A stretch of 64,000 nt of DNA, taken from NCBI GenBank assembly GCA_040752815.1, contig JBFMGC010000006.1, forward strand, positions 1 through 64,000, written 5' to 3'. A model generated the notes under the pieces. That model was not told the DNA's origin. It saw nothing but the letters and a program-made list of their open reading frames with translations, and searched no databases. The DNA is from Candidatus Zixiibacteriota bacterium (lineage in GTDB: Bacteria > Zixibacteria > MSB-5A5 > GN15 > FEB-12). The position numbers were made by a program, and so were the translations under genes. This document shows positions 1 through 64,000 of this stretch, piece after piece (the stretch's first letter is position 1; each line of letters starts with the position of its first letter).

Positions 1-2
1 CC

Positions 3-224
3 TGGGGAGGCGCAGGTGGAAGAGGCGGAAACGGTGGCGCGGGCCGGGTCGGCGGCACTGGTGGAGGCGGAGGCGGTGGACCGTCTATCGGAATTGTCGA
101 GTCAGCCTCGAGCACGACGACGCTTACAAACAACACGACGACCGTCGCAAGCGGCGGCGCGGGTGGTGCGAGTGCTGGCAGCGCGGGCGCAACAGGGGAA
201 GCGACGGCACATAAGAAGCTGTGA
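3..224 (+). CDS. C-terminal fragment of a glycine-rich protein (5' end outside window)
   Basis: Frame 3 is open from the first bases to a TGA at 222-224 and gives the last 73 residues of a protein whose start lies upstream of the window. The first ~28 residues are nearly pure Gly-Gly-X with occasional Ala, Asn, Arg and Thr. A Ser/Thr-rich stretch and a second short Gly/Ala block follow, and the protein ends in HKKL. Tails like this occur on large secreted low-complexity proteins, but no domain is visible here, so no function is assigned. The regular Gly codon pattern makes this frame far more likely than the overlapping open frames. Confidence 0.6.
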   Translation, partial: WGGAGGRGGNGGAGRVGGTGGGGGGGPSIGIVESASSTTTLTNNTTTVASGGAGGASAGSAGATGEATAHKKL

Positions 225-642
225 GTAACTCTCGCAGGGCAGCAATGGCGGGTCTAAAATGCCCGGGTCGCTCGCGGCGGCGAGCGACTGGCGATTCTGC
301 GACCCGTGGCGGGTTCCAAGCGGACCCGCCTTCAGCTCCATTCGCTCAAGCGGTCCCACCACAGCGAGCCGTGGGCTGCCCGCTACGACACGTGGCTGGT
401 GATCGTGCCCGTCCACCAGCAGCCGGCCTCGGGTCTCCTCCGCCTCAGGTGGGCAGGACCAGGCGCAGTGCTATCTGGCCGTACAAATATAGCTGTCAGC
501 CTCGTTGTCTCATCGCGTATGTCCCCGTAGCTAACATGGATCGGATCGGGCGACTATTCAGTGTTGATTTGGCGTGGCGCTGCGAACCGAAACGTGAACT
601 GTCGTTGAAATACATCCACCGATCGTCAGATTGGTCACCAGT
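225..642. other. Intergenic region, no gene seen
   Basis: About 420 bases between the glycine-rich gene and the secreted metallopeptidase. Short open frames exist on both strands but have arginine-rich, low-complexity translations and no ribosome-binding sites. No clear terminator or promoter could be picked out. Confidence 0.5.
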
Positions 643-3600
643 ATGCAAGTGAAGTCGGCCGGCATAATGATGATGGCGCTATGTGCGCTGGCGGCAACTG
701 CAGCGGCGCAGCCGGGGTTTAAGGTCTATCGCATCAAAGACACCACCGCGGTCTTTTCGACCTGGTACAGCCCGCTCGCCTTCCCACGAATCAATGATCA
801 ATACCAAGTTGTGCTCGAAGCATACTCGTTGGCTCCGCGAACCGGGGTCTGGTCGGCCGGTAGACTGACACAACCGGCCTTGCCGCCACCTCCGGACACG
901 TTCAAGGTGTGGAGGGATATCATTCCCTTCGGCATAAATGACCGGGGGCACATCGCCGGGTACATTTTCAGCAATTATCATGTGCACGGGTTCAGTTGGG
1001 ACGACGCGGTCTCGGAACTTCTCCCATTCGATAGCGCCCATTGGATTGCCTTCAACGGTCTGCTCATGTGCGAACGGGCAACCGCTTTCGATATCAACGA
1101 CGCCGGCGTCGTGTCCGGACACTCGGCCTGGTCGCGCCCCGATGACCTTGGCTTCATGCGCTATCACAGCCGGCCGGTCCTCTGGGTGAACGGCCTGATC
1201 GAGGTGGCCGGTACGCTGCCCGGCTATCCGCCCGATTCAGTTTGGTACCGCGATCTGCCGGTACGCATCAACAACAGCAATCAAATCTGCGGCACGGCGC
1301 AACTGCGGGTATCGCCGTATACCGGGCAGTATCGCGCGTTCTTTGGAGAGAACGGCGCCCTGCTCGAAATCCCTCTTTTTGCTGGGGGGTACACGTCTGT
1401 TGCTTACGACATCAGCGACTCCGGGCATGTGGTTGGGTACGAGGACTACAACGAGGGAACCACTCACATGAAGCACGCCTGGCGGTATTATGACGGCTCC
1501 AAGATCGACATCCACGGGACAGTTTTCGCCAACACCGCCTGGAGCGAAGCGTACGGTGTGAACGGCCACGGTGAAGTTGTGGGCGCGTGGGTAACAGGTG
1601 GCTCGTCGCAGGTCACGGCCCTCTATTACGACGGCGATACCACCTACAATCTGAATACCCTCGTCACCAATTTTCCCGGCGCAGTCGGTGGCCCCACGCT
1701 CAACGGAAATATCGTGGCGGCACTCAGTATCAGCGACAACGGCTCGATTGTCGCCGCCTATAGAAACGGTTTCTTTCTCTATCCCTGCCTGTTGATGCCG
1801 GACATCACCGGCGTGGTGGTGAACTCGGAGGGCGACGCGCCGGACTCGAATCCGAACGACGGCAAGTGCTGGAGCGGCGGCTACAATGTGATCGGCGAGG
1901 AGGAATGCACGCTGCGAGCGGCTCTTCAGCACGCGAACCAGGCGGCCAACCGAGACACTATCATCTTTCGTATCCCGGTGCCGGGGGTACCGTCGATCGG
2001 TGTGCAGTCGGAACTGCCGGAAATAACTACGCCGGTGACACTCGACGCCACCACGCAGCCGACCCTGCATCGGGTACGGCTCGATGGCGGCGGGTTGTCG
2101 GCCAAAGCCCTGACGGTGTCTGCCGACGACTGCGAAATCCGGGGGCTGGCGATCAACAATTTTGACGGCTACGGCATAAGTCTCTTGAATGCCGACAGCG
2201 CCGTTGTTCTGCAGAACACGATCGGTCCGGATGTATCAGGCCACCCGGGTGCGGGCAACTACGGCGGTATTGTCATCGAGAACAGCTCGCAGAACAGGAT
2301 TGGCGACGCCGATCCCGATCTCTCCAACGTGATCGCCTACAACCTGCGCGAAGGGGTGCTGGTTGTCTCGGGCGAGGGGAACACGATCAGGCGGAATATC
2401 ATGTACGGCAATGGGGGGCTCGGAATCGACCTGCTTCCGCCGGGTGTGACCCCCAACGATTCGCTCGATCCTGACATTGGACCGAACAAGCTCGTGAATT
2501 TTCCGATCCTGGACTCGGTCCTCAATAAGGCTGGCCTGACGTACTTCTATGGTCACATAGTTGCGGAGCCGACCACCGGCTACGTGATCGAGTTCTATAT
2601 CAATGACAGCTGTGATCAGTCGGGATACGGCGAGGGGGAGCTCTCGCTCTGGACCACCCAGGTGACCACCAATGCGGATGGAGTGGCGGAATTCGAGTCG
2701 GCCACATCCCTGGTCTCGCTCATCGGCAAGTTCTTTACGGCCACCGCGACCGACTGGGACGACAACACGTCGGAGTTCTCCCCCTGTTGGCCGGCCAAGC
2801 GGCTGATCGTGATCGACGCTTTCGATGCCCCAATTGCCAACACCTGGTTCAGTGTCTATAAAGTGGCGAACGACCGGCCCAGCTTCACGGAAGTGCTTCT
2901 CGACTCCGTCATGTCTGACGCCGGCGGCATTATCGATCTAAGCGAGCTCCTCGCCGAGGGTGGTATCGCGACAGGGGATTCGATCAAAGTGTCGAAGAAA
3001 CTGGCGAGCCTCCCCAAAGCGCGTAATACGCTCGGGGCACTTACCAATGCGTTCACGGTGTACCTGGATAACGCAGTTTTCGACCAGGCCACGTACGCCA
3101 TGTCTTACGATGAACTGACCGATGAGCCGCTGCAGATCGTCAAGCTGAATCACTCTACGATTGCGGTGAACCTGATCGTGGGCATTCAGTGGGAGGCCGA
3201 CGAGGCCTATATCAGTAATCTGTCCGCCGCTTTTCGGAACGCGTCGAATTACCTCTACGACGTGACCGACGGCCAGCTCCGGCTTGACACGGTCTGGATA
3301 TACAACAACTCGCTTCTGTGGCGTCTGGCCGACGTCCGGATTTACGCGACCAATGCGCTGGAGCCGGAGGCTACAGCGGACGGCATCTACAGAACTGACG
3401 CCAACGCGCGGGTGCTGTTCTGCCGTCGCTGGTTCGGGAGCGTGGATCTGAGCGTCGATTCGACTGTGATCGAATGGCCGATGCGGCCCGACGGCGAAAC
3501 GAACTTCCGAACTATCGCCCATGAATTGGGACATTATGTGCTCGGATTCCTGGATGAGTACCGCGTATCCACCCGTCGCTGTGCGCCGATGAGCTGGTAC

Positions 3601-5226
3601 GGTTTCATGGATTCCCAGTATTCCCACCACGGCGCAGCGAGCAGCGAAATGTCCTGGTCGCTGCAGTACATTGATGTGGCTTGCCGCAATAACGAGCAAT
3701 GGCGCGCTTACGGCCGCTCCTGCTGGGATCACTTTGAGTTCGTTTGGCAGAAGGAATACGGCGGAGTCCATTCGCCGATTATTAAGCCCGCCGAACAGCC
3801 GGGCCTGGCCGCCCGCTCGTTCTTCTTCGGCCCCAACGACAATGCGACCAGCCTCGATTACGATGTCGGGCGGCTGATCGAGTTCAATGTCGTTTCCACG
3901 CCGCGCGTGGGCCGTGATAGGCTCGTCACCGTGCGCGATCCGCGCAGCGGACAGCCGGTCCCTCGGGCCGCGGTCCATCACATGAAAATGCCGTCGCAAA
4001 CAATGATTGCGCAGGGTGGGACGTCGAGTAACGGCGGGATCTATGTACTAGGTGTGCGCACAGGCGACAGCATACTGGCCTCATCGGCACTTCGTATCGA
4101 AGTACCCGGTGCGCCGGCCGTGGCGACAGTTCAGTCGCAGGTCGAGTGGTTGAGCGGCGGAATCAGGTTAGGCGATTCCATGGGTGACAGCATCGTTGTG
4201 AACCTCACTGCGGTTCAGGGAAACCTGCCCATGCTTTTCACGCTGATGCCGAGAGGGGACTCCATCGATCTGCGGCTTGACTATATATTCGATTTCCCTG
4301 GGTTACCGTCGTACTTTCTTGCGTTGGACAGCGCTACTGTCTGGTCCGGTCAAATGAATGGAGATGGGTTTTTTCATTATCTCGCGACTTTGCCGAACGA
4401 TACGAATATATCTGAAGGGGAGCTCCTCATTAGCGCTCGGGACCTCGCCTCCCAGACGTTTTTTGTGCCTGTTCAGTTCCGTATCGAGCGACAACCGGGA
4501 GGTGAGGGCGCTCGCACGATGTTCAGCCTGGACATGACAACCCGCCTCGAACTTGACTCAGCAGTCAGCGACCGCACAGTCATTCTCACATCATGCGCGT
4601 ATCCGCCGTCGCAGAACGGCGTGGTGAGCGGTGCACTGCAGGTGAGCGGCGTCCAGGCGGTGGCTGTTTCAGGTGATTCCACTTTCAGTGAGCCACTTGG
4701 TTTCTCGATCACGTACAATCCGGCCGGTGTCGAAAGTGCGCCGCCGCCTCAGAACGAAGAGCATCGGATTCGCGTTTATCAGTGGAACATAAGCCAAGGC
4801 AGGTGGGAGTTGGTCGGCGGCTGGGTAGATACCTCTGCCAATGTTGTTTACACGAGCATATCCAAGGGCAGTCACTCTTACTATGCGGCGTTTACAAGCG
4901 ATCAGTTGACATCGATCGATGAGGGCCCGGGCGGCGTGCTGTTGCCCGACCACATCGGTCTGGCGCAGAACTATCCGAATCCGTTCAACAACGGGACCGT
5001 GATTGAATTCAGCTTGGCGCGAGCCGAGCGCGTGCGCCTCGACGTGCTCAACCTGCTGGGGCAAATCGTGCGTGTCCTCGTTGACGAGCCGAGGGCGGCC
5101 GGAGTACACCGCGTGGAGTGGGATGGGCTGAATCAATCTGGCGACCGTGTGGCGACCGGTATCTACCTGTACCGGCTCCGCGCCGGCGAACATCTGGAAA
5201 CGAAGAAGATGATGCTGTTGAAGTAG
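643..5226 (+). CDS. Large secreted multidomain protein with metallopeptidase motif and FlgD-like sorting domain
   Basis: A 1,527-residue protein starting at ATG 643; a TTG 12 bases upstream is also in frame, but the ATG directly precedes a typical signal peptide (residues 1-23, ending in AAAQ). Residues ~25-390 look like the HAF-type 'extracellular repeat' (DIN/GINDRGHIAGY-like units). Near residue 420 is a CTLRAALQHAN motif that commonly precedes right-handed beta-helix domains, and residues ~430-650 have beta-helix-like NTI/IRNN repeats. A zinc-peptidase motif HELGH (His960-His964), followed by LDEY, lies in a ~250-residue catalytic-like region. Ig-like segments follow. The last ~85 residues (from LAQNYPNPFN, ~1443) match the FlgD-Ig/type IX-style sorting domain common in FCB-group bacteria. 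Likely exported and surface-attached or released; the substrate is unknown. It converges on the electron-transfer operon. Confidence 0.85.
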   Translation: MQVKSAGIMMMALCALAATAAAQPGFKVYRIKDTTAVFSTWYSPLAFPRINDQYQVVLEAYSLAPRTGVWSAGRLTQPALPPPPDTFKVWRDIIPFGINDRGHIAGYIFSNYHVHGFSWDDAVSELLPFDSAHWIAFNGLLMCERATAFDINDAGVVSGHSAWSRPDDLGFMRYHSRPVLWVNGLIEVAGTLPGYPPDSVWYRDLPVRINNSNQICGTAQLRVSPYTGQYRAFFGENGALLEIPLFAGGYTSVAYDISDSGHVVGYEDYNEGTTHMKHAWRYYDGSKIDIHGTVFANTAWSEAYGVNGHGEVVGAWVTGGSSQVTALYYDGDTTYNLNTLVTNFPGAVGGPTLNGNIVAALSISDNGSIVAAYRNGFFLYPCLLMPDITGVVVNSEGDAPDSNPNDGKCWSGGYNVIGEEECTLRAALQHANQAANRDTIIFRIPVPGVPSIGVQSELPEITTPVTLDATTQPTLHRVRLDGGGLSAKALTVSADDCEIRGLAINNFDGYGISLLNADSAVVLQNTIGPDVSGHPGAGNYGGIVIENSSQNRIGDADPDLSNVIAYNLREGVLVVSGEGNTIRRNIMYGNGGLGIDLLPPGVTPNDSLDPDIGPNKLVNFPILDSVLNKAGLTYFYGHIVAEPTTGYVIEFYINDSCDQSGYGEGELSLWTTQVTTNADGVAEFESATSLVSLIGKFFTATATDWDDNTSEFSPCWPAKRLIVIDAFDAPIANTWFSVYKVANDRPSFTEVLLDSVMSDAGGIIDLSELLAEGGIATGDSIKVSKKLASLPKARNTLGALTNAFTVYLDNAVFDQATYAMSYDELTDEPLQIVKLNHSTIAVNLIVGIQWEADEAYISNLSAAFRNASNYLYDVTDGQLRLDTVWIYNNSLLWRLADVRIYATNALEPEATADGIYRTDANARVLFCRRWFGSVDLSVDSTVIEWPMRPDGETNFRTIAHELGHYVLGFLDEYRVSTRRCAPMSWYGFMDSQYSHHGAASSEMSWSLQYIDVACRNNEQWRAYGRSCWDHFEFVWQKEYGGVHSPIIKPAEQPGLAARSFFFGPNDNATSLDYDVGRLIEFNVVSTPRVGRDRLVTVRDPRSGQPVPRAAVHHMKMPSQTMIAQGGTSSNGGIYVLGVRTGDSILASSALRIEVPGAPAVATVQSQVEWLSGGIRLGDSMGDSIVVNLTAVQGNLPMLFTLMPRGDSIDLRLDYIFDFPGLPSYFLALDSATVWSGQMNGDGFFHYLATLPNDTNISEGELLISARDLASQTFFVPVQFRIERQPGGEGARTMFSLDMTTRLELDSAVSDRTVILTSCAYPPSQNGVVSGALQVSGVQAVAVSGDSTFSEPLGFSITYNPAGVESAPPPQNEEHRIRVYQWNISQGRWELVGGWVDTSANVVYTSISKGSHSYYAAFTSDQLTSIDEGPGGVLLPDHIGLAQNYPNPFNNGTVIEFSLARAERVRLDVLNLLGQIVRVLVDEPRAAGVHRVEWDGLNQSGDRVATGIYLYRLRAGEHLETKKMMLLK

Positions 5227-5251
5227 CGAGTGGCCCCTTGGGTCGAAGCGC

Positions 5252-6586
5252 TCAGGTTTTCAGGGCAAAGTCGAATTCACGGAAGCTGCGCGTGTCGCCG
5301 CCGAAGGCGATTCCCATTTTCTTGAGCATGTCGAATGGTGGCAGGCCGCCGATCTGCACGATGACAAAGTCATTCGGTAGCTCGACCTGACCTGGCGGTG
5401 TTCCCAGCAGCACTGATTCAGGCCGTATCTCGACCACCTGCGACTCGAACAGCGCCTTCAGTTTGCGGGCGGCGATCATGCGCGTGACGGCTTCTTCGTT
5501 TTTCTTCTTCACTCTGAAAAAACCGCTTTTGCGGTAGGATATGGTCACATCATTACCGGGCTGCCTGGCCAGGCCGACCGCAGCCTCGACTGCGCTGTCG
5601 CCCCCGCCGACCACCAGCATTCTCTTGCCCTGATACGACTGCGCGTCCATTAGCTGATAGGTTACCTTGGCCAGTTCCTCGCCGGGGACCTCGAGTTTGC
5701 GCGGCGTGCCGCGGCGCCCCATCGCCAGCACCACGTATCGGGCCAGATACGAATTCGATACGGTGCGCACGTCGAACGCACTCCCATTCCACGTGACTGA
5801 CTCGACACATTCACCGGCTCGCACGTTGAGTCGGAACTGCTCGGTGATCGCCTGCCAGATGTCCAAAAGCAGTTCTTTGGAGTACTCCTCTTTGGTCAGT
5901 CGGCCGTAGAGCGGAATATCGACCGGCTGAGTCATCACCAGCTTCTGGCGCGGGTAGTGCAGGATAGTGCCGCCGACATCACGGGCATCGAGCAGCATGT
6001 ACTTGAGCCGGTGCTGGGTTGCGGCCAGTCCCGCGGTGAGTCCGGCCGGACCGGCGCCGACAATGACTATGTCGTACAAGTCGTCATGCGACGGTCCGTG
6101 CAGGCGTCCGGCGATTTCGTCGACCACCATCTTGCCCTGAGCGACCGCATGGCGAATAAGCGATAGGCCGCCCAATTCGCCGGCGATGAATATGCCCGGC
6201 ACGCCGGTTTCATTGCAGGAGCTCAGGATCGGGATATCGGGGCGGGAGGTGACATCGCCCAGGCCCACCTTCATCGCTCCCACCGGGCAGGCGGTCTCAC
6301 AGTAGCCGTGGCCGACACACCGCTCCCAGTTGATGACCTCGGCCACACCCCAGACCACGCCGAGGACGTCGCCCTCCGGGCAGGCCGCCACACACGACCC
6401 GCAGCCGATACAAACCGATCGGTCGATCATGGGATACTGTGACCGGGGCCGGTCGATCCCCAGGGCCCGCGCCTCTTTCTTTCTTTCGGCAGTCGTGTGC
6501 TGCTGGCGGCGAAAGCGCCGGACATAGGGCACGAGGATAATCAAACCGAGTAGAATGACGCCAAGCCAAATGAGAAACTGCTGCAT
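5252..6586 (-). CDS. Membrane-anchored Fe-S/FAD pyridine-nucleotide oxidoreductase
   Basis: 444 residues. Residues 4-21 form one N-terminal membrane segment, followed by a basic stretch. A ferredoxin-like domain carries CxxCxxCxxxCP (Cys59, 62, 65, 69) and a second cluster motif in which the second ligand position is histidine (Cys90, His93, Cys96, Cys100). A thioredoxin-reductase-like flavoprotein follows, with FAD-binding GAGPAG at 177-182 and a second nucleotide-binding GGGDSA near 330. The redox-active CxxC of true thioredoxin reductase is not evident, so an electron-transfer NAD(P)H oxidoreductase is more likely. It is the last gene of the five-gene minus-strand operon, 37 bases after the beta-barrel gene. 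Inferred role: passing electrons between NAD(P)H and the cytochrome b/c chain. Confidence 0.85.
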   Translation of the reverse strand: MQQFLIWLGVILLGLIILVPYVRRFRRQQHTTAERKKEARALGIDRPRSQYPMIDRSVCIGCGSCVAACPEGDVLGVVWGVAEVINWERCVGHGYCETACPVGAMKVGLGDVTSRPDIPILSSCNETGVPGIFIAGELGGLSLIRHAVAQGKMVVDEIAGRLHGPSHDDLYDIVIVGAGPAGLTAGLAATQHRLKYMLLDARDVGGTILHYPRQKLVMTQPVDIPLYGRLTKEEYSKELLLDIWQAITEQFRLNVRAGECVESVTWNGSAFDVRTVSNSYLARYVVLAMGRRGTPRKLEVPGEELAKVTYQLMDAQSYQGKRMLVVGGGDSAVEAAVGLARQPGNDVTISYRKSGFFRVKKKNEEAVTRMIAARKLKALFESQVVEIRPESVLLGTPPGQVELPNDFVIVQIGGLPPFDMLKKMGIAFGGDTRSFREFDFALKT

Positions 6587-6623
6587 ATCGCTTCTACCGT
6601 TGAGCCGTAATCGAGTTCAGCCC

Positions 6624-8246
6624 TCAGAACCGATAGCCGAGCTCGGTCTGAACACGAGTGCCGTCGATATCGTCGCCGCTGTCGAATTCCGCCGAACCGC
6701 CCAAGTACAGCCGCCGCGACAAATCGGCCTGCGCGCCGATCTCAAACCAGTTGCTTCTACGGTACGAGTCCGACGATTCCGCCCGGTAGCGATAACCACC
6801 GTAGCCGAGCGACAGTTGTAACCTGCGAGAAACCGAACGAGTCACGCGGGTGGAGTAGTTGTCGCCGCGGTCAAACGGCCCCTGAAAGGCTGCGTAGTGG
6901 ACCGAGATAGTCGAGCCGAAGCCGAGTAGTCCGGCCCGGCTCAGATAGAGGGAATAGCTGTTGGTCTGGTCCGGATCGCCCGACCGTTTGCGCAGGCCGT
7001 AGCCGATCGACGCTCGCACCTGGTATGGCAGCGCCACATCGACCTGGGTGCGTACACCCTGGCGAAGGTGGTCGTCAAAGAGGGAGTCGACCACCGTTCT
7101 GGTTTCATAGGTGCGATAATTGGTGCGATTGTCGTAGCTGACTACAAATCGAACTGAATTGTACAGGCGGTAGTTGATTCCGGCGTAGAGGCTGGACAGG
7201 CTGAGGCTTTTGCCGGCGGCGTCTCTGCGCCAGCGACGGTTTATGTCGACTTCGGCAGTATGATAGATACTCCACCGGCTGCCGGAACTAATTCGACCCT
7301 GTAAGGCGAATAGCTCGCGGCTCACTGTGCCGGCGTGATATTCTCCGACCGCGGCGATACTCTGTTCCAGAATTAGACCTCCGCCCGTAGGGCTGATCAC
7401 GCTGAGATAGACGCCGGCCCGGTTGACCGAGACACGGTCATTGGCATACGCCCAGTGAGGCTCCGAGCCGCCGAACAGACCGACACGCAGATTCTCAGTT
7501 GCCCGGGTTTCGAGCAGTAATCCGTCGAGGTAGCCGACACTGGACACTCGCCGCGGCAGAATGCGGCCGGCGCCGAAATTCAGCCGAGCCAGGGGAGCAT
7601 CATAGCTCAGCGAAAACTCCCATATGCGATTCTCCCATGCCTGACGAGATACCGCAGATGAGTATGCTCGCTGACGTTGATCATAACGCCCCCGGGTGCG
7701 CAGGCTGAAAGTAATATCCCGGTCGAACAGGCGGCGGACCTTGAGGTTGAGTCGAGCGGTGGTCTGGGAGAAACCGAGATTGGTGCTGCTCTGATCGGCC
7801 CAGTGATTGAAAAGCAACGAAACCCCGCCGGTTATTGTCGGAGCCTGGCGAGGGGAAAAGCTTCTCGGAGCCACCGGCTGTGGAATTGCGGTTGTATCCC
7901 GTTCGGCCTCGGCCAGCGTTGTATCGACGGCTGATGGAGCGGTATCGGCGGAGGGCTTGGAGACCAGCACAGCTTTGTCTCCGACTGCCGGCGTGCAGTT
8001 GTCGGAAAGTTTCGCGCACGATGCCGAATGATCCGCGACAAACACGATCTCGAGTTCGGTGCGGCAGTTGCCGGCATCGACGGTAACCAGCCTGTCACCC
8101 ACCACTAATCCATCGGCCCGCCCGCCGCCGAGATAGACATTCTCGGCCGACAGGTATTTGATCTCAAATGTCGTGGCACCAGCTACCGGTGCACACAGAC
8201 CGAGCAACACCGCCCCACCGATGATGAGTATCGTACCGTTCCTCAT
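6624..8246 (-). CDS. Outer-membrane beta-barrel protein of the cytochrome operon
   Basis: 540 residues starting at ATG 8246, whose A is shared with the TGA of the preceding cytochrome gene (TGATG), so translation is probably coupled. Residues 1-23 are a signal peptide (cleavage near VAGA|TTF). A ~100-residue soluble N-terminal part has two cysteines (near NCRTE and NCTPA). From ~residue 130 to the end there are alternating hydrophobic beta-strands with Tyr, Arg and Gly-rich turns, and the protein ends in GYRF, a terminal Phe typical of BAM-inserted barrels. No family name is recognised. It lies between two multihaem cytochromes and a flavoprotein, so a porin sheath for a trans-outer-membrane cytochrome, analogous to MtrB or OmbB, is plausible but unproven. 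Confidence 0.8.
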   Translation of the reverse strand: MRNGTILIIGGAVLLGLCAPVAGATTFEIKYLSAENVYLGGGRADGLVVGDRLVTVDAGNCRTELEIVFVADHSASCAKLSDNCTPAVGDKAVLVSKPSADTAPSAVDTTLAEAERDTTAIPQPVAPRSFSPRQAPTITGGVSLLFNHWADQSSTNLGFSQTTARLNLKVRRLFDRDITFSLRTRGRYDQRQRAYSSAVSRQAWENRIWEFSLSYDAPLARLNFGAGRILPRRVSSVGYLDGLLLETRATENLRVGLFGGSEPHWAYANDRVSVNRAGVYLSVISPTGGGLILEQSIAAVGEYHAGTVSRELFALQGRISSGSRWSIYHTAEVDINRRWRRDAAGKSLSLSSLYAGINYRLYNSVRFVVSYDNRTNYRTYETRTVVDSLFDDHLRQGVRTQVDVALPYQVRASIGYGLRKRSGDPDQTNSYSLYLSRAGLLGFGSTISVHYAAFQGPFDRGDNYSTRVTRSVSRRLQLSLGYGGYRYRAESSDSYRRSNWFEIGAQADLSRRLYLGGSAEFDSGDDIDGTRVQTELGYRF

Positions 8247-9703
8247 CAATGTTTCCCCTGTGGATGGCAGTTGTAGCAGGCACTGCTTAGATACTGATAA
8301 TCGTTGACCTCCGAGTGCTTGGGGTCGGTTTCCGACTGCAGGTGACATCCGGTGCACTCAAACACTGCGAAGTTTGCCGGCTGGACGTGGCAATCGGAGC
8401 AGACGTCCCATTTCCCGGCGTGGGCGCCGGTGTAAATGGGAAAATACAGCGCGTCGTGATCCCAGTTGACCGTGGTCCAGTTGGTTGTGCTGTGGCAGGG
8501 CGTGCAGTCGGTGGGGAAATTGGCCGCGGCGTGGTTCGGATTCGTGGTGGCGTCGTATTCGGTCTGGTGGCAGGCAAAGCAGGCGGTAGGAGTGCCGGCA
8601 TACCCGGTAGCGTGGCACGATCCACAGGCGGCCGTCATATGCGCGCCGGTAAGCGGGAATGGCGTGGCGTTATGGTCAAATGTAGCCGGAAGCCACGCCA
8701 TAGTGGTATGACAGGTCGCACAATCCTGACTGAATCCCGCAAGCGCGTGATTAGGATTTGTCGTAGCATCGTATTCGGTCCGGTGGCAGGAATAACAGTC
8801 GCCCGGCGTGCCGGCGTATGTGGTTGCATGGCACGAGACACAGGCGATGGTCTGGTGCCTTCCGGTGAGCGGAAAGCCGGTGGCGTTGTGATCGTACCGC
8901 GCCGGTTCCCAGCCGGCGGTTGAATGACAAACCGCGCACTGCGGAGTGAAACCGCTCTCGACATGGTTCGGGTCGGTCGTAGCTGCAAAGTCGGCGCTGT
9001 GGCAATCGTAACAATTGGTCGGCGTACCCGCAAAAGTCGTGGCATGGCAGGACTTGCACTCGATTTGCTTGTGGGCGCCGGTCAAAGCGAACCCGGACGG
9101 ATGCGTGTAAGTGACATCATTCCAGGTTCCCGATGCCGCGTGGTGGCACTGCTCGCAGCGCATGGTGAACCCGGCCAATTGGTGATTCGGCTCGGTCGCG
9201 GCGGCAAACGCCTCGGCGTGGCAACCCTCGCAGTCGACCGTCGCGCCGGCATACTCCTGGCGGTCATGCCCCCGGTGACAGGCCTCGCAGTCGGCTACCG
9301 CATGTACCCCCGTAAGCGCGAACCCTTTCTGAGCGTGCAGCTCCAGCACGTTCTTGCGGCTTTGCCAGTCACGCGGTGTGTGGCAGCTCCGGCAATTGGG
9401 TCCGAGTTGCCCCTGATGATGGTCGGTGTGGCAATCCTGGCAATCTACTCCGACATGACTGAACACCATATCTTTGTGACAACCGATACATTGCGCCGAG
9501 GCGTGTGCGCCGGTCAGGTGGAAACCGGTTTCATCGTGGTCAAACGCCAGCGTGTCGCGCAGTTCGGTCCAGGATTCCGACGTATGGCAGCTCTGGCAAT
9601 CCCACTTGATCTGCCCGTGGGGGTTTTTCGTGGATGTCTGGCTGAGGATTACTCCTACAAAGCTCGAGAGGAGCAACATGAGGATAAGGGGGGCTTTACT
9701 CAT
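8246..9703 (-). CDS. 19-haem periplasmic or outer-membrane cytochrome c
   Basis: 485 residues. The ATG at 9703 overlaps the previous gene's TGA in an ATGA; longer upstream extensions lack signal-peptide character. The signal peptide is residues ~1-21 (cleavage near VILSQ). I count 19 CxxCH haem-attachment motifs. The middle is built from ~72-residue modules, each with three CxxCH, a DPNH/NPNH segment, a W-containing loop and an LTGAH or LTGRH element; three adjacent copies are very similar and at least one earlier copy is divergent. The C-terminus has three further haems. It belongs to the cytochrome c3-like multihaem group. As second cytochrome in the operon, just before the beta-barrel, it is the natural candidate for a periplasm-spanning or barrel-embedded wire. 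Confidence 0.92.
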   Translation of the reverse strand: MSKAPLILMLLLSSFVGVILSQTSTKNPHGQIKWDCQSCHTSESWTELRDTLAFDHDETGFHLTGAHASAQCIGCHKDMVFSHVGVDCQDCHTDHHQGQLGPNCRSCHTPRDWQSRKNVLELHAQKGFALTGVHAVADCEACHRGHDRQEYAGATVDCEGCHAEAFAAATEPNHQLAGFTMRCEQCHHAASGTWNDVTYTHPSGFALTGAHKQIECKSCHATTFAGTPTNCYDCHSADFAATTDPNHVESGFTPQCAVCHSTAGWEPARYDHNATGFPLTGRHQTIACVSCHATTYAGTPGDCYSCHRTEYDATTNPNHALAGFSQDCATCHTTMAWLPATFDHNATPFPLTGAHMTAACGSCHATGYAGTPTACFACHQTEYDATTNPNHAAANFPTDCTPCHSTTNWTTVNWDHDALYFPIYTGAHAGKWDVCSDCHVQPANFAVFECTGCHLQSETDPKHSEVNDYQYLSSACYNCHPQGKH

Positions 9704-11409
9704 GACTTCTTCTCGCTTTCCAGGGAAAGGTTCGCTCCATGGCAGGAGACACACGCCGTATCGAGCGGCTTGTATGCCACGAACCGCTCGCCGTCGACCA
9801 TGGCGGGTACATGACATCGGCCACAGGCAACGTGCCTATGAGCTCCGTCGAGCGCAAAGCGCGAGCCTCGGTTGTGATCGAACTTCTCGGCCTTCCAGTT
9901 TCGGGAGGTATGGCAGCCGGAGCAATCGGTCAGGTGGGTCAGGGACGCGGCGAATTGGCTTCGATGTACATCGCGGTGGCAGTCCTGACACTGCTTTGAC
10001 GCACCCACAAAGGTCAGATGCGTTTCCCCACGCGCCGGCGTCCCCGTGCTGTGGCACATGATGCAGGCGACCGCGGCGTGTTTTCCGTCAAGCGCAAACC
10101 GGGTTTGACTATGATCAAAACTGACCAGTGCCCAGTATTCGACGCCATGGCAGGTTTCGCAACCGCCGGCGGCTACGTACTTATTGACCTCGCCACGGTG
10201 GGGATCGCGATGACAATCCAAGCATCTGGTAGACCTGAACTTGAAGTGATAAACAAGCGCTTTTTGTTCGCCGTCCCGGCTCGTATGACAGGCCAGGCAG
10301 GGCACCGCGCGATGCGCGCCACGGAGCGGATACTGAGTGCTTTCATGCTGTGACATCAGAAATGTCGCCGGACTGTAACCCGCGACCGTGTGGCATTCCT
10401 CGCAGGCGCCTTTGGCCGGGCGGGAGGCAAACTCTCCCCGATGGAAGTCAGAGTGGCAATCGAGACAGGCTCCGAACTTAAGCTCGCGAGACTTTTTCTC
10501 CGGTGCATGACACTTGTCGCAGGTGACGGAAGCATGCCGCCCCAGAAGGGGAAACCGGGTGCGGCTGTGATCGAATTTCGCGCGATCAGTCACATGCCAG
10601 CCGTCGGGGTTGTGGCAGTTACGGCAATTACTGCCCAGCTTGCCCTTGTGAACGTCAAAGTGGCAATCGGTACAGAGATCGTGGGCGATCGGTCTAAGAT
10701 GCATGTACCGGCCGTCGTCTTCGGGGCGACTGTCCACCTGCACGAGGTGACACTTGTCACAGGCGACCTCGAGATGTTTCCCCAGCAGCGCATACCCGGC
10801 CAGGGAGTGATCGAACCCGGATGCCGGCTTCCAGGCGGCGGTGGTGTGGCAGTTTGCGCAGTCAGTCGATACCTGGCCGCGGTGTTCATCGAAGTGGCAG
10901 CTTTTGCAGGCCTTATCAAGACCGAGATAAGTTCGGCTCAGCGTTATCTTGTCGCGCGCGAGAGCTGACCGGTCAGGAATGTACGTCTCCCGGTGGCAGG
11001 CGCGGCACTCAAGCGAGGCGTGCTTGCCGTCAAGGGCATACCCGGTGTGGGCGTGATTGAAACCTTCATGACCATTTTTCCAACATACCAGATCGAAGTC
11101 GCGCCCCTGGTGCTCGACATGACACAACTGGCATTCACGATAGTTCTGACTGCCGTGAAGGCCGGTGCGGGCGTTCAGGCGGTCGCGAATAAGCGAGTGG
11201 CATTCGAGACATTTGTTGGCAATTAAGTGCGCATCCGTGCCGTGACATCGATTGCAGTTCTGCACTCCCTCCAGGAAGGCATGGGACTGGTGTAAATCCC
11301 CCGGTGACAGTTGCGCCCGGGTAGTCTGCGGCAGTGCGAGTACCATCAGCACTGCTATTGCACTCACTGTACGGAAGCACATGTGATTATGACTAACTGA
11401 TCCAGCCAT
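9700..11409 (-). CDS. 20-haem cytochrome c
   Basis: 569 residues from ATG 11409. An in-frame ATG at 11382 would give a shorter signal peptide (MCFRTVSAIAVL...TTRAQ) and avoid the 17-base overlap with the cytochrome b-like gene; neither start has a strong Shine-Dalgarno site. I count 20 CxxCH motifs spread along the protein, often followed by DxHRG, with repeating units containing FDHS, LxGKH and CDKCH. It resembles large cytochrome c3 family (doxx-type) proteins. It lies directly after the membrane cytochrome b-like gene and overlaps the next cytochrome by four bases. Likely periplasmic, receiving electrons from the cytochrome b-like protein. Confidence 0.92.
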   Translation of the reverse strand: MAGSVSHNHMCFRTVSAIAVLMVLALPQTTRAQLSPGDLHQSHAFLEGVQNCNRCHGTDAHLIANKCLECHSLIRDRLNARTGLHGSQNYRECQLCHVEHQGRDFDLVCWKNGHEGFNHAHTGYALDGKHASLECRACHRETYIPDRSALARDKITLSRTYLGLDKACKSCHFDEHRGQVSTDCANCHTTAAWKPASGFDHSLAGYALLGKHLEVACDKCHLVQVDSRPEDDGRYMHLRPIAHDLCTDCHFDVHKGKLGSNCRNCHNPDGWHVTDRAKFDHSRTRFPLLGRHASVTCDKCHAPEKKSRELKFGACLDCHSDFHRGEFASRPAKGACEECHTVAGYSPATFLMSQHESTQYPLRGAHRAVPCLACHTSRDGEQKALVYHFKFRSTRCLDCHRDPHRGEVNKYVAAGGCETCHGVEYWALVSFDHSQTRFALDGKHAAVACIMCHSTGTPARGETHLTFVGASKQCQDCHRDVHRSQFAASLTHLTDCSGCHTSRNWKAEKFDHNRGSRFALDGAHRHVACGRCHVPAMVDGERFVAYKPLDTACVSCHGANLSLESEKKS

Positions 11410-12319
11410 ACCCGGTCCAAATGGCGATACCGATATGAATCGCCATGATGAAATACATGATAATGGCGAACGGTTTGTGGATCACGTGCCAGTAGTGAAA
11501 CAGTCGCTGCACCTGTCCCAACAGGTGAATGCGCCGTCGAAGCAGGGCGCGCGTGAACGACGTTTCGAATAGATCGCGAAACTGATCGCGTGGCAGCCAG
11601 ACGATCTTTAACAGTTGACGTCGCAGTTTGCTCTTAACCACAGGGCGTATCAGGTCATCGATCATGAGACTGAGAATCGCCGCGAAGGTAGCGTTGCCCC
11701 GTGGTATGAGCCGCTTTTCGAACAATGCGTCAACCTGCCCCAGGGTGATGTCGTCGAGCTTGAAGCGCGCTTTGAGGTTGCCGGCGGTATCGGCGCTGGT
11801 TTGTTCCATTTCCTGCAGAGTCAGTTCCTTGCCGGCAATGTTGCGCGGTATCTGTAGATAGAGATAACGTCCGAAGAACCCGCTGGCCGCCACGGCCACC
11901 ATCGACCAGAAACTGACAGCCACCAGTCCTTGTACTTTCAACGAGGTGTGCAGGACGATAAAAAGCGGCCCTATAATGCCCAGATAGATATGGAAGTCGA
12001 GCAGCGGGCGCAGGGGGAGCGAGCGTCCCAGCAGGCGGGTGCGTTTCCGCAGCGAGTAGACCAGCATCATGACCATCATGACCGATCCGGCGATTCCGTA
12101 GGCGAGACCGCGCGATCCGGCGGGACGGAGCCCGCGATAATCCGGGTGGTGAGGGCGCTCGGTGTACGGTGTCATGTAATAGTCAAAACCCTCGACAAAG
12201 AACCAGACCAGGATGGCGAACGAGAGCAAATACACGATCCAGAGCAGTCGTCGCCTGCCGTCACGAGCAGAGTCCTGCGCCACAGTCTCCTGGGTTGAGA
12301 TCATGTCCGACGAGATCAC
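11393..12319 (-). CDS. Cytochrome b-like integral membrane protein
   Basis: 308 residues and first gene of the operon. Hydrophobic segments lie at ~27-45, ~73-92, ~105-130, ~132-155 and ~280-305. Histidines sit in pairs inside or next to membrane segments (FHIYLGIIGPLFIVLH; FHYWHVIHKP...AIHIG), a pattern typical of haem b ligation in cytochrome b561 or ferric-reductase-like proteins. A ~110-residue soluble loop separates the two halves. There are two possible starts, ATG 12319 and the next Met five codons on. Inferred role: inner-membrane step that passes electrons from the quinone pool, or the linked flavoprotein, to the periplasmic cytochromes. Confidence 0.8.
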   Translation of the reverse strand: MISSDMISTQETVAQDSARDGRRRLLWIVYLLSFAILVWFFVEGFDYYMTPYTERPHHPDYRGLRPAGSRGLAYGIAGSVMMVMMLVYSLRKRTRLLGRSLPLRPLLDFHIYLGIIGPLFIVLHTSLKVQGLVAVSFWSMVAVAASGFFGRYLYLQIPRNIAGKELTLQEMEQTSADTAGNLKARFKLDDITLGQVDALFEKRLIPRGNATFAAILSLMIDDLIRPVVKSKLRRQLLKIVWLPRDQFRDLFETSFTRALLRRRIHLLGQVQRLFHYWHVIHKPFAIIMYFIMAIHIGIAIWTGYGWIS

Positions 12320-12554
12320 GCTACGGCTACCTATCAGTCCGCGTTAGCGGCGATGTCAAAGGAACAGAGTTAGTGATCCAAAGACAACAAGCTAAAACCC
12401 GGGAGTAAGGTCTGGCCCAGCGGCGAGCGCGCACGGCCCGACCGACAACAAGGATATTATCGGTCCTCTATGGTTGATAATTCAGATGAAAGGGTGGCTT
12501 ATCGAAAATTGCGCAGTTCGCTAACGCTTTGAGCCAGGGCAAGATGCGGTTGGG

Positions 12555-12595
12555 ACGCCGGGCAATGGGGCACACGAGGACATGTGTCGCCCACA
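12555..12595 (+). repeat. Direct repeat copy 1 (partner 12833-12873)
   Basis: A 41-base unit containing GGGCACACGAGGACATGTG and then CGCCCACA. The partner at 12833-12873 differs at only a few positions. Related CGTCTGCCGCCCACGG segments appear near 42475-42515, so it belongs to the dispersed intergenic repeat stock of this genome. Confidence 0.8.
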
Positions 12596-12743
12596 ACAGA
12601 ACGAGGGCGAGTGCCGCCCACAAGCATCGCGCCCGCAAACTGGTGGGGCGCCGAGGCTCATCCGCCGACGGCTTTGTGTCTGTGCCCGGCAGATGCCCTC
12701 ATCTGCCGGCGAAGGGCAGCTCTTCGTGCGAGAGGCATCTCAG

Positions 12744-12951
12744 TCCCACCATAAATGGTGGGCCACCGAGGTCATTTTTGCGCGAGGGGTCTCCATCCCA
12801 CCCGCAAGCGGGAGGGCCACCGGGAGGGTGGGGCGTCGGACAATAGGGCACACGAGGACGTGTGCCGCCCACAGAATCAGGCGGGGAACCCGACACCGCA
12901 CTTTTCGCGGGAGCTATCTCCATCCCACCCGCAAGGGGATAGGGCACCGAG
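12744..12951. repeat. Three palindromic REP-like units
   Basis: Units at 12744-12771, 12796-12822 and 12923-12951 share a stem of CCCACC and GGTGGG (variants) with a 4-6 base loop, and a trailing GGCCACCG or GGGCACCGAG. The same unit recurs near 28385/29861 (split), 42520, 42609, 49905, 49983 and 53797/54012 (split). They are always between genes here. Confidence 0.8.
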
Positions 12952-13032
12952 TGTACAAGCGCGGTAGGTCACCGAGTGCGGAACCGGTGGGCTACCGGGC
13001 CGGTCACGCCCCGTGTTGCCGCGGCCCGTCAG

Positions 13033-14457
13033 CTACGCCGACGGGCGAATGTTCTGATTCACGCTGAATAAGTTCTCCGGATCGTACTTCATCTTGATCT
13101 GCTGCAGCCGCTTAAGATGTGGACCGTAGGCGGCCCCGATACGATCCGACTCGTCACTGGTCAGGAAGTTTACGTACACCCCGCCGGTGGCATGAGGAGT
13201 CATCTCGCGGAAAAAGGTCCGCGCCCATTCAATGCACCGGGTGTCGTCGTTCGGGGACTCCCAACGCCCGTGCACGTTCATCACGTAAATGGCGTTGCGG
13301 TGAGAATACGCCATGGCGTCGGGGGAAACGCGTGTGGTGGCTCCGCCAATCTGCCCGAAGAAAATCTCGCACTGTGGCGTAGGCAGCTTCGCGGTATAGC
13401 GTATAGCGAGGTCGATTGCGGCGTCGTTGATGTCCGTAAAGTTGTGCGACTTCCAGTAATTGCGCGCTCCCGGCGTGAGCAGGGCGTCGAAAGCGCCCTG
13501 CCAGGAGGTGTAGGGCTGCATGCCGATGAACTCGCCCAGTACCGAACCGAACTTGCGTACCGGGTCAATTGCTTTCAGGCCCTGCTCGGCATTGCCGGCG
13601 TGGAAGAGCGCGAACACCAGCACTTCCTTGCCGTGAACATCGTCGCGCAGAAACGGCAACGGCGGCGCCTGGCGGAGAACCACCCACACGGCGGTGTCAT
13701 CGCTCAGCTTCTTCGCGAACTCCCGATACTTCTTCAGGGCGGAGTCAGCCTCGGCAAGCGGATACACTACGAGACCGCAGAATACTTCGGGTCCCAGCGG
13801 ATGAAGGCGGAACTCGAATCTCGTGACGATACCAAAATTGCCGCTGCCGCCACGCAAAGCCCAGAAGAGGTCCGAGTTTTCCTTCTCAGATGCACGAAGA
13901 AACCGGCCGTCGGCAGTAACGACATCGGCCGCCAGCAGGTTGTCGATAGTCATGCCATGCTTGCGAGACAGCCATCCGAATCCGGCGCCGAGGGTCAAGC
14001 CTGCGACACCGGTAGTTGAGTTGATCCCGAGCGGCGTGGCCAGCCCGAACGCCTGGGCCTCACGATCGAAGTCGCCCAGCGTAGCGCCCGGTTCGACATG
14101 AGCCACGCGTGCTTCCGGGTCAATACGTACCGATCTCATGCCGGAAAGGTCTATCACCATGCCGTTGTCGCATATCGCATTACCGGCAATGTTGTGGCCG
14201 CCGCCGCGAACAGCTGTCAGAAGGCCGTGTTGAGCGGCGAATTCCACCGCCTTACGAATGTCGGCCACACCGGCGCACCGGGCGATCAGCGCCGGCCTGC
14301 AGTCGATCATCGCGTTCCAGATCGCGCGGGCGTCGTCATAGCCCGGCTCGCCCGGCTGCATGATTTTGCCCCGGAAGGAGCCCCGTAACTTCTCGACAGC
14401 GGCGACTTCTACTTTTATCGAGCCGCCCTTCGCCTGGTTAATGGTCATTGCGCTCAT
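13033..14457 (-). CDS. FAD-binding oxidoreductase, berberine-bridge (BBE) type
   Basis: 474 residues from ATG 14457, preceded by a good Shine-Dalgarno (GAGGATCAC ATG). The N-terminal half is a PCMH-type FAD domain: a GGGHNIAG motif near residue 92, where BBE enzymes attach FAD through histidine, then GVAGLTLGAGFGWLSRKHG and DLFWALRGGSGNFGIVT. The C-terminal ~45 residues match the BBE tail (YDPENLFSVNQNI). Such enzymes oxidise sugars, alcohols or other small molecules using O2 or another acceptor; the substrate cannot be read from the sequence. There is no signal peptide, so it is probably cytoplasmic. It lies downstream of ettA on the same strand with a 303-base gap. Confidence 0.9.
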   Translation of the reverse strand: MSAMTINQAKGGSIKVEVAAVEKLRGSFRGKIMQPGEPGYDDARAIWNAMIDCRPALIARCAGVADIRKAVEFAAQHGLLTAVRGGGHNIAGNAICDNGMVIDLSGMRSVRIDPEARVAHVEPGATLGDFDREAQAFGLATPLGINSTTGVAGLTLGAGFGWLSRKHGMTIDNLLAADVVTADGRFLRASEKENSDLFWALRGGSGNFGIVTRFEFRLHPLGPEVFCGLVVYPLAEADSALKKYREFAKKLSDDTAVWVVLRQAPPLPFLRDDVHGKEVLVFALFHAGNAEQGLKAIDPVRKFGSVLGEFIGMQPYTSWQGAFDALLTPGARNYWKSHNFTDINDAAIDLAIRYTAKLPTPQCEIFFGQIGGATTRVSPDAMAYSHRNAIYVMNVHGRWESPNDDTRCIEWARTFFREMTPHATGGVYVNFLTSDESDRIGAAYGPHLKRLQQIKMKYDPENLFSVNQNIRPSA

Positions 14458-14760
14458 GTGATCCTCGCTTGAATAAAAACTCGTTGTTTGGTTTGCGTGG
14501 GAGTAAGAGACGCGGGCGCGGTTATAACGAACTACACCTCGACCCACCACATCGCAGGTATGCTAGCGGGTGCGTGCTCGGCAGGGCAACCGCGAGTACG
14601 GACCACCGAAGGAAACGGGCGAAGCTCCGCTCGTAACTTGCAGAAACTATACGGTGGTGACCAACTGGTTTATTTGAGCCCAGTATTCCGTGAGAGTTTT
14701 TTTCCAACGGCTGACGATTGGCCGCCCGCTTGACCAGGTGTCGCGTCGCGCAACATTATC
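14458..14760. other. Intergenic region, nothing recognised
   Basis: 303 bases between ettA and the FAD oxidoreductase, both on the minus strand. It contains the oxidoreductase ribosome-binding site and probably its promoter. No repeat unit or clear terminator was seen. Confidence 0.5.
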
Positions 14761-16440
14761 TCACGCTCTCACCAGTGTCCGATACCGGTTGCGGCGGTTT
14801 TCGAAAAGGCGGTCGCCAAGCTCGCGGCTGCGCCACTCCTGGTACGACGAGAAGTTCCCCTCGTACCACCGCACCCGGCCTTCGCCCTCGAAAACCAGCA
14901 GGTGGGTGCAGACTCGGTCGAGGAAGAACCGGTCGTGACTTATGACCAGCACACAGCCGGAAAACTGCATGATCGCTTCCTCGAGCATGCGCAGCGTATT
15001 GACATCGAGATCGTTAGTCGGCTCATCAAGCAACAGCACGTTGCCGCCAGTCTTGAGCACTTTGGCAAGGTGACAGCGATTGCGCTCGCCGCCGGAAAGC
15101 TCGCTCGATTTCTTCTGCTGGGCCGCCCCTTTGAAGCCAAACAGCGCCAGGTATTGCCTAATCGGCATGGTACGGTTACCAACCGTGACCTCTTCCAGCC
15201 CGCCGCCGACTTCGCTTATCAGCGTTAGCTCGTCGCCCAGATCATCACGCTCCTGGCCGACTACCGAGAGCCTCACGGTCGATCCAATTACCGTTTTTCC
15301 CTCTACGGGCTTGAGATCCCCGGTAATCAACTTGAACAGGGTCGTCTTACCTGAGCCGTTAGGCCCGACCAACCCGACCACCGCCGACCTCGGAACATTG
15401 AAGGTCACGTGTTCAAAGAGCGGTTGGTGATCGTAGCCCATGGCAACGTCATGGAACTCTATCACCTGGTTCCCCAGCTCCGGACCGGGTGCGATCTGAA
15501 TGGTCGTGCCGTCTCCCTTTTGCGCGGCGGTCTCGCGCGCCACCAGTTGCTCGTACTCTCGAATGCGAGCGCGGGACAGTTCGTTGCGCTCGCCGCGACT
15601 CATCCGTATCCAGGACAACTCGCGTTTCAAAGCCTCACTCCGGGGGGTGTCTTTCTTCTCTGCCGCGGCCAGCTTGGCCAGTTTCTGTTCCAGCCACGAT
15701 GTGTAGTTCCCTTCCCACGGTACTCCTTGGCCGCTGTCGAGTTCGAGTATCCAGCCGGTAATATTGTCGAGAAAGTAGCGGTCGTGAGTGACAATGATGA
15801 CCGTCCCCGGATACGCCTTGAGCTGCTCCTCGAGCCAGTTGATAGTTTCGGGATCGAGATGATTGGTTGGCTCGTCGAGCAGCAGCAGGTCGGGTCGTTC
15901 CAGAAGCGCTTTGCAGAGGGCCACGCGCCGCCGCTCACCGCCGGAGAGAGTTCCCACCAGACGGTCGTCATCAGGCAGACAGAGCGCATCGCTGGCGATT
16001 TTCAGTGACTGATCGAGATTCCAGCCATCCATCGTGTCAATTTTGTCCTGCAGCACCCCCATCCGATCCATTGCCTTCTGCATCTGATCGTCGTCCAGCG
16101 GTGTGGCCAGGCTGTCGGCGAGGCGATTGTATTCGTCGAGCAATCCCTTGATCTCACCGAAAGCCGACTCGATTGTCTGCCGCACAGTCAGGTTTGGGTC
16201 AAGCTCCGGCTCCTGCTCGACCATCCCGGCACGGTAGCCGGGCGTGATGAAGGCCTCGCCCTGGAACTCATTGTCGCGGCCGGCCATGATGCGCAGTACC
16301 GTGGTTTTGCCGGAGCCGTTTTCGCCGACTATGCCGATTTTCGCGCCGGGAAAGAATCCCAGGTTGATATCCTTCAATACCTGCTTTTGACCGTAGAACT
16401 TGTTCACGCGGTACATGTGGAAGATGAATTTCTCGGCCAT
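14761..16440 (-). CDS. ettA: Energy-dependent translational throttle protein EttA (ABC-F)
   Basis: 559 residues, the usual EttA length (~555). It has two ABC ATPase domains: the first with GENGSGKTT near residue 39 and LSGGERRRVAL near 166, the second with GPNGSGKTT near 355 and LSGGERNR near 447. Walker B motifs LLLLDEPTNHLD and LLLDEPTNDLD are intact, and a ~80-residue linker of the ABC-F type (with RMSRGERNELSRARI) joins the domains. EttA binds the ribosomal E site and gates the first elongation steps according to the ATP/ADP ratio. Cytoplasmic, with no membrane segments. Confidence 0.96.
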   Translation of the reverse strand: MAEKFIFHMYRVNKFYGQKQVLKDINLGFFPGAKIGIVGENGSGKTTVLRIMAGRDNEFQGEAFITPGYRAGMVEQEPELDPNLTVRQTIESAFGEIKGLLDEYNRLADSLATPLDDDQMQKAMDRMGVLQDKIDTMDGWNLDQSLKIASDALCLPDDDRLVGTLSGGERRRVALCKALLERPDLLLLDEPTNHLDPETINWLEEQLKAYPGTVIIVTHDRYFLDNITGWILELDSGQGVPWEGNYTSWLEQKLAKLAAAEKKDTPRSEALKRELSWIRMSRGERNELSRARIREYEQLVARETAAQKGDGTTIQIAPGPELGNQVIEFHDVAMGYDHQPLFEHVTFNVPRSAVVGLVGPNGSGKTTLFKLITGDLKPVEGKTVIGSTVRLSVVGQERDDLGDELTLISEVGGGLEEVTVGNRTMPIRQYLALFGFKGAAQQKKSSELSGGERNRCHLAKVLKTGGNVLLLDEPTNDLDVNTLRMLEEAIMQFSGCVLVISHDRFFLDRVCTHLLVFEGEGRVRWYEGNFSSYQEWRSRELGDRLFENRRNRYRTLVRA

Positions 16441-16681
16441 GGTCTGACTCTCCAGGGATTGTGGATTTTCGTGGGTGCAAGACTAACATACCGCGACAAA
16501 ATCGGCAAGCGGAGATGGTAAAGGCAGGTCCGGGGTGGTCCGGGGAGCCGCACGATTTTTCTCCATCATGCCAAGTTCCCTCCGTATATCCTCGGAGTTA
16601 ATACGCCTAACGCAAAGCCGATTCGAAGCCGTCAGCGCGCCTTGCCGCGTCGGCAGAACTTAACATTAAAGGAGTTTAACC
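16441..16681. promoter_or_regulatory. Divergent promoter region between ettA and a secreted-protein gene
   Basis: 240 bases between divergent genes. A strong ribosome-binding site AAAGGAG lies at 16669-16675, seven bases before ATG 16682. No specific -35/-10 pair stands out. Confidence 0.4.
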
Positions 16682-18988
16682 ATGTGTCACACAAGGACTT
16701 TGGTAGTTGTGGGGGCAATGGTTGCCTGGTCGCTAGCGACTGTCGGTAGCCTGACGGCCGCAGGCGTGCCGGCGCTGATTTCGTATCAAGGGCTGGTCAC
16801 TGACGCCTCCGGCAACCCTATCGACGGGACAGTCGACGTCACTATTCGGATCTGGGACGACCCGACGTCGATATCGCTCACCAACCTTCTGTACACGGAG
16901 CCCCATCCGCCGATCACGATAGAGTCGGGACTTCTGAGTCTCGTAATCGGTAGCGAGGTACCGCTTCCCGACGGATTGTTCGATGGCCCCAACAGATGGC
17001 TGGGAATCACGATCGACACCGATCCTGAGCTGGATCCACGAATCGCGCTGGCTTCGGTTCCCTACAGCATGGTGACCCCACGAGTGCTGGGCGATTTCAC
17101 GTCGGCCCCGGGATCGATTTTGCTCAGCGGCGAATCCATTGTCACGCCCTGGGTTGAGGAGCGGTTGAGGCTGACCGATTTGTCGGTCTCGATAATCGCT
17201 GATCGTGGCGCGGGCGACAAGGATTCGGCTGAGATGGCAGCCGATCGGTTCTGTATCTACTACGCCAGCGGGGCCGAGGCGATGTGCACGGGTCAAGGGC
17301 ACCTCATCTGCCAGAGCGTTGATCTGATTTCGGCACTGCCGCCGCTGCCGCCGGCTGGGGAGCCGTATGTGCTTATCGCTGATGACGTATTTAACCAACT
17401 CTTCTACACCATGGCCGAGGCAGGGAAGCTGCGGACGGTGTGTGAGCCGTGCGGGACCTTAGGCGAGCTTTTGCCCGACGAGATGCGCTTCATTTCCGGC
17501 ACTGATACGGCCAGAATCAGGGTAGAGGCGGGAGTGTTATCGCTGTCCCCGGATGTTTCGGTGGATGGCCTTGATGTCGGAGGCTTTGTGCAGTTTACCG
17601 ATCCGCGTTTGGTGTCGATCTCAAGTGGGACCTTGACATTTACCGGAGCTGGAGCCCAGACACTGACCCTGGATGAGACGGGAATTTCCTCTGATTTTGG
17701 CAGTGTGACCATTGATAACGGGACAGAAACCGTACGACTGGCCACACCGCTCACTGTTGGCAGGGGGTTGTCCGTGACGAGCGGCGCCACCGACTTGGTT
17801 GAGTTGGGGGCGAGCAGTTCGACCCGTGGGACACTGTATCTTCGCGACGGCACGATCGCGGAGACGGCGCGAGTACGCTCGGATGGTGTGCAAATCACCG
17901 GTGCGGGGAATTCGCTGGGGAGTCTCACCGCCGATGACCTGGAGTTGATCAAGAGCGGTGGAAATCAGAGGCTCATATGTACGGCCGATGACGTCAGCCT
18001 GGTTGACCTGAGCTCCAGTACTACAGTGACGCTGAGCCGCACCAGCGGGCTTGTGTTAGTTCCGGATGTTTCGGGAACATCGGCGGTGTACACCGCCGAA
18101 GGCATTCAACTGACCGGGCCGACCGCGAGGGAATTCGCCGCCAACCCCACCGCGATCAGCCTGACCCGGCCATCGTCGAATCGGGCGGTGGCGCTCGATC
18201 TGGACAACCCGAGCGGTCACCTGGCGCTGTGCGATATCGATGACGACGGCGCGCTCGACTTCGCGGTGACCTCGTCCGGCGGCGCGCGTGTCTGGGTGAC
18301 CGGCAGCGCCGGATTTGTCTGCGACAACGGCGCCAGTTTCGGGAGCAGTTGCAGCGTCGCGGGCGCGACCACCTGCAGCAGTACGCTCAGTGTCTCCGGG
18401 ACGCTCACCTGCACCGGGTCAGTGGTTTGTCGCAACTCGGCAACGTGGGATATCAACGACGACGCTACCACTGATCTGTCTTTGACCATGGCGCCCTCGC
18501 CTGAACTACTTGTAGCAACGGGCACCAGGCTAGCTTGTGATGGGTTGTCGACATTCGCCCAGCCCGTTCAGGTGAATTCTGATCTGACTGTCACGGGTGC
18601 CCTCACGGTACTCGGCCCGAAAGCATTCGTGCAGGCACATCCCGGGGACGATTCAAAGGAGATAATCTATGTGGCGCTGGAGGGTAACGAGGCCGGCACG
18701 TACACCCGCGGGAGCGCCGTGCTACGAGACGGTGTCGCCGAGATCGACTTGCCGGAGGATTTCGCGCTGGTAACGAACGGCGATGGCCTGACGGCTCAGG
18801 TGACTCCGCGTGGTCCCGTGCGGGCGATGCTGTATGTCGATAAGCTGACGGCGTCGAAACTGGTGGTGAAAGCCTCGGATCCGCGGGACAAAGACGTCAA
18901 GTTCGACTTTATGGTGAACGGTGTGAGGAGAGGTTACGAGAATCATCAGGCGATCCGGGAGAGGACAACTCTGGCGGCCACCGATTGA
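16682..18988 (+). CDS. Secreted beta-rich protein with tail-fibre-like repeats
   Basis: 768 residues, ATG preceded by AAAGGAG. Signal peptide residues 1-26 (cleavage near LTAAG). Residues 27-130 match a common N-terminal exported module (ISYQGLVTDASGNPIDG...SVPYSM) found in FCB-group surface proteins. The long middle (130-640) is Gly/Ser/Thr/Val-rich with repeated strands resembling phage tail-fibre or adhesin stalks. The last ~120 residues (FVQAHPGDDSKEIIYVALEGN...VNGVRRGYENHQ) form a compact domain often at the C-terminus of such proteins. No catalytic motif is visible. Probably an extracellular structural or adhesion protein; the exact role is unknown. Confidence 0.8.
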   Translation: MCHTRTLVVVGAMVAWSLATVGSLTAAGVPALISYQGLVTDASGNPIDGTVDVTIRIWDDPTSISLTNLLYTEPHPPITIESGLLSLVIGSEVPLPDGLFDGPNRWLGITIDTDPELDPRIALASVPYSMVTPRVLGDFTSAPGSILLSGESIVTPWVEERLRLTDLSVSIIADRGAGDKDSAEMAADRFCIYYASGAEAMCTGQGHLICQSVDLISALPPLPPAGEPYVLIADDVFNQLFYTMAEAGKLRTVCEPCGTLGELLPDEMRFISGTDTARIRVEAGVLSLSPDVSVDGLDVGGFVQFTDPRLVSISSGTLTFTGAGAQTLTLDETGISSDFGSVTIDNGTETVRLATPLTVGRGLSVTSGATDLVELGASSSTRGTLYLRDGTIAETARVRSDGVQITGAGNSLGSLTADDLELIKSGGNQRLICTADDVSLVDLSSSTTVTLSRTSGLVLVPDVSGTSAVYTAEGIQLTGPTAREFAANPTAISLTRPSSNRAVALDLDNPSGHLALCDIDDDGALDFAVTSSGGARVWVTGSAGFVCDNGASFGSSCSVAGATTCSSTLSVSGTLTCTGSVVCRNSATWDINDDATTDLSLTMAPSPELLVATGTRLACDGLSTFAQPVQVNSDLTVTGALTVLGPKAFVQAHPGDDSKEIIYVALEGNEAGTYTRGSAVLRDGVAEIDLPEDFALVTNGDGLTAQVTPRGPVRAMLYVDKLTASKLVVKASDPRDKDVKFDFMVNGVRRGYENHQAIRERTTLAATD

Positions 18989-19315
18989 TTGGGTTACGGT
19001 ACACGCATTCGACAATTACAGTCGTTCCGTGACTGAGTAGGTCCGGGACGTGAGTATCGACAGTCTCAGCCGGAGGTAAATCGACACTTAGGCGGAAATG
19101 CCGATGGGACGTAAGCTACGACTGCGCGCTGAGTTCCGGAGTCAGGCGGCCGATAAGAAATGACTCCCGCCGAGACCGTAAGTGAGTTCATGAAATTTGA
19201 CCAGAAATGTTTATGTATATCTCGGTTTTGGTGTTATACCAAAAGACTCAACAGACTGCGGACTATCCGAACCGCGTCTTACACTAACCGCTGCGTACCT
19301 TGAAAGGAGACCAGC
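18989..19315. other. Intergenic region
   Basis: 327 bases between two plus-strand genes. It becomes A+T-rich towards 19190-19240 (TTGACC at about 19197 and TATATC about 20 bases later), which may be promoter for the SRPBCC gene, but the spacing is poor. The ribosome-binding site AAAGGAGA precedes the GTG at 19316. Confidence 0.35.
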
Positions 19316-19759
19316 GTGGGACAATCAAACCAATGGACCGTAATAAAGGCGCCGATAGAGCGAGTGTGGAAGTCGATCCGTAACTTCCATGATATGAGCT
19401 GGGCGCCTAATGTAATTACCGATATTGAGGCGGTCGGCGACATTCCAGGGGATCAACCTGGATCCAAACGTGTGCTCAACGGAGCTTTTAGGGAGACCCT
19501 TCTGGAACTGGACGACGAGCGCCGCACGTTTGCCTACAGTATCGACGATGGACCATCGCCGGTATCTAAAGCCGATGTTGATTCTTATGTCGGGCGAGTC
19601 ACGGTGGAGCCGGCGATCACCGGGAACGGCACCCGTGTACAGTTCTCGTCGAGTTGGGAGAAGAACGATGCTACCGTTTATCCGTTTTGCCACGGCATTT
19701 ATGTGGCGCTGCTGGTAGACATGAAGCGGAGCCTGGAGTTGCCCGCTCTTCCGGCTTGA
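19316..19759 (+). CDS. SRPBCC-fold (polyketide cyclase/START-like) protein
   Basis: 147 residues starting with GTG 19316 behind AAAGGAGACC. The N-terminus (WTVIKAPIERVWKSIRNFHDM.W) and the later RVTVEP..GNGTRVQFSSSWE segment fit the SRPBCC hydrophobic-pocket fold used to bind lipids or other hydrophobic ligands. Cytoplasmic. It converges on the broken desaturase gene on the opposite strand, which may point to lipid-related genes here, but adjacency is the only evidence. Confidence 0.75.
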   Translation: MGQSNQWTVIKAPIERVWKSIRNFHDMSWAPNVITDIEAVGDIPGDQPGSKRVLNGAFRETLLELDDERRTFAYSIDDGPSPVSKADVDSYVGRVTVEPAITGNGTRVQFSSSWEKNDATVYPFCHGIYVALLVDMKRSLELPALPA

Positions 19760-19800
19760 TGCCGTTCCAGATGACGTGACAAAAACGGGGTCGGCTACAG

Positions 19801-19819
19801 CCCCGCCTGTTGGGCGGGG
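19801..19819 (+). terminator. Possible transcription terminator hairpin
   Basis: CCCCGCC, a five-base loop and GGCGGGG lie 42 bases after the SRPBCC stop. No T-run follows, so it may be a weak or bidirectional terminator between the convergent genes. Confidence 0.35.
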
Positions 19820-19870
19820 TGTGAGCCGATGAGCGTCAACCTTGCCGCAGTCAGTTCCGGTGCGAATGCT

Positions 19871-20872
19871 CCGGAATCCCACCAACTTGTTATTTCGCTC
19901 ATCCCAGAGGCGGTAGCGCAGCGACTTGAAGCTGGAGAACAACTTGATCGGCTTGGTCTCACTCAGCAAGGGGAGAGTTTGGTGGCATTTAGGCAGATTG
20001 TAATTGGGGATACGCGGATTGAGATGATGAACATGGTGATATCCGATATTGCCGGTGAACCATCGAAGAACTGCGGGCAGCTTGTAGAACGATGAGCCTT
20101 TTACGGATGCCTGAACGAAATCCCAATCCTTGCTGTCGGCCCAGTAGACCCCTTCAAACTTGTGCTGAACGTAAAACAACCGGATTCCAGCCATCACACC
20201 TGTGTATACGATAGTGCCTTGTATGAAGAGGTAGGCCTTTATGCCGACAGCCAAAATCAGCAGGGCGGCAAGGCCCGCTATCGCAGTATTGGTGCCGTGG
20301 ACGCTCATGCGATCCTTCCTCCCGGATCCGCTTCGCGGCACGCGATTGGTGACCAGGAATACGAAAAGAGGCCCCAGTCCGAACATTACTACCGGATTGC
20401 GATACATCCGGTACTGGAGCCGTGTTTTCAGTGACGCGTTTTTGTACTCGGTTACGGTCATAGTCCAGACATCCGCCTGCCCGCGCTTGTCAAGGCTACC
20501 AGAGGTGCCGTGGTGACGGGCGTGATTGGCACGCCAGTAATTGAATGGGGTGAAGGTCAGTACGTCGGTGACTACTCCCTAGATATGATTGGCTCGCTGT
20601 GAACGAAAGAACGAACCGTGGCCACAATCATGAAAGATTATGGACATCCTGATGAGAAAACCGGCAGCCAGCAGAATCAGCGGCAAAGTGAGCCAGATGG
20701 AGTACTGAAGCACGAACCAGATCAGCACCCACAGGGCGGCATAGGCGATTAGCGTGGTGCCCAGTTGCCAACTGCTCTTTAGACGGCTCGGCCGCTGATA
20801 AACCGCGATTTCTCGGCGCAAAACGCTGAAATCAGTGGTGAGCGTAGCTTCATCCTGATATGCTTTATTCAT
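19871..20872 (-). pseudogene. Fatty-acid desaturase (acyl-lipid type) interrupted by an in-frame TAG
   Basis: Reading from ATG 20872 the protein shows three desaturase histidine boxes in one frame: HDCGH (residues ~82-86), HARHH ~50 residues later, and HHVHH near the end. A single TAG at 20579-20581 interrupts the frame between box 1 (HDCGHGSFFRSQRANHI) and the rest (GVVTDVLTFTPFNYWR...). Both halves are otherwise intact with typical spacing and membrane segments, and residue similarity ends near 19871 at KLVGFR. The frame then runs on without a stop to 19325 through the antisense of the SRPBCC gene. Either a recent nonsense mutation or a sequencing error. The family introduces double bonds into membrane-lipid acyl chains, usually with O2. 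Confidence 0.85.
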
Positions 20873-21314
20873 CCTGAAGGTCCTTTACTGGAATTTGGGT
20901 GGCCGGGTGGGCGCGGATGACTATCCCGCGCCGGCGGCAGAAACACACTGAGTTATTCGTGTCTATGGAAAGTCTACAAAACATCCGGGGTGAGCAGGGA
21001 GAAGAGAGATTAGAATTGGTTGCCGGTGACGGCCCGGTCGAATGGATCGCTTCGTGCGAATCGAAGTCGAGTGACCGCCTTCTGTTTAGTAAACACCGAA
21101 AGCGTCATTAAGGTCCCGGAATCTGCCGGCGAATCGACGAATCTCCTGATTACATCAGCGGGAAGGCGTTTTTCATGACTCCCCGATGCCATGCCGCCCC
21201 CAGACAGGGCAACACCGCTTGACACGACTGGTTCGGTCCATTATTCTCACAGGGAACAAAACGATGCTGTTTTCATTTAGATACAGACAATGAACGAGAA
21301 CAGTCAACACATGA
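20873..21314. other. Intergenic region
   Basis: 442 bases upstream of the divergent desaturase gene and the small membrane protein. Short open frames are present without ribosome-binding sites. A TTGACA at 21220-21225 may belong to the promoter of the 21327 gene. Confidence 0.35.
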
Positions 21315-21326
21315 TTGTGGATGGGC

Positions 21327-21635
21327 ATGAAACCTGTGGGCGATGATTCGATATCAATAGAAAACCGTACCGTCACTGAGGAGGCGGTTGTACCCACTCG
21401 CCGCCCCTGGCATCGGTTTCGGGAACTAATATCCCAGTTTCGCCGCGATTTGCGCGAGCCGCTTCCGGGTAACGCGGAGCGCTCCTTCGGCGGCAAGGTA
21501 GCAGCGCGTTTCCGTTATCTTGTCAAACGCCACGGCTGGAAGCTGGTCGGGGCAATTGTCATCTACTATCTGATACGCGATACGCTGCTGTACATCATCC
21601 TGCCGTACCTGATCGCACGCGGGATTTTGAGTTAA
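21327..21635 (+). CDS. Small hypothetical membrane protein
   Basis: 102 residues if started at ATG 21327 (an in-frame ATG lies four codons upstream). A charged, basic N-terminal 60 residues is followed by one or two hydrophobic segments (WKLVGAIVIYYLIRD and TLLYIILPYLIARGIL). No family is recognised. The clear division into a basic cytoplasmic part and a membrane tail, and the lack of a better overlapping frame, support coding. Convergent with the POT transporter gene. Confidence 0.5.
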   Translation: MKPVGDDSISIENRTVTEEAVVPTRRPWHRFRELISQFRRDLREPLPGNAERSFGGKVAARFRYLVKRHGWKLVGAIVIYYLIRDTLLYIILPYLIARGILS

Positions 21636-21726
21636 CTGAAGCAATCCTCCGCAACGCGAATCCGAGTCCGCGGCCCGCACGACGCTCGGTCAGACAACCA
21701 GACATCTTCCTATTATGTCTCGGTCG

Positions 21727-23073
21727 CTATGCCGTCCGAGGCGCCCCACTGGCGACCCGGTGGTCGAACTTACGCCCGATGAAATAGAATATGACCGCCA
21801 CGACCGCAATCATGATAGTCATCGCGCCGAAGTAGCTGCCGGGCGACATGGCGGTGTAGAGGCGGGCAAACCAGGCGGCCAGGATATTGCCCAGGAACAC
21901 GGTGAACAGGTATATACCCGTGATCATCGATTTCATCCTTTCGGGCGCTTCCTCGAAAGCCAACTGCAAACCGACCACCGATATGCACAATTCCGCCATG
22001 GTGATCAGTATGTAAGCTCCCACCTCCCAGAGGATAGTAATCCGGGACTGCACGCCCAGGTAGCCGGCTATCGACATGGTGCCCATGCACAGCACTACCA
22101 GGATGAAGCCGAGGAGCATTTTCATGGGCGACGAGAGGCGGAATTTCTCGCTGCGGTCCGACTTTCCCCAAAGCCACGCAAACAGCGGCGTCATGAGGAC
22201 GATCAGGACCGGATTGATGCTCTGGATGGCATCGGGCGGTATGTGCCATTTCCACGACAAAACGCTGATGTCGAGATTCATATAATCGCGGGCAAACAGC
22301 GTCCAGGTAGACTGCGCCTGATCGAAAATCGACCAGAAGAAAACTATCATCAAGAAGAGACCGGAGAGCCGCACCAGTACCCGACGGTCCTCGATCTTCT
22401 GTTCGTGGGTCTTGATCGGGCGGTCCTTGCCCCGTTTGATCTCCTCAACCGGGTAGTGTTTTTTCCCCATGTAGAACACGGCGAGGGCCACCGCCATGAG
22501 AATCGTCGGGGCCATGAACGCCGCGCTGTAGCCATAGTGATCGCGAATGAACGGTAGCGTGAAGGTTGTGGCGGCGGCGCCGATATTGATCGCCATGTAA
22601 AACCAGGAAAACGCCTGAGTCATCAGGTGCGACTTGCCCGCCTTCTGGTACATGAGCCCCATGAGTGTGCTGATGTTAGGCTTGATCGTGCCGGACCCTC
22701 CCGCCAGCAGGAAGAGCGCGGTGTACAGGCCGACCTCGTTGTTGAATGTTCCGAGGATTATGTGTCCCAGCAAGTAGGGAATGGCGAAGTAGATGATCGT
22801 TTTGAACTTGCCCAGCCACTGATCCGCGATATATCCGCCGACTATCGGCAGGATGTAACAAAAGGCGGTGAATAACTGGGTCACCGTGCCGCTGTTGGCG
22901 TCGGAATAACCGAGCCGGTTGATCATGTAGAGCAGCAGCAGCGTTCTCATACCATAGAAACTTGCCCGCTCAGCCAGCTCGCCCCAGAAGATGAACCAGA
23001 ATCCGTGAGGGTGACGATTGTAATCGGGATCGACCCGCTTGGCGGCATCTAAAGTTGCTGTGGTTTCAGCCAT
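21727..23073 (-). CDS. Proton-dependent oligopeptide (POT/PTR2) transporter
   Basis: 448 residues, a major-facilitator protein with about 12 membrane segments. The POT signature GELAERASFYG occurs at residues ~31-41, with the conserved GGYIADQWLGKFKTI loop near 80 and FSWFYMAINIGA near 155. It imports di- and tripeptides with protons across the inner membrane. Only 53 bases separate it from the upstream amidohydrolase on the same strand, so the two are probably cotranscribed: extracytoplasmic peptide breakdown followed by uptake. Confidence 0.93.
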   Translation of the reverse strand: MAETTATLDAAKRVDPDYNRHPHGFWFIFWGELAERASFYGMRTLLLLYMINRLGYSDANSGTVTQLFTAFCYILPIVGGYIADQWLGKFKTIIYFAIPYLLGHIILGTFNNEVGLYTALFLLAGGSGTIKPNISTLMGLMYQKAGKSHLMTQAFSWFYMAINIGAAATTFTLPFIRDHYGYSAAFMAPTILMAVALAVFYMGKKHYPVEEIKRGKDRPIKTHEQKIEDRRVLVRLSGLFLMIVFFWSIFDQAQSTWTLFARDYMNLDISVLSWKWHIPPDAIQSINPVLIVLMTPLFAWLWGKSDRSEKFRLSSPMKMLLGFILVVLCMGTMSIAGYLGVQSRITILWEVGAYILITMAELCISVVGLQLAFEEAPERMKSMITGIYLFTVFLGNILAAWFARLYTAMSPGSYFGAMTIMIAVVAVIFYFIGRKFDHRVASGAPRTA

Positions 23074-23126
23074 GGTCTATGTCTCCGCACAAATACGTTA
23101 TTTTCGAATTGCTGTTTGTCGCCGCG

Positions 23127-26100
23127 CTATTCTACCGGGCCTACACAGGAATGTCCGATATCTTCACCGACTACGTTTTCGAGGTTTGGACCGGCGGGAA
23201 GCGGTTTGCGCTCCGGCTCGAGCTGCTCCAGCGTGGCGGCATCGTACAGGCGCCCATTGAACATCGTATACAAGACGTTCTCGGAAAGCCTTATGTCTAA
23301 TGTGGGATCGCCGTCGATCACGATCAGATCAGCCAGCAGGCCGGGCTGGATACTTCCCAGCTCGTGATCGAGTCCGATACAGCGCGCTCCCATCCAGGTG
23401 GCACAGCGAAGCGCCTCATGATTAGTCATCCCACCCTGTTGCAGCATCCAGAGCTCCCAGTGGGCGCCCAGGCCCTGAAGCTGGCCGTGCGCGCCGAGCT
23501 CGACATTACCGCCCCGGCGCAGCATCTCAGTAGCCGTGCGCGCCAGTGCGAAATGGTGGTATTGGGAATCAGGCGCCATGGTTCGGCGAATCGACCGGGG
23601 ATCCACCATCCATCGCGGCACAAAGCGAGAGAGCCGCTGGTTTTCCCACACGTTGCTGTGCTGGTACCAGTAGTTTTCACCCCAGAGACCGCCGTAGCCG
23701 ACAATGAGGGTGGGGGTGTAGCCGGTGCCGAATCTGCCCAGCAGGCGCAGTTCCGGGTCATACACCGGGGCCACCGGCACCGGATGCTCCAGCGTGGTGT
23801 GGCCGTCGAGCAGCATGGTCATCATATGATTCATGGTGGCGCCGCCTTCGGGAACGACCATGGTCTTCAGTTCGTGACCGGCTTTGATTACCATCTGGCG
23901 CTGATTGCGTCGCGGCTGATTGTAGCTCTTGACCGATATTGCGCCCCAGGCGATGGTTCTTTTTATGGCGCTGACCGCGTCCTCGTATTTGTTGATGACC
24001 GTCTTGAAATTCCCCTCCGCGCCGTAGAGTATCGTGCCGGTGCTGAATATGCGCGGCGCGAGCATAGATCCGTGCCTCTGGAGCTCGGCCGGGGCGAAAA
24101 TCATTTCGGTGTTGTTGCTGGGGTCGTGCATGGTGGTGACACCGAACGCCAGGTTGGCCAGGTAGGACCAGTTTTGTTGAGCGTAGGTTCCCTGATTGCT
24201 TGACCAGGGGTGGGCATGAATGTCGATCAGGCCCGGCATCAGCGTTTTACCGGAGACATCGATCACTCTCGCCCCGGCCGGAATCGTGATTTGATCGCGC
24301 GGGCCGACCGCTTCGATACGATTATTCTTCACATGCACAACGCCGTTTTCGATTATTGACAGGTCATGCATGGGTAGGACCTTCGCTCCCACGAGATACA
24401 GATCAGTGTTGGGGATGTCAGCTTTCTCGTCCCAGCCGAGAGTCGCAGTCGCAGGTTTGTACTGCCTGGTTGTGTCCGGCGAGTACAGTTCCGCCAACTC
24501 GGCGCTGAACAGCTCCGGACCAAGGCTCCAACGGATAGTCTTGCTGTCCGACGACCAGTTCAGGTAGGTGCCGCCATCGGTGGAGAGCTTGCGCACCGGC
24601 AGGTTTTTCATCTCCGGGCCGACCTCCACCGGTGTGGAGACATGCGGAAACGGCGTCACATAAGTGTGCCACAGTTCCTCGAACGCGAGCCAGTTTTCAT
24701 CGGGAGACAAGAAGACCTCGGTCGCGCGCTCGGAGAGCGCGTGCACGCGGCGGTCCGAACCGAGCAGGTCGACACTCACCAGGGTTGTCTTTTCACCCTC
24801 GTTGGAGTTCAGGTAGATTCGCTTGCCGTCTTTCGAAAAGCGCGGGAGTGAGCCGTCGCGGGTAACAAAGCGGGGCGCGCTCTTGCCGGCGGCTTCGACA
24901 ATGTAGATGCCGGGGTCGTTTTCCCACGCACGTCCGCGGAAACCGTCGCCCGTACCGCGATGATACACCACCCATTGGCCGTCAGGTGAGAACTGCGCGG
25001 ACACGTAGTGGCCGGGAGCAGACACCAGGAGGCGCTCCCTGCCGGTATCGAGATTGAGAATTCGAATCGTGCCGCCGCTGAGATCGTTCCATGTCGTGAA
25101 GACGACTTCCTTCCCGCTTGCCGACAGGGCCGGGGCGAATTCAAAGTGGTCGGTCTGGCGCGTGATTCTGACCGGTGCGCCATCGAGAAGCGGCTTACGA
25201 TACAGGTAACCGAGCGCCTGAAAGACAGCCGTGTTTCCGGACGGCGTTACTTGCGGCCAGCGGATGACCTTGACCGGGAATGTGTCCGCGCTGACAGTCT
25301 GCGGGAATCGCAGCGCTTGGGCGACAACCTGGTTTACCTTGACGCGGAACGGAATCTCTGACGGTGTACCGGTGGCCACATCCACTCGCCATACTTTACC
25401 CTTGGCCCAGATGACTATGTTCTTGCCGTCGGGGGTCCAGTCAAAACCGGGATAGACGCCGAACAGCGCCCAGATTTCCTGCTGGTCTTCGTCGAGTCCA
25501 TCCCACAGATGCCTGATCTGGTTGCTCGTCAGATCGAACAGCGCCAGCACCGAGTGGCCACGCACCCGGCGAACGAACGCGAGTGTTTTGCCATCGGGGC
25601 TGACCTGCGGGCGACAGGCGCCGCCGTTGACGCGGATTATGTCACGGATTTCGTTGGTTTTCAGATCGAGACGGCGGATGACATAGATCGTGCCGTGCGG
25701 ATCTTTGTTGTACTCGAAATACTCGCCGCTCGACATGTCCTCGGCCCAGTAGAGATACCGTCCGTCGGGCGAGAACACCGGTTCATTGGCATCCTGCTGC
25801 TCGTTCTTGCGCTTGGTCAATTGCACGCCGCCGCCACCGTCGGGCACGCGGTACATCCACATTTCGCCGGCTCCAATGCTGCGTCGGCTGGTGAAGTGCT
25901 TGCGCGCGACCAGATACTCACCGCTGGGATGCCATGCCGGATTATTCAGCAGGCGGAAATCCTCTTTCGTGATTTGCGTTCGGTCGGTGCCGTCCGTGTT
26001 CATGATCCAAATATTGTCGCCGCCGCCGCGATCGCTGGTGAATGCGATCTTCCGGCCGTCGGGGCTGAAGCGGGGCTGGACCTCATACGGCAGACCGCCG

Positions 26101-26384
26101 GACAACAATGTCGCCTCGCCGCCGGTGATCGGCATTTTGTAGATATCACCCAGGATGTCGAACACGATCTCACGGCCGTCGGGCGACACGTCGACCGTGA
26201 TCCAGGTACCCTCATTGGCTTCGAATTCGATGGTGTCGCTTGGCACGTGGGGGACACTGACATCCCATTTGGTCTTGGCGGAGTCTTCTGGCGTCGGCGG
26301 AATCGTGTCTGCTGATGCTGCGTGAATGGCGACAGTTAGGAGTGCGGTGAGTCCGAGGATAGTGCGCGGTAGCGGCCTTTGCAT
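23127..26384 (-). CDS. Secreted TolB-propeller amidohydrolase
   Basis: 1,085 residues. Signal peptide 1-25 (cleavage near AASAD). Residues ~55-640 carry many WD40-like PD40/TolB repeats (FSPDGRKIAFTSDRGG, VSPDGKTLAFVRR, FSPDGQWVVYHRG). Residues ~680-1070 form an amidohydrolase: VISGKTLMPGLIDIHAHPW-type entry with HxH near residue 725, a GVTTMHDP strand, a His-containing TTLEHP motif, and a LGSIQPGLLADLIVID tail. Families of this architecture include imidazolonepropionase- and prolidase-like hydrolases and peptidases outside the cytoplasm. The partner POT transporter suggests a peptide or amino-acid derivative substrate, which is an inference. Confidence 0.92.
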   Translation of the reverse strand: MQRPLPRTILGLTALLTVAIHAASADTIPPTPEDSAKTKWDVSVPHVPSDTIEFEANEGTWITVDVSPDGREIVFDILGDIYKMPITGGEATLLSGGLPYEVQPRFSPDGRKIAFTSDRGGGDNIWIMNTDGTDRTQITKEDFRLLNNPAWHPSGEYLVARKHFTSRRSIGAGEMWMYRVPDGGGGVQLTKRKNEQQDANEPVFSPDGRYLYWAEDMSSGEYFEYNKDPHGTIYVIRRLDLKTNEIRDIIRVNGGACRPQVSPDGKTLAFVRRVRGHSVLALFDLTSNQIRHLWDGLDEDQQEIWALFGVYPGFDWTPDGKNIVIWAKGKVWRVDVATGTPSEIPFRVKVNQVVAQALRFPQTVSADTFPVKVIRWPQVTPSGNTAVFQALGYLYRKPLLDGAPVRITRQTDHFEFAPALSASGKEVVFTTWNDLSGGTIRILNLDTGRERLLVSAPGHYVSAQFSPDGQWVVYHRGTGDGFRGRAWENDPGIYIVEAAGKSAPRFVTRDGSLPRFSKDGKRIYLNSNEGEKTTLVSVDLLGSDRRVHALSERATEVFLSPDENWLAFEELWHTYVTPFPHVSTPVEVGPEMKNLPVRKLSTDGGTYLNWSSDSKTIRWSLGPELFSAELAELYSPDTTRQYKPATATLGWDEKADIPNTDLYLVGAKVLPMHDLSIIENGVVHVKNNRIEAVGPRDQITIPAGARVIDVSGKTLMPGLIDIHAHPWSSNQGTYAQQNWSYLANLAFGVTTMHDPSNNTEMIFAPAELQRHGSMLAPRIFSTGTILYGAEGNFKTVINKYEDAVSAIKRTIAWGAISVKSYNQPRRNQRQMVIKAGHELKTMVVPEGGATMNHMMTMLLDGHTTLEHPVPVAPVYDPELRLLGRFGTGYTPTLIVGYGGLWGENYWYQHSNVWENQRLSRFVPRWMVDPRSIRRTMAPDSQYHHFALARTATEMLRRGGNVELGAHGQLQGLGAHWELWMLQQGGMTNHEALRCATWMGARCIGLDHELGSIQPGLLADLIVIDGDPTLDIRLSENVLYTMFNGRLYDAATLEQLEPERKPLPAGPNLENVVGEDIGHSCVGPVE

Positions 26385-26847
26385 GGAGTCGGTCCTCGCG
26401 AATCAGGTCCTTGTTGCCCGACGGAGCAATGTTCGTCGTGTGCTCAGAAAGGCAGGTTTCTGGTGATCTTGGGTCACAAAATACGGCACTGACCCGCGAA
26501 AAACAACTACCATGAAGCAAGGCCGCACCGTTTCAATGTGAAATGCTTTTTTCGTGCTGGGGATTGGATGCACCAAGCGATCTGCCAATGACATTGTCGC
26601 TTGACAGCGACGCCGGCACAGCCTCATCCCGGAACCGTCCCATCTGCCCTTCCTTGTTCCCGCCCTTGAGGTTACGGCGAAACAGTCTTGCCATTTCGGC
26701 GTCGAAAACGAACTATGAAAGGGCGATAACGGCGCCGTGCAATCGGCGGCATCATAATTCGACTGGTGTGGTTGTGAATTCCAAGTGCTCTCTGCGTATC
26801 CGCAGAATTCAAGACCTGTTTTCAGATTCGACAAGGAGCGTGCGTTC
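26385..26847. other. Divergent intergenic region
   Basis: 463 bases between the amidohydrolase (minus) and the TauE/SafE pseudogene (plus), expected to hold both promoters. Longer open frames here lack ribosome-binding sites and similarity to anything recognised. The AGGAG at 26834-26838 serves the GTG start at 26848. Confidence 0.4.
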
Positions 26848-28007
26848 GTGAGATATTTCACAAACTGTACACGGCAGGTCGGCCGAATTCGCGTCCGGGT
26901 GTGTGCCGTGGTGAGCTTCATGATGGCCCTGCTGATAACAGGCTCCGCGCTCGCCGCGGGCGGCGGCAAGGCCGCGACCAAGATCTATAACGTGGCCGAC
27001 ACGCGGGCCATGACCGCCGGGTTGTTCAAGTGGATCGCTGACATCTATAACAGTAGTCTGTTTCTGTTCGGGCTGACTATCGTCACCCCGGCGCTGAATA
27101 TCTTCGGGTTTCCGATGCCATACGCGATCGGCACCGATCTCGCACGCATGGGCGGGAAGTCGATTGCCTCGACTATCCGCTACAGCAAGTTTGGCAATGT
27201 CGACGTCGCCCAGGCGGTGTCGATGATAATCGGCACCACTTTGGGCATGGAGCTGGGCGCGAAACTGGTAATGTACCTGGAACGGCTGGGTTTGGCGGAA
27301 TCGGTAATACGCAAAACCTACTTGTGTTTCTCTTCCTGATCGGCAGCTACGTACTTTATGATTATCTGAAGCATGTCGCGCGCAAGAAACGGGCCAACAG
27401 CAGCCAGCCAGTGCACCACACTGGTGATCTCACAATCGCCCAGCGGCTGCACCGGATCAACATCCCGCCGATGATCAACTTCAAGACCTCCGGCATTCGC
27501 TGTTCGATGTGACTGCCGGTACCGGTTGGGCTAGTGACCGGTATAGTCGCGAGCGTGCTCGGCGTGGGGTGTGGTTTCATCAGGATGCCGGCATTGACCT
27601 ATCTTGTGGGTTGTCCTACTTTGGTAGCAGTGGGCACGGACCTGTTTGAGGTGATGATCACCGGCGCGTACGGGGCGTTTACCTACGGCATCAAGGGGCG
27701 CGTGGACCTGCTGGCGGCGATGTGGATGCTGCTCGGGGCGGCGGTGGGTGCGCAGCTGGGAACAATCGCGGTCAAGTACGTGCGCGACTATTCCATCCGG
27801 CTGCTTTTCGCCGTGACGATATACATCGCCTGTGCCTCGGTGCTGCTCAAACGGCTCGAACTGCAAACGCCCTCATCGATACTGATTCTGACCGCGGGTA
27901 TAGCCATCAGTCTGGTGATCATCTCGCTTCTGGTCCGGGGGGTTTTGAAAGAGCGAGCGGAGGCGCGCAATCGCAGCCGGTCGGTGTTCGGTCGGGAGGA
28001 TGAGTGA
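26848..28007 (+). pseudogene. TauE/SafE-family anion exporter, frameshifted and interrupted
   Basis: Translation from GTG 26848 (AGGAG nine bases upstream) gives a signal-like N-terminus and TauE/SafE membrane segments (GLTIVTPALNIFGFPMPYAIGTDL, MGGKSIASTIRYSKFGN). Near 27322-27326 the frame shifts by one base: frame 1 ends in RKTYL and frame 3 continues with VFLFLIGSYVLYDYL, as expected if one G was lost from TTGGTG. A TGA at 27510-27512 then interrupts frame 3 where family members usually have Trp (GIRCSM-stop-LPVPVGLVTG). Downstream the frame is intact to 28007. The family exports sulfite, sulfoacetate or related anions. Decay or assembly error; the second half could only be expressed separately. 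Confidence 0.85.
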
Positions 28008-28312
28008 TGAGCAAGAAGTTTCTGCCGACGGTTTTCGCCGTTGCGGCACTGGTCATGGTCGGCTGTGTTGACTCAGCCCTGGTGGCGCAGGGAAAAGTTA
28101 TCGCGTCTGACACGGCGGCCGGGAGCATGCAAATCGAAGACGAGCGGCAGCCGGGCCTGATATTGACGTTCGACCTGAGCGACGCTGACCTCGGCGCTGC
28201 GCCCCTGGTCGATGACCTTGTGCGCGTGGCATACCATGATGACAACGGCAGGCTGGTCGCGATACGCGTGATGAACCTCAGTCATCAGACGGAGCTGAGG
28301 AAGAAGGGGTAG
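28007..28312 (+). CDS. Small lipoprotein next to TauE/SafE
   Basis: 101 residues starting at ATG 28007, which overlaps the TGA of the upstream gene (TGATG) and follows GGGAGG. The N-terminus has a lipobox (VMVGC, Cys at residue ~20), so it should be a lipoprotein. The mature part is a small beta-rich domain (GKVIASDTAAGSMQIED, DDLVRVAYHDDNGRLVAIRV). Not a named family to me. Its coupling to the exporter gene suggests a joint role. Confidence 0.75.
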   Translation: MSKKFLPTVFAVAALVMVGCVDSALVAQGKVIASDTAAGSMQIEDERQPGLILTFDLSDADLGAAPLVDDLVRVAYHDDNGRLVAIRVMNLSHQTELRKKG

Positions 28313-28447
28313 GCACGCTTCTGGCAATAGGCGCCGCGAGATGGCCCACACACTTGGACAGACAATCTCGCGCGTGAGGAGTCTCGATCCCATCCCAATG
28401 AGGCTGTCTCAAAACCTCGATCTGTGCGTCATCTATGAAAGCGCGCC

Positions 28448-28599
28448 GGTTGTCAAGGCATATTTGCATGAAGCCTGGCGATGGGCGTCGGGCTGAAACG
28501 CCGGAGTTATCTATTCGCCGTCGTCGCGGCATGATTTTTTTTCCAAGGGTATGTCGCAATCAGGTCGCGAGTCTCGAGGGACTCATGACGCAAACGCGC
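28448..28599 (-). ncRNA. Candidate bridge RNA of the IS1111-like element
   Basis: ~150 non-coding bases lie between the recombinase stop and the sub-terminal inverted repeat. In IS1111-group elements the bridge RNA comes from this 3' side. The stretch has several possible stems (for example around GGCGATGGGCGTCGGGC and CGCCGTCGTCGCGGC). Placement only; no secondary structure was computed. Confidence 0.3.
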
Positions 28600-29649
28600 T
28601 TATACCCCGGTTGACGTTTTGCGCCGGATCGCCGGTTCGCGATAGGCTTCCTCCTTGGTTAAGATCCACCAGGTGGCCTCGGCGAGGTGCCGTGCTACTG
28701 CACCAACGGCTTTGGCGTGGCCTTTCCTGGCCCGCAGCCGGTTGTATAGACGGCACACGTGTCGCTCGGGCCAGTTTTCCCGCCACCGGGAAACAACGTT
28801 GGCGGCTTCACAGTAAACCCACTTCAGGTAGTGGTTGACATCCGAACGCAGCCGCCCGTAGCGCACTTTCCCTCCGGAAGCGTGGACCCGGGGGGTTGTG
28901 CCGGCATAGGAAGCGTACTGCGCCGCCGAGGGAAAACGTCCTATGTCGCCGACCTCCAGGGTGATCACCAGTCCCAGTACCGGGCCAATCCCCGGCATGG
29001 TTTGCACCAGCGACAAAGTCGCGCTCCCGCCAAACACCGTCTTAATCCGCTCCTCCAGCCGGTCAATCTCGCCTTCCAGATGGTCCACATAGTCCAGCTG
29101 GACCAGCGTCGTATAGCGCGTCTGCTCCGGCAACCCTTCAATCTGTTTCCGCAACGACGGGCGGTTCCCCTTGGCAAAAATGTCACTAACCTCGGTCAGA
29201 CCCAAAGCATACCGAGCCAGCGCCGCGTGAATCCGGGCCTTAAACCGCGTCTCCGTTCGTCGCAACATCATCCGCGTCCGCGTCAAGTCCCGTTTATCCC
29301 GCAACTCCCCGGGCGGTATCCACACCGTCGGTAACGTCCCCGCCTGAGCTAATAAGTTCAACCCCCGTGCATCCAACCGATCCGTCTTGTTGGCACACCC
29401 CAACATCAACTTCGCCTTCTGCGCCGACACCAAACAAGCCTCCATGCCAGCAGCTTCAATCTCATCCACAATCCAATACCACGAACCCATCGCTTCTACT
29501 GCCACCGGCTCACCCGATGGAAACTGCATCAAGTAACGCCGCAACGCTCCCTGCTCATGCTCAATCCGCGCTTCCGCTATCACCTTACCTCGATCATCCG
29601 CCACCGAACAAAAAGTGTAGCGTTTGTGGCTGTCAAAGGCTATTCTCAT
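28600..29649 (-). CDS. IS110-family DEDD recombinase (transposase)
   Basis: 349 residues from ATG 29649, preceded by a strong AAGGAGG. The open frame extends upstream, but only this start gives the family N-terminus (RIAFDSHK). The RuvC-like DEDD domain has Asp near residue 6, Glu in AVEAMGS (~52), and Asp residues in KTDRLDARGL (~93-97). A coiled region follows, then the C-terminal Transposase_20 domain (MPGIGPVLGLVITLEVGDIGRF...YASYAGTTP, with the conserved Ser replaced or shifted here, then HASGGKVRYGRLRSDVNHYLKW). It cuts and rejoins DNA guided by a bridge RNA from the element's own non-coding end. Appears intact. Confidence 0.93.
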   Translation of the reverse strand: MRIAFDSHKRYTFCSVADDRGKVIAEARIEHEQGALRRYLMQFPSGEPVAVEAMGSWYWIVDEIEAAGMEACLVSAQKAKLMLGCANKTDRLDARGLNLLAQAGTLPTVWIPPGELRDKRDLTRTRMMLRRTETRFKARIHAALARYALGLTEVSDIFAKGNRPSLRKQIEGLPEQTRYTTLVQLDYVDHLEGEIDRLEERIKTVFGGSATLSLVQTMPGIGPVLGLVITLEVGDIGRFPSAAQYASYAGTTPRVHASGGKVRYGRLRSDVNHYLKWVYCEAANVVSRWRENWPERHVCRLYNRLRARKGHAKAVGAVARHLAEATWWILTKEEAYREPAIRRKTSTGV

Positions 29650-29950
29650 CACGCGCCTCCTTATTCTCAATTCACCAACAGAAAGGTACCTTCTGTCAGG
29701 GAGGCGCGCTTTCATATAATCAGGTCGTGCTCCGAGCACGACTCGCTCCGCGGGTCGGGTTCGAAGTGTGACCTGACGCCGATTGGTGGTGGACGAGGAC
29801 CCCGGATCCGGTCGGGGCCAGGCTCGGCCGCAACGTTTTGAGACTTTTGAGACAGACTCCAATGGGTGGGCCACCCAGATTCTTTTTGAGTGGAGGTGGT
29901 CGTGGACGAGGCCTCTCGTTCGTGTCAGGTGGAGATGCTGCCACAGAACG

Positions 29951-29981
29951 ATAAAAAAACCCCCGCGATGGATCGCGGGGG
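29951..29981 (-). terminator. Rho-independent terminator of hppA
   Basis: On the minus strand CCCCCGCGAT, a two-base loop and ATCGCGGGGG are followed by seven T residues, 26 bases after the hppA stop codon. A textbook intrinsic terminator. Confidence 0.92.
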
Positions 29982-30006
29982 CTCGCTGACAGCGACTAAA
30001 TTGGAG

Positions 30007-32490
<2,484 letters not shown>

Positions 32491-33108
32491 AGATACTCTC
32501 CTTAACTAAGTTCCGTGTACCACACCGCCACGCGGGGTTGTTCAGCCGGTGACAAGTTCTGGTAAAACCATCATCGTTTCAATTGGCGCCATTGCCCGAA
32601 CGCTCCGGGCAGAGTGGGCCAAGTTTACTACAGGTCCCAGAGAAAAGCAACACTTTATTGCGTGATATATGGTGCAAAGAGGATTTGTTACTTGGACTTT
32701 CCCAATGTCTCGCAACGAGATTGCTGGAAAAACCATTGACCTGGCTGCACCCCCCGACCTGTGACTATTTTCACAAACTCTTTGGCCGCCAAGCAAGTGC
32801 CTAAGCCCGTCTGGCAATCTGGAACGCCCCCAAGGCCTTCCGACAGAAGCATAGCACAGTGGTTGGCACGGCTGCCCTTCTCCGGTCGAAGCAAAGAAGT
32901 AATGTTAGATGCCTTTGTAATAAGGCACAAAAGTGACTTCGCCAATCTAGAAGAAGTCTTATTTTACTACCGAAGATTCTGTGTTTTGAACTTGGCGGGG
33001 AATCCGTAAACGGGCCACAGAGAGAGAGGACAAATGAGGAAGGGTGCCCAGCAAGAACAGTGCAAGAAAACTTGACTTGTTACCGTTATTCAAGCATTGT
33101 GGGGTCAT
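32491..33108. other. Intergenic region upstream of the restriction-modification genes
   Basis: 618 bases, visibly richer in A+T than the flanking core genes, as are the two genes that follow. A few open frames (best 32761-33009, plus strand) have no ribosome-binding site or recognisable product, so no controller gene is called. TTGACTTG at 33073-33080 may be part of the methylase promoter. Confidence 0.4.
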
Positions 33109-34038
33109 ATGACAAGACGATCGGACAATGAAAAAACAGCTCTCTTGGCACAAACGCAGGTATTCGCGGACGTAACGGTCACACAGACTAGAGCGAAGCG
33201 GTCTGCGACTTCACCTGTAACAAGAAACTCGCGATCTTACAGTAAGCGGCTCATAGCATTTGGTTGGTACGGCGGAAAATTCAACCACCTGGGATGGTTG
33301 CTGCCGTTGTTACCGGAATGCCATCACTACTGTGAACCGTTTGGCGGATCAGCTGCGGTTCTCCTGAATAGAGCTCCTTCACCAGTGGAGACATACAACG
33401 ATCTTGATGGTGAAGTTGTGAACTTTTTTCGCGTGTTGCGAGCAAAGAAGACTAAGTTGATTGAGGCTATCGGCTTGACGCCTTTCTCCCGCGAAGAATT
33501 CGCTCTCTCCCTGGAAAGCACCAACGAGCGCGTGTCGTCGCTCGAGCGCGCGAGAAAGTTCTTTGTAAGAGCAAGGCAAGCACGAACTGGCCTCGCACAG
33601 ACCGCATCTTTAGGTCGGTGGGCAAACTGCAGAAACACAAGCCGGGCTGGCATGTCGGGGGCGGTCTCGCGTTGGTTGGGCAGTGTCGACAGTCTGGCTG
33701 ATATTGCAGAGAGATTACTGAGAGTGCAAATCGAAAACAGACCGGCCCTTGAGATAATCAGGTTATATGATGCCCCAGGGGCACTCTTCTACTGTGACCC
33801 TCCCTATGTACACTGCTCGCGTGGCGACACAAAGGCGTATCGTTACGAAATGTCAGATGACGAGCACACTAAACTCGCAGAACTGCTCATGCGATGCAAG
33901 GGGATGGTGGCTGTATCCGGCTATCGATGCGATCTCCTGGACCAGTTATACAGGAATTGGTGTCGCAGTGATGCTCCCCCGAAACAATGCCACTCAACCA
34001 AAGCTCTGCGACAGGAAGTTCTTTGGACAAATTTCTAG
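33109..34038 (+). CDS. DNA adenine N6-methyltransferase, D12 (Dam-like) class
   Basis: 309 residues from ATG 33109 (a TTG lies four codons upstream). After a ~45-residue basic leader come the class motifs: FGWYGGKF (SAM-binding motif X, ~residue 50), EPFGGSAAVLLNR (motif I) and FYCDPPYVHC (catalytic DPPY, ~residue 226). Transfers a methyl group to adenine N6 in a short DNA target. The REase-like gene follows 12 bases downstream, so it should protect host DNA from that enzyme. Lower G+C and isolated position between hppA and pit suggest horizontal gain. Confidence 0.88.
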   Translation: MTRRSDNEKTALLAQTQVFADVTVTQTRAKRSATSPVTRNSRSYSKRLIAFGWYGGKFNHLGWLLPLLPECHHYCEPFGGSAAVLLNRAPSPVETYNDLDGEVVNFFRVLRAKKTKLIEAIGLTPFSREEFALSLESTNERVSSLERARKFFVRARQARTGLAQTASLGRWANCRNTSRAGMSGAVSRWLGSVDSLADIAERLLRVQIENRPALEIIRLYDAPGALFYCDPPYVHCSRGDTKAYRYEMSDDEHTKLAELLMRCKGMVAVSGYRCDLLDQLYRNWCRSDAPPKQCHSTKALRQEVLWTNF

Positions 34039-34050
34039 TCGCAGGAAGTT

Positions 34051-35136
34051 ATGCCCGGCGTTGATTACATGAGAGCCCGTCGTATCTTGGACTCAAACCT
34101 CAGGAGTATCACGAAAGAGATCATTGACGGAGTTGCTCTCTCGATTCCGAACGACATTCAAACACATCTACAAGCCGTATTCACCTCCCATACACAGGCT
34201 TACAGAGAGGTTCTCCTCGGATGTGTCTTGGCGAAGTTGATAGACGGTAGCATAAATATACTCCTACCATATGCGGAGCAAGGTCCTAATGCTTTTAGCG
34301 GCAGAACGCTGGACGAACGAGTGGTTAACCCGTTTCTTCATGACAATCAGATTCCATGTTCGCGCGGCCCGTACTTGAGTGTATTCCGACGCAACGTAAG
34401 GTTTGATGCAAGCACCCGAACCGGCCTCCGAGACAAAACAGGTTATGACGCACTCAGATCACTTCTCGATATCGTGGCTTCATCGACGAGCAAGAAACAG
34501 CTCAATCTCCAGCTGCGCGCGACCCTCCATATGTTCGTTCGCATAAGGGAGCAATCCGCTGTCACAGTCACTAGATTACAGCGGATCAGTCTTGAACAAT
34601 ACGACGAATTGTTCGAAGGACTTCTTAGTAAGCCGAGTGGCGGTCGCTTTCCCGCTCTCTTGGCGCTTTCTGCCTTCACCGCGATCAAAGAGCACTACCA
34701 CTTGACTTGGCAGATCGATTTTCAAGGCATAAATGTTGCAGATGCAGCGGCAGGAGTTGGTGGCGACATTACGATTTCTGAAAATGGGCGAGTACTTATG
34801 TCCGCCGAAGTAACTGAACGGGAGGTTGACCGCCCAAGAATTGTGGCCACTTTCACAACCAAAATAGCCCCTCTTGAGATCGAAGACTATCTATTCTTGA
34901 TTAAACCCGGGGGAGTTACGGGCGAGGCTAAGTCTCTTGCTCGTAAGTACTTTTCTCAGGGCCACGAAGTAAACTTCTTAGAAATAAGACATTGGTTGAT
35001 CATGAGTCTAGCTACCTTAGGTAGCCGCGGAAGGAAATGTTTCAGTAGGACTCTGGTGGGATTCATTGAGGCTCCCGATTTTCCCTCTACTCTCAAAGTC
35101 GCTTGGAACGAACAGATATCGAGACTTGTGACCTAA
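34051..35136 (+). CDS. Probable type II restriction endonuclease, SacI family
   Basis: 361 residues from ATG 34051 behind AGGAAG; an ATG six codons later is an alternative. No membrane segments. The segment DERVVNPFL...IPCSRGPYLSVFRRNVRFD...GLRDKTGYDALRSLLD resembles what I recall of the RE_SacI family (SacI cuts GAGCTC). A later Asp/Glu pattern (GGDITISENGRVLMSAEVTERE) has the look of a PD-(D/E)xK nuclease core, with the final K unclear. Family assignment is from memory and moderate. Pairing with a DNA methyltransferase 12 bases upstream strongly supports a restriction enzyme. Confidence 0.72.
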   Translation: MPGVDYMRARRILDSNLRSITKEIIDGVALSIPNDIQTHLQAVFTSHTQAYREVLLGCVLAKLIDGSINILLPYAEQGPNAFSGRTLDERVVNPFLHDNQIPCSRGPYLSVFRRNVRFDASTRTGLRDKTGYDALRSLLDIVASSTSKKQLNLQLRATLHMFVRIREQSAVTVTRLQRISLEQYDELFEGLLSKPSGGRFPALLALSAFTAIKEHYHLTWQIDFQGINVADAAAGVGGDITISENGRVLMSAEVTEREVDRPRIVATFTTKIAPLEIEDYLFLIKPGGVTGEAKSLARKYFSQGHEVNFLEIRHWLIMSLATLGSRGRKCFSRTLVGFIEAPDFPSTLKVAWNEQISRLVT

Positions 35137-35222
35137 CCTCAGTGTTGACGACTCTTGGACCGGGCCACGCATGATGCCTTCTATGATCTCGCCACCGACG
35201 TACTTGACTAGTCAAGCCATAT

Positions 35223-36254
35223 TCAGAAGCCCGCGTGCAACGCCTTAATAATATAGAAACATCCCGCGGCAATCAGCGCGCTCGCCGGGATCGTTAGCAC
35301 CCAGGCCCAGACAATTCTTCCGGCCACACCCCATTTAATGCCAGATAGTTTGTTGGTCGCACCCACGCCGACGATGGCGCCGGTGATCGTGTGCGTTGTG
35401 GAGACCGGAATCCCCATGTTGGTGGCCATAAAGAGGGTGGCCGCGCCGGCCGTCTCGGCGCAGAATCCTCCCACCGGCTTGAGCTTGGTGATCTTCATCC
35501 CCATCGTTTTGACGATCCGCCAACCGCCAAAGGCCGTGCCGAGACCCATCGCCAGGTGACACGAAAGTATGATCCACAACGTGCGCGGATTCGCCAGAGA
35601 AAGTTCCGTCTCGGGGCTGAAAACACCACCAGCGATCAGCAGCGCCATGATAATACCCATGGTCTTTTGAGCGTCGTTACCGCCGTGTCCCAGCGAATAA
35701 AGCGCCGCCGACACGAGCTGTCCTTTACGAAACAACTTATCTATGTCAGACGGACGCCACTGGCGGAAGATCCAGTACACGGCAATCATGATAGCAAAGC
35801 CAACCACCAGGCCGATCAGTGGCGCAAGCGGAATGAACTTCGCGGCTTTCCAGATATTCTCCCAGCGAATCACGTGCACACCCCCATAAGCCAGACCGGC
35901 TCCCGCCACACCGCCGATCAGCGCGTGTGAGGAACTTGTCGGCAGGCCTACCCACCAGGTGATCAAATCCCAGACTATAGCTCCGATAAGTCCCGCCAGA
36001 ACGACATAAACGTAGAACGAATCACTGCCATCGATCTTGACGATTTTGGCAATCGTGTCCGCGACATGCGGAGCGAAAACGAACATCGCTACGAAATTGA
36101 AAAAGGCCGCCCACCAGACCGCCACACGCGGGCTAAGCACCCGCGTGGATACGACCGTGGCAATAGAATTGGCAGCGTCGTGAAACCCGTTTATCAGATC
36201 GAACAGCAGCGCAATCGCAACCGTCGCAATTATGATCAGCCAGAGCGGATCCAA
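35223..36254 (-). CDS. PiT-family inorganic phosphate transporter
   Basis: 343 residues, about 10 membrane segments. Family repeats are present: GFHDAANSIATVV near residue 23 and GHGGNDAQKTMG near 200, plus PTSSSHALIGG and PVSTTHTITGAIVG. Low-affinity phosphate (or metal-phosphate) symporter in the inner membrane. The start is two bases after the DUF47 gene's stop, so the two are translated from one mRNA. The DUF47 partner normally modulates Pit activity. Confidence 0.95.
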   Translation of the reverse strand: MDPLWLIIIATVAIALLFDLINGFHDAANSIATVVSTRVLSPRVAVWWAAFFNFVAMFVFAPHVADTIAKIVKIDGSDSFYVYVVLAGLIGAIVWDLITWWVGLPTSSSHALIGGVAGAGLAYGGVHVIRWENIWKAAKFIPLAPLIGLVVGFAIMIAVYWIFRQWRPSDIDKLFRKGQLVSAALYSLGHGGNDAQKTMGIIMALLIAGGVFSPETELSLANPRTLWIILSCHLAMGLGTAFGGWRIVKTMGMKITKLKPVGGFCAETAGAATLFMATNMGIPVSTTHTITGAIVGVGATNKLSGIKWGVAGRIVWAWVLTIPASALIAAGCFYIIKALHAGF

Positions 36255-36256
36255 GA

Positions 36257-36886
36257 TCAGGAGGCCTCGATCACGATACCTTGGACGATATTGGCGACCT
36301 CCTCACATCGGTCGCTGGCCTTTTCGAGGCGTTCAAACACCTCTTTCCATCTGATCAGCACCACCGCCTCGCGCTCTTCTTTGAAGAGCCGGGCCAGGGC
36401 GGCCCTGAGCACCTGATCACCTTCCTTTTCAGCATCGTACACGGCGCGGCACAGGCGCTCGATTTCCTCCCCCTGTTTCTTCATCCGGTGCAGGCCCTGG
36501 ACCGCCTCCGCAAGATCGGACGATGCCCGCACCAACCCGGCGGTGAGCAGCTTGACCTCGGGACGCATGTCGGTCATGTCATAGAGCATCATCCGCGACG
36601 CGGTTGCGTCGACCGAATCTATGATATCATCCTGCCGCGTGATGAGCCGATGGATATCGGCGCGGTCAATCGGGGTTATAAACGTGCGGTGAAGCGCGTC
36701 GATACAGGTATGGGTGATAAAATCCGCCTCGTGCTCGATCGCTTTAATCCGGCTGGCTCGCACATGCAGCTCGTGCGAGTCGTTGCAAATAGCGTCCAGA
36801 TGCCGGCAGGCCTCCACCGACAACCGGGAGTGATCTTCGAAAAACTTGAAGAAATTAGTGGTTTTGGGCAGTAGTTGCCTGAACAT
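36257..36886 (-). CDS. DUF47 (PhoU-like) phosphate-transport regulator
   Basis: 209 residues, all-helical, with repeated heptad-like segments and the pattern LITRQDDIIDSVDATASRMMLYDM typical of DUF47/PhoU-like proteins, which bind metals and act with Pit carriers. First gene of the pit operon. Cytoplasmic. Confidence 0.92.
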   Translation of the reverse strand: MFRQLLPKTTNFFKFFEDHSRLSVEACRHLDAICNDSHELHVRASRIKAIEHEADFITHTCIDALHRTFITPIDRADIHRLITRQDDIIDSVDATASRMMLYDMTDMRPEVKLLTAGLVRASSDLAEAVQGLHRMKKQGEEIERLCRAVYDAEKEGDQVLRAALARLFKEEREAVVLIRWKEVFERLEKASDRCEEVANIVQGIVIEAS

Positions 36887-37470
36887 ATCAGCTCCGCAGC
36901 AAGTTGCTCTGACCGTCTACTCTGTCGTGGCCCTGGCTTCGACACCTTTGGGTCCCCCAAGCGTAACACATGACCAAGCGGCGGTCAACGGCATTTTCGG
37001 GAAATAATCAATCGGTTTGGCTGGGGCGATTGGACTGCGGAAGAAGCCACTCGCACTGCGTGCTGTCGGGCGACTCTGTCCGATAGACCTGGACTTGCTC
37101 GTGTCGGGCTGGGGCGCCCTGCTTAGGCGCTGACTCAACTCTTGTGCGTGGTAGATATTCTTGTCCACCACGGCCTCATGAGTCGCAATATATTCGGTTG
37201 GCCCCAAGACCTGGCGCACCGGGAGGTACGCCAGGCGCGAAATACCAACCGGTAGCCCACGGCCTGCTGTGGGATGTTCGCATTCAAGTTGGAGCACAGG
37301 GTCGTACGCCAACCACGAACGGGTAGCCCACAGACGGTTTCTGCTATAGGCATTCATGGCAGAATCACCGGTTGCTCACTGACGCGAGCAACCCAGGGAT
37401 TCTGCCCTACGCGCGCGGCAGGCGCGGAGGCCTGCCGATCGAAGTTCGGCGGTTCGGTCACGAACCAGAC
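36887..37470. repeat. Repeat-rich intergenic region
   Basis: 584 bases between DUF47 and the Smr gene. Contains two copies of a (C)GGTAGCCCAC motif (37249-37262 and 37322-37332), whose reverse complement occurs near 12986 and 52987, a 53-base imperfect palindrome at 37358-37410 shared with 42547-42599, and a hairpin CGGCAGG/CCTGCCG at 37417-37438. No convincing gene. Confidence 0.7.
37358..37410 (+). repeat. 53-base palindromic repeat, copy 1
   Basis: Begins GGCAGAAT and ends GGATTCTGCCCTAC around a GCTCACTGACGCGAGC core stem-loop. The partner at 42547-42599 has the same length, the same ends and ~85-90% identity by eye. Confidence 0.85.
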
Positions 37471-37755
37471 TTAGCTCGGTTTCAGATCGACCACAGTCGC
37501 ACCCCAGCCGCCGCCAGTACCTGGCTCATGGCGATACGAAGCCACGCTCGGGTGCTGTTTCAAAACACCGTGCACTATCTCTCGCTGCACACCCCTGCCC
37601 TTGCCGTGCACGATGCGGATATTGAAAATGCCGCGTTTCAGACACTCGTCGATATAGCTCATCACAACCTCCCGAGTTTCTTTTGGAGAAAACTGGTGCA
37701 AATCGAGGGTCCCGTCGATCGGATACTCAACGGGCTGATCGAAATCGGTGGTCAT
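37471..37755 (-). CDS. Smr-domain protein
   Basis: 94 residues from ATG 37755; the frame extends upstream but over antisense of the M3 peptidase gene, so the short form is chosen. Smr motifs: LDLH at residues ~17-20, IRIVHGKGRGVQRE near 46-59 (the TGxG-like nicking loop is here HGKG) and GGGWGATVVDL at the end. Smr domains nick or bind branched DNA or RNA and occur alone or at the end of MutS2. Divergent from the M3 peptidase with 118 bases between. Confidence 0.88.
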   Translation of the reverse strand: MTTDFDQPVEYPIDGTLDLHQFSPKETREVVMSYIDECLKRGIFNIRIVHGKGRGVQREIVHGVLKQHPSVASYRHEPGTGGGWGATVVDLKPS

Positions 37756-37873
37756 CTGATACTCGCTATCCGCTTGTTTCTCACACAGCCCACGGCACTT
37801 GATTCTGCGCCCGCCCGGCTGTATATAGCTGACTGAACACAGATTGTGCAACTGGACCTTCAGGAGTACGACC

Positions 37874-39694
37874 ATGTCGACCACCGTCAGAATCCCACCG
37901 GCGCCGCGCTGGGACCTCGATTCCATCTTCCCCGGCGGCTCCAGCTCGCCCCAGTTCAAAGCCTTCTGCGAGAAAGTCCGCAGCCTTTTAGCTGACGCCG
38001 GACGGCAGCTGCAGCAGTTGCCCGAAAAGCTGGGGCCAGACTCGGAAGAGAAATGGCGGGACTTCATGCTGCTTCTGCAGGAAATCCTGGAGAATGCCAA
38101 ACTGGTGAAGTCGTTTGCCGGTATGTTGGGAGCGCAGGACGTGAGCGACTCGGGCGCTGTTGCCGCCGAGTCGGTGGCCGACGAGTTGTTCGCCGAATGG
38201 AACAAGTTGAAATCGGCTCTCGAGGCGCACTCGCTTGAGCAAACCGACGCGGCCTGGGAGAAGCTTGTTACGTCCGAGAAGTTAAGCCCGATACGGTTCT
38301 TTCTCGACGAACTGCGCGAGGAAGCCAAGTCCAAGATGCCGGTCGAGCAGGAGACGCTGGCGCTTGATCTCGCCGTGAGCGGATATCATGCCTGGAACCG
38401 CCTGTACGACAAGCTGGCCGGAGAATTGAGGGCGGAGTTTCCGGTTGACGGCCAGACCCGCAGAATATCGATGGGCCAGTTGGCCACCAAGATAGCCGAC
38501 CCGGACCGGAACGTGCGCAGGCTGGCGTTCGAGAAACTGACCGGCGCCTGGGATTCGGTCGGCGACCTGGCCGCGATGATTCTCAACTCGATGGCCGGGT
38601 TCCGTCTGTCGCTGTACAAAGCGCGTAAATGGGACTCGGTCCTGTTCGAGCCGCTCCTGCAGGCGCGGATGTCACGCGAAGCTCTCGACACCATGTGGGC
38701 CGTGGTCGCGCGGGAGAATCAGAAGCTGCTGCCTTATATCGAGGCCAAGAAGGCGCTGCTGGGAATCGACAAGTACACCTGGTACGACGAATTCGCACCG
38801 GTGGGTGCGTCCGAACGGATCTACGCGTTCGACGAGGCCATTCAGTTCGTGGTGGACAACACCCGATCGTTCTCGCCGGCGCTCTCCGAATTCTGCCGTT
38901 CGGCTGCGGAGAAGCGGTGGATCGAGGCCGAAGACCGCCCCGGCAAGCGGGCGGGCGCGTTCTGCACCGGCACCGGGCCGCTTCGGCAGACCCGTGTCTT
39001 CATGACCTACGCCGGCAGCTATGACAACTTGCTGACTCTGGCGCACGAACTGGGCCATGCCTACCACAACCACGTGCTCAGGGAGCGGCCGTTCTTTGCA
39101 ACGTTATACCCGATGCCGCTCGCCGAAACGGCGTCGATTTTCAACGAACTCCTGGTAACCGACGCTGCCCTGCAATCGACCGACGAGCGCGGCGAGAAAC
39201 TGATGTATCTCGATCAGAAACTCCAGTCGGCGTACGTGCTCATGTGTGACATACATTGCCGGTATTTGTTTGATTGTGCATTCTACGATGAGCGCCGGAA
39301 GGGAGTACTCAGCCGCAACCAGCTTAACGAGCTCATGGTACAGGCGCAGAAACAGGCGTATGGCAGACTGCTCGACGAATCCGGGTATCATCCGCTCTTC
39401 TGGGCCTCGAAGCTTCACTTCTTCCTGACCGACCGTCCGTTTTATAATTATCCCTACATGGTGGGGTACCTGTTCGCCACGGGAGTGTATGATCGCGCGC
39501 GCAAGGAGGGACCGTCGTTCGCGAAGAAGTATGTGGCGCTTCTTGAAGATACCGGTAGTATGTCCACTGATGATGTCGCCCGAAAGCATTTGGGTGTCGA
39601 TTTGAAGACCGAGGACTTCTGGCAGTCGGCCATCGACCGTGCGCTGGCGGATGTGGCGGAGTTTGTCAAACTGACCGGCGTAAACGTGAGGTAG
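37874..39694 (+). CDS. M3-family oligoendopeptidase (PepF-like)
   Basis: 606 residues from ATG 37874, preceded by AGGAG. The zinc site is intact: HELGH at residues 391-395 and a downstream Glu in AETASIFNE. The flanking helical architecture (KIADPDRNVRRLAFE..., GAFCTGTG..RVFMTYAGSY) is typical of the oligoendopeptidase F branch of M3. Cytoplasmic hydrolysis of short peptides, complementing the POT importer elsewhere in the window. The DinB-like gene follows after 23 bases on the same strand. Confidence 0.94.
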   Translation: MSTTVRIPPAPRWDLDSIFPGGSSSPQFKAFCEKVRSLLADAGRQLQQLPEKLGPDSEEKWRDFMLLLQEILENAKLVKSFAGMLGAQDVSDSGAVAAESVADELFAEWNKLKSALEAHSLEQTDAAWEKLVTSEKLSPIRFFLDELREEAKSKMPVEQETLALDLAVSGYHAWNRLYDKLAGELRAEFPVDGQTRRISMGQLATKIADPDRNVRRLAFEKLTGAWDSVGDLAAMILNSMAGFRLSLYKARKWDSVLFEPLLQARMSREALDTMWAVVARENQKLLPYIEAKKALLGIDKYTWYDEFAPVGASERIYAFDEAIQFVVDNTRSFSPALSEFCRSAAEKRWIEAEDRPGKRAGAFCTGTGPLRQTRVFMTYAGSYDNLLTLAHELGHAYHNHVLRERPFFATLYPMPLAETASIFNELLVTDAALQSTDERGEKLMYLDQKLQSAYVLMCDIHCRYLFDCAFYDERRKGVLSRNQLNELMVQAQKQAYGRLLDESGYHPLFWASKLHFFLTDRPFYNYPYMVGYLFATGVYDRARKEGPSFAKKYVALLEDTGSMSTDDVARKHLGVDLKTEDFWQSAIDRALADVAEFVKLTGVNVR

Positions 39695-39717
39695 TCACTG
39701 ACGACTGAGTGGTCGCT

Positions 39718-40230
39718 ATGCTCTGGATCAACCGCAAGTTCGAATTCAGCCTGCCGGTCGAGATGTTCCCCAACGTCCTGGAACGGCTCCGCGGCACTCC
39801 GGCCAGGCTTGAAGAAAAACTCGCCGGACTGCCACCGGATATTCTCACACGCAAACCCGGCGACAAATGGTCGGTCCAAGAGCAGGTCGGCCATCTGCTG
39901 GATCTCGAACCGCTCTGGCATGGGCGCTTGGCGGATTACCGAAACGGCCTCAAGGTCCTCCGCCCCGCTGATATTAGAAACCGCCCAACTACCGAGGCCA
40001 ACCACAATGCCAACTCTATCGGGAATATCCTCAATGCCTTTCGGGCCGAACGGGCGAAACTGGTGGCCGAGTTTGAGGCGTTCGGAATCGAAGGAGCGGG
40101 ACAATCGGCCCTTTACCCGAGGCTGAATCAGCCGATGCGGGTGATCGACGGGGCGTTTTTCGTGGCCGAACATGACGACCACCACCTGGCAAAAATCTCG
40201 GCCCTGATTCGCGGGGATTACCTTTTGTGA
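39718..40230 (+). CDS. DinB-like four-helix protein
   Basis: 170 residues from ATG 39718 (GTG nine bases upstream also in frame). The DinB-like metal-binding pattern is visible: KWSVQEQVGHLLDLEPLWHGRL with histidines, and a C-terminal EHDDHHLAKI. The family contains putative metal-dependent thiol-related enzymes and stress proteins; no exact function can be given. Confidence 0.82.
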   Translation: MLWINRKFEFSLPVEMFPNVLERLRGTPARLEEKLAGLPPDILTRKPGDKWSVQEQVGHLLDLEPLWHGRLADYRNGLKVLRPADIRNRPTTEANHNANSIGNILNAFRAERAKLVAEFEAFGIEGAGQSALYPRLNQPMRVIDGAFFVAEHDDHHLAKISALIRGDYLL

Positions 40231-40439
40231 TCCACAAAGATGACGGCAATTAGAAACCGGGAAATGTCATGATTGTGAAGGTATCTGCATATAGTTGCTC
40301 AAAGCATGAACAAAGACATCCCGACAGCGATTGTTGCGTTGCAGTAAGTTGTTGTGCCACAGCGCACTGGCTGTTGGCATTGATCTTGCGTACTTTCCAG
40401 CCAGCAAAGTATACCTATTAGCCAAGATTGGACTTCGTT
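40231..40439. other. Short intergenic region
   Basis: ~210 bases before the PEP-CTERM protein; nothing distinctive seen. Confidence 0.3.
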
Positions 40440-41048
40440 GTGTTCAGGACAAAGTTGCTACTCCCCACCGTTATAGTACTCGCCATGCCTCTGGCTGCGG
40501 TCGCTGTGCCCCTGATGACCGAGACCATCACGCGTGACGTCTATGTCGCGTTCGATAACCACACCTACATGTACGTGTCTACGGTTGATTTCTACCAGAG
40601 CCAGCCGGATTCCTATTACGACGGCGTCTGGATCGGCAACGAGATCGGTTTGGATCAGTCGCTGGCCTGGCAGCATACCCTTCCGCCCGGATTGCAGGTT
40701 CCGCCCGATGCGGTAACCCGAGCCAAGCTCAAAATCGACGGCGAATACGTGGATATTCGCGGCAACCGGATCGCGATCGAGGATACTTGGGATTGGGACC
40801 CGCTTGAGTACCGTTGGCATGACAACAGCATTTATGATCTTGCGAGTGTCGATCAGGCCGGGTTCTGGAACGGCGGTTCCCTGGGAGTGCAGGTTTTCGC
40901 AGCCGAGGCTAACCTACGGCTCGACGAGGCAGTGCTTATGATGGATTACACCTACGCTTACTCCGCAGTGCCGGAGCCGGCCGGAGTGATCCTGCTGGGT
41001 CTGGGTCTGGTGGCGGGAGTAGTTTATCGCAAGGTCCATCACGCCTAA
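40440..41048 (+). CDS. Exported PEP-CTERM sorting-domain protein
   Basis: 202 residues from GTG 40440 (GGA eight bases upstream); a TTG four codons earlier is an alternative. Signal peptide near residues 1-25 (VIVLAMPLAAVAVP). The mature domain is Tyr/Trp/Asp-rich and beta-like. The C-terminus is a PEP-CTERM signal: VPEPAGVILLGLGLVAGVVYRK, with PEP, a membrane span and a basic tail, recognised by exosortase. No exosortase gene is in the window. Confidence 0.85.
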   Translation: MFRTKLLLPTVIVLAMPLAAVAVPLMTETITRDVYVAFDNHTYMYVSTVDFYQSQPDSYYDGVWIGNEIGLDQSLAWQHTLPPGLQVPPDAVTRAKLKIDGEYVDIRGNRIAIEDTWDWDPLEYRWHDNSIYDLASVDQAGFWNGGSLGVQVFAAEANLRLDEAVLMMDYTYAYSAVPEPAGVILLGLGLVAGVVYRKVHHA

Positions 41049-41070
41049 AGCGCAAGCAATAGAAGTTAAT

Positions 41071-41104
41071 GAGCGGTCGACCCCCGGGTCGGCCGCTTTT
41101 TTTT
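41071..41104 (+). terminator. Rho-independent terminator after PEP-CTERM gene
   Basis: GCGGTCGACCC/GGGTCGGCCGC stem with a CC loop and eight following T residues, 22 bases past the stop. Because amrS ends at 41122 on the other strand, only the plus-strand T-run argues for direction. Confidence 0.9.
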
Positions 41105-41121
41105 GGTTGCCACTCGGAGGT

Positions 41122-42225
41122 TTACACGAAATCGGCCGGGCGGACCGGAAGCCGTCGCGCTCCCCAGTTGCCCGGCTTCGGATCGAACCGTCCGGCGCAA
41201 GCCGCCCCGCATTGACGGCATCGCCCGCCCAAATCGAGATTCCATCCCAGCAGGTGGTACCAGTCGCGCTCCACCAACGCCGCCCCGCACTGATGACACG
41301 AAGTGGTCCCGCCATCCGTATCATGAACGTTCCCGGTATACGCGTAGCGGACGCCGTTGGCCAGCGCGATCCGCCGCGCGCGTGACAATGTCGACGGCGG
41401 CGTGGGCGGGTGGTCCATCAGCTTCCAGTCCGGATGAAACGCGGTGAAATGTATCGGCACATCGGGACCGAGCTCCTTGACCACCCATCTGGTCATGGCG
41501 TCAAACTCCTCGTCGGTGTCATTCTCGCCCGGGATCACCAGGTTGGTCAGCTCGAACCAGACATTGGTTTCATGCTTGAGATAAACCAGTGTATCCAGAA
41601 CCGGCTGCAGATGTCCGCCGGAGAGCTTGTGGTAGAACGTTTCGGTGAACGCTTTCAGGTCGACATTGGCAGCATCCATGACGCTGAAAAACTCCGGGCG
41701 CGCCTCGGCCGTGATGTAACCGGCGGTGACGGCAACCGTCATGACCCCCAACCGATGACAGGCCCGGGCGACTTCGACCGCGTATTCCAGGAAAACAACC
41801 GGATCGTTGTACGTGAACGCGACCGAGCGGCAGCCCAGGCTGCGCGCGGCCTGGGCGATCATCTCCGGCGTGGCTTCCTCGGCGCGGTGATCGACATCGC
41901 GGGCAGTGCTGATATCCCAGTTCTGGCAGAACTTGCACTTGAGATTGCAGCCGGCGGTGCCGAACGAAAGCACCGCGCTGCCGGGATAGAAGTGATTGAG
42001 CGGTTTTTTCTCGATGGGATCGACACAAAAGCCGGTGGAGCGGCCGAAAGTGGTGAGCAGCATCTGCTCGCCCTGCCTCATGCGGACAAAGCAGACGCCG
42101 CGCTGTCCGTCTTTCAACTGACAGGCGCGAGGGCAGAGATCGCACCGCAGCCGGCCGTCATCGAGACGGGACCAGTATCGGGCCGGTACCAGACGATCAT
42201 CGGCAGTGTCTTTGATTCCATCCAT
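41122..42225 (-). CDS. amrS: AmmeMemoRadiSam-system radical SAM enzyme
   Basis: 367 residues. The radical SAM cluster motif CNLKCKFC occurs near residue 94. The N-terminal CDLCPRACQLKDGQRGVC, the GFCVDPIEKKPLNHFYPGS segment and the LIPGENDTDEEF and PIHFTAFHPDWKL motifs identify the AmrS / PflA-like subfamily. Two C-terminal zinc-ribbon-like CxxC pairs (CHQC, CRQC) are present. In most genomes it accompanies Memo and AmmeR proteins; neither is visible beside it here. Substrate unknown. Confidence 0.92.
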   Translation of the reverse strand: MDGIKDTADDRLVPARYWSRLDDGRLRCDLCPRACQLKDGQRGVCFVRMRQGEQMLLTTFGRSTGFCVDPIEKKPLNHFYPGSAVLSFGTAGCNLKCKFCQNWDISTARDVDHRAEEATPEMIAQAARSLGCRSVAFTYNDPVVFLEYAVEVARACHRLGVMTVAVTAGYITAEARPEFFSVMDAANVDLKAFTETFYHKLSGGHLQPVLDTLVYLKHETNVWFELTNLVIPGENDTDEEFDAMTRWVVKELGPDVPIHFTAFHPDWKLMDHPPTPPSTLSRARRIALANGVRYAYTGNVHDTDGGTTSCHQCGAALVERDWYHLLGWNLDLGGRCRQCGAACAGRFDPKPGNWGARRLPVRPADFV

Positions 42226-42665
42226 AACGGCTGACCTCCGGCGCTTGGGCCGCCGGCGCAGGTGGGATCGCGAGTTGCCGTCCTTCTACCTATGATACGT
42301 ATGCGCGGGGCGAAACGTCAAGAGCAGGTGTTCGGGCGGGGTGGAGCCCTCATTGGCGTGCGCGGCAGACGACTCATTATGGTGCACCGCAGACCTCCCG
42401 GTCTGCCCGGTGTCGCTTCAAGGGGCAGACGAGGAGAGGCCGTCCCAAATCAACCTATGGGACAGCCTCAGGACGTCTGCCGCCCACGGAAATGAGGACG
42501 TCTGCCGCCCACGGAAACACTCCCCAAGGGGTGGGCCACCTCGATTGGCAGAATGGCCGATTGCTCGCTGACGCGAACAATCCCAGGATTCTGCCCTACA
42601 GTTGTCTCACCCCCCGCCCGCAAGCGGGTGGGCCACCGGTCGAGTCCCCGTTCGAAACCGGCATA
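42226..42665. repeat. Repeat-rich intergenic region
   Basis: Holds a short palindrome GAGGCCGTCCC...GGGACAGCCTC (42436-42469) resembling fused ends of the 53806 element, two copies of CGTCTGCCGCCCACGG (~42475-42490 and ~42498-42514), palindromic units with GTGGGCCACC (42520-42540) and GCCCGCAAGCGGGTGGGCCACC (42611-42638, near the 42609 start), and the 53-base repeat copy 2. No gene is called. Confidence 0.75.
42547..42599 (+). repeat. 53-base palindromic repeat, copy 2
   Basis: Same length and ends as 37358-37410 (GGCAGAAT...GATTCTGCCCTAC). Confidence 0.85.
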
Positions 42666-42697
42666 ATAAAACAACCCCCCGGTCGAAACCGGGGGGT
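42666..42697 (-). terminator. Rho-independent terminator of the dockerin-protein gene
   Basis: On the minus strand CCCCCCGGT, TTCG-like loop and ACCGGGGGG are followed by TTGTTTTATTAT, ~70 bases after the stop at 42766. Confidence 0.85.
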
Positions 42698-42765
42698 TGC
42701 TGATTCACAGAACGACTTCGGTTCTGCGCTCATCCGGCATCACTACGCCGGAGGAACCGAACGCC

Positions 42766-45537
42766 TTACGGCATGCAGTTCAGCGGGCCACCGTTGTAGG
42801 CAGCTTCCACCAGCGCGACGACGTCAGCAAGAGTGATGAAGCCGTCACCGTCGATGTCAGCTCTCTGATAGAAATCAGGAGCCGGGCCGGCACCCTGGTA
42901 CCAGGCCCACAGGAACGCGATGTCAGTAGCATCAACGTTGCCATCGATGTTGAAGTCACCGCACTCCAGATCATAGACCTGCAGCAGGTAGTCTTCGACT
43001 TCACCCCAGGTCTTGTTGCCGCACGGAGCGTTGCCGCCGTCAGCAGCGTTGGCGATGCGGACGCGCATTATGGTGGTACCAGTTGCGCCGCCGCCAGGGC
43101 CTTGAGCCGCCATGGGCACGCTGACCGTACCGACCATGTCGGGACCGACACGGCTAAGGGTGGTGCGCTCGAAGGTCTCGGTCTGATTGGCCGCGAAACC
43201 GGAGTTCTGGTTCCAGTCGACCCAGACGTCCATCGAGTCACCGGAGCCAAGGGCGCCGCCGCCCGTCCGGCCGTAACGCACGGTCAGGGTGTAGTCGAAG
43301 CCGCGATAAACCTTGCCGCCCGTCACAGCGGTGAAGTCCTGATAGGCCATACAGCCGCTGGTGGCCGGCGGGGCAGGGTTCTGAATCGCAGCAAAGGTGA
43401 CACGGTCAATCCAGGTAGCTCCAGCCACGGGCGGGCAGGAGTTCGGGTTGCCGGACGCCGCGCAGTACACGCAAGGCGCTGCTATCGCCCTGAAGTTCAC
43501 CCGGAATTCATCGACGTGCCAGGGGGTAGGATCACCCGTGGCGTTACCGCCGATTGAGTACCGGTCCGCACCCCAGTAATAATCACCGGGAATCACTGCC
43601 CGGTAGACCCAGGCAAACTGCCTGTCATGAGTGGTCGGGAAGCCAAACGCCTGGCATCTCGTGGTCGACAAGATTCTGACAGCGGGGTAGAACGTCACAT
43701 AGGCGCCGTCGCACGGGCAGCCGGTAAACATCGGCACGTACGACGTGGGTATGTTGTAGAGCGAGCCATCAATCGTACCGCACATGTTGACCTCGAGGGT
43801 ATCAGCGCAGTAGGCCGTGGAGATGGCGTACCAGACGTTCACCTCGTACGGGCGGGGCAGCGTCGGGAGGCAGTCCCAACCGCCCCAGGCGGTAGTCTGA
43901 GCCGTGAAGGACGTCAGGGAGCCATCGCCGGCAACCACCGCCGGCACCAGGCCGGAGCAGCCGTCGTTGGCCGGACGAATCGAGGTCGGGAAGACTTCGA
44001 TATCCAGCTCGCCGACGCCCATACCGAATGCGGAGCAATCGCCGTAGTCAGGATCGCCCTCGATAAACCAGCCGCCCATACGAATCAAGAACCGATCGCC
44101 GGTCTGACAGGGTACTTCGGCGAACGGCGGGCCACCGCCGACACCGCAACCGTCATCAGAACAGCCGCTGGCTATCGACTCTCTCGGATTGACCGAGAGG
44201 CACTCGTCACCGGCATACACCATGCAGCGGTGATCGGCCGAGCCGTCGCAGAAGCTGATCCGAGCATAACCGTCGGCATCGGCTTCCCAGACGTACCAGA
44301 CGTCAGCGCAAATCTCAGACGGGTCTGCGGTGGCGCACAGGTCGACTCCGGGGCCGTCACGAGTGGCGTTCACGTTGTGAACGAAGTGGTCGGTTACCGT
44401 GCCGACAAGGAGGTCTTCAGCGTCAGCGCAGTCGTCGTTGTACAGTGGTAGCTCCGCCACTGAAGCGGTCAACGTGCCCTGCATGCCATCGCACCAATCG
44501 AAGATCTCGATTATGGTGGTCTGACCGGCAAGAAGAACCGCGCCGCAGGTGAATGGGCCGACATCGGCACATTCCTCACCCGGGGTGGCGGTATAGCCGT
44601 AGCAGGTGGCGCCTGCGTAGCAGACGACGCCAGTGGCTATACCCAGGAAGCCGGTGTTCGGCACGGTGCCGTCATCGCAGAATTCAAACGTATAGAATCC
44701 AGTCGCCAGAGCGGTGAATTCATAGTAGAATGCACCAGCATTCAGACCGGTGGCATCCGGGTAGCCGCAGAAGCCCAGGGTCATATCGACCGGCCAACTG
44801 GCAGTCTCGGGAATGTTCGAAGTCGGGAGCTGGATTGGGAGCGGTGCCTCGCAAACCGTACCCGGAGCGAACAAGTCTACGAAAAGTTCGTAAACGTCCG
44901 CCTGGGCTGCGTTCCAGCCGCCTATGACGATGAAGTACGTTAGGCCGGAGCTTACAGGCGCGGTCAGTTCAGAGGCATAGCTCGGGCAGCCGTCGTCATT
45001 GCAGCCCACTTCAGTGAGGCTGACTGACTCGACGACCCACACTCTGCTATCGAGCAGAGTGCCAGGCTGGCAGGTCGAAACAAACAGCATCCCGTCACTA
45101 GCCGCCGTGTAGGAATACACGACGTCTGGGGCACCATGAGCACCGCCAGACGCAGCCCGGCAGGCTTCCGACGAGTTGTAGTCATAGGCGAAGCCGACGG
45201 TCGTACCCATGTCGCTGTACGGCACCGCCGGGATCACAGTAGCCAGGGCGTAGGTGTCGCCGCCGCCGTTCGCGGACAGAGCAGCTTTGGGGCGTTCGCC
45301 ACGAACGGCACCCTGGTAGCTCTGACCGTCGGTCGCCAAGCGGTCACCCTCGCGCACTTTCACTGCTTCCTTGACCACAACGTCCTCGGACGGAAGCGGA
45401 ACACCGAACTCGTCCTCAGTTATGCGTGAGAGTCCCAGTTTTCTGGAATCTGCCGCGGCCTGACCTATCATCATGATACAAAAGGCCAGAGCCAAGACAG
45501 CAAAAACCGGAACATAGCTCTTTCTTAGATTGGTCAT
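42766..45537 (-). CDS. Large secreted protein with GEVED region and C-terminal dockerin
   Basis: 923 residues. Signal peptide 1-29 (IGQAAAD). The body is cysteine-containing, Thr/Ser/Gly-rich, with repeated pre-peptidase-like or beta-sandwich modules (SYTAASDGMLFVSTCQPGT, YVWEADADGYARISFCDGS). Near residue 830 is the GEVEDYLLQV motif of the GEVED domain. The final ~65 residues are a type I dockerin: two calcium-binding loops (DFNIDGNVDATDIAFLW and DIDGDGFITLADVVALV). No catalytic motif seen. Likely an extracellular surface or cell-envelope structural protein. Ends with a hairpin terminator. Confidence 0.9.
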   Translation of the reverse strand: MTNLRKSYVPVFAVLALAFCIMMIGQAAADSRKLGLSRITEDEFGVPLPSEDVVVKEAVKVREGDRLATDGQSYQGAVRGERPKAALSANGGGDTYALATVIPAVPYSDMGTTVGFAYDYNSSEACRAASGGAHGAPDVVYSYTAASDGMLFVSTCQPGTLLDSRVWVVESVSLTEVGCNDDGCPSYASELTAPVSSGLTYFIVIGGWNAAQADVYELFVDLFAPGTVCEAPLPIQLPTSNIPETASWPVDMTLGFCGYPDATGLNAGAFYYEFTALATGFYTFEFCDDGTVPNTGFLGIATGVVCYAGATCYGYTATPGEECADVGPFTCGAVLLAGQTTIIEIFDWCDGMQGTLTASVAELPLYNDDCADAEDLLVGTVTDHFVHNVNATRDGPGVDLCATADPSEICADVWYVWEADADGYARISFCDGSADHRCMVYAGDECLSVNPRESIASGCSDDGCGVGGGPPFAEVPCQTGDRFLIRMGGWFIEGDPDYGDCSAFGMGVGELDIEVFPTSIRPANDGCSGLVPAVVAGDGSLTSFTAQTTAWGGWDCLPTLPRPYEVNVWYAISTAYCADTLEVNMCGTIDGSLYNIPTSYVPMFTGCPCDGAYVTFYPAVRILSTTRCQAFGFPTTHDRQFAWVYRAVIPGDYYWGADRYSIGGNATGDPTPWHVDEFRVNFRAIAAPCVYCAASGNPNSCPPVAGATWIDRVTFAAIQNPAPPATSGCMAYQDFTAVTGGKVYRGFDYTLTVRYGRTGGGALGSGDSMDVWVDWNQNSGFAANQTETFERTTLSRVGPDMVGTVSVPMAAQGPGGGATGTTIMRVRIANAADGGNAPCGNKTWGEVEDYLLQVYDLECGDFNIDGNVDATDIAFLWAWYQGAGPAPDFYQRADIDGDGFITLADVVALVEAAYNGGPLNCMP

Positions 45538-46041
45538 TTCGTTACCTCGTTAAAGCTTAGACAACTAAATCTGCTGTTATCCGAATCGGACCGGCCGGGA
45601 CACCCGCAGGTGTTGATGCCAGAGGTTTCGCCACCGCAACACTCGAGCCGGCAGGCGCCGCCATCGGCGCCGCAAGGCACGCAGTCGATGCTGGCGTTTA
45701 CCTCGGCGCATTGGCCGAAATCGACGTCAAAGAGGACATGGCGTCCCTCTTGGATTACCACTTCCGTCCACCCAGCAATATCAACTGGCGTGGTGGTGCT
45801 CCAGGGTACAGTGGCCACCGACTGCCGGGGAGCACGACCGCTTGCGCATACCAGACCGACGAGCGACCATTCCGGGAATGCTCCCGCAACGGACGGGTCG
45901 GCCCAATAGGGCGCGAAACCGGTGTGTTCCGCCTGTCGCTGACCGCGCGACCAGGCAGCAGGTATATCGGAAACCCTCTGACGGGTCAGCCAATCCGACG
46001 ATGAATAACACGATAGTCGTAAAAACATGTATGGTCTCCAC
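45534..46041 (-). pseudogene. Possible decayed secreted-protein gene
   Basis: A frame beginning at ATG 46041 starts like a signal peptide (METIHVFTTIVLFIVGLADPSEG), while a different frame over 45534-45900 has codon use like a real gene and a Cys-rich tail (SIDCVPCGADGG, CRLECCGG) ending exactly at the start of the dockerin protein gene (TGA four bases into the ATG). One frameshift would join them. No family is recognised, so this is only a suggestion. Confidence 0.25.
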
Positions 46042-46708
46042 CCTGAAAAATAACCCGGACCTTGCGCCAGAGCGTCATGATTACCAAACCAGCCGGTTAG
46101 GGCGGTCATGCGGCAACCCGACGGAGCCTCATATTGTCTAGGGAAGGTCGAGACTACTACTCTGGTCCTGTCCATACGGGCTACTTCCGGGAACTGGAGT
46201 TGAGAGCCGACGCCGTAACGTCGCTCATATTAGTCGTGTAATTCTTAACTTCCGAACCCATAATGATCAGATCGATCGTTGACGTTTCCTCCAAGTGAGG
46301 TCATGCGAAACTTCTCGCAATCGCTCAGTTAAAGTGATGGGCAGGAAGATGGAATTTTGAAAGAAGTTGCTAAACTCGGCTTCGGACTGTGTGCCTTCTC
46401 GTCCTCCGCCAGATCATCACTCCGACCTGACTTCCGGACAATACTTACACACCAACCTTAAACCAAGGCTGTGTCTTTAGCAGTGAGCTTAGATCCTGAA
46501 GAGAGTAATTACGTCGTCGTCACCAAACCACTTTGGGCTCTCGGGCTCAGCGACAACTCAAACACGCTCAGGAATCAAGATACGCGTGGGGGCTGATTTG
46601 TCAAGGGTATTTTGTTACCATTTTGGCATTTTTTTCCGGTCTGGGGGGGGTGCGGGCCGGCTTTCAACTTGACACCCCCGCCCTCCCGCACCCTTCTTGG
46701 GCAGGGAT
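46042..46708. other. Intergenic region, no gene seen
   Basis: 667 bases between the dockerin-protein region and the Rad50-like ATPase. G-run and C-rich tracts (46640-46690), no credible gene, no SbcD-like nuclease gene. Confidence 0.5.
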
Positions 46709-49117
46709 ATGAGACTCCACTCGCTGGCAATCGATAACTTCAGGGTGCTCAGACAGACCCGGCTGCAGTTCTCCGACCAGGTGATCGGGATCATCGGCCC
46801 GAACGGGGCCGGCAAGTCAAGTATTGTCGAGGCGATTGCCTGGGCGCTCTACGGCACCAAGGTGGCACGCTCGGTCAAGGAGGAAATCCGATCCACGTAC
46901 GCCGAGGAGGGCGCCGACTGCCAGGTGGCGCTCGAGTTCGCTATCGGGCGGGAGCATTATCGGCTGGAGCGGAGTCTGGTGGGGCGCACGGAGCGAAGCG
47001 AGGTGGTGCTCTACCGCGGCGGAGAGCGCGAATCGGCCGGGACGGTAGATACCGAAAAGTACGTCACTCAGTTGCTGGGTCTGGATTGGCACGGCTTCCG
47101 AACTTCGTTTCTGGCGCGGCAGCAGGAGCTGAATGCGTTGGCAGATAAGACCCCCGGCGAGCGGCGGGACTTTCTGGCGGGGATGCTGGGTATCGACAGG
47201 CTGGATCGGGCGATCAAGCTGGTCAAGGACGACCGCAAGGCGTCCGAGCAGGCGGCCCAGATACTCGGCCCGCAGGTGGCGATGGTCGACCGGGTAGAAG
47301 ACGAGCTGAAAGCGCTTCGGGAGCATGCTGGTGTGCTTGAACAGCAGCAGGTTGGCGCGTTGGGAGCACGCGACCGGGCCGAGCGGGAACATGCCCAGGC
47401 ACAGGCTCACTCTCGGGAGCACGACGCGAAACAAACGGCGTGCTCCCGGCTTCAGCCGCAATTGGCGGCGGCGCGCCAGAGCGCGGAGCATCTGGCGAGG
47501 GCACTGGGTGAGCTTCGGGCGCGCGAGACAAAACTGGCCGCTGCCAAAGACTGGTTGGCGGCCCTCGAGCCGGAGCTTGCCCCGCTGGAAAATCTTCGCG
47601 CCGAACTCGAAAACCTCAATCGCCGTCGGGAAGCCGCGGCACAGCGGGCAGCGCTGGACGAGCAGGTGGCCGTGCACAAGCGCGAACTTAGCAAGACCGA
47701 GCAGGACGTGGCCGAGGCTCGGAAGGCGCTCGACGTGGTCGAGCAATTCTTGAAGGAAATCCCTTCTGATCTGGCGGCACTGATTGAATATGTCAGCGCC
47801 GATCTCGAGGAAGCGCGGAGGCAGTGGTCCAACCAGAAGGCGTTGCTTGCCGCCGACGAGAAGACAGCTGGCCAGTTGCGCGAGCAGTTGGAGTCGATTA
47901 AGCAGGTGGGGCCAGACGCGGTTTGCGAAAGGTGCCATCGGCCGTTCGGCGACGATCTCCCACAGATTCAGAAACACCTGGCGGAAGAACTCGAGGCGCT
48001 CGAAGAAGCATGCGCCCAGCACAGACAGAATCTGCAGGCCCATCTTGACAGGGGCGCTGCGCTGAAGAAAGAGTTCGACCGACTGCAGCAGCTCGACCGC
48101 CGGCGTGGCGAAAACGAGGTCAGATTGAAGGGGCTGCAGGAACAGGCCGACCGGCTGGCCGAGCAGAGTCGCAGACTCACGTCGCAGATCACCAAACTCG
48201 AAGGTCAGATGGCGGCGCTGGGGGATACCGCGTTTGATCCGGTGCGGCATCGCGAGGTGTTCGAAAAGGTGAAGAAGCTCGAGGCGATCAATACTGAGGT
48301 AGTCGGACTCAGGGGCGAGCTGAAGGCGCTGCCGGAACTAGTCGAATCGGTTGCGAAGACGTCCGAGCAGGCGTCGCAGGCGAAAGCGGAGGTCGCGCAA
48401 CTCGAGCAGGAATTGCAGGCAATCGGATTCGATCAACGGGCGTACGATGAGGCGGCGAATCGCCAGAGAGAGGCCCAACTACGGTTAGATGAGGCGAATC
48501 GAGCGCACCAGGAGATCGTCACCAAACTTGAGATAACGCGGCGGGATATCGCGCATAAAGAGGCAGAGCTCGCGCGACTGGCGGAGATCGGCAAGCAGCT
48601 CGAGGAAAGCCGCGACAACCAGTACTACGCCGAAAAGCTGGTCAACCTGTTTGGCGATTTTCGTAAATACACGATCAGCCGTATTCGGCCCCGCCTGGCG
48701 GAGCTGTCCAGCCAGTTGATGGTCGAGATGAGCGGCGGGAGGTACTCGCTGGTGGAGCTTGACGAAGACTACAATCTGCAGGTCATGGACAACGGCGAAT
48801 ACTTCGGTATCGACCGGTTCTCCGGCGGCGAGAAGGACCTGGCGTCGCTCTGCCTTCGGCTGGCGATTTCGCTCGCGTTGACCGAGTCGGCCGGGCTGGA
48901 TAGCTCCTTCATTATATTAGATGAAGTTTTCGGTTCGCAGGACGCGGGCCGCCGGGACCTGATTTTCGAGTCTTTGGCGAATCTGAAAGCGCGCTTCCCG
49001 CAGATGCTGCTAATCACGCATCTTGACGAGCTCAAGCACAAGGTGGAAACGCTGGTCGAACTGGTTCCGCAGCCGGGCGGATGGTCCGAGGTGAGGTTAA
49101 ATGGGGAAGCGGTCTAA
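46709..49117 (+). CDS. Rad50/SbcC-like zinc-hook ATPase
   Basis: 802 residues from ATG 46709 (an in-frame TTG lies four codons upstream). N-terminal SMC-like ATPase half: Walker A GPNGAGKSS (residues 30-38) and a Q-loop with FLARQQELNAL. Long coiled-coil arms surround a CERC (Cys406, Cys409) at the middle, matching the zinc hook. The C-terminal half has signature SGGEKDLASLCLRL (~705) and Walker B IILDEVFGSQD (~735). Such proteins hold DNA ends with a Mre11/SbcD nuclease. Here no sbcD lies upstream; instead a membrane-anchored SNase overlaps the end by 17 bases. Confidence 0.9.
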   Translation: MRLHSLAIDNFRVLRQTRLQFSDQVIGIIGPNGAGKSSIVEAIAWALYGTKVARSVKEEIRSTYAEEGADCQVALEFAIGREHYRLERSLVGRTERSEVVLYRGGERESAGTVDTEKYVTQLLGLDWHGFRTSFLARQQELNALADKTPGERRDFLAGMLGIDRLDRAIKLVKDDRKASEQAAQILGPQVAMVDRVEDELKALREHAGVLEQQQVGALGARDRAEREHAQAQAHSREHDAKQTACSRLQPQLAAARQSAEHLARALGELRARETKLAAAKDWLAALEPELAPLENLRAELENLNRRREAAAQRAALDEQVAVHKRELSKTEQDVAEARKALDVVEQFLKEIPSDLAALIEYVSADLEEARRQWSNQKALLAADEKTAGQLREQLESIKQVGPDAVCERCHRPFGDDLPQIQKHLAEELEALEEACAQHRQNLQAHLDRGAALKKEFDRLQQLDRRRGENEVRLKGLQEQADRLAEQSRRLTSQITKLEGQMAALGDTAFDPVRHREVFEKVKKLEAINTEVVGLRGELKALPELVESVAKTSEQASQAKAEVAQLEQELQAIGFDQRAYDEAANRQREAQLRLDEANRAHQEIVTKLEITRRDIAHKEAELARLAEIGKQLEESRDNQYYAEKLVNLFGDFRKYTISRIRPRLAELSSQLMVEMSGGRYSLVELDEDYNLQVMDNGEYFGIDRFSGGEKDLASLCLRLAISLALTESAGLDSSFIILDEVFGSQDAGRRDLIFESLANLKARFPQMLLITHLDELKHKVETLVELVPQPGGWSEVRLNGEAV

Positions 49118-49763
49118 GCGGGCGCGCAGGCGGCTGGTCTCGATCGCGTTTGTGATCGTGGTGGCCGTGCTCATCCTGGTCTTCCGCCTGGTGGAACAGA
49201 TCGGGCCGGAGAAGGGACCGGAGGATCGGTTTGTGGTGGTGCGGGTTCTCGACGGCGACACGATGGAACTTCAGGGCGGGGACCGGCTCAGGCTTTTGGC
49301 TATCGATACTCCGGAGAAAAGCGAGCCGTTTCACGATCAGGCTGCCGGGCTCTTGTCCCGACTCGCGCTTCGCCGGACGGCTTCAGTCGAGTACGCCAAC
49401 CAGCGGCGCGATAAATACGGTCGGCTGCTGGGATACATGTATATCGACACGTTATTCGTCAATCGGACGATAATCGACAGCGGCTACGGGTATGTGTATC
49501 TGTTCGACGACAACGAGCTGAACAGCGAATATGTGCGTACGCTGCTGGCGGCGCAGCGGTCGGCGATCGAAAGGCGAGTCGGGCTCTGGTCGCTACAGCA
49601 CGAGCCGGAACCGCGATATATCAATACTCAGGGATCGTTTCGGCTGCACCGGCCGGGGTGTCGTTCGCTCGGTGAGCTCAAGCCGGGGCGGTATCAGGAG
49701 TTTCCGACACGAGAAGAAGGTCTGGCGACCGGTCTATCGCCTTGCCGCAATTGCAAGCCGTAG
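49101..49763 (+). CDS. Membrane-anchored SNase-fold (thermonuclease) protein
   Basis: 220 residues. N-terminal basic residues and one membrane segment (residues ~12-30) are followed by a staphylococcal-nuclease domain: VRVLDGDTMEL (~47-56), RLRLLAIDTPE (Arg and Glu catalytic-type pair), and QRRDKYGRLLGYMYI with a third Arg. The C-terminal ~45 residues have LHRPGCRSL and CRNCKP, a possible zinc-binding tail seen in some bacterial nucleases. Predicted to cut DNA or RNA outside the cytoplasmic face. Overlaps the ATPase gene by 17 bases, so expression is coupled. Confidence 0.9.
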   Translation: MGKRSKRARRRLVSIAFVIVVAVLILVFRLVEQIGPEKGPEDRFVVVRVLDGDTMELQGGDRLRLLAIDTPEKSEPFHDQAAGLLSRLALRRTASVEYANQRRDKYGRLLGYMYIDTLFVNRTIIDSGYGYVYLFDDNELNSEYVRTLLAAQRSAIERRVGLWSLQHEPEPRYINTQGSFRLHRPGCRSLGELKPGRYQEFPTREEGLATGLSPCRNCKP

Positions 49764-50017
49764 GTTCGGGGCCGTTCGACGGCTGATATCGTGGGCGGCA
49801 GACCTCCCAGTCTGCCCCTTCGAGATCTTTCTTCGATACATGGGCAGACGAGTCCCCGCCGTCGGCGCGCCGTGCACGGAAATCTTTGGGCGAGGCGCAT
49901 CTCAGTCCCACCCGCAAGCGGGTGGGACACCGAGGTTTTGTGTTGCGTAGCGAACGTGGTAGACGAGGACGTCCACCACGCACCCAATCCCAAACGCAAG
50001 CGGGTGGGCCGGCGGGG
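49764..50017. repeat. Palindromic-repeat intergenic region
   Basis: Contains GCAGACCTCCCAGTCTGCCC (as near 42388), a CCCACCCGCAAGCGGGTGGG unit (49906-49926, followed by GACACCGAGG) and another CGCAAGCGGGTGGGCC unit (49993-50010). No gene. Confidence 0.8.
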
Positions 50018-51037
50018 CTACTGGTTCTGTTCGCGGGCGAAAAACAGCTTCAGCATATACCAGACCAGGCCGAGCGCCGCAACGAAACAGACCAGAAACA
50101 CCAGGAAGATCGACCACTGCGTGCGAATGGGCAGGGTCGATGGTTCGAATTCATCGGCCAAGTGCAGCAGCCGGACATGGTGGCGCGTGTACACCATCAT
50201 TAGGACCGAGAGCATGACCATTATCCCGGCCCAGACAAAACGCCGCTTATAGAAGAAGTGTAAAGATCCCGCCGAGAGCACGATCCCGACAGTCAACGCC
50301 CAGATAGCCGGTGTTCTCATCAGTCCCAGCAGGTGTTCCCCCAGCGTGAAGAGGTAGATCATGCCGAACACCGATGCGGTCGCGAATCCCCAGGTGAAGA
50401 ACAGTTTTCCGGTTCGGTAAACGGCATCGTCATCCTTGCCTACCCATCCGACAAACAAGCCCCCTACCGTGATAGCGCCGGTGATCATGTGCAGCCAGCG
50501 AAAGATCCAACTACCGATATCGGGGTTGATCGTCAGGCCGCCCGGGTTCGCAGCGTACGCGGTGCGGCACAGTTCCGGATTCTCCGCGAGCGCAAACACC
50601 GTGCTGTAAACCAGCGACACGTACACAAAACAAAGCAGGGAGACCAGCAGGTACCGGCCGTTGTGTTTCTCCGGGGTTTTGGTAAACGCTGCACCATAGA
50701 GGAAATAATAGGCCAGAATAACCACCGGGATGATGAACAGCCAGAACCAGCCGCTGACGATACCCGCGCTGTAGGCCTGTCGATGGTAAACCAACTGCAG
50801 GAACAGGAGAGGCGCCACACCCAGTGTGATTGTCGCCGCCATGGCGGTCGGCAGCAGCTTTACATAGCGAAGCACGGCCGGATTTTGCCAGCGCTGTTTG
50901 ATGCGACCAAGCAGGATCACCGCCAGCCCGCCGAAGAGGAAGTTCATCGCGATCAAGTGGAGTGACAGGGTCACGATATGCAGGACGTTTATCAGCCATA
51001 AGGGGGCCGACAGGAAGTTGTGCGACGGGACATTCAT
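50018..51037 (-). CDS. Multi-pass membrane protein partner of the bd-like subunit
   Basis: 339 residues, ~8-9 membrane segments with many His/aromatic residues (LHIVTLSLHLIAMNFLFGG near the N-terminus, MITGAITVGGLFVG). The N-terminal arrangement resembles cytochrome bd subunit I-like proteins; possibly a second, reduced subunit (CydA'- or CydB-like). Its ATG overlaps the TGA of the upstream bd-like gene by four bases. Proposed to form the integral partner in that complex. Confidence 0.7.
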   Translation of the reverse strand: MNVPSHNFLSAPLWLINVLHIVTLSLHLIAMNFLFGGLAVILLGRIKQRWQNPAVLRYVKLLPTAMAATITLGVAPLLFLQLVYHRQAYSAGIVSGWFWLFIIPVVILAYYFLYGAAFTKTPEKHNGRYLLVSLLCFVYVSLVYSTVFALAENPELCRTAYAANPGGLTINPDIGSWIFRWLHMITGAITVGGLFVGWVGKDDDAVYRTGKLFFTWGFATASVFGMIYLFTLGEHLLGLMRTPAIWALTVGIVLSAGSLHFFYKRRFVWAGIMVMLSVLMMVYTRHHVRLLHLADEFEPSTLPIRTQWSIFLVFLVCFVAALGLVWYMLKLFFAREQNQ

Positions 51038-52545
51038 CGCGAGCCTCCTTGGGAGAGCGTCTTCAGATACTCGATGAGGGCGGCACGCTCCTCGTCGGGC
51101 GCCGTAAACGCCGGCATTTCCTCCGAGATATCGTTGGCCATGTCGAGTAGATCGTTATACTCGTCGTCGCCAAGGCCTACCATTGATGACGACTTGTCGT
51201 TGAAACCGCCCACTTCATGACAACTGCCGCAGCGAATATCGTAGACCTTACGACCAAGCTCCGCTCCAGTCAGGCCGTAGATTTCGCCCAGCGGACGTTT
51301 ATCGACTTGATTGTAGATATGCACCGCGATCAACTGTGATTCGGTCTCGGTGCCGGGATAGAGCGGCATGTTGCCGCGCATCACCCCGACCCCACGGATC
51401 ATCGCCGCGATGAACTCCTGGTCGGTTCCATCGAATCGGGGCTTCAGGGCGTTGTAGCCGGTCATGGTGTGGCAGCTTCGACAGGCCCGGCGGAAAAGAT
51501 CGGCGCCGTTGTCGCCGGTGCGATAAGCAAGCCGCGGCAGCAGGCCGTCGGACCGAAGTGATTCCAACTCGGCCACTTCGATGCCGCTCCCGTACATGTA
51601 CCCGTGCACGACATATGGTTTGCGGATAGCCTCGCGCATCCACTCGAACTCTCCGAACCAGAGCAGGCCGAGAATCATGACGACAACAGCGACTGGCCGC
51701 CCGAAAAATCTCGGCAAAGCCAGCCCGAACAGAATGATCATAATCGCGATAGCCCCGCCCAGCCACCAGCCTTCACTAATACGGGCCGTCACGACCGGCA
51801 TCGCCTCGGCGGCGGTCTCACGGATCGTTCCCGGGATGTTGCTGAAATACCAACGAAAGGTGGGGAACATGATGGCCAGGCCAACCAACGCCCACACGGC
51901 GTTGTAGCGCACAAGCGATGTTTTAGAGTGATCGGTTTTGAAAAACGACGCAACCAGCAGTGCGTACAGCCCCGCGAGCATAATGCAGATCCCTGTGCGG
52001 AACCAGACCGACGGCCAGTAAGTCGGGTTGAGAAACCCGTCCCAGAAGTCCCCGGTCTGCAGCCATTCGCCGGGCGTGAGCATGTAGGTGATGATGCCGT
52101 TGATGACCACCAGGGACAGCCAGGCGGCAATGAAGTATATCCATCCGATTATCAGATGGTTCCGAGCGGACATTGTCTTCCAGCCATAGAAGTAGAGTAT
52201 GGCGGCGGAGATTTCCACAACGAAGAATGTCCACTCGGTCGCCCAGCCCCAGACAAAGTTGTGAATCAGCACCTCAGTGGCCGCCGGATTTATGAGGCCG
52301 ATTATGAACCAGATGCCGACCCCGGTCAGGGCGCCGAATACGACCGAAACCAGCACAAAGAATTTGCTCAATTTCTGAAGAAACTCCAGGCGAAAGGAGT
52401 CATTGAGTTTACGCGCAGAGCTTTCGGCCAGAACCAGGTAAAGGCCGCCACCGATGGCAAAGTGCGAGATGAAGACGTGGACGATGGCGATCCCGCCCAT
52501 GAGCCAGCCGTAACCGATGTCAATATCCCAGAAAGGGTAATTCAT
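51034..52545 (-). CDS. Cytochrome bd-superfamily subunit I with C-terminal dihaem c domain
   Basis: 503 residues, ATG preceded by GGAGG. Residues 1-~320 form ~9 membrane segments with a CydA-like start (GGIAIVHVFISHFAIGGGLYLV), including His near the first segments. No periplasmic quinol Q-loop of E. coli type is evident. The tail is a soluble cytochrome c part with two CxxCH (CRSCH at ~354, CGSCH at ~438). This layout is that of the OR-C/OR-N-type members of the bd superfamily, in which haem c is attached. Could be a quinol oxidase or a quinol:cytochrome electron exit; reaction not readable. Confidence 0.85.
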   Translation of the reverse strand: MNYPFWDIDIGYGWLMGGIAIVHVFISHFAIGGGLYLVLAESSARKLNDSFRLEFLQKLSKFFVLVSVVFGALTGVGIWFIIGLINPAATEVLIHNFVWGWATEWTFFVVEISAAILYFYGWKTMSARNHLIIGWIYFIAAWLSLVVINGIITYMLTPGEWLQTGDFWDGFLNPTYWPSVWFRTGICIMLAGLYALLVASFFKTDHSKTSLVRYNAVWALVGLAIMFPTFRWYFSNIPGTIRETAAEAMPVVTARISEGWWLGGAIAIMIILFGLALPRFFGRPVAVVVMILGLLWFGEFEWMREAIRKPYVVHGYMYGSGIEVAELESLRSDGLLPRLAYRTGDNGADLFRRACRSCHTMTGYNALKPRFDGTDQEFIAAMIRGVGVMRGNMPLYPGTETESQLIAVHIYNQVDKRPLGEIYGLTGAELGRKVYDIRCGSCHEVGGFNDKSSSMVGLGDDEYNDLLDMANDISEEMPAFTAPDEERAALIEYLKTLSQGGSR

Positions 52546-53083
52546 TTCTCGCCTCCGGTAAGAGGTTGCTCGGAGATGGTACGATTCAAACTATACTGAT
52601 GTCAAGGAAAAGTGGATTACTTTGCGCAGACCATCTGGATTGAGTCGCATGTTACAAGACTTAATTGGTCTATTATGGCGACTTTGCTGGTAAACCTGGG
52701 CCGGGTGTATGGGCCGGCGTGGTACGTGGGCAGGCCCATGTTATTAGCGTGGGAGGTGGCCCATCCGCTGAATTGCGATAGGCGGGCATCCGAGCTTGCC
52801 GTGATCCGGGGCGGCAGGGACAGAGCCCTGCCGATCAATCGGGATTGTGGTTGGTGTACGTCCTCGTGCGCCAACTTCAGCAATGTTGAGCAATGCAGGT
52901 CAAAACCCCTGAGTCGAACGCGTTGGCCTGAGACGTGGTTTTGACAATGAAGTTCTGTTCAGATGCGAACAACCAACAGCAAGCTGTGGGCTACCAGCGG
53001 GCGCGTGATGCTTCCGAGTCGCTTGCAAGACGGGTCGGCGACAGGTATGTTACATCGTATCTTACCGAAGGAAACCCACGCGT
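52546..53083. other. Intergenic region with hairpins
   Basis: 538 bases upstream of hypB and the bd-like operon start. Contains GGTGGCCCATCC (palindromic-unit relative, ~52756-52768), a CGGCAGGG/CCCTGCCG hairpin near 52812-52833 and a GTGGGCTACCAG unit at 52987. AAGGAAA precedes hypB. Confidence 0.55.
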
Positions 53084-53752
53084 ATGACCACGCGCATAGA
53101 CTTAAATGAGAAGGTGCTGAAGGAAAACGACCGAATAGCGGCCGAAATCCGGCAGCTTCTGGCCGAGAAACGGATTCTGGCGCTTAATCTGGTCAGTTCG
53201 CCCGGGTCGGGCAAGACCAGCCTTCTGGAGCGAACCTTTCGTGAACTGAGCGGACGGTTGAAGATGGTGGGGATCGCAGGCGACGTGCAGACCGAGAACG
53301 ACGCCCGTCGGCTCGAAGCCGCCGGGGCGCGCCTGGTGCGGCCGATTGTCACCGGCGGGGCGTGCCATCTCGATGCCCGCATGATACAACAGGCGATGGC
53401 TGGCATGGACCTATCGGCGTGTGACGTGCTCTTTGTCGAGAATGTCGGCAACTTAGTGTGTCCGTCGAGCTATGATCTCGGCGAGGATATGAAGGTGGTG
53501 TTAATCAGCACGACCGAGGGGGACGACAAGCCGCTGAAGTACCCGGCGATGTTTCGGCGCGCGTCGGTGATGATCATCAACAAAACCGATTTACTGGGAC
53601 AGTCGGATTTTGATCTGGATCGGGTGAAGAAGAACGCGTGGCAGATCAACGGCGGTCTGGAGATACTCGAGTTGTCTTGCCGTACCGGGGAAGGGCTGCC
53701 CGTATGGTACGAGTGGCTGGTAAGGGCATCGGGCGAGAAGAAGAAGCGGTGA
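53084..53752 (+). CDS. hypB: Hydrogenase nickel-incorporation GTPase HypB
   Basis: 222 residues. P-loop SPGSGKTSLLE near residue 40, GDVQTENDARRL, and the nickel/zinc-site Cys-His of TGGACHLDA; NKTDLL near 166. It lacks the His-rich N-terminal tail of some HypB. With HypA it delivers Ni to the hydrogenase large subunit using GTP. No hypA is seen in the window. Convergent with hypE; a 206-base repeat element lies between. Confidence 0.96.
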   Translation: MTTRIDLNEKVLKENDRIAAEIRQLLAEKRILALNLVSSPGSGKTSLLERTFRELSGRLKMVGIAGDVQTENDARRLEAAGARLVRPIVTGGACHLDARMIQQAMAGMDLSACDVLFVENVGNLVCPSSYDLGEDMKVVLISTTEGDDKPLKYPAMFRRASVMIINKTDLLGQSDFDLDRVKKNAWQINGGLEILELSCRTGEGLPVWYEWLVRASGEKKKR

Positions 53753-53805
53753 CGCGCGGTTGGGGGGAGAAGTTTGCGTGTTGTGATCCGGTACCCCATC
53801 CAACG

Positions 53806-54011
53806 GAGGCTGTCTCAAAAGACGCCATTACTGTTGCGTCAGTTCTTGCCCCTTTTGCCTTGACCGTTGAATGAGGCAAAAGGAGTGTGAACTGACGCGC
53901 TTAACCCGCTACAGATCAACGGCGTCAGGTCACACTTCGAGCCCGACCCACGGAGCGAGTCGGGCCCGAAGCAAGACCTGCCGCAACAGATCGAGGTTTT
54001 GAGACAGCCTC
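53806..54011. repeat. 206-base inverted-repeat (MITE-like) element, uninterrupted copy
   Basis: Perfect 15-base terminal inverted repeats GAGGCTGTCTCAAAA / TTTTGAGACAGCCTC. Inside is a long hairpin (GCGTCAGTTC...GAACTGACGC, with TTTTGCCT/AGGCAAAA above it, 53836-53898) and a second (CCCGACCCACGGAGCGAGTCGGG). No gene. Matches, in inverted orientation, the flanks of the IS-interrupted element at 28400-29860. Flanked by CCATCC / GCTGGGCCACC halves of the other palindrome family. Confidence 0.88.
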
Positions 54012-54046
54012 TAAATGCTGGGCCACCAGAGGATTCATGTCACAGA

Positions 54047-55060
54047 CTAACAAATGCGCGGCAGTTGCTCGCCGGTGAACATCTCGACCACGCGGTCGGC
54101 GCCGGAGAGCGTGCGCAGCGTCACCAGGCCGTCTGGTGTGTCGCTGACTTCACCGATGATGATCGCGTCGCGGCCCAGGGGATGATGGTGCATGATCTGA
54201 AGCGCCGTGGACACGTCAACCTCCGGCAGCATCAATATGAATCGACCCTCGTTAGCTACATACATCGGATCAAACCCCAGCAGTTCGCAGGCCGCGGCCA
54301 CCGGCTCGCTCACCGGAATGAGGTCTTCGCGCAGTTCAATGCGCAGTCTCGATGTTGAGGCAATTTCCACGAGCGCCGAGGCGATGCCCCCGCGGGTCAG
54401 GTCGCGCAGGCAGTGAATTTCGACACCTTCCATGAGGAGTTGGTAGACTATCTCGTTCAGCGGCGCACAGTCGCTCTCAATAGTCGTCTCGAACGACAAT
54501 CCCTCCCGTGAGGCCATGACTGCAATCCCGTGGCGGCCGATATCACCGCTCAGAATAACCCGGTCGCCCGGCCTGATCTGCTTCGGGCCGATACTTAGAG
54601 TGTGTTCGACCAAACCGACACCGGTGGTATTGATGAACATCTGATCGGCTTGGCCGCGTTCGACTACTTTGGTGTCGCCGGTGACAATACGCACTCGTGC
54701 CTGGCGAGCAGTTTCGGCCATTGACTGGACCACGCGACGCAGCACATCCATTTCCAGGCCTTCTTCGAGAATGAAACCCGCGGAAAGATAAAGCGGTTCA
54801 GCACCGCACATGGCGAGATCGTTAACGGTACCGCATACGGCCAGCTTTCCAATATCTCCGCCGGGAAAGAAGAGCGGCCGCACGACAAACGAATCAGTAG
54901 TGTAGGCGAGGCGGGTTACAGGCATTTCGAGAATGACACCATCGTGGGAGGCATCGAACTCGGTGTCTCCGAAGGCCGGGACGAAGATTTCGCGGATTAA
55001 CTGCCAGGACAGGCGGCCGCCGCCGCCGTGAGCGAGCAGGATGCGGGAGTCGTTGTTCAC
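54047..55060 (-). CDS. hypE: Hydrogenase maturation protein HypE
   Basis: 337 residues from GTG 55060, whose GTG overlaps the hypD TGA (GTGA). PurM/selD-like ATP domain: [47 protein letters not shown]. The C-terminus ends in PRIC, with the Cys that is thiocarbamoylated and dehydrated to make the CN ligand. Works with HypF and HypCD in building the Fe(CN)2CO centre. Last gene of the hydrogenase/hyp run. Confidence 0.97.
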
Positions 55061-56145
55061 ACCTGGCACTCCCGATAACGGTAGTACGCGGCACAGGCGC
55101 CCTCGGACGAGACCATGCACGGGCCGATTGGAGTGTCCGGCGAACAGCGCGAACCGAAATCAGGGCATGCGGGGGGCTTCATCGCGCCACTCAATACCTG
55201 CCCGCAACAGGTATCGTTGGTATTGGAAGCACGAGTGGCTGGGGCGAAGCGCCGCACGGCATCGAAATCAGCGTACTCTTCTCTTAGCGCAAGGCCGCTC
55301 GCGGGTATCAGTCCGAGACCGCGCCATTGGCGATCGGTGGGTTGAAATGCTCTTTCCATTCGTTGTTTTGCTAGCCGGTTGCCGTCTGCACGGACGGCAC
55401 GGGCGTATTGATTCTGCAATTCGGCTTTACCGTGTTCCAACTGCTTGACCGCCATGTATATTCCTTGAAGCAGGTCGACCGGTTCAAAGCCGGTGATGAC
55501 TATAGGCACGCGATACTTCCCGACAATGTCAGCGTATTCGCCTGCGCCGGTGACCGTGCACACGTGGCCGGGCGCGAGGAAGGCGTCGACTGTGCGCGGC
55601 TGCGTTCCCAATATGACAGTCATCGCCGCCGGTATACGCACCTGGGCGGCAAGAATCGTGAAGTTGCGACGCTGCTCGGCGGCGGCCTGCATGACCGCGG
55701 TGGCTACTACCGGGACGGTGGTCTCGAAACCGATCGCGAAAAATACCACCTGCCGACCAGGATTAGCCCTGGCAAGGCTGACTGCTTCGAGCGGCGAGTA
55801 TACCATGCGGATATCGGCGCCGCGCGCCCGCGCCGTCATCAGATCGGTCAGGCCGCCGGGCACGCGCAGCATGTCCCCGAAAGTGCAAAAGACAACTTCC
55901 GGACGAAGGGCGATCTCGATCGCTTGGTCGATTGTCTCGTTCGGCGTAACACAGACCGGGCAGCCGGGGCCGTGGATGAGGCGTATCGTGTGCGGCAGGC
56001 GGCGGTCGATACCATGTTTCAGAATAGCGTGAGTCTGACCGCCGCAGACTTCCATAATTGTCCAGGTACCAGACGCCCGTCGAGAGATTGCCCGCAGGTA
56101 GTGTTCTATCAGCGTGCGGTCACGGTATTCGTCGATAAACTTCAT
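55057..56145 (-). CDS. hypD: Hydrogenase maturation protein HypD
   Basis: 362 residues. HypD motifs: [25 protein letters not shown], and C-terminal cysteines ([31 protein letters not shown]) for its [4Fe-4S] cluster. Scaffold on which Fe(CN)2CO is assembled with HypC. Overlaps hypC by four bases and hypE by four. Confidence 0.97.
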
Positions 56146-56396
56146 CTTCGCTCCCGCGCAGAATCGGCTTCCCCGGAGACAGCCTGCAGGTAGTCGAGCG
56201 TAATACGGGCCTGCTCCGGGTCAACCACGCTCAGGGCGAACCCGGCGTGCACCAGCACGTAATCGCCGATCCCGGCCTGGGGCACACAAGCCAGGCTGAC
56301 CTCTCGGATAACGCCCCCGAAATCGACTCGGCCGCTGCGCACGATACTATCGGCGTTGTCCACGCTCACGATCTTTCCAGGTACGGCCAGGCACAT
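56142..56396 (-). CDS. hypC: Hydrogenase maturation chaperone HypC
   Basis: 84 residues, begins MCLAVPGKI, the family signature with the essential Cys2. Small chaperone that holds Fe with HypD and passes the Fe(CN)2CO group to the large subunit. Start five bases after the hypF stop and overlaps hypD start by four. Confidence 0.97.
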   Translation of the reverse strand: MCLAVPGKIVSVDNADSIVRSGRVDFGGVIREVSLACVPQAGIGDYVLVHAGFALSVVDPEQARITLDYLQAVSGEADSARERR

Positions 56397-56401
56397 AACG
56401 A

Positions 56402-58840
56402 TCAGACTTTCCGTATCTTGTTCACCAGGGCGGCCGCCTGGCCGAGAGAAATACCGCCGTCGTTAGTCGGAACCCGCTCATGCCAGTAGACCTGCCTCCC
56501 CAATGATACGAGGCGCTGCGCGGCGCGTTCAAGCAGAAGTCGATTTTGGAAACAGCCGCCGGTAAGTACGATCGATCTGATGTCTGATGACTTCACCACA
56601 GCGACAATCATCTCCACAAGCGTGCTATGGCAGCGCGCGGCGATAGTGTCAGCCGATGTCTTGTTGCGCAGTTCGTCGATTGCCGCCTGCACCATCGGTT
56701 CCCAGTCGAGTATGGCGGCGCCGTCGCGAACCACGAGTGTAAACGGATAGGGGTTGCAGTAGCGGCTGCGCTCAGCGGCGAACTGCACCTGCATGGCGGC
56801 TTCGCCCTCGAAAGTGTTCACCTGGGCCAGGCCCAGCAGCGAGGCGAGAGCGTCGAACAGGCGCCCCGCACTCGACGTCTTAAACGTGTTGACGTCCTGT
56901 GCAATTATGCGCAGGATTACGTTGAGGTCAGACTCCGGATACTGCTGAATGGGCGCCAGATCTCCACAGTTGGCGACTTCGGTGCCCCAGATTTCATAGA
57001 GAACGCCAAGCGCCGAACGCCTCGGTTCCGTGATCGCTTTGTCGCCGCCGGGGAGAGGAAAAGTTCGAAGATGGGCCATCCGCTCGAAACCGGACTCCGT
57101 GATCCGGAGGAACTCGCCGCCCCAGATGGCGCCGTCCGTACCAAGCCCGGTGCCGTCCCATGAGACACCCAGCACCGGCGGCGTCAAGCCATGCTCGGTC
57201 ATGCACGACAGCACGTGGGCGTAGTGATGCTGCACCGCGAGGGCATCGCCGTCAGTACGCCCGGCGACCTGGGTGGAGTGATAGTCGGGGTGCACATCAC
57301 AGGCGGCCAGATGGAACTTAATTGAGTAGAGATTCTGCGATGAATCGATTGCCGCTTGCATGGCCACACGTGATTTCGGTCCGGAGAGGTCGCCGATATG
57401 CTGGCTGATTACGATCTGCGCCCCGGATGTGAACGCGATCGTGTTCTTCAAGTGCGCGCCGGTGGCCAGGCAAGGCGGCGCGGCAGAGTCGATACTGACG
57501 CTCACCGGAGCGTACCCACGCGCGGCGCGAATAATCGACGGACGGTTCATGACCACGTGCACGACTGAGTCATCGAGAGGCCGGGCGATCGGGCGGTCAT
57601 GTATGAGAAAGAGATCGGCTATAGCGCCAAGTTCTCGCAGTGCGTCGTGTTCATCGGTACAGATCGGTTCTTCAGACGGGTTGCCGCTGGTGGCGACTAT
57701 CGGAGTGCCCAGGTCGTGCATGAGGAGGTGATGCAGCGGGGTGTAGGGGAGCATGACGCCGAGGTACGGGTTGTGCGGGGCGACGCTCTCGGAGATGTGG
57801 GGCGTGTAATACGAGCCAGCAGATGAGGGCATCTGCCGGGCACGTTTCAGGATTGGCATCTGCCGGGCACTTTTCAAGATCGGCATCAGTCGGGGATGCG
57901 AGGTGTCGACAGTTGGCCTGCGGTGCAACAGGACAATCGGAGAGGCGGCGGAGAGCAGAACGTCTTGTTCGATTGCTGACACAACGCAAAACTCTCTTAC
58001 ATGTTCGAGGTCGGGAAACATGAGGGCGAATGGCTTCGAGGGGCGATGCTTTCGTTCGCGCAGGCGGTTCACGGCGGCATCGTTGCGCGCATCGACAAGC
58101 AACTGAAACCCGCCTATTCCCTTAAGCGCGACTATCAATCCCCGCCTGATCGCATCGCAGGCTGCCCCAAAAGCCTGGTCATGCCGGGCAATCACTCCGC
58201 CTTGGCAGTCCCACAGTTCCAGATGCGGCCCACAGACCGGGCAGGCATTGGGCTGGGCGTGGAAGCGACGGTCCTCGGGGTTTTCGTATTCCGCGCGGCA
58301 GTCATCACACATGGTAAAGCGCTTCATCGTCGTGCGCGGGCGATCATACGGCACCGCTTCGATAATGCTGTAGCGCGGGCCGCAACGCGTGCAGTTCGTG
58401 AACGGATAGCGATAGCGCCGATTGGCGGAGTCGAATATCTCTTGCACGCACTCGGGGCAGGCCGCCAGATCAGGCATGACCGTGGCCGCAGCCGAGCCTT
58501 GATCGTCACTATTCTCAATTGTGAACCCGTCGAACTCAGCCGGCGGCAGCGAAATCGTATCCAACCGGCTTACCGAGGCATGTGGTGGTAGCTGCGAAAT
58601 CAGACAGTCACAGAACCGATCCGTGCTTACGGAGTCGCCCTGAATGTCGACAGTGACCCCGTCGCTGGTGTTCCGCACGGTACCTTTGAGGCCTATGTCC
58701 TGCGCGAGGCGGTACACGAAGGGCCGGAAACCGACCCCCTGCACGTGGCCGCTGATCCTGATTCGCAGGTGTTGTGTAGCCGCCGGATCGATGTCCGTCA
58801 CACGCCCGGCACGGCGGTTGTCAACAAGCGGCGGTTTCAT
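56402..58840 (-). CDS. hypF: Carbamoyltransferase HypF with an extra repeat-derived insertion
   Basis: 812 residues (family ~750). In order: acylphosphatase domain (RISGHVQGVGFRPFVYRLA, ~27-45), two zinc-finger CxxC pairs (CPEC-CTRC, CDDC-CPVC, ~108-190), YrdC-like domain (ALKGIGGFQLLVDA..KHRPSKPFALM), and Kae1-like C-terminus (HHYAHVLSCMTEHG, SWDGTGLGTDG, LTGGCFQNRLL). Transfers carbamoyl from carbamoyl phosphate to HypE. Residues ~312-342 form an extra tandem repeat MPILKSARQ / MPILKRARQ, where HypF proteins normally pass directly from LLHRRP to VAPHNPYLGVMLPYTPLHHLL; at DNA level it equals an intergenic palindrome. Probably a tolerated loop, so function should be kept. Confidence 0.95.
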   Translation of the reverse strand: MKPPLVDNRRAGRVTDIDPAATQHLRIRISGHVQGVGFRPFVYRLAQDIGLKGTVRNTSDGVTVDIQGDSVSTDRFCDCLISQLPPHASVSRLDTISLPPAEFDGFTIENSDDQGSAAATVMPDLAACPECVQEIFDSANRRYRYPFTNCTRCGPRYSIIEAVPYDRPRTTMKRFTMCDDCRAEYENPEDRRFHAQPNACPVCGPHLELWDCQGGVIARHDQAFGAACDAIRRGLIVALKGIGGFQLLVDARNDAAVNRLRERKHRPSKPFALMFPDLEHVREFCVVSAIEQDVLLSAASPIVLLHRRPTVDTSHPRLMPILKSARQMPILKRARQMPSSAGSYYTPHISESVAPHNPYLGVMLPYTPLHHLLMHDLGTPIVATSGNPSEEPICTDEHDALRELGAIADLFLIHDRPIARPLDDSVVHVVMNRPSIIRAARGYAPVSVSIDSAAPPCLATGAHLKNTIAFTSGAQIVISQHIGDLSGPKSRVAMQAAIDSSQNLYSIKFHLAACDVHPDYHSTQVAGRTDGDALAVQHHYAHVLSCMTEHGLTPPVLGVSWDGTGLGTDGAIWGGEFLRITESGFERMAHLRTFPLPGGDKAITEPRRSALGVLYEIWGTEVANCGDLAPIQQYPESDLNVILRIIAQDVNTFKTSSAGRLFDALASLLGLAQVNTFEGEAAMQVQFAAERSRYCNPYPFTLVVRDGAAILDWEPMVQAAIDELRNKTSADTIAARCHSTLVEMIVAVVKSSDIRSIVLTGGCFQNRLLLERAAQRLVSLGRQVYWHERVPTNDGGISLGQAAALVNKIRKV
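57819..57905. repeat. 27-base tandem repeat and palindrome inside hypF
   Basis: Two 27-base units (57828-57854, 57855-57881; GGCATCTGCCGGGCAC then a variable tail) plus a partial third. 57819-57843 is the exact reverse complement of 12682-12706 in an intergenic region. In-frame (9 codons per unit). Confidence 0.92.
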
Positions 58841-59309
58841 GGGAGAACTGCATGATTTCTGCCGCGATTCGGTCGGCTACTTCGATGGCGGCAGCGGCCA
58901 CCGCCGGAGACATGGTTGTGCCGTAGTCGAAATCGACGCCCTCGATACCGTATACGATGAGCTGTTTCGGCAGGCGTCCGAGCACCCGCGCCAGGCGGAT
59001 AATCTGCGATACGCTGAAGCGGTGGGTAGTGGTAGGGTGGAACACCTCTTCAGGGATCTCTTCGCGCAGCGGCTCGAAGCGAAAAACCGTGCCGGGCGGC
59101 GAACCGGATTTGACACTGTCAATCAGAATAACCAGTTCGACCTCGCCCCAGAGCATGACCAGTCCGGCGCCGTCGGTGAGCGGCGCGATCACCTGCACCC
59201 GCCTGCCGCAGAGTCGCCCCACCCGCCGGGCGGCGGTCGGGCCGCCGCCGTCATCGCTGCGGAACTCGTTGCCGAGCCCGATAACTACATGGCTTGATTC
59301 AGGCTGCAT
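58821..59309 (-). CDS. Hydrogenase maturation protease
   Basis: 162 residues of the HyaD/HycI family: [15 protein letters not shown] at the N-terminus with the metal-sensing Asp, and [14 protein letters not shown] with the second Asp. Cleaves the C-terminal peptide of the NiFe large subunit after the Ni site ([10 protein letters not shown]...). Overlaps the large-subunit gene by 25 bases and hypF by 20. Confidence 0.94.
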
Positions 59310-60599
59310 GTTTCTACACGCCCTTCCCGCTCGATTACGAGCTTCAGGAAATGACAGGAGCAGGAGATGCAGGGGTCGTAGTTGCGGATCACCTGTTCAC
59401 ACTGCCAGGTGAGCTTGTCCTGCGGCAGGTGGAGGTTCTTTTCAACGAAACCGCGCAGGTCAAGCTCGATCGCTTTCTGGTTTTGCGAGGTAGGTGGAAT
59501 GATGCGGGCCGCTTTGATGAACCCCTGGTCATCGATCTGGTAGCGATGATACAGGATGCCGCGCGGCGCCTCGGTGCAGCCATGGCCGACACCGGCGCGC
59601 GGCCGGACGTCTATATACGGATGAGGAGGCTCTTGATAGGCCCTGATGATTTCAAGCGCCTCATGGCAGGCGAACACGGTCTCGACTGCCCGTACGATAA
59701 TCCCCTTGAACGGGTTGAGGCAGGTTGCACCCAGTCCGGCCTCGCCGGCGGCCTTGCGGGCGATCTCCGGCAGTTTGTCATAGTTGTTATTGTAGCGCGC
59801 CAGGGGGCCGGTCAGATAGTCGGCGCGGGCTTTTACGCGCGCGTGAAGCGACGTTGAGTGCGGGACGTGCTCTTCCTCGAATACGTTGAGGAATTCGCTG
59901 GTCTCAATATCGATGCCCTTGTCTGATACGATCCGTCCCTCGGTGATGGGGTATTCATCGGGATGGCGGAGTGATACCAGCTCGTAATCGCGTTCGAATT
60001 CCGGAAACGGCAGACCGCCTGTGAATTTGACTGTTTCCAGGGCAAATTCCAGCGCCCACTCGAGCGGCCCGATGAGCGCCTGGAGCTTATCGCGGGGCGG
60101 CAGACTGTAGAAGCCGCCCACCCTCGTGTTGATCGGGTGAATTTCCCGCCCGCCCAACAGCACCATCAGATCATTTCCGATCTTCTTTAGTCTGAGGGCT
60201 CTTTCCACCAGCGCCCCGTGATCTTTGGCCATCAGGAGTGCGTCTTCGTAGCCTAGAAAATCAGGCGCGTGCAGCAAGTATATGTGAAGGGCGTGGGATT
60301 CGATCCACTCGCCGCAGTAAATCAGGCGGCGCAACTGCCGCAGCGCTCCGTCGACTCTCACCCCGCAAGCCTGTTCCATCGCGTGCGATGAACTCATCTG
60401 GTAGGCGATCGGGCAGATTCCGCAGATGCGGGCCGTTATATCCGGCGCTTCCGTGTATTGCCGCCCCTGAAGGAAGGCCTCGAAAAACCGCGGCGGTTCG
60501 ATTATGTTGAATTGTACCTCGGAGACCTTGTCGTTCTTGATCTTCACGAGCAGCCGCCCTTCGCCTTCGACGCGGGCGAGGTAGTCGACCTTGATCGTC

Positions 60600-60610
<11 letters not shown>
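59285..60610 (-). CDS. NiFe hydrogenase large (alpha) subunit, group 3b-like
   Basis: 441 residues if started at ATG 60610 (an in-frame GTG lies three codons upstream). L1 motif RICGICP near residue 62 and the C-terminal Ni ligands DPCISCSCH, followed by a 20-residue tail for the protease to remove. No Se-Cys. Other features: [24 protein letters not shown]. Carries the Ni-Fe active site. With the small, gamma and beta subunits it makes the cytoplasmic NAD(P)-linked (sulf)hydrogenase. Confidence 0.95.
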
Positions 60611-61379
<769 letters not shown>

Positions 61380-61380
61380 C

Positions 61381-62244
61381 TCAGAGCTCCCTCCTGGAGA
61401 AGACTTCGCGGATGCCGTCGCACCGATACACCGGGCCGTCCTTGCAGACAAAGCGCGGTCCGAGCTGGCAGTGGCCGCAAAGGCCGATCCCGCATTTCAT
61501 GTTGCGCTCCATCGAAAGGTAGATGCGCTTTTCATCCAGTCCCCGGCGTTCCAGTTCCAGCACGGTGAAGCGCATCATGACTTCGGGGCCGCAGACCATG
61601 GCGAGAGTGTTCTGGGGATCGAACGGTGATCGCGCTATTAGGGTCGTGACGACGCCGACATTGCCGTGCCAAGGGCCGGTGGCGCGATCGACGGTCAGGT
61701 GGGTTTCCAGGTCAAACCTCGAGCGCCAGCGCTCCAGCTCCTTGCGGAACAGGATATCTTCCGGCGTGCGCGTGCCGTAGAGCAACACTACCTTGCCGTA
61801 TTTCTGCCTATGAGCGAGAAGATGATAAACCACCGGCCGCAGCGGGGCGAGTCCGATACCACCGGCGACGACGACAACGTCGCTCCCTTCGGCTTCTCCG
61901 ACCGGCCAGGCGGTTCCGTACGGCCCCCGGACGCCGAGCGTATCGCCTGGTTTGAGACGACGCATACCGCGGGTGACCGCGCCGACCTCGCGCGTCGTGT
62001 GAGTTAACACGGCCGGTTTGGTCGGATCGCCGCTGATCGAAATCGGCACCTCACCGACACCGAACACATAGAGCATGTTGAACTGACCGGGTCGGAAAGT
62101 GAATTCGCGGGAGCTGTCGCCGCTCTCGAGATCGAGCGTGAACGTATCCGCCGTTTCTTTGACGACACGGCGGATGACAAACGGCTCGGTCGTCATCGGG
62201 CCGGCCAGGTCAGTGTGCAAGAGCTTTTCAGCTATTGGAGCCAT
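61381..62244 (-). CDS. Hydrogenase gamma (FAD/NAD(P)-binding) subunit
   Basis: 287 residues from ATG 62244. Ferredoxin-NADP reductase-like fold: [24 protein letters not shown] (flavin), [22 protein letters not shown] (NAD(P)), and C-terminal [2Fe-2S] motif CGIGLCGHC...C. Homologous to sulfhydrogenase HydG / dihydroorotate DH electron-transfer subunit. Links the Ni-Fe centre to NAD(P)H. Overlaps the cyclic-nucleotide-binding gene by 17 bases; the small-subunit ATG follows one base after. Confidence 0.94.
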
Positions 62245-62695
62245 GGCCGTACACGTCCATAAGTTGCAGTCTGGTGGCTTCGAGGCGCTCGGCAATGACC
62301 AGCAGGAAGCGCTTCATGATCTCGTAGCCGATATGGTGGTCGTCCTCGCACTTGGTGCGCAGGCACTTTCCATCCATGGCCAGGGCGCGGGTCAGCTCCA
62401 CTGCGCGGGCATCGAAATGCCAGCGATACGGCGGTACCAGCCAGGACCAGCCGAAAACTTCACCGCCGGACCGGGTTTGTATGGTCACCGTCCCCTTTTG
62501 GGGAATGTGCGTCTCGACCTGCACTTTTCCCTCTCGGATAAAATAGAAATGATCAGCCGGTTCACCCTCGCGAAACACGAACTGGCCGGGTTTGAAAACG
62601 ACGTTTGAAGCGCATCCGGTCAGCAACGCTATTTGTCCTTGATTCAAACCCTTGAAGAAGGGGTGCTCACTCAAGATTCTCTCGAGATTTTCCAT
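62228..62695 (-). CDS. Cyclic-nucleotide-binding-domain protein in hydrogenase operon
   Basis: 155 residues of Crp/CNBD type ([49 protein letters not shown]). The phosphate-binding cassette region ([23 protein letters not shown]) departs from the usual G-E-x6-R pattern in part, so ligand binding is uncertain. No helix-turn-helix domain, so not a Crp-like regulator. Found between beta and gamma genes; likely a regulatory or structural part of the hydrogenase. Confidence 0.9.
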
Positions 62696-62719
62696 TGCTT
62701 TGCCCTTATGCTCAGTTGA

Positions 62720-63871
62720 TCAATGTCTTGTATGCCGGTCCTCTGTGGTCAGGACCGCGGCTTCCTCAGTGATATCTATCCCCACCGGGCACCAGGTGAT
62801 GCACCGCCCGCAGCCGACACACCCGATCACTCCGAACTGATCCTGCCAGTACGCCAGCTTGTGCATCAGCCATTGCCGGTAGCGGGCATACGGCGATGTG
62901 CGAATGCTGCCGCCGTGGATATATGAAAAGTTTACCGAGTAGCAGGAGTCCCAGCGCCGCTCCCGTTCGGCCTGGGTGCCGGTGAGGTCGGTGGTGTCCT
63001 GAATGTTGACACAGAAACAAGTGGGGCAGACCATCGTGCAATTGCCACAGGTAAGGCAGCGCTCGGCGATCTTGTCCCAGTTGGTATTGTCGAAATTGGC
63101 ATACAGCCGCTCTTTGAGTTGATTTGTATCGAGCCGCCGCCCCATCGCTTTTGCCGCCTGATCAGATGTCTGCTGCGCGGCGGCGGTTTCAGCCTCTGTG
63201 GCGGGGGGCAAGTCGAGCCCGGCGGCGAGCTTTTCGCCGCGTTTCGAGCCGATCTCGACTATCAGACCGTGCGTGCCGTCGTGAAAGACCTCCGTCAGCG
63301 CCAGATCGAATCCCGCGTACGCTTTGGGGCCGGTTCCCACCGAGGCGCAGAAACAGGTCCCTCCGGGGCGAGCGCAATTGACAGCTATAATAAGCGCCTC
63401 GCTCCGTATCTTGCGATAGAACGGGTCTTCGAACTCGCCGCCGGTGAGAATCTGATCGTGAATCGCCAGCGCTTTCAATTCGCAAGGGCGGACACCCAGA
63501 AGGGCGACCTTTGGCTTCCCGTTTTCCGACGGGGCTTTGACTTCGAAACCGCGCTCGTTCTTCGTGGCCGACCAGAGTTTACCAAAGGCCGGGTAAAGCA
63601 CGTGCTTCCAACTGTGCTGCCCGACCACATAGTCAAACAGAGCCGGTCGCGACGATTTTGACAGACGGTAATGCCCGCCGTTTTGCTCATCGGACCACCC
63701 GATTGGCATTTGCTGTATCGATGTGATCTGACTATAGGTGACGGCGTTCTGCCCAACAGTCGGGCCGAATACGGCGTATTTCTGTGCGATCAGCGAATCC
63801 AGCAGTTGCTGGAAACGGTCCGGGTCGAGGCTGAACCGTGCTGCCAGAGGGTATTTGTTTTGGGCTGTCAT
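62720..63871 (-). CDS. Hydrogenase beta subunit (4Fe-4S dicluster), sulfhydrogenase type
   Basis: 383 residues. The N-terminal 250 residues resemble the HydB/AsrA region (KVALLGVRPCELKALAIHDQIL, NCARPGGTCFCASVGTGP). The C-terminus has two clusters: CLTCGNCTMVCPTCFC and CVGCGRCITWCPVG. Conducts electrons between the hydrogenase heterodimer and the partner. First gene of the run in the window. Confidence 0.93.
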   Translation of the reverse strand: MTAQNKYPLAARFSLDPDRFQQLLDSLIAQKYAVFGPTVGQNAVTYSQITSIQQMPIGWSDEQNGGHYRLSKSSRPALFDYVVGQHSWKHVLYPAFGKLWSATKNERGFEVKAPSENGKPKVALLGVRPCELKALAIHDQILTGGEFEDPFYRKIRSEALIIAVNCARPGGTCFCASVGTGPKAYAGFDLALTEVFHDGTHGLIVEIGSKRGEKLAAGLDLPPATEAETAAAQQTSDQAAKAMGRRLDTNQLKERLYANFDNTNWDKIAERCLTCGNCTMVCPTCFCVNIQDTTDLTGTQAERERRWDSCYSVNFSYIHGGSIRTSPYARYRQWLMHKLAYWQDQFGVIGCVGCGRCITWCPVGIDITEEAAVLTTEDRHTRH

Positions 63872-64000
63872 GTATTATGGCCTATAGGTCAACGGGATCC
63901 CGGGTGAATTGGAAACGAGAAGTGCGAAGATTGGAGGGGCCTCGAGCGCTCAAACATTTCAGCGTTCACTCCGCGTTAAAGTCTGCGGTTATCACCCGAT
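63872..64000. promoter_or_regulatory. Upstream region of the hydrogenase operon, truncated by the window end
   Basis: 129 bases before the beta subunit start. No recognisable -35/-10 or strong ribosome-binding site (sequence before ATG: TATAGGCCATAATAC), and the operon might continue further. Confidence 0.25.

Follow-up and report, generated by a model that had tools for sequence, protein, structure and literature searches.

The window analysed here comprises 64,000 nucleotides of contig JBFMGC010000006.1 from a Candidatus Zixiibacteriota bacterium (GCA_040752815.1). Mechanical calling of open reading frames places five co-directional genes on its minus strand, spanning positions 5252-12319. 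In operon order, these encode a cytochrome b-like inner-membrane protein with five transmembrane helices (IMP; 11393..12319, minus strand, 308 aa from a GTG, with an ATG at 12304 as the alternative and likely start), a 20-haem c-type cytochrome (c20; 9700..11409, minus strand, 569 aa, 20 CxxCH, alternative start at ATG 11382), a 19-haem c-type cytochrome (cN; 8246..9703, minus strand, 485 aa), an outer-membrane beta-barrel protein with a terminal Phe (6624..8246, minus strand, 540 aa from ATG 8246, ending in ...GYRF) and an Fe-S/FAD/NAD(P)-binding oxidoreductase (fad; 5252..6586, minus strand, 444 aa). The junctions are exact, with overlaps of 17, 4 and 1 bases followed by a 37-base gap. The initial annotation, which had described a five-gene minus-strand operon with 20 and 19 haems and these same junctions, was thus borne out in every detail that can be checked.

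Domain assignments agree with this layout. Signal peptides, read by eye, were recognised in c20, cN (from ATG 9703) and the barrel protein; Pfam searches identified Cytochrome_C7/CIII domains in both cytochromes and two Fer4 domains plus Pyr_redox_2/3 in fad. Both cytochromes are free of stray CxxC motifs beside their 20 and 19 CxxCH, a pattern that cannot be chance. Convergent to the operon, the plus strand at 631-5226 of the window encodes a 1531-aa secreted protein with DUF3466 and beta-helix/NosD matches and a C-terminal sorting-type domain (FlgD_ig; Por_Secre_tail below threshold).

Alignment of IMP homologues (A1) revealed three invariant elements, H110-x13-H124 on TM3, S146-G-x-x-G150 on TM4 and H281-x13-H295 on TM5, within the five helices given by a transmembrane scan. 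The loop between TM2 and TM3 carries six K/R and no D/E; by the positive-inside rule, the 126-residue loop between TM4 and TM5 is probably cytoplasmic. Assignment of IMP to the ferric reductase/NOX family was rejected, as its Ferric_reduct match (PF01794) is sub-threshold, at 15.6 bits against a gathering score of 28, and the HX13H layout alone is held in common.

In c20, all 20 CxxCH motifs are invariant across 36 sequences, whose rows had been preselected for 20 motifs. In the same alignment exactly 20 other histidines are conserved at 97-100%, while every remaining histidine reaches at most 25%; the protein therefore reads as a carrier of 20 bis-His haems. A complement of 20 haems recurs in 51 of 67 c20 matches. 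At about 26.8 aa per haem in c20 and 24.4 in cN, both proteins are densely packed, and c20 would presumably form a wire spanning the periplasm. Its AlphaFold model (pLDDT 78.6, pTM 0.42) gave no fold match and is left out of geometric arguments.

The 19-haem cytochrome follows a different plan. Its CxxCH spacing can be written as lss(lsm)5, corresponding to N = 1 + 3 x 6, and its C-terminal part (8249..9109, minus strand, aa 199-485) consists of four repeats of about 72 aa, each holding three CxxCH and three further histidines (four in the last repeat). Of 66 homologues, 38 follow the spacing lss(lsm)n exactly and almost all the rest approximate it; the haem number ranges from 10 to 73 and equals 3n+1 in 42 of 51, these being related sequences. 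By its sequence pattern, the architecture is thus one haem plus n 72-residue three-haem repeats. Variation in haem number among homologous large cytochromes has been noted earlier (PMC7399161). The largest examples are a 73-CxxCH repeat cytochrome (L078:11232-16715) and a 67-CxxCH one (L080:6407-11557). At the DNA level, the 73-haem gene still repeats in tandem with a 216-base (72-codon) unit at about 70% matches, whereas no such repeat is detectable in the window's 19-haem gene, which suggests that the protein repeats in the window are old.

An AlphaFold2 model of the barrel protein, built from 36 sequences (pLDDT 85.5, pTM 0.67), comprises a small N-terminal beta-domain (7959..8171, minus strand, aa 26-96), which probably faces the periplasm, a disordered linker and 22 beta strands (6630..7838, minus strand, aa 137-539). 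A barrel with too few strands, which the initial annotation had named as an outcome that would refute a conduit, is not what the model gives. A Foldseek comparison against the PDB returned generic porins and PapC/FimD pilus ushers at TM scores of 0.56 or less, and the 50 best fold matches listed did not include MtrB. Searches of Pfam and NCBIfam yielded no match above cut-off, OMP_b-brl appearing only sub-threshold. Sequence searches of the PDB with single operon proteins produced no matches, profile searches returned only generic multihaem and thioredoxin-reductase-like entries, and PDB searches found no close solved structure for the barrel, IMP or the full wire.

The N-terminus of the flavoprotein consists of one transmembrane segment followed by basic residues, and then a dicluster ferredoxin segment (6287..6412, minus strand, aa 59-100; alignment A4, 31 sequences) with the motifs C59xxC62xxC65xxxC69 and C90xxH93xxC96xxxC100. 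H93, at the second-Cys position of the second motif (window 6287-6342, aa 82-100), is invariant in the 31 homologues, and this conserved C-x2-H-x2-C-x3-C arrangement hints at histidine as a ligand of that Fe-S cluster. Many homologues from other gene orders also lack C62 of the first motif. The FAD/NAD(P) domain is nearest to YpdA/Bdr and thioredoxin reductases (PDB 7a7b), with its C-terminal FAD segment (GIFIAGEL) sitting in front of the domain. With this segment moved to the end, the protein scored 178.3 bits against YpdA instead of 168.9, and the thioredoxin reductase match grew from profile positions 1-207 to 1-293 of 300, which supports a circular permutation. Identity as a YpdA bacillithiol disulfide reductase (TIGR04018) was rejected at 169.5 bits against a cut-off of 339.9. 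Unlike YpdA and the thioredoxin reductases, fad lacks a CxxC redox pair, has a permuted FAD segment and carries the dicluster ferredoxin fused in front. Judging by the fold, its substrate would be NAD(P)-linked; the 'NAD(P)H-type dehydrogenase' of the initial annotation accordingly stands as a description of fold (Pyr_redox_2/3 plus two Fer4), not of demonstrated activity.

To establish how widely the gene set is maintained, we surveyed related genomes with two independent entry points, the Zixibacteria set being found by the barrel and the multi-phylum loci by IMP patterns. Barrel homologues occur in 25 of 98 relatives. Across 95 relatives, all 18 genomes with a full-length IMP are barrel-positive, compared with 5 of the 77 without IMP (Fisher p = 3e-15, relatedness uncorrected). 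The set is patchy (23 of 95 relatives), as would suit an accessory function more than a core one. Three classes of gene order were observed among barrel-positive relatives: IMP-c20-cN-barrel-fad, fad-IMP-c20-cN-barrel, and cN-barrel only.

A genome scan with the IMP alignment matched 310 relatives, 80 of which were examined at locus level. Most of these loci come from MAGs; they belong to Zixibacteria, Calditrichota, KSB1, Acidobacteriota, Gemmatimonadota, Krumholzibacteriia, Latescibacterota, Eisenbacteria, Ignavibacteria, Bacteroidota, Kryptonia and others, and the five-gene set extends over about ten bacterial phyla. It is also complete in a cultured organism, Emticicia oligotrophica DSM 17448, on plasmid pEMTOL02 beside a CcsA cytochrome c biogenesis gene. 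Loci with enough downstream DNA almost always contain IMP, c20, barrel and fad together. The position of fad varies (after the barrel, before IMP, or between IMP and c20), and the gene is kept in 35 of 38 complete loci. With duplicates removed, a same-strand multihaem gene precedes the barrel in all 61 resolvable cases, and IMP is followed by a multihaem gene, or by fad and then one, in all 78; departures from this fall at contig ends, at N runs or in split ORFs. The side-by-side recurrence of the genes in many related genomes answers the question of conservation that the initial annotation had raised: the five genes are a conserved module. Barrels apart from cytochromes, which it had regarded as evidence against a conduit, appeared at contig ends or N runs only.

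Rearranged loci allow partners to be assigned. At three Acidobacteriota loci (L093, L108, L111), the genes are split into divergent units, IMP with a 20-23-haem cytochrome (with or without fad) against the repeat cytochrome with the barrel. Four Zixibacteria loci (L039, L040, L041, L049) contain only a repeat cytochrome (27-48 haems) and the barrel, with no IMP, 20-haem wire or flavoprotein nearby. Together, these arrangements point to an inner-membrane module (IMP and the 20-haem wire) and an outer-membrane module (repeat cytochrome and barrel), in which cN would be the partner of the barrel.

Further IMP relatives lie on plasmids of Bradyrhizobium (L070), Variovorax (L071) and Methylophaga (L072), each with a 7-haem cytochrome; in the latter two, IMP is also accompanied by an FNR-type NAD/2Fe-2S flavoprotein unrelated to fad. 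These plasmid modules are situated near metal-handling or cytochrome maturation genes. Elsewhere in the source genome (G000:C1 78505-84909; L165:6506-12910), a second multihaem cluster adjoins a haem-copper oxidase operon. It encodes an 11-CxxCH protein and a 19-CxxCH protein of 945 aa, each with a cytochrome b561-like domain (below the Pfam cut-off in the latter), followed by a NapC-like 6-CxxCH protein; no barrel gene was recognised in this cluster, which possibly represents another electron-transfer chain.

The closest published anatomy is that of PCC3, described from Proteobacteria as a porin with an extracellular multihaem cytochrome (median 34 haems) and a periplasmic one (median 21) (He et al. 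2017, PMC5566968). Its IMP has about 300 aa and five transmembrane helices, with HX13H on TM3 and TM5 and SGXXG on TM4, and quinone coupling was proposed for an IMP of this kind (PMC5566968). In Sideroxydans lithotrophicus ES-1, Slit_1446-1449 encode IMP, periplasmic cytochrome, extracellular cytochrome and porin in order (PMC12016527). Periplasm-spanning and capacitor roles have been proposed for PCC3, and its expression has been studied (PMC10734462, PMC12442390, PMC8788666). Shared gene order, haem numbers and IMP signature indicate that the window set fits PCC3 by anatomy. In the open-licence literature, we found no description of this set in Zixibacteria, Calditrichota, Ignavibacteria or Emticicia.

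We consider it probable, on balance, that the operon specifies a single electron conduit spanning the entire Gram-negative envelope, PCC3-like but with its own cytoplasmic electron-entry enzyme; the complete candidate trans-envelope conduit of the initial annotation is in this sense well supported. With NAD(P)H as the presumed donor, electrons would enter the membrane-anchored flavoprotein at its FAD, cross its pair of Fe-S clusters and move on to two b haems in IMP, held by a cytoplasmic-side pair (H110/H281) and a periplasmic-side pair (H124/H295). From there they could enter the 20-haem bis-His periplasmic wire and then the 19-haem repeat cytochrome, which may be plugged into or emerge from the 22-strand barrel and so reach the outside. 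The NAD(P)H donor, the outward direction, the occupant of the barrel, the external substrate and the independence from quinones are elements that we infer.

The serious rival to outward flow is the reverse direction, in which extracellular donors (Fe(II), Mn(II), minerals or a partner cell) would feed the b haems of IMP by way of the barrel and the haem wires, and the flavoprotein would reduce NAD(P)+ or another acceptor in the cytoplasm. Two haem-copper oxidases in the source genome are in keeping with such uptake, as is the aerobic lifestyle of Emticicia. PCC3 is found in Fe(II) oxidisers and has been modelled as an uptake system (PMC5566968), and Mtr-type conduits are able to run both ways (PMC10734462). 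However, electrons supplied by Fe(II) lie at too positive a potential to reduce NAD(P)+ unless energy is put in, and no coupling device is apparent in the operon; moreover, Fe(II) did not induce PCC3 in ES-1, where the genes were down-regulated. We judge inward flow unlikely.

Equally doubtful, in our estimate, is a reading in which IMP exchanges electrons with quinones and the flavoprotein stands off the main path, acting perhaps as a regulator or maturation enzyme linked to ferredoxin or NAD(P)H. Retention of fad in nearly all complete loci despite its moving position, and its electron-transfer type of fold with two Fe-S clusters, speak against a peripheral role, even though the two HX13H pairs of IMP are like those of quinol-active cytochrome b and proteobacterial PCC3 is reported without a flavoprotein. 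The pairing of IMP relatives with a different NAD-linked flavoprotein on plasmids likewise makes NAD(P)H on the cytoplasmic side a more plausible donor than quinol, and together with the retention of fad it argues for a flavoprotein as the electron donor. Far less probable is that the cytochromes are mainly an electron store (capacitor) or envelope redox defence beside an ordinary porin: the very dense packing of their haems (one per 24-27 aa or so) and the capacitor role suggested for PCC3 would suit it, but the barrel is never away from cytochromes save where assemblies break off, and barrel and repeat cytochrome persist as a pair in some genomes.

Should the conduit with its own entry enzyme be correct, PCC3-like conduits, rather than being a proteobacterial oddity, would occur widely as envelope systems coupled to an NAD(P)H entry enzyme. 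Many uncultured lineages would have a plausible means of respiring, or of feeding on, solid minerals or partner cells while bypassing the quinone pool. A more specific proposal, which we advance tentatively, is a quinone-independent conduit class in which cytoplasmic NAD(P)H is wired directly via the permuted flavoprotein with its His-ligated Fe-S cluster, IMP, c20 and the barrel to an external 3n+1 'haem ruler' of up to 73 haems; if true, such a class would have a wide distribution among uncultured FCB-group bacteria and Acidobacteriota. Under the 3n+1 rule, the repeat cytochromes would provide a ready-made set of molecular wires in graded lengths. With the full set on pEMTOL02 of a cultured host, PCC3-type function becomes open to experiment.

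Among known systems, MtrCAB, MtoAB and PioAB likewise combine a porin with multihaem bis-His wires across the outer membrane, but MtrA has 10 haems and MtrB has 26 strands and is open by about 30 A on its periplasmic side (PMC7198977), against 20 and 19 haems and 22 modelled strands here. The decahaem MtrA/DmsE family was rejected for the 20-haem cytochrome (TIGR03508 sub-threshold at 46 bits against a cut-off of 192), as was a 26-strand MtrB-family barrel, given the modelled strand number and the lack of any family match above cut-off. MtrCAB compares as an analogue in function rather than as the nearest relative. OmbB-OmaB-OmcB of Geobacter also comprises a porin and two multihaem cytochromes; compared by haem number it was set aside, with 8 and 12 haems against 20 and 19, and no inner-membrane b protein or flavoprotein is described for its cluster. 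The L071 and L072 plasmid modules share a homologous IMP beside a cytoplasmic NAD-type flavoprotein and a multihaem cytochrome, yet they are without barrel and large repeat cytochrome, and their flavoprotein belongs to another family.

PCC3 shows the most extensive likeness. The adjacent IMP, periplasmic cytochrome, large cytochrome and porin occur in the window in the order of Slit_1446-1449, which is kept in relatives, and the window IMP carries the PCC3/PCC4 signature of PMC5566968 according to the A1 invariants and the transmembrane scan; PCC4 membership was rejected on thresholds or haem numbers. The periplasmic cytochrome has 21-24 haems in PCC3 and 20 here, the second cytochrome is large and variable in both, and the window proteins fall within the PCC3 range of about 22-39 aa per haem. 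Other features compare as follows: PCC3 porins vary, with up to 42 strands predicted by another method, and 22 are modelled here; the second cytochrome is extracellular in PCC3, and cN carries a signal peptide; PCC3 was described from Proteobacteria, whereas window-type sets occur in Zixibacteria, Calditrichota, Acidobacteriota, Bacteroidota and others. The 'new arrangement' suggested by the initial annotation is only partly right, since the order of IMP, roughly 20-haem cytochrome, large variable cytochrome and porin is that of PCC3 (PMC5566968), while the membrane-anchored 2xFe-S/FAD/NAD(P) protein has not been reported for it. Matched to PCC3 by published description rather than sequence alignment, the operon would best be classed as a PCC3-like conduit in a new, flavoprotein-containing variant.
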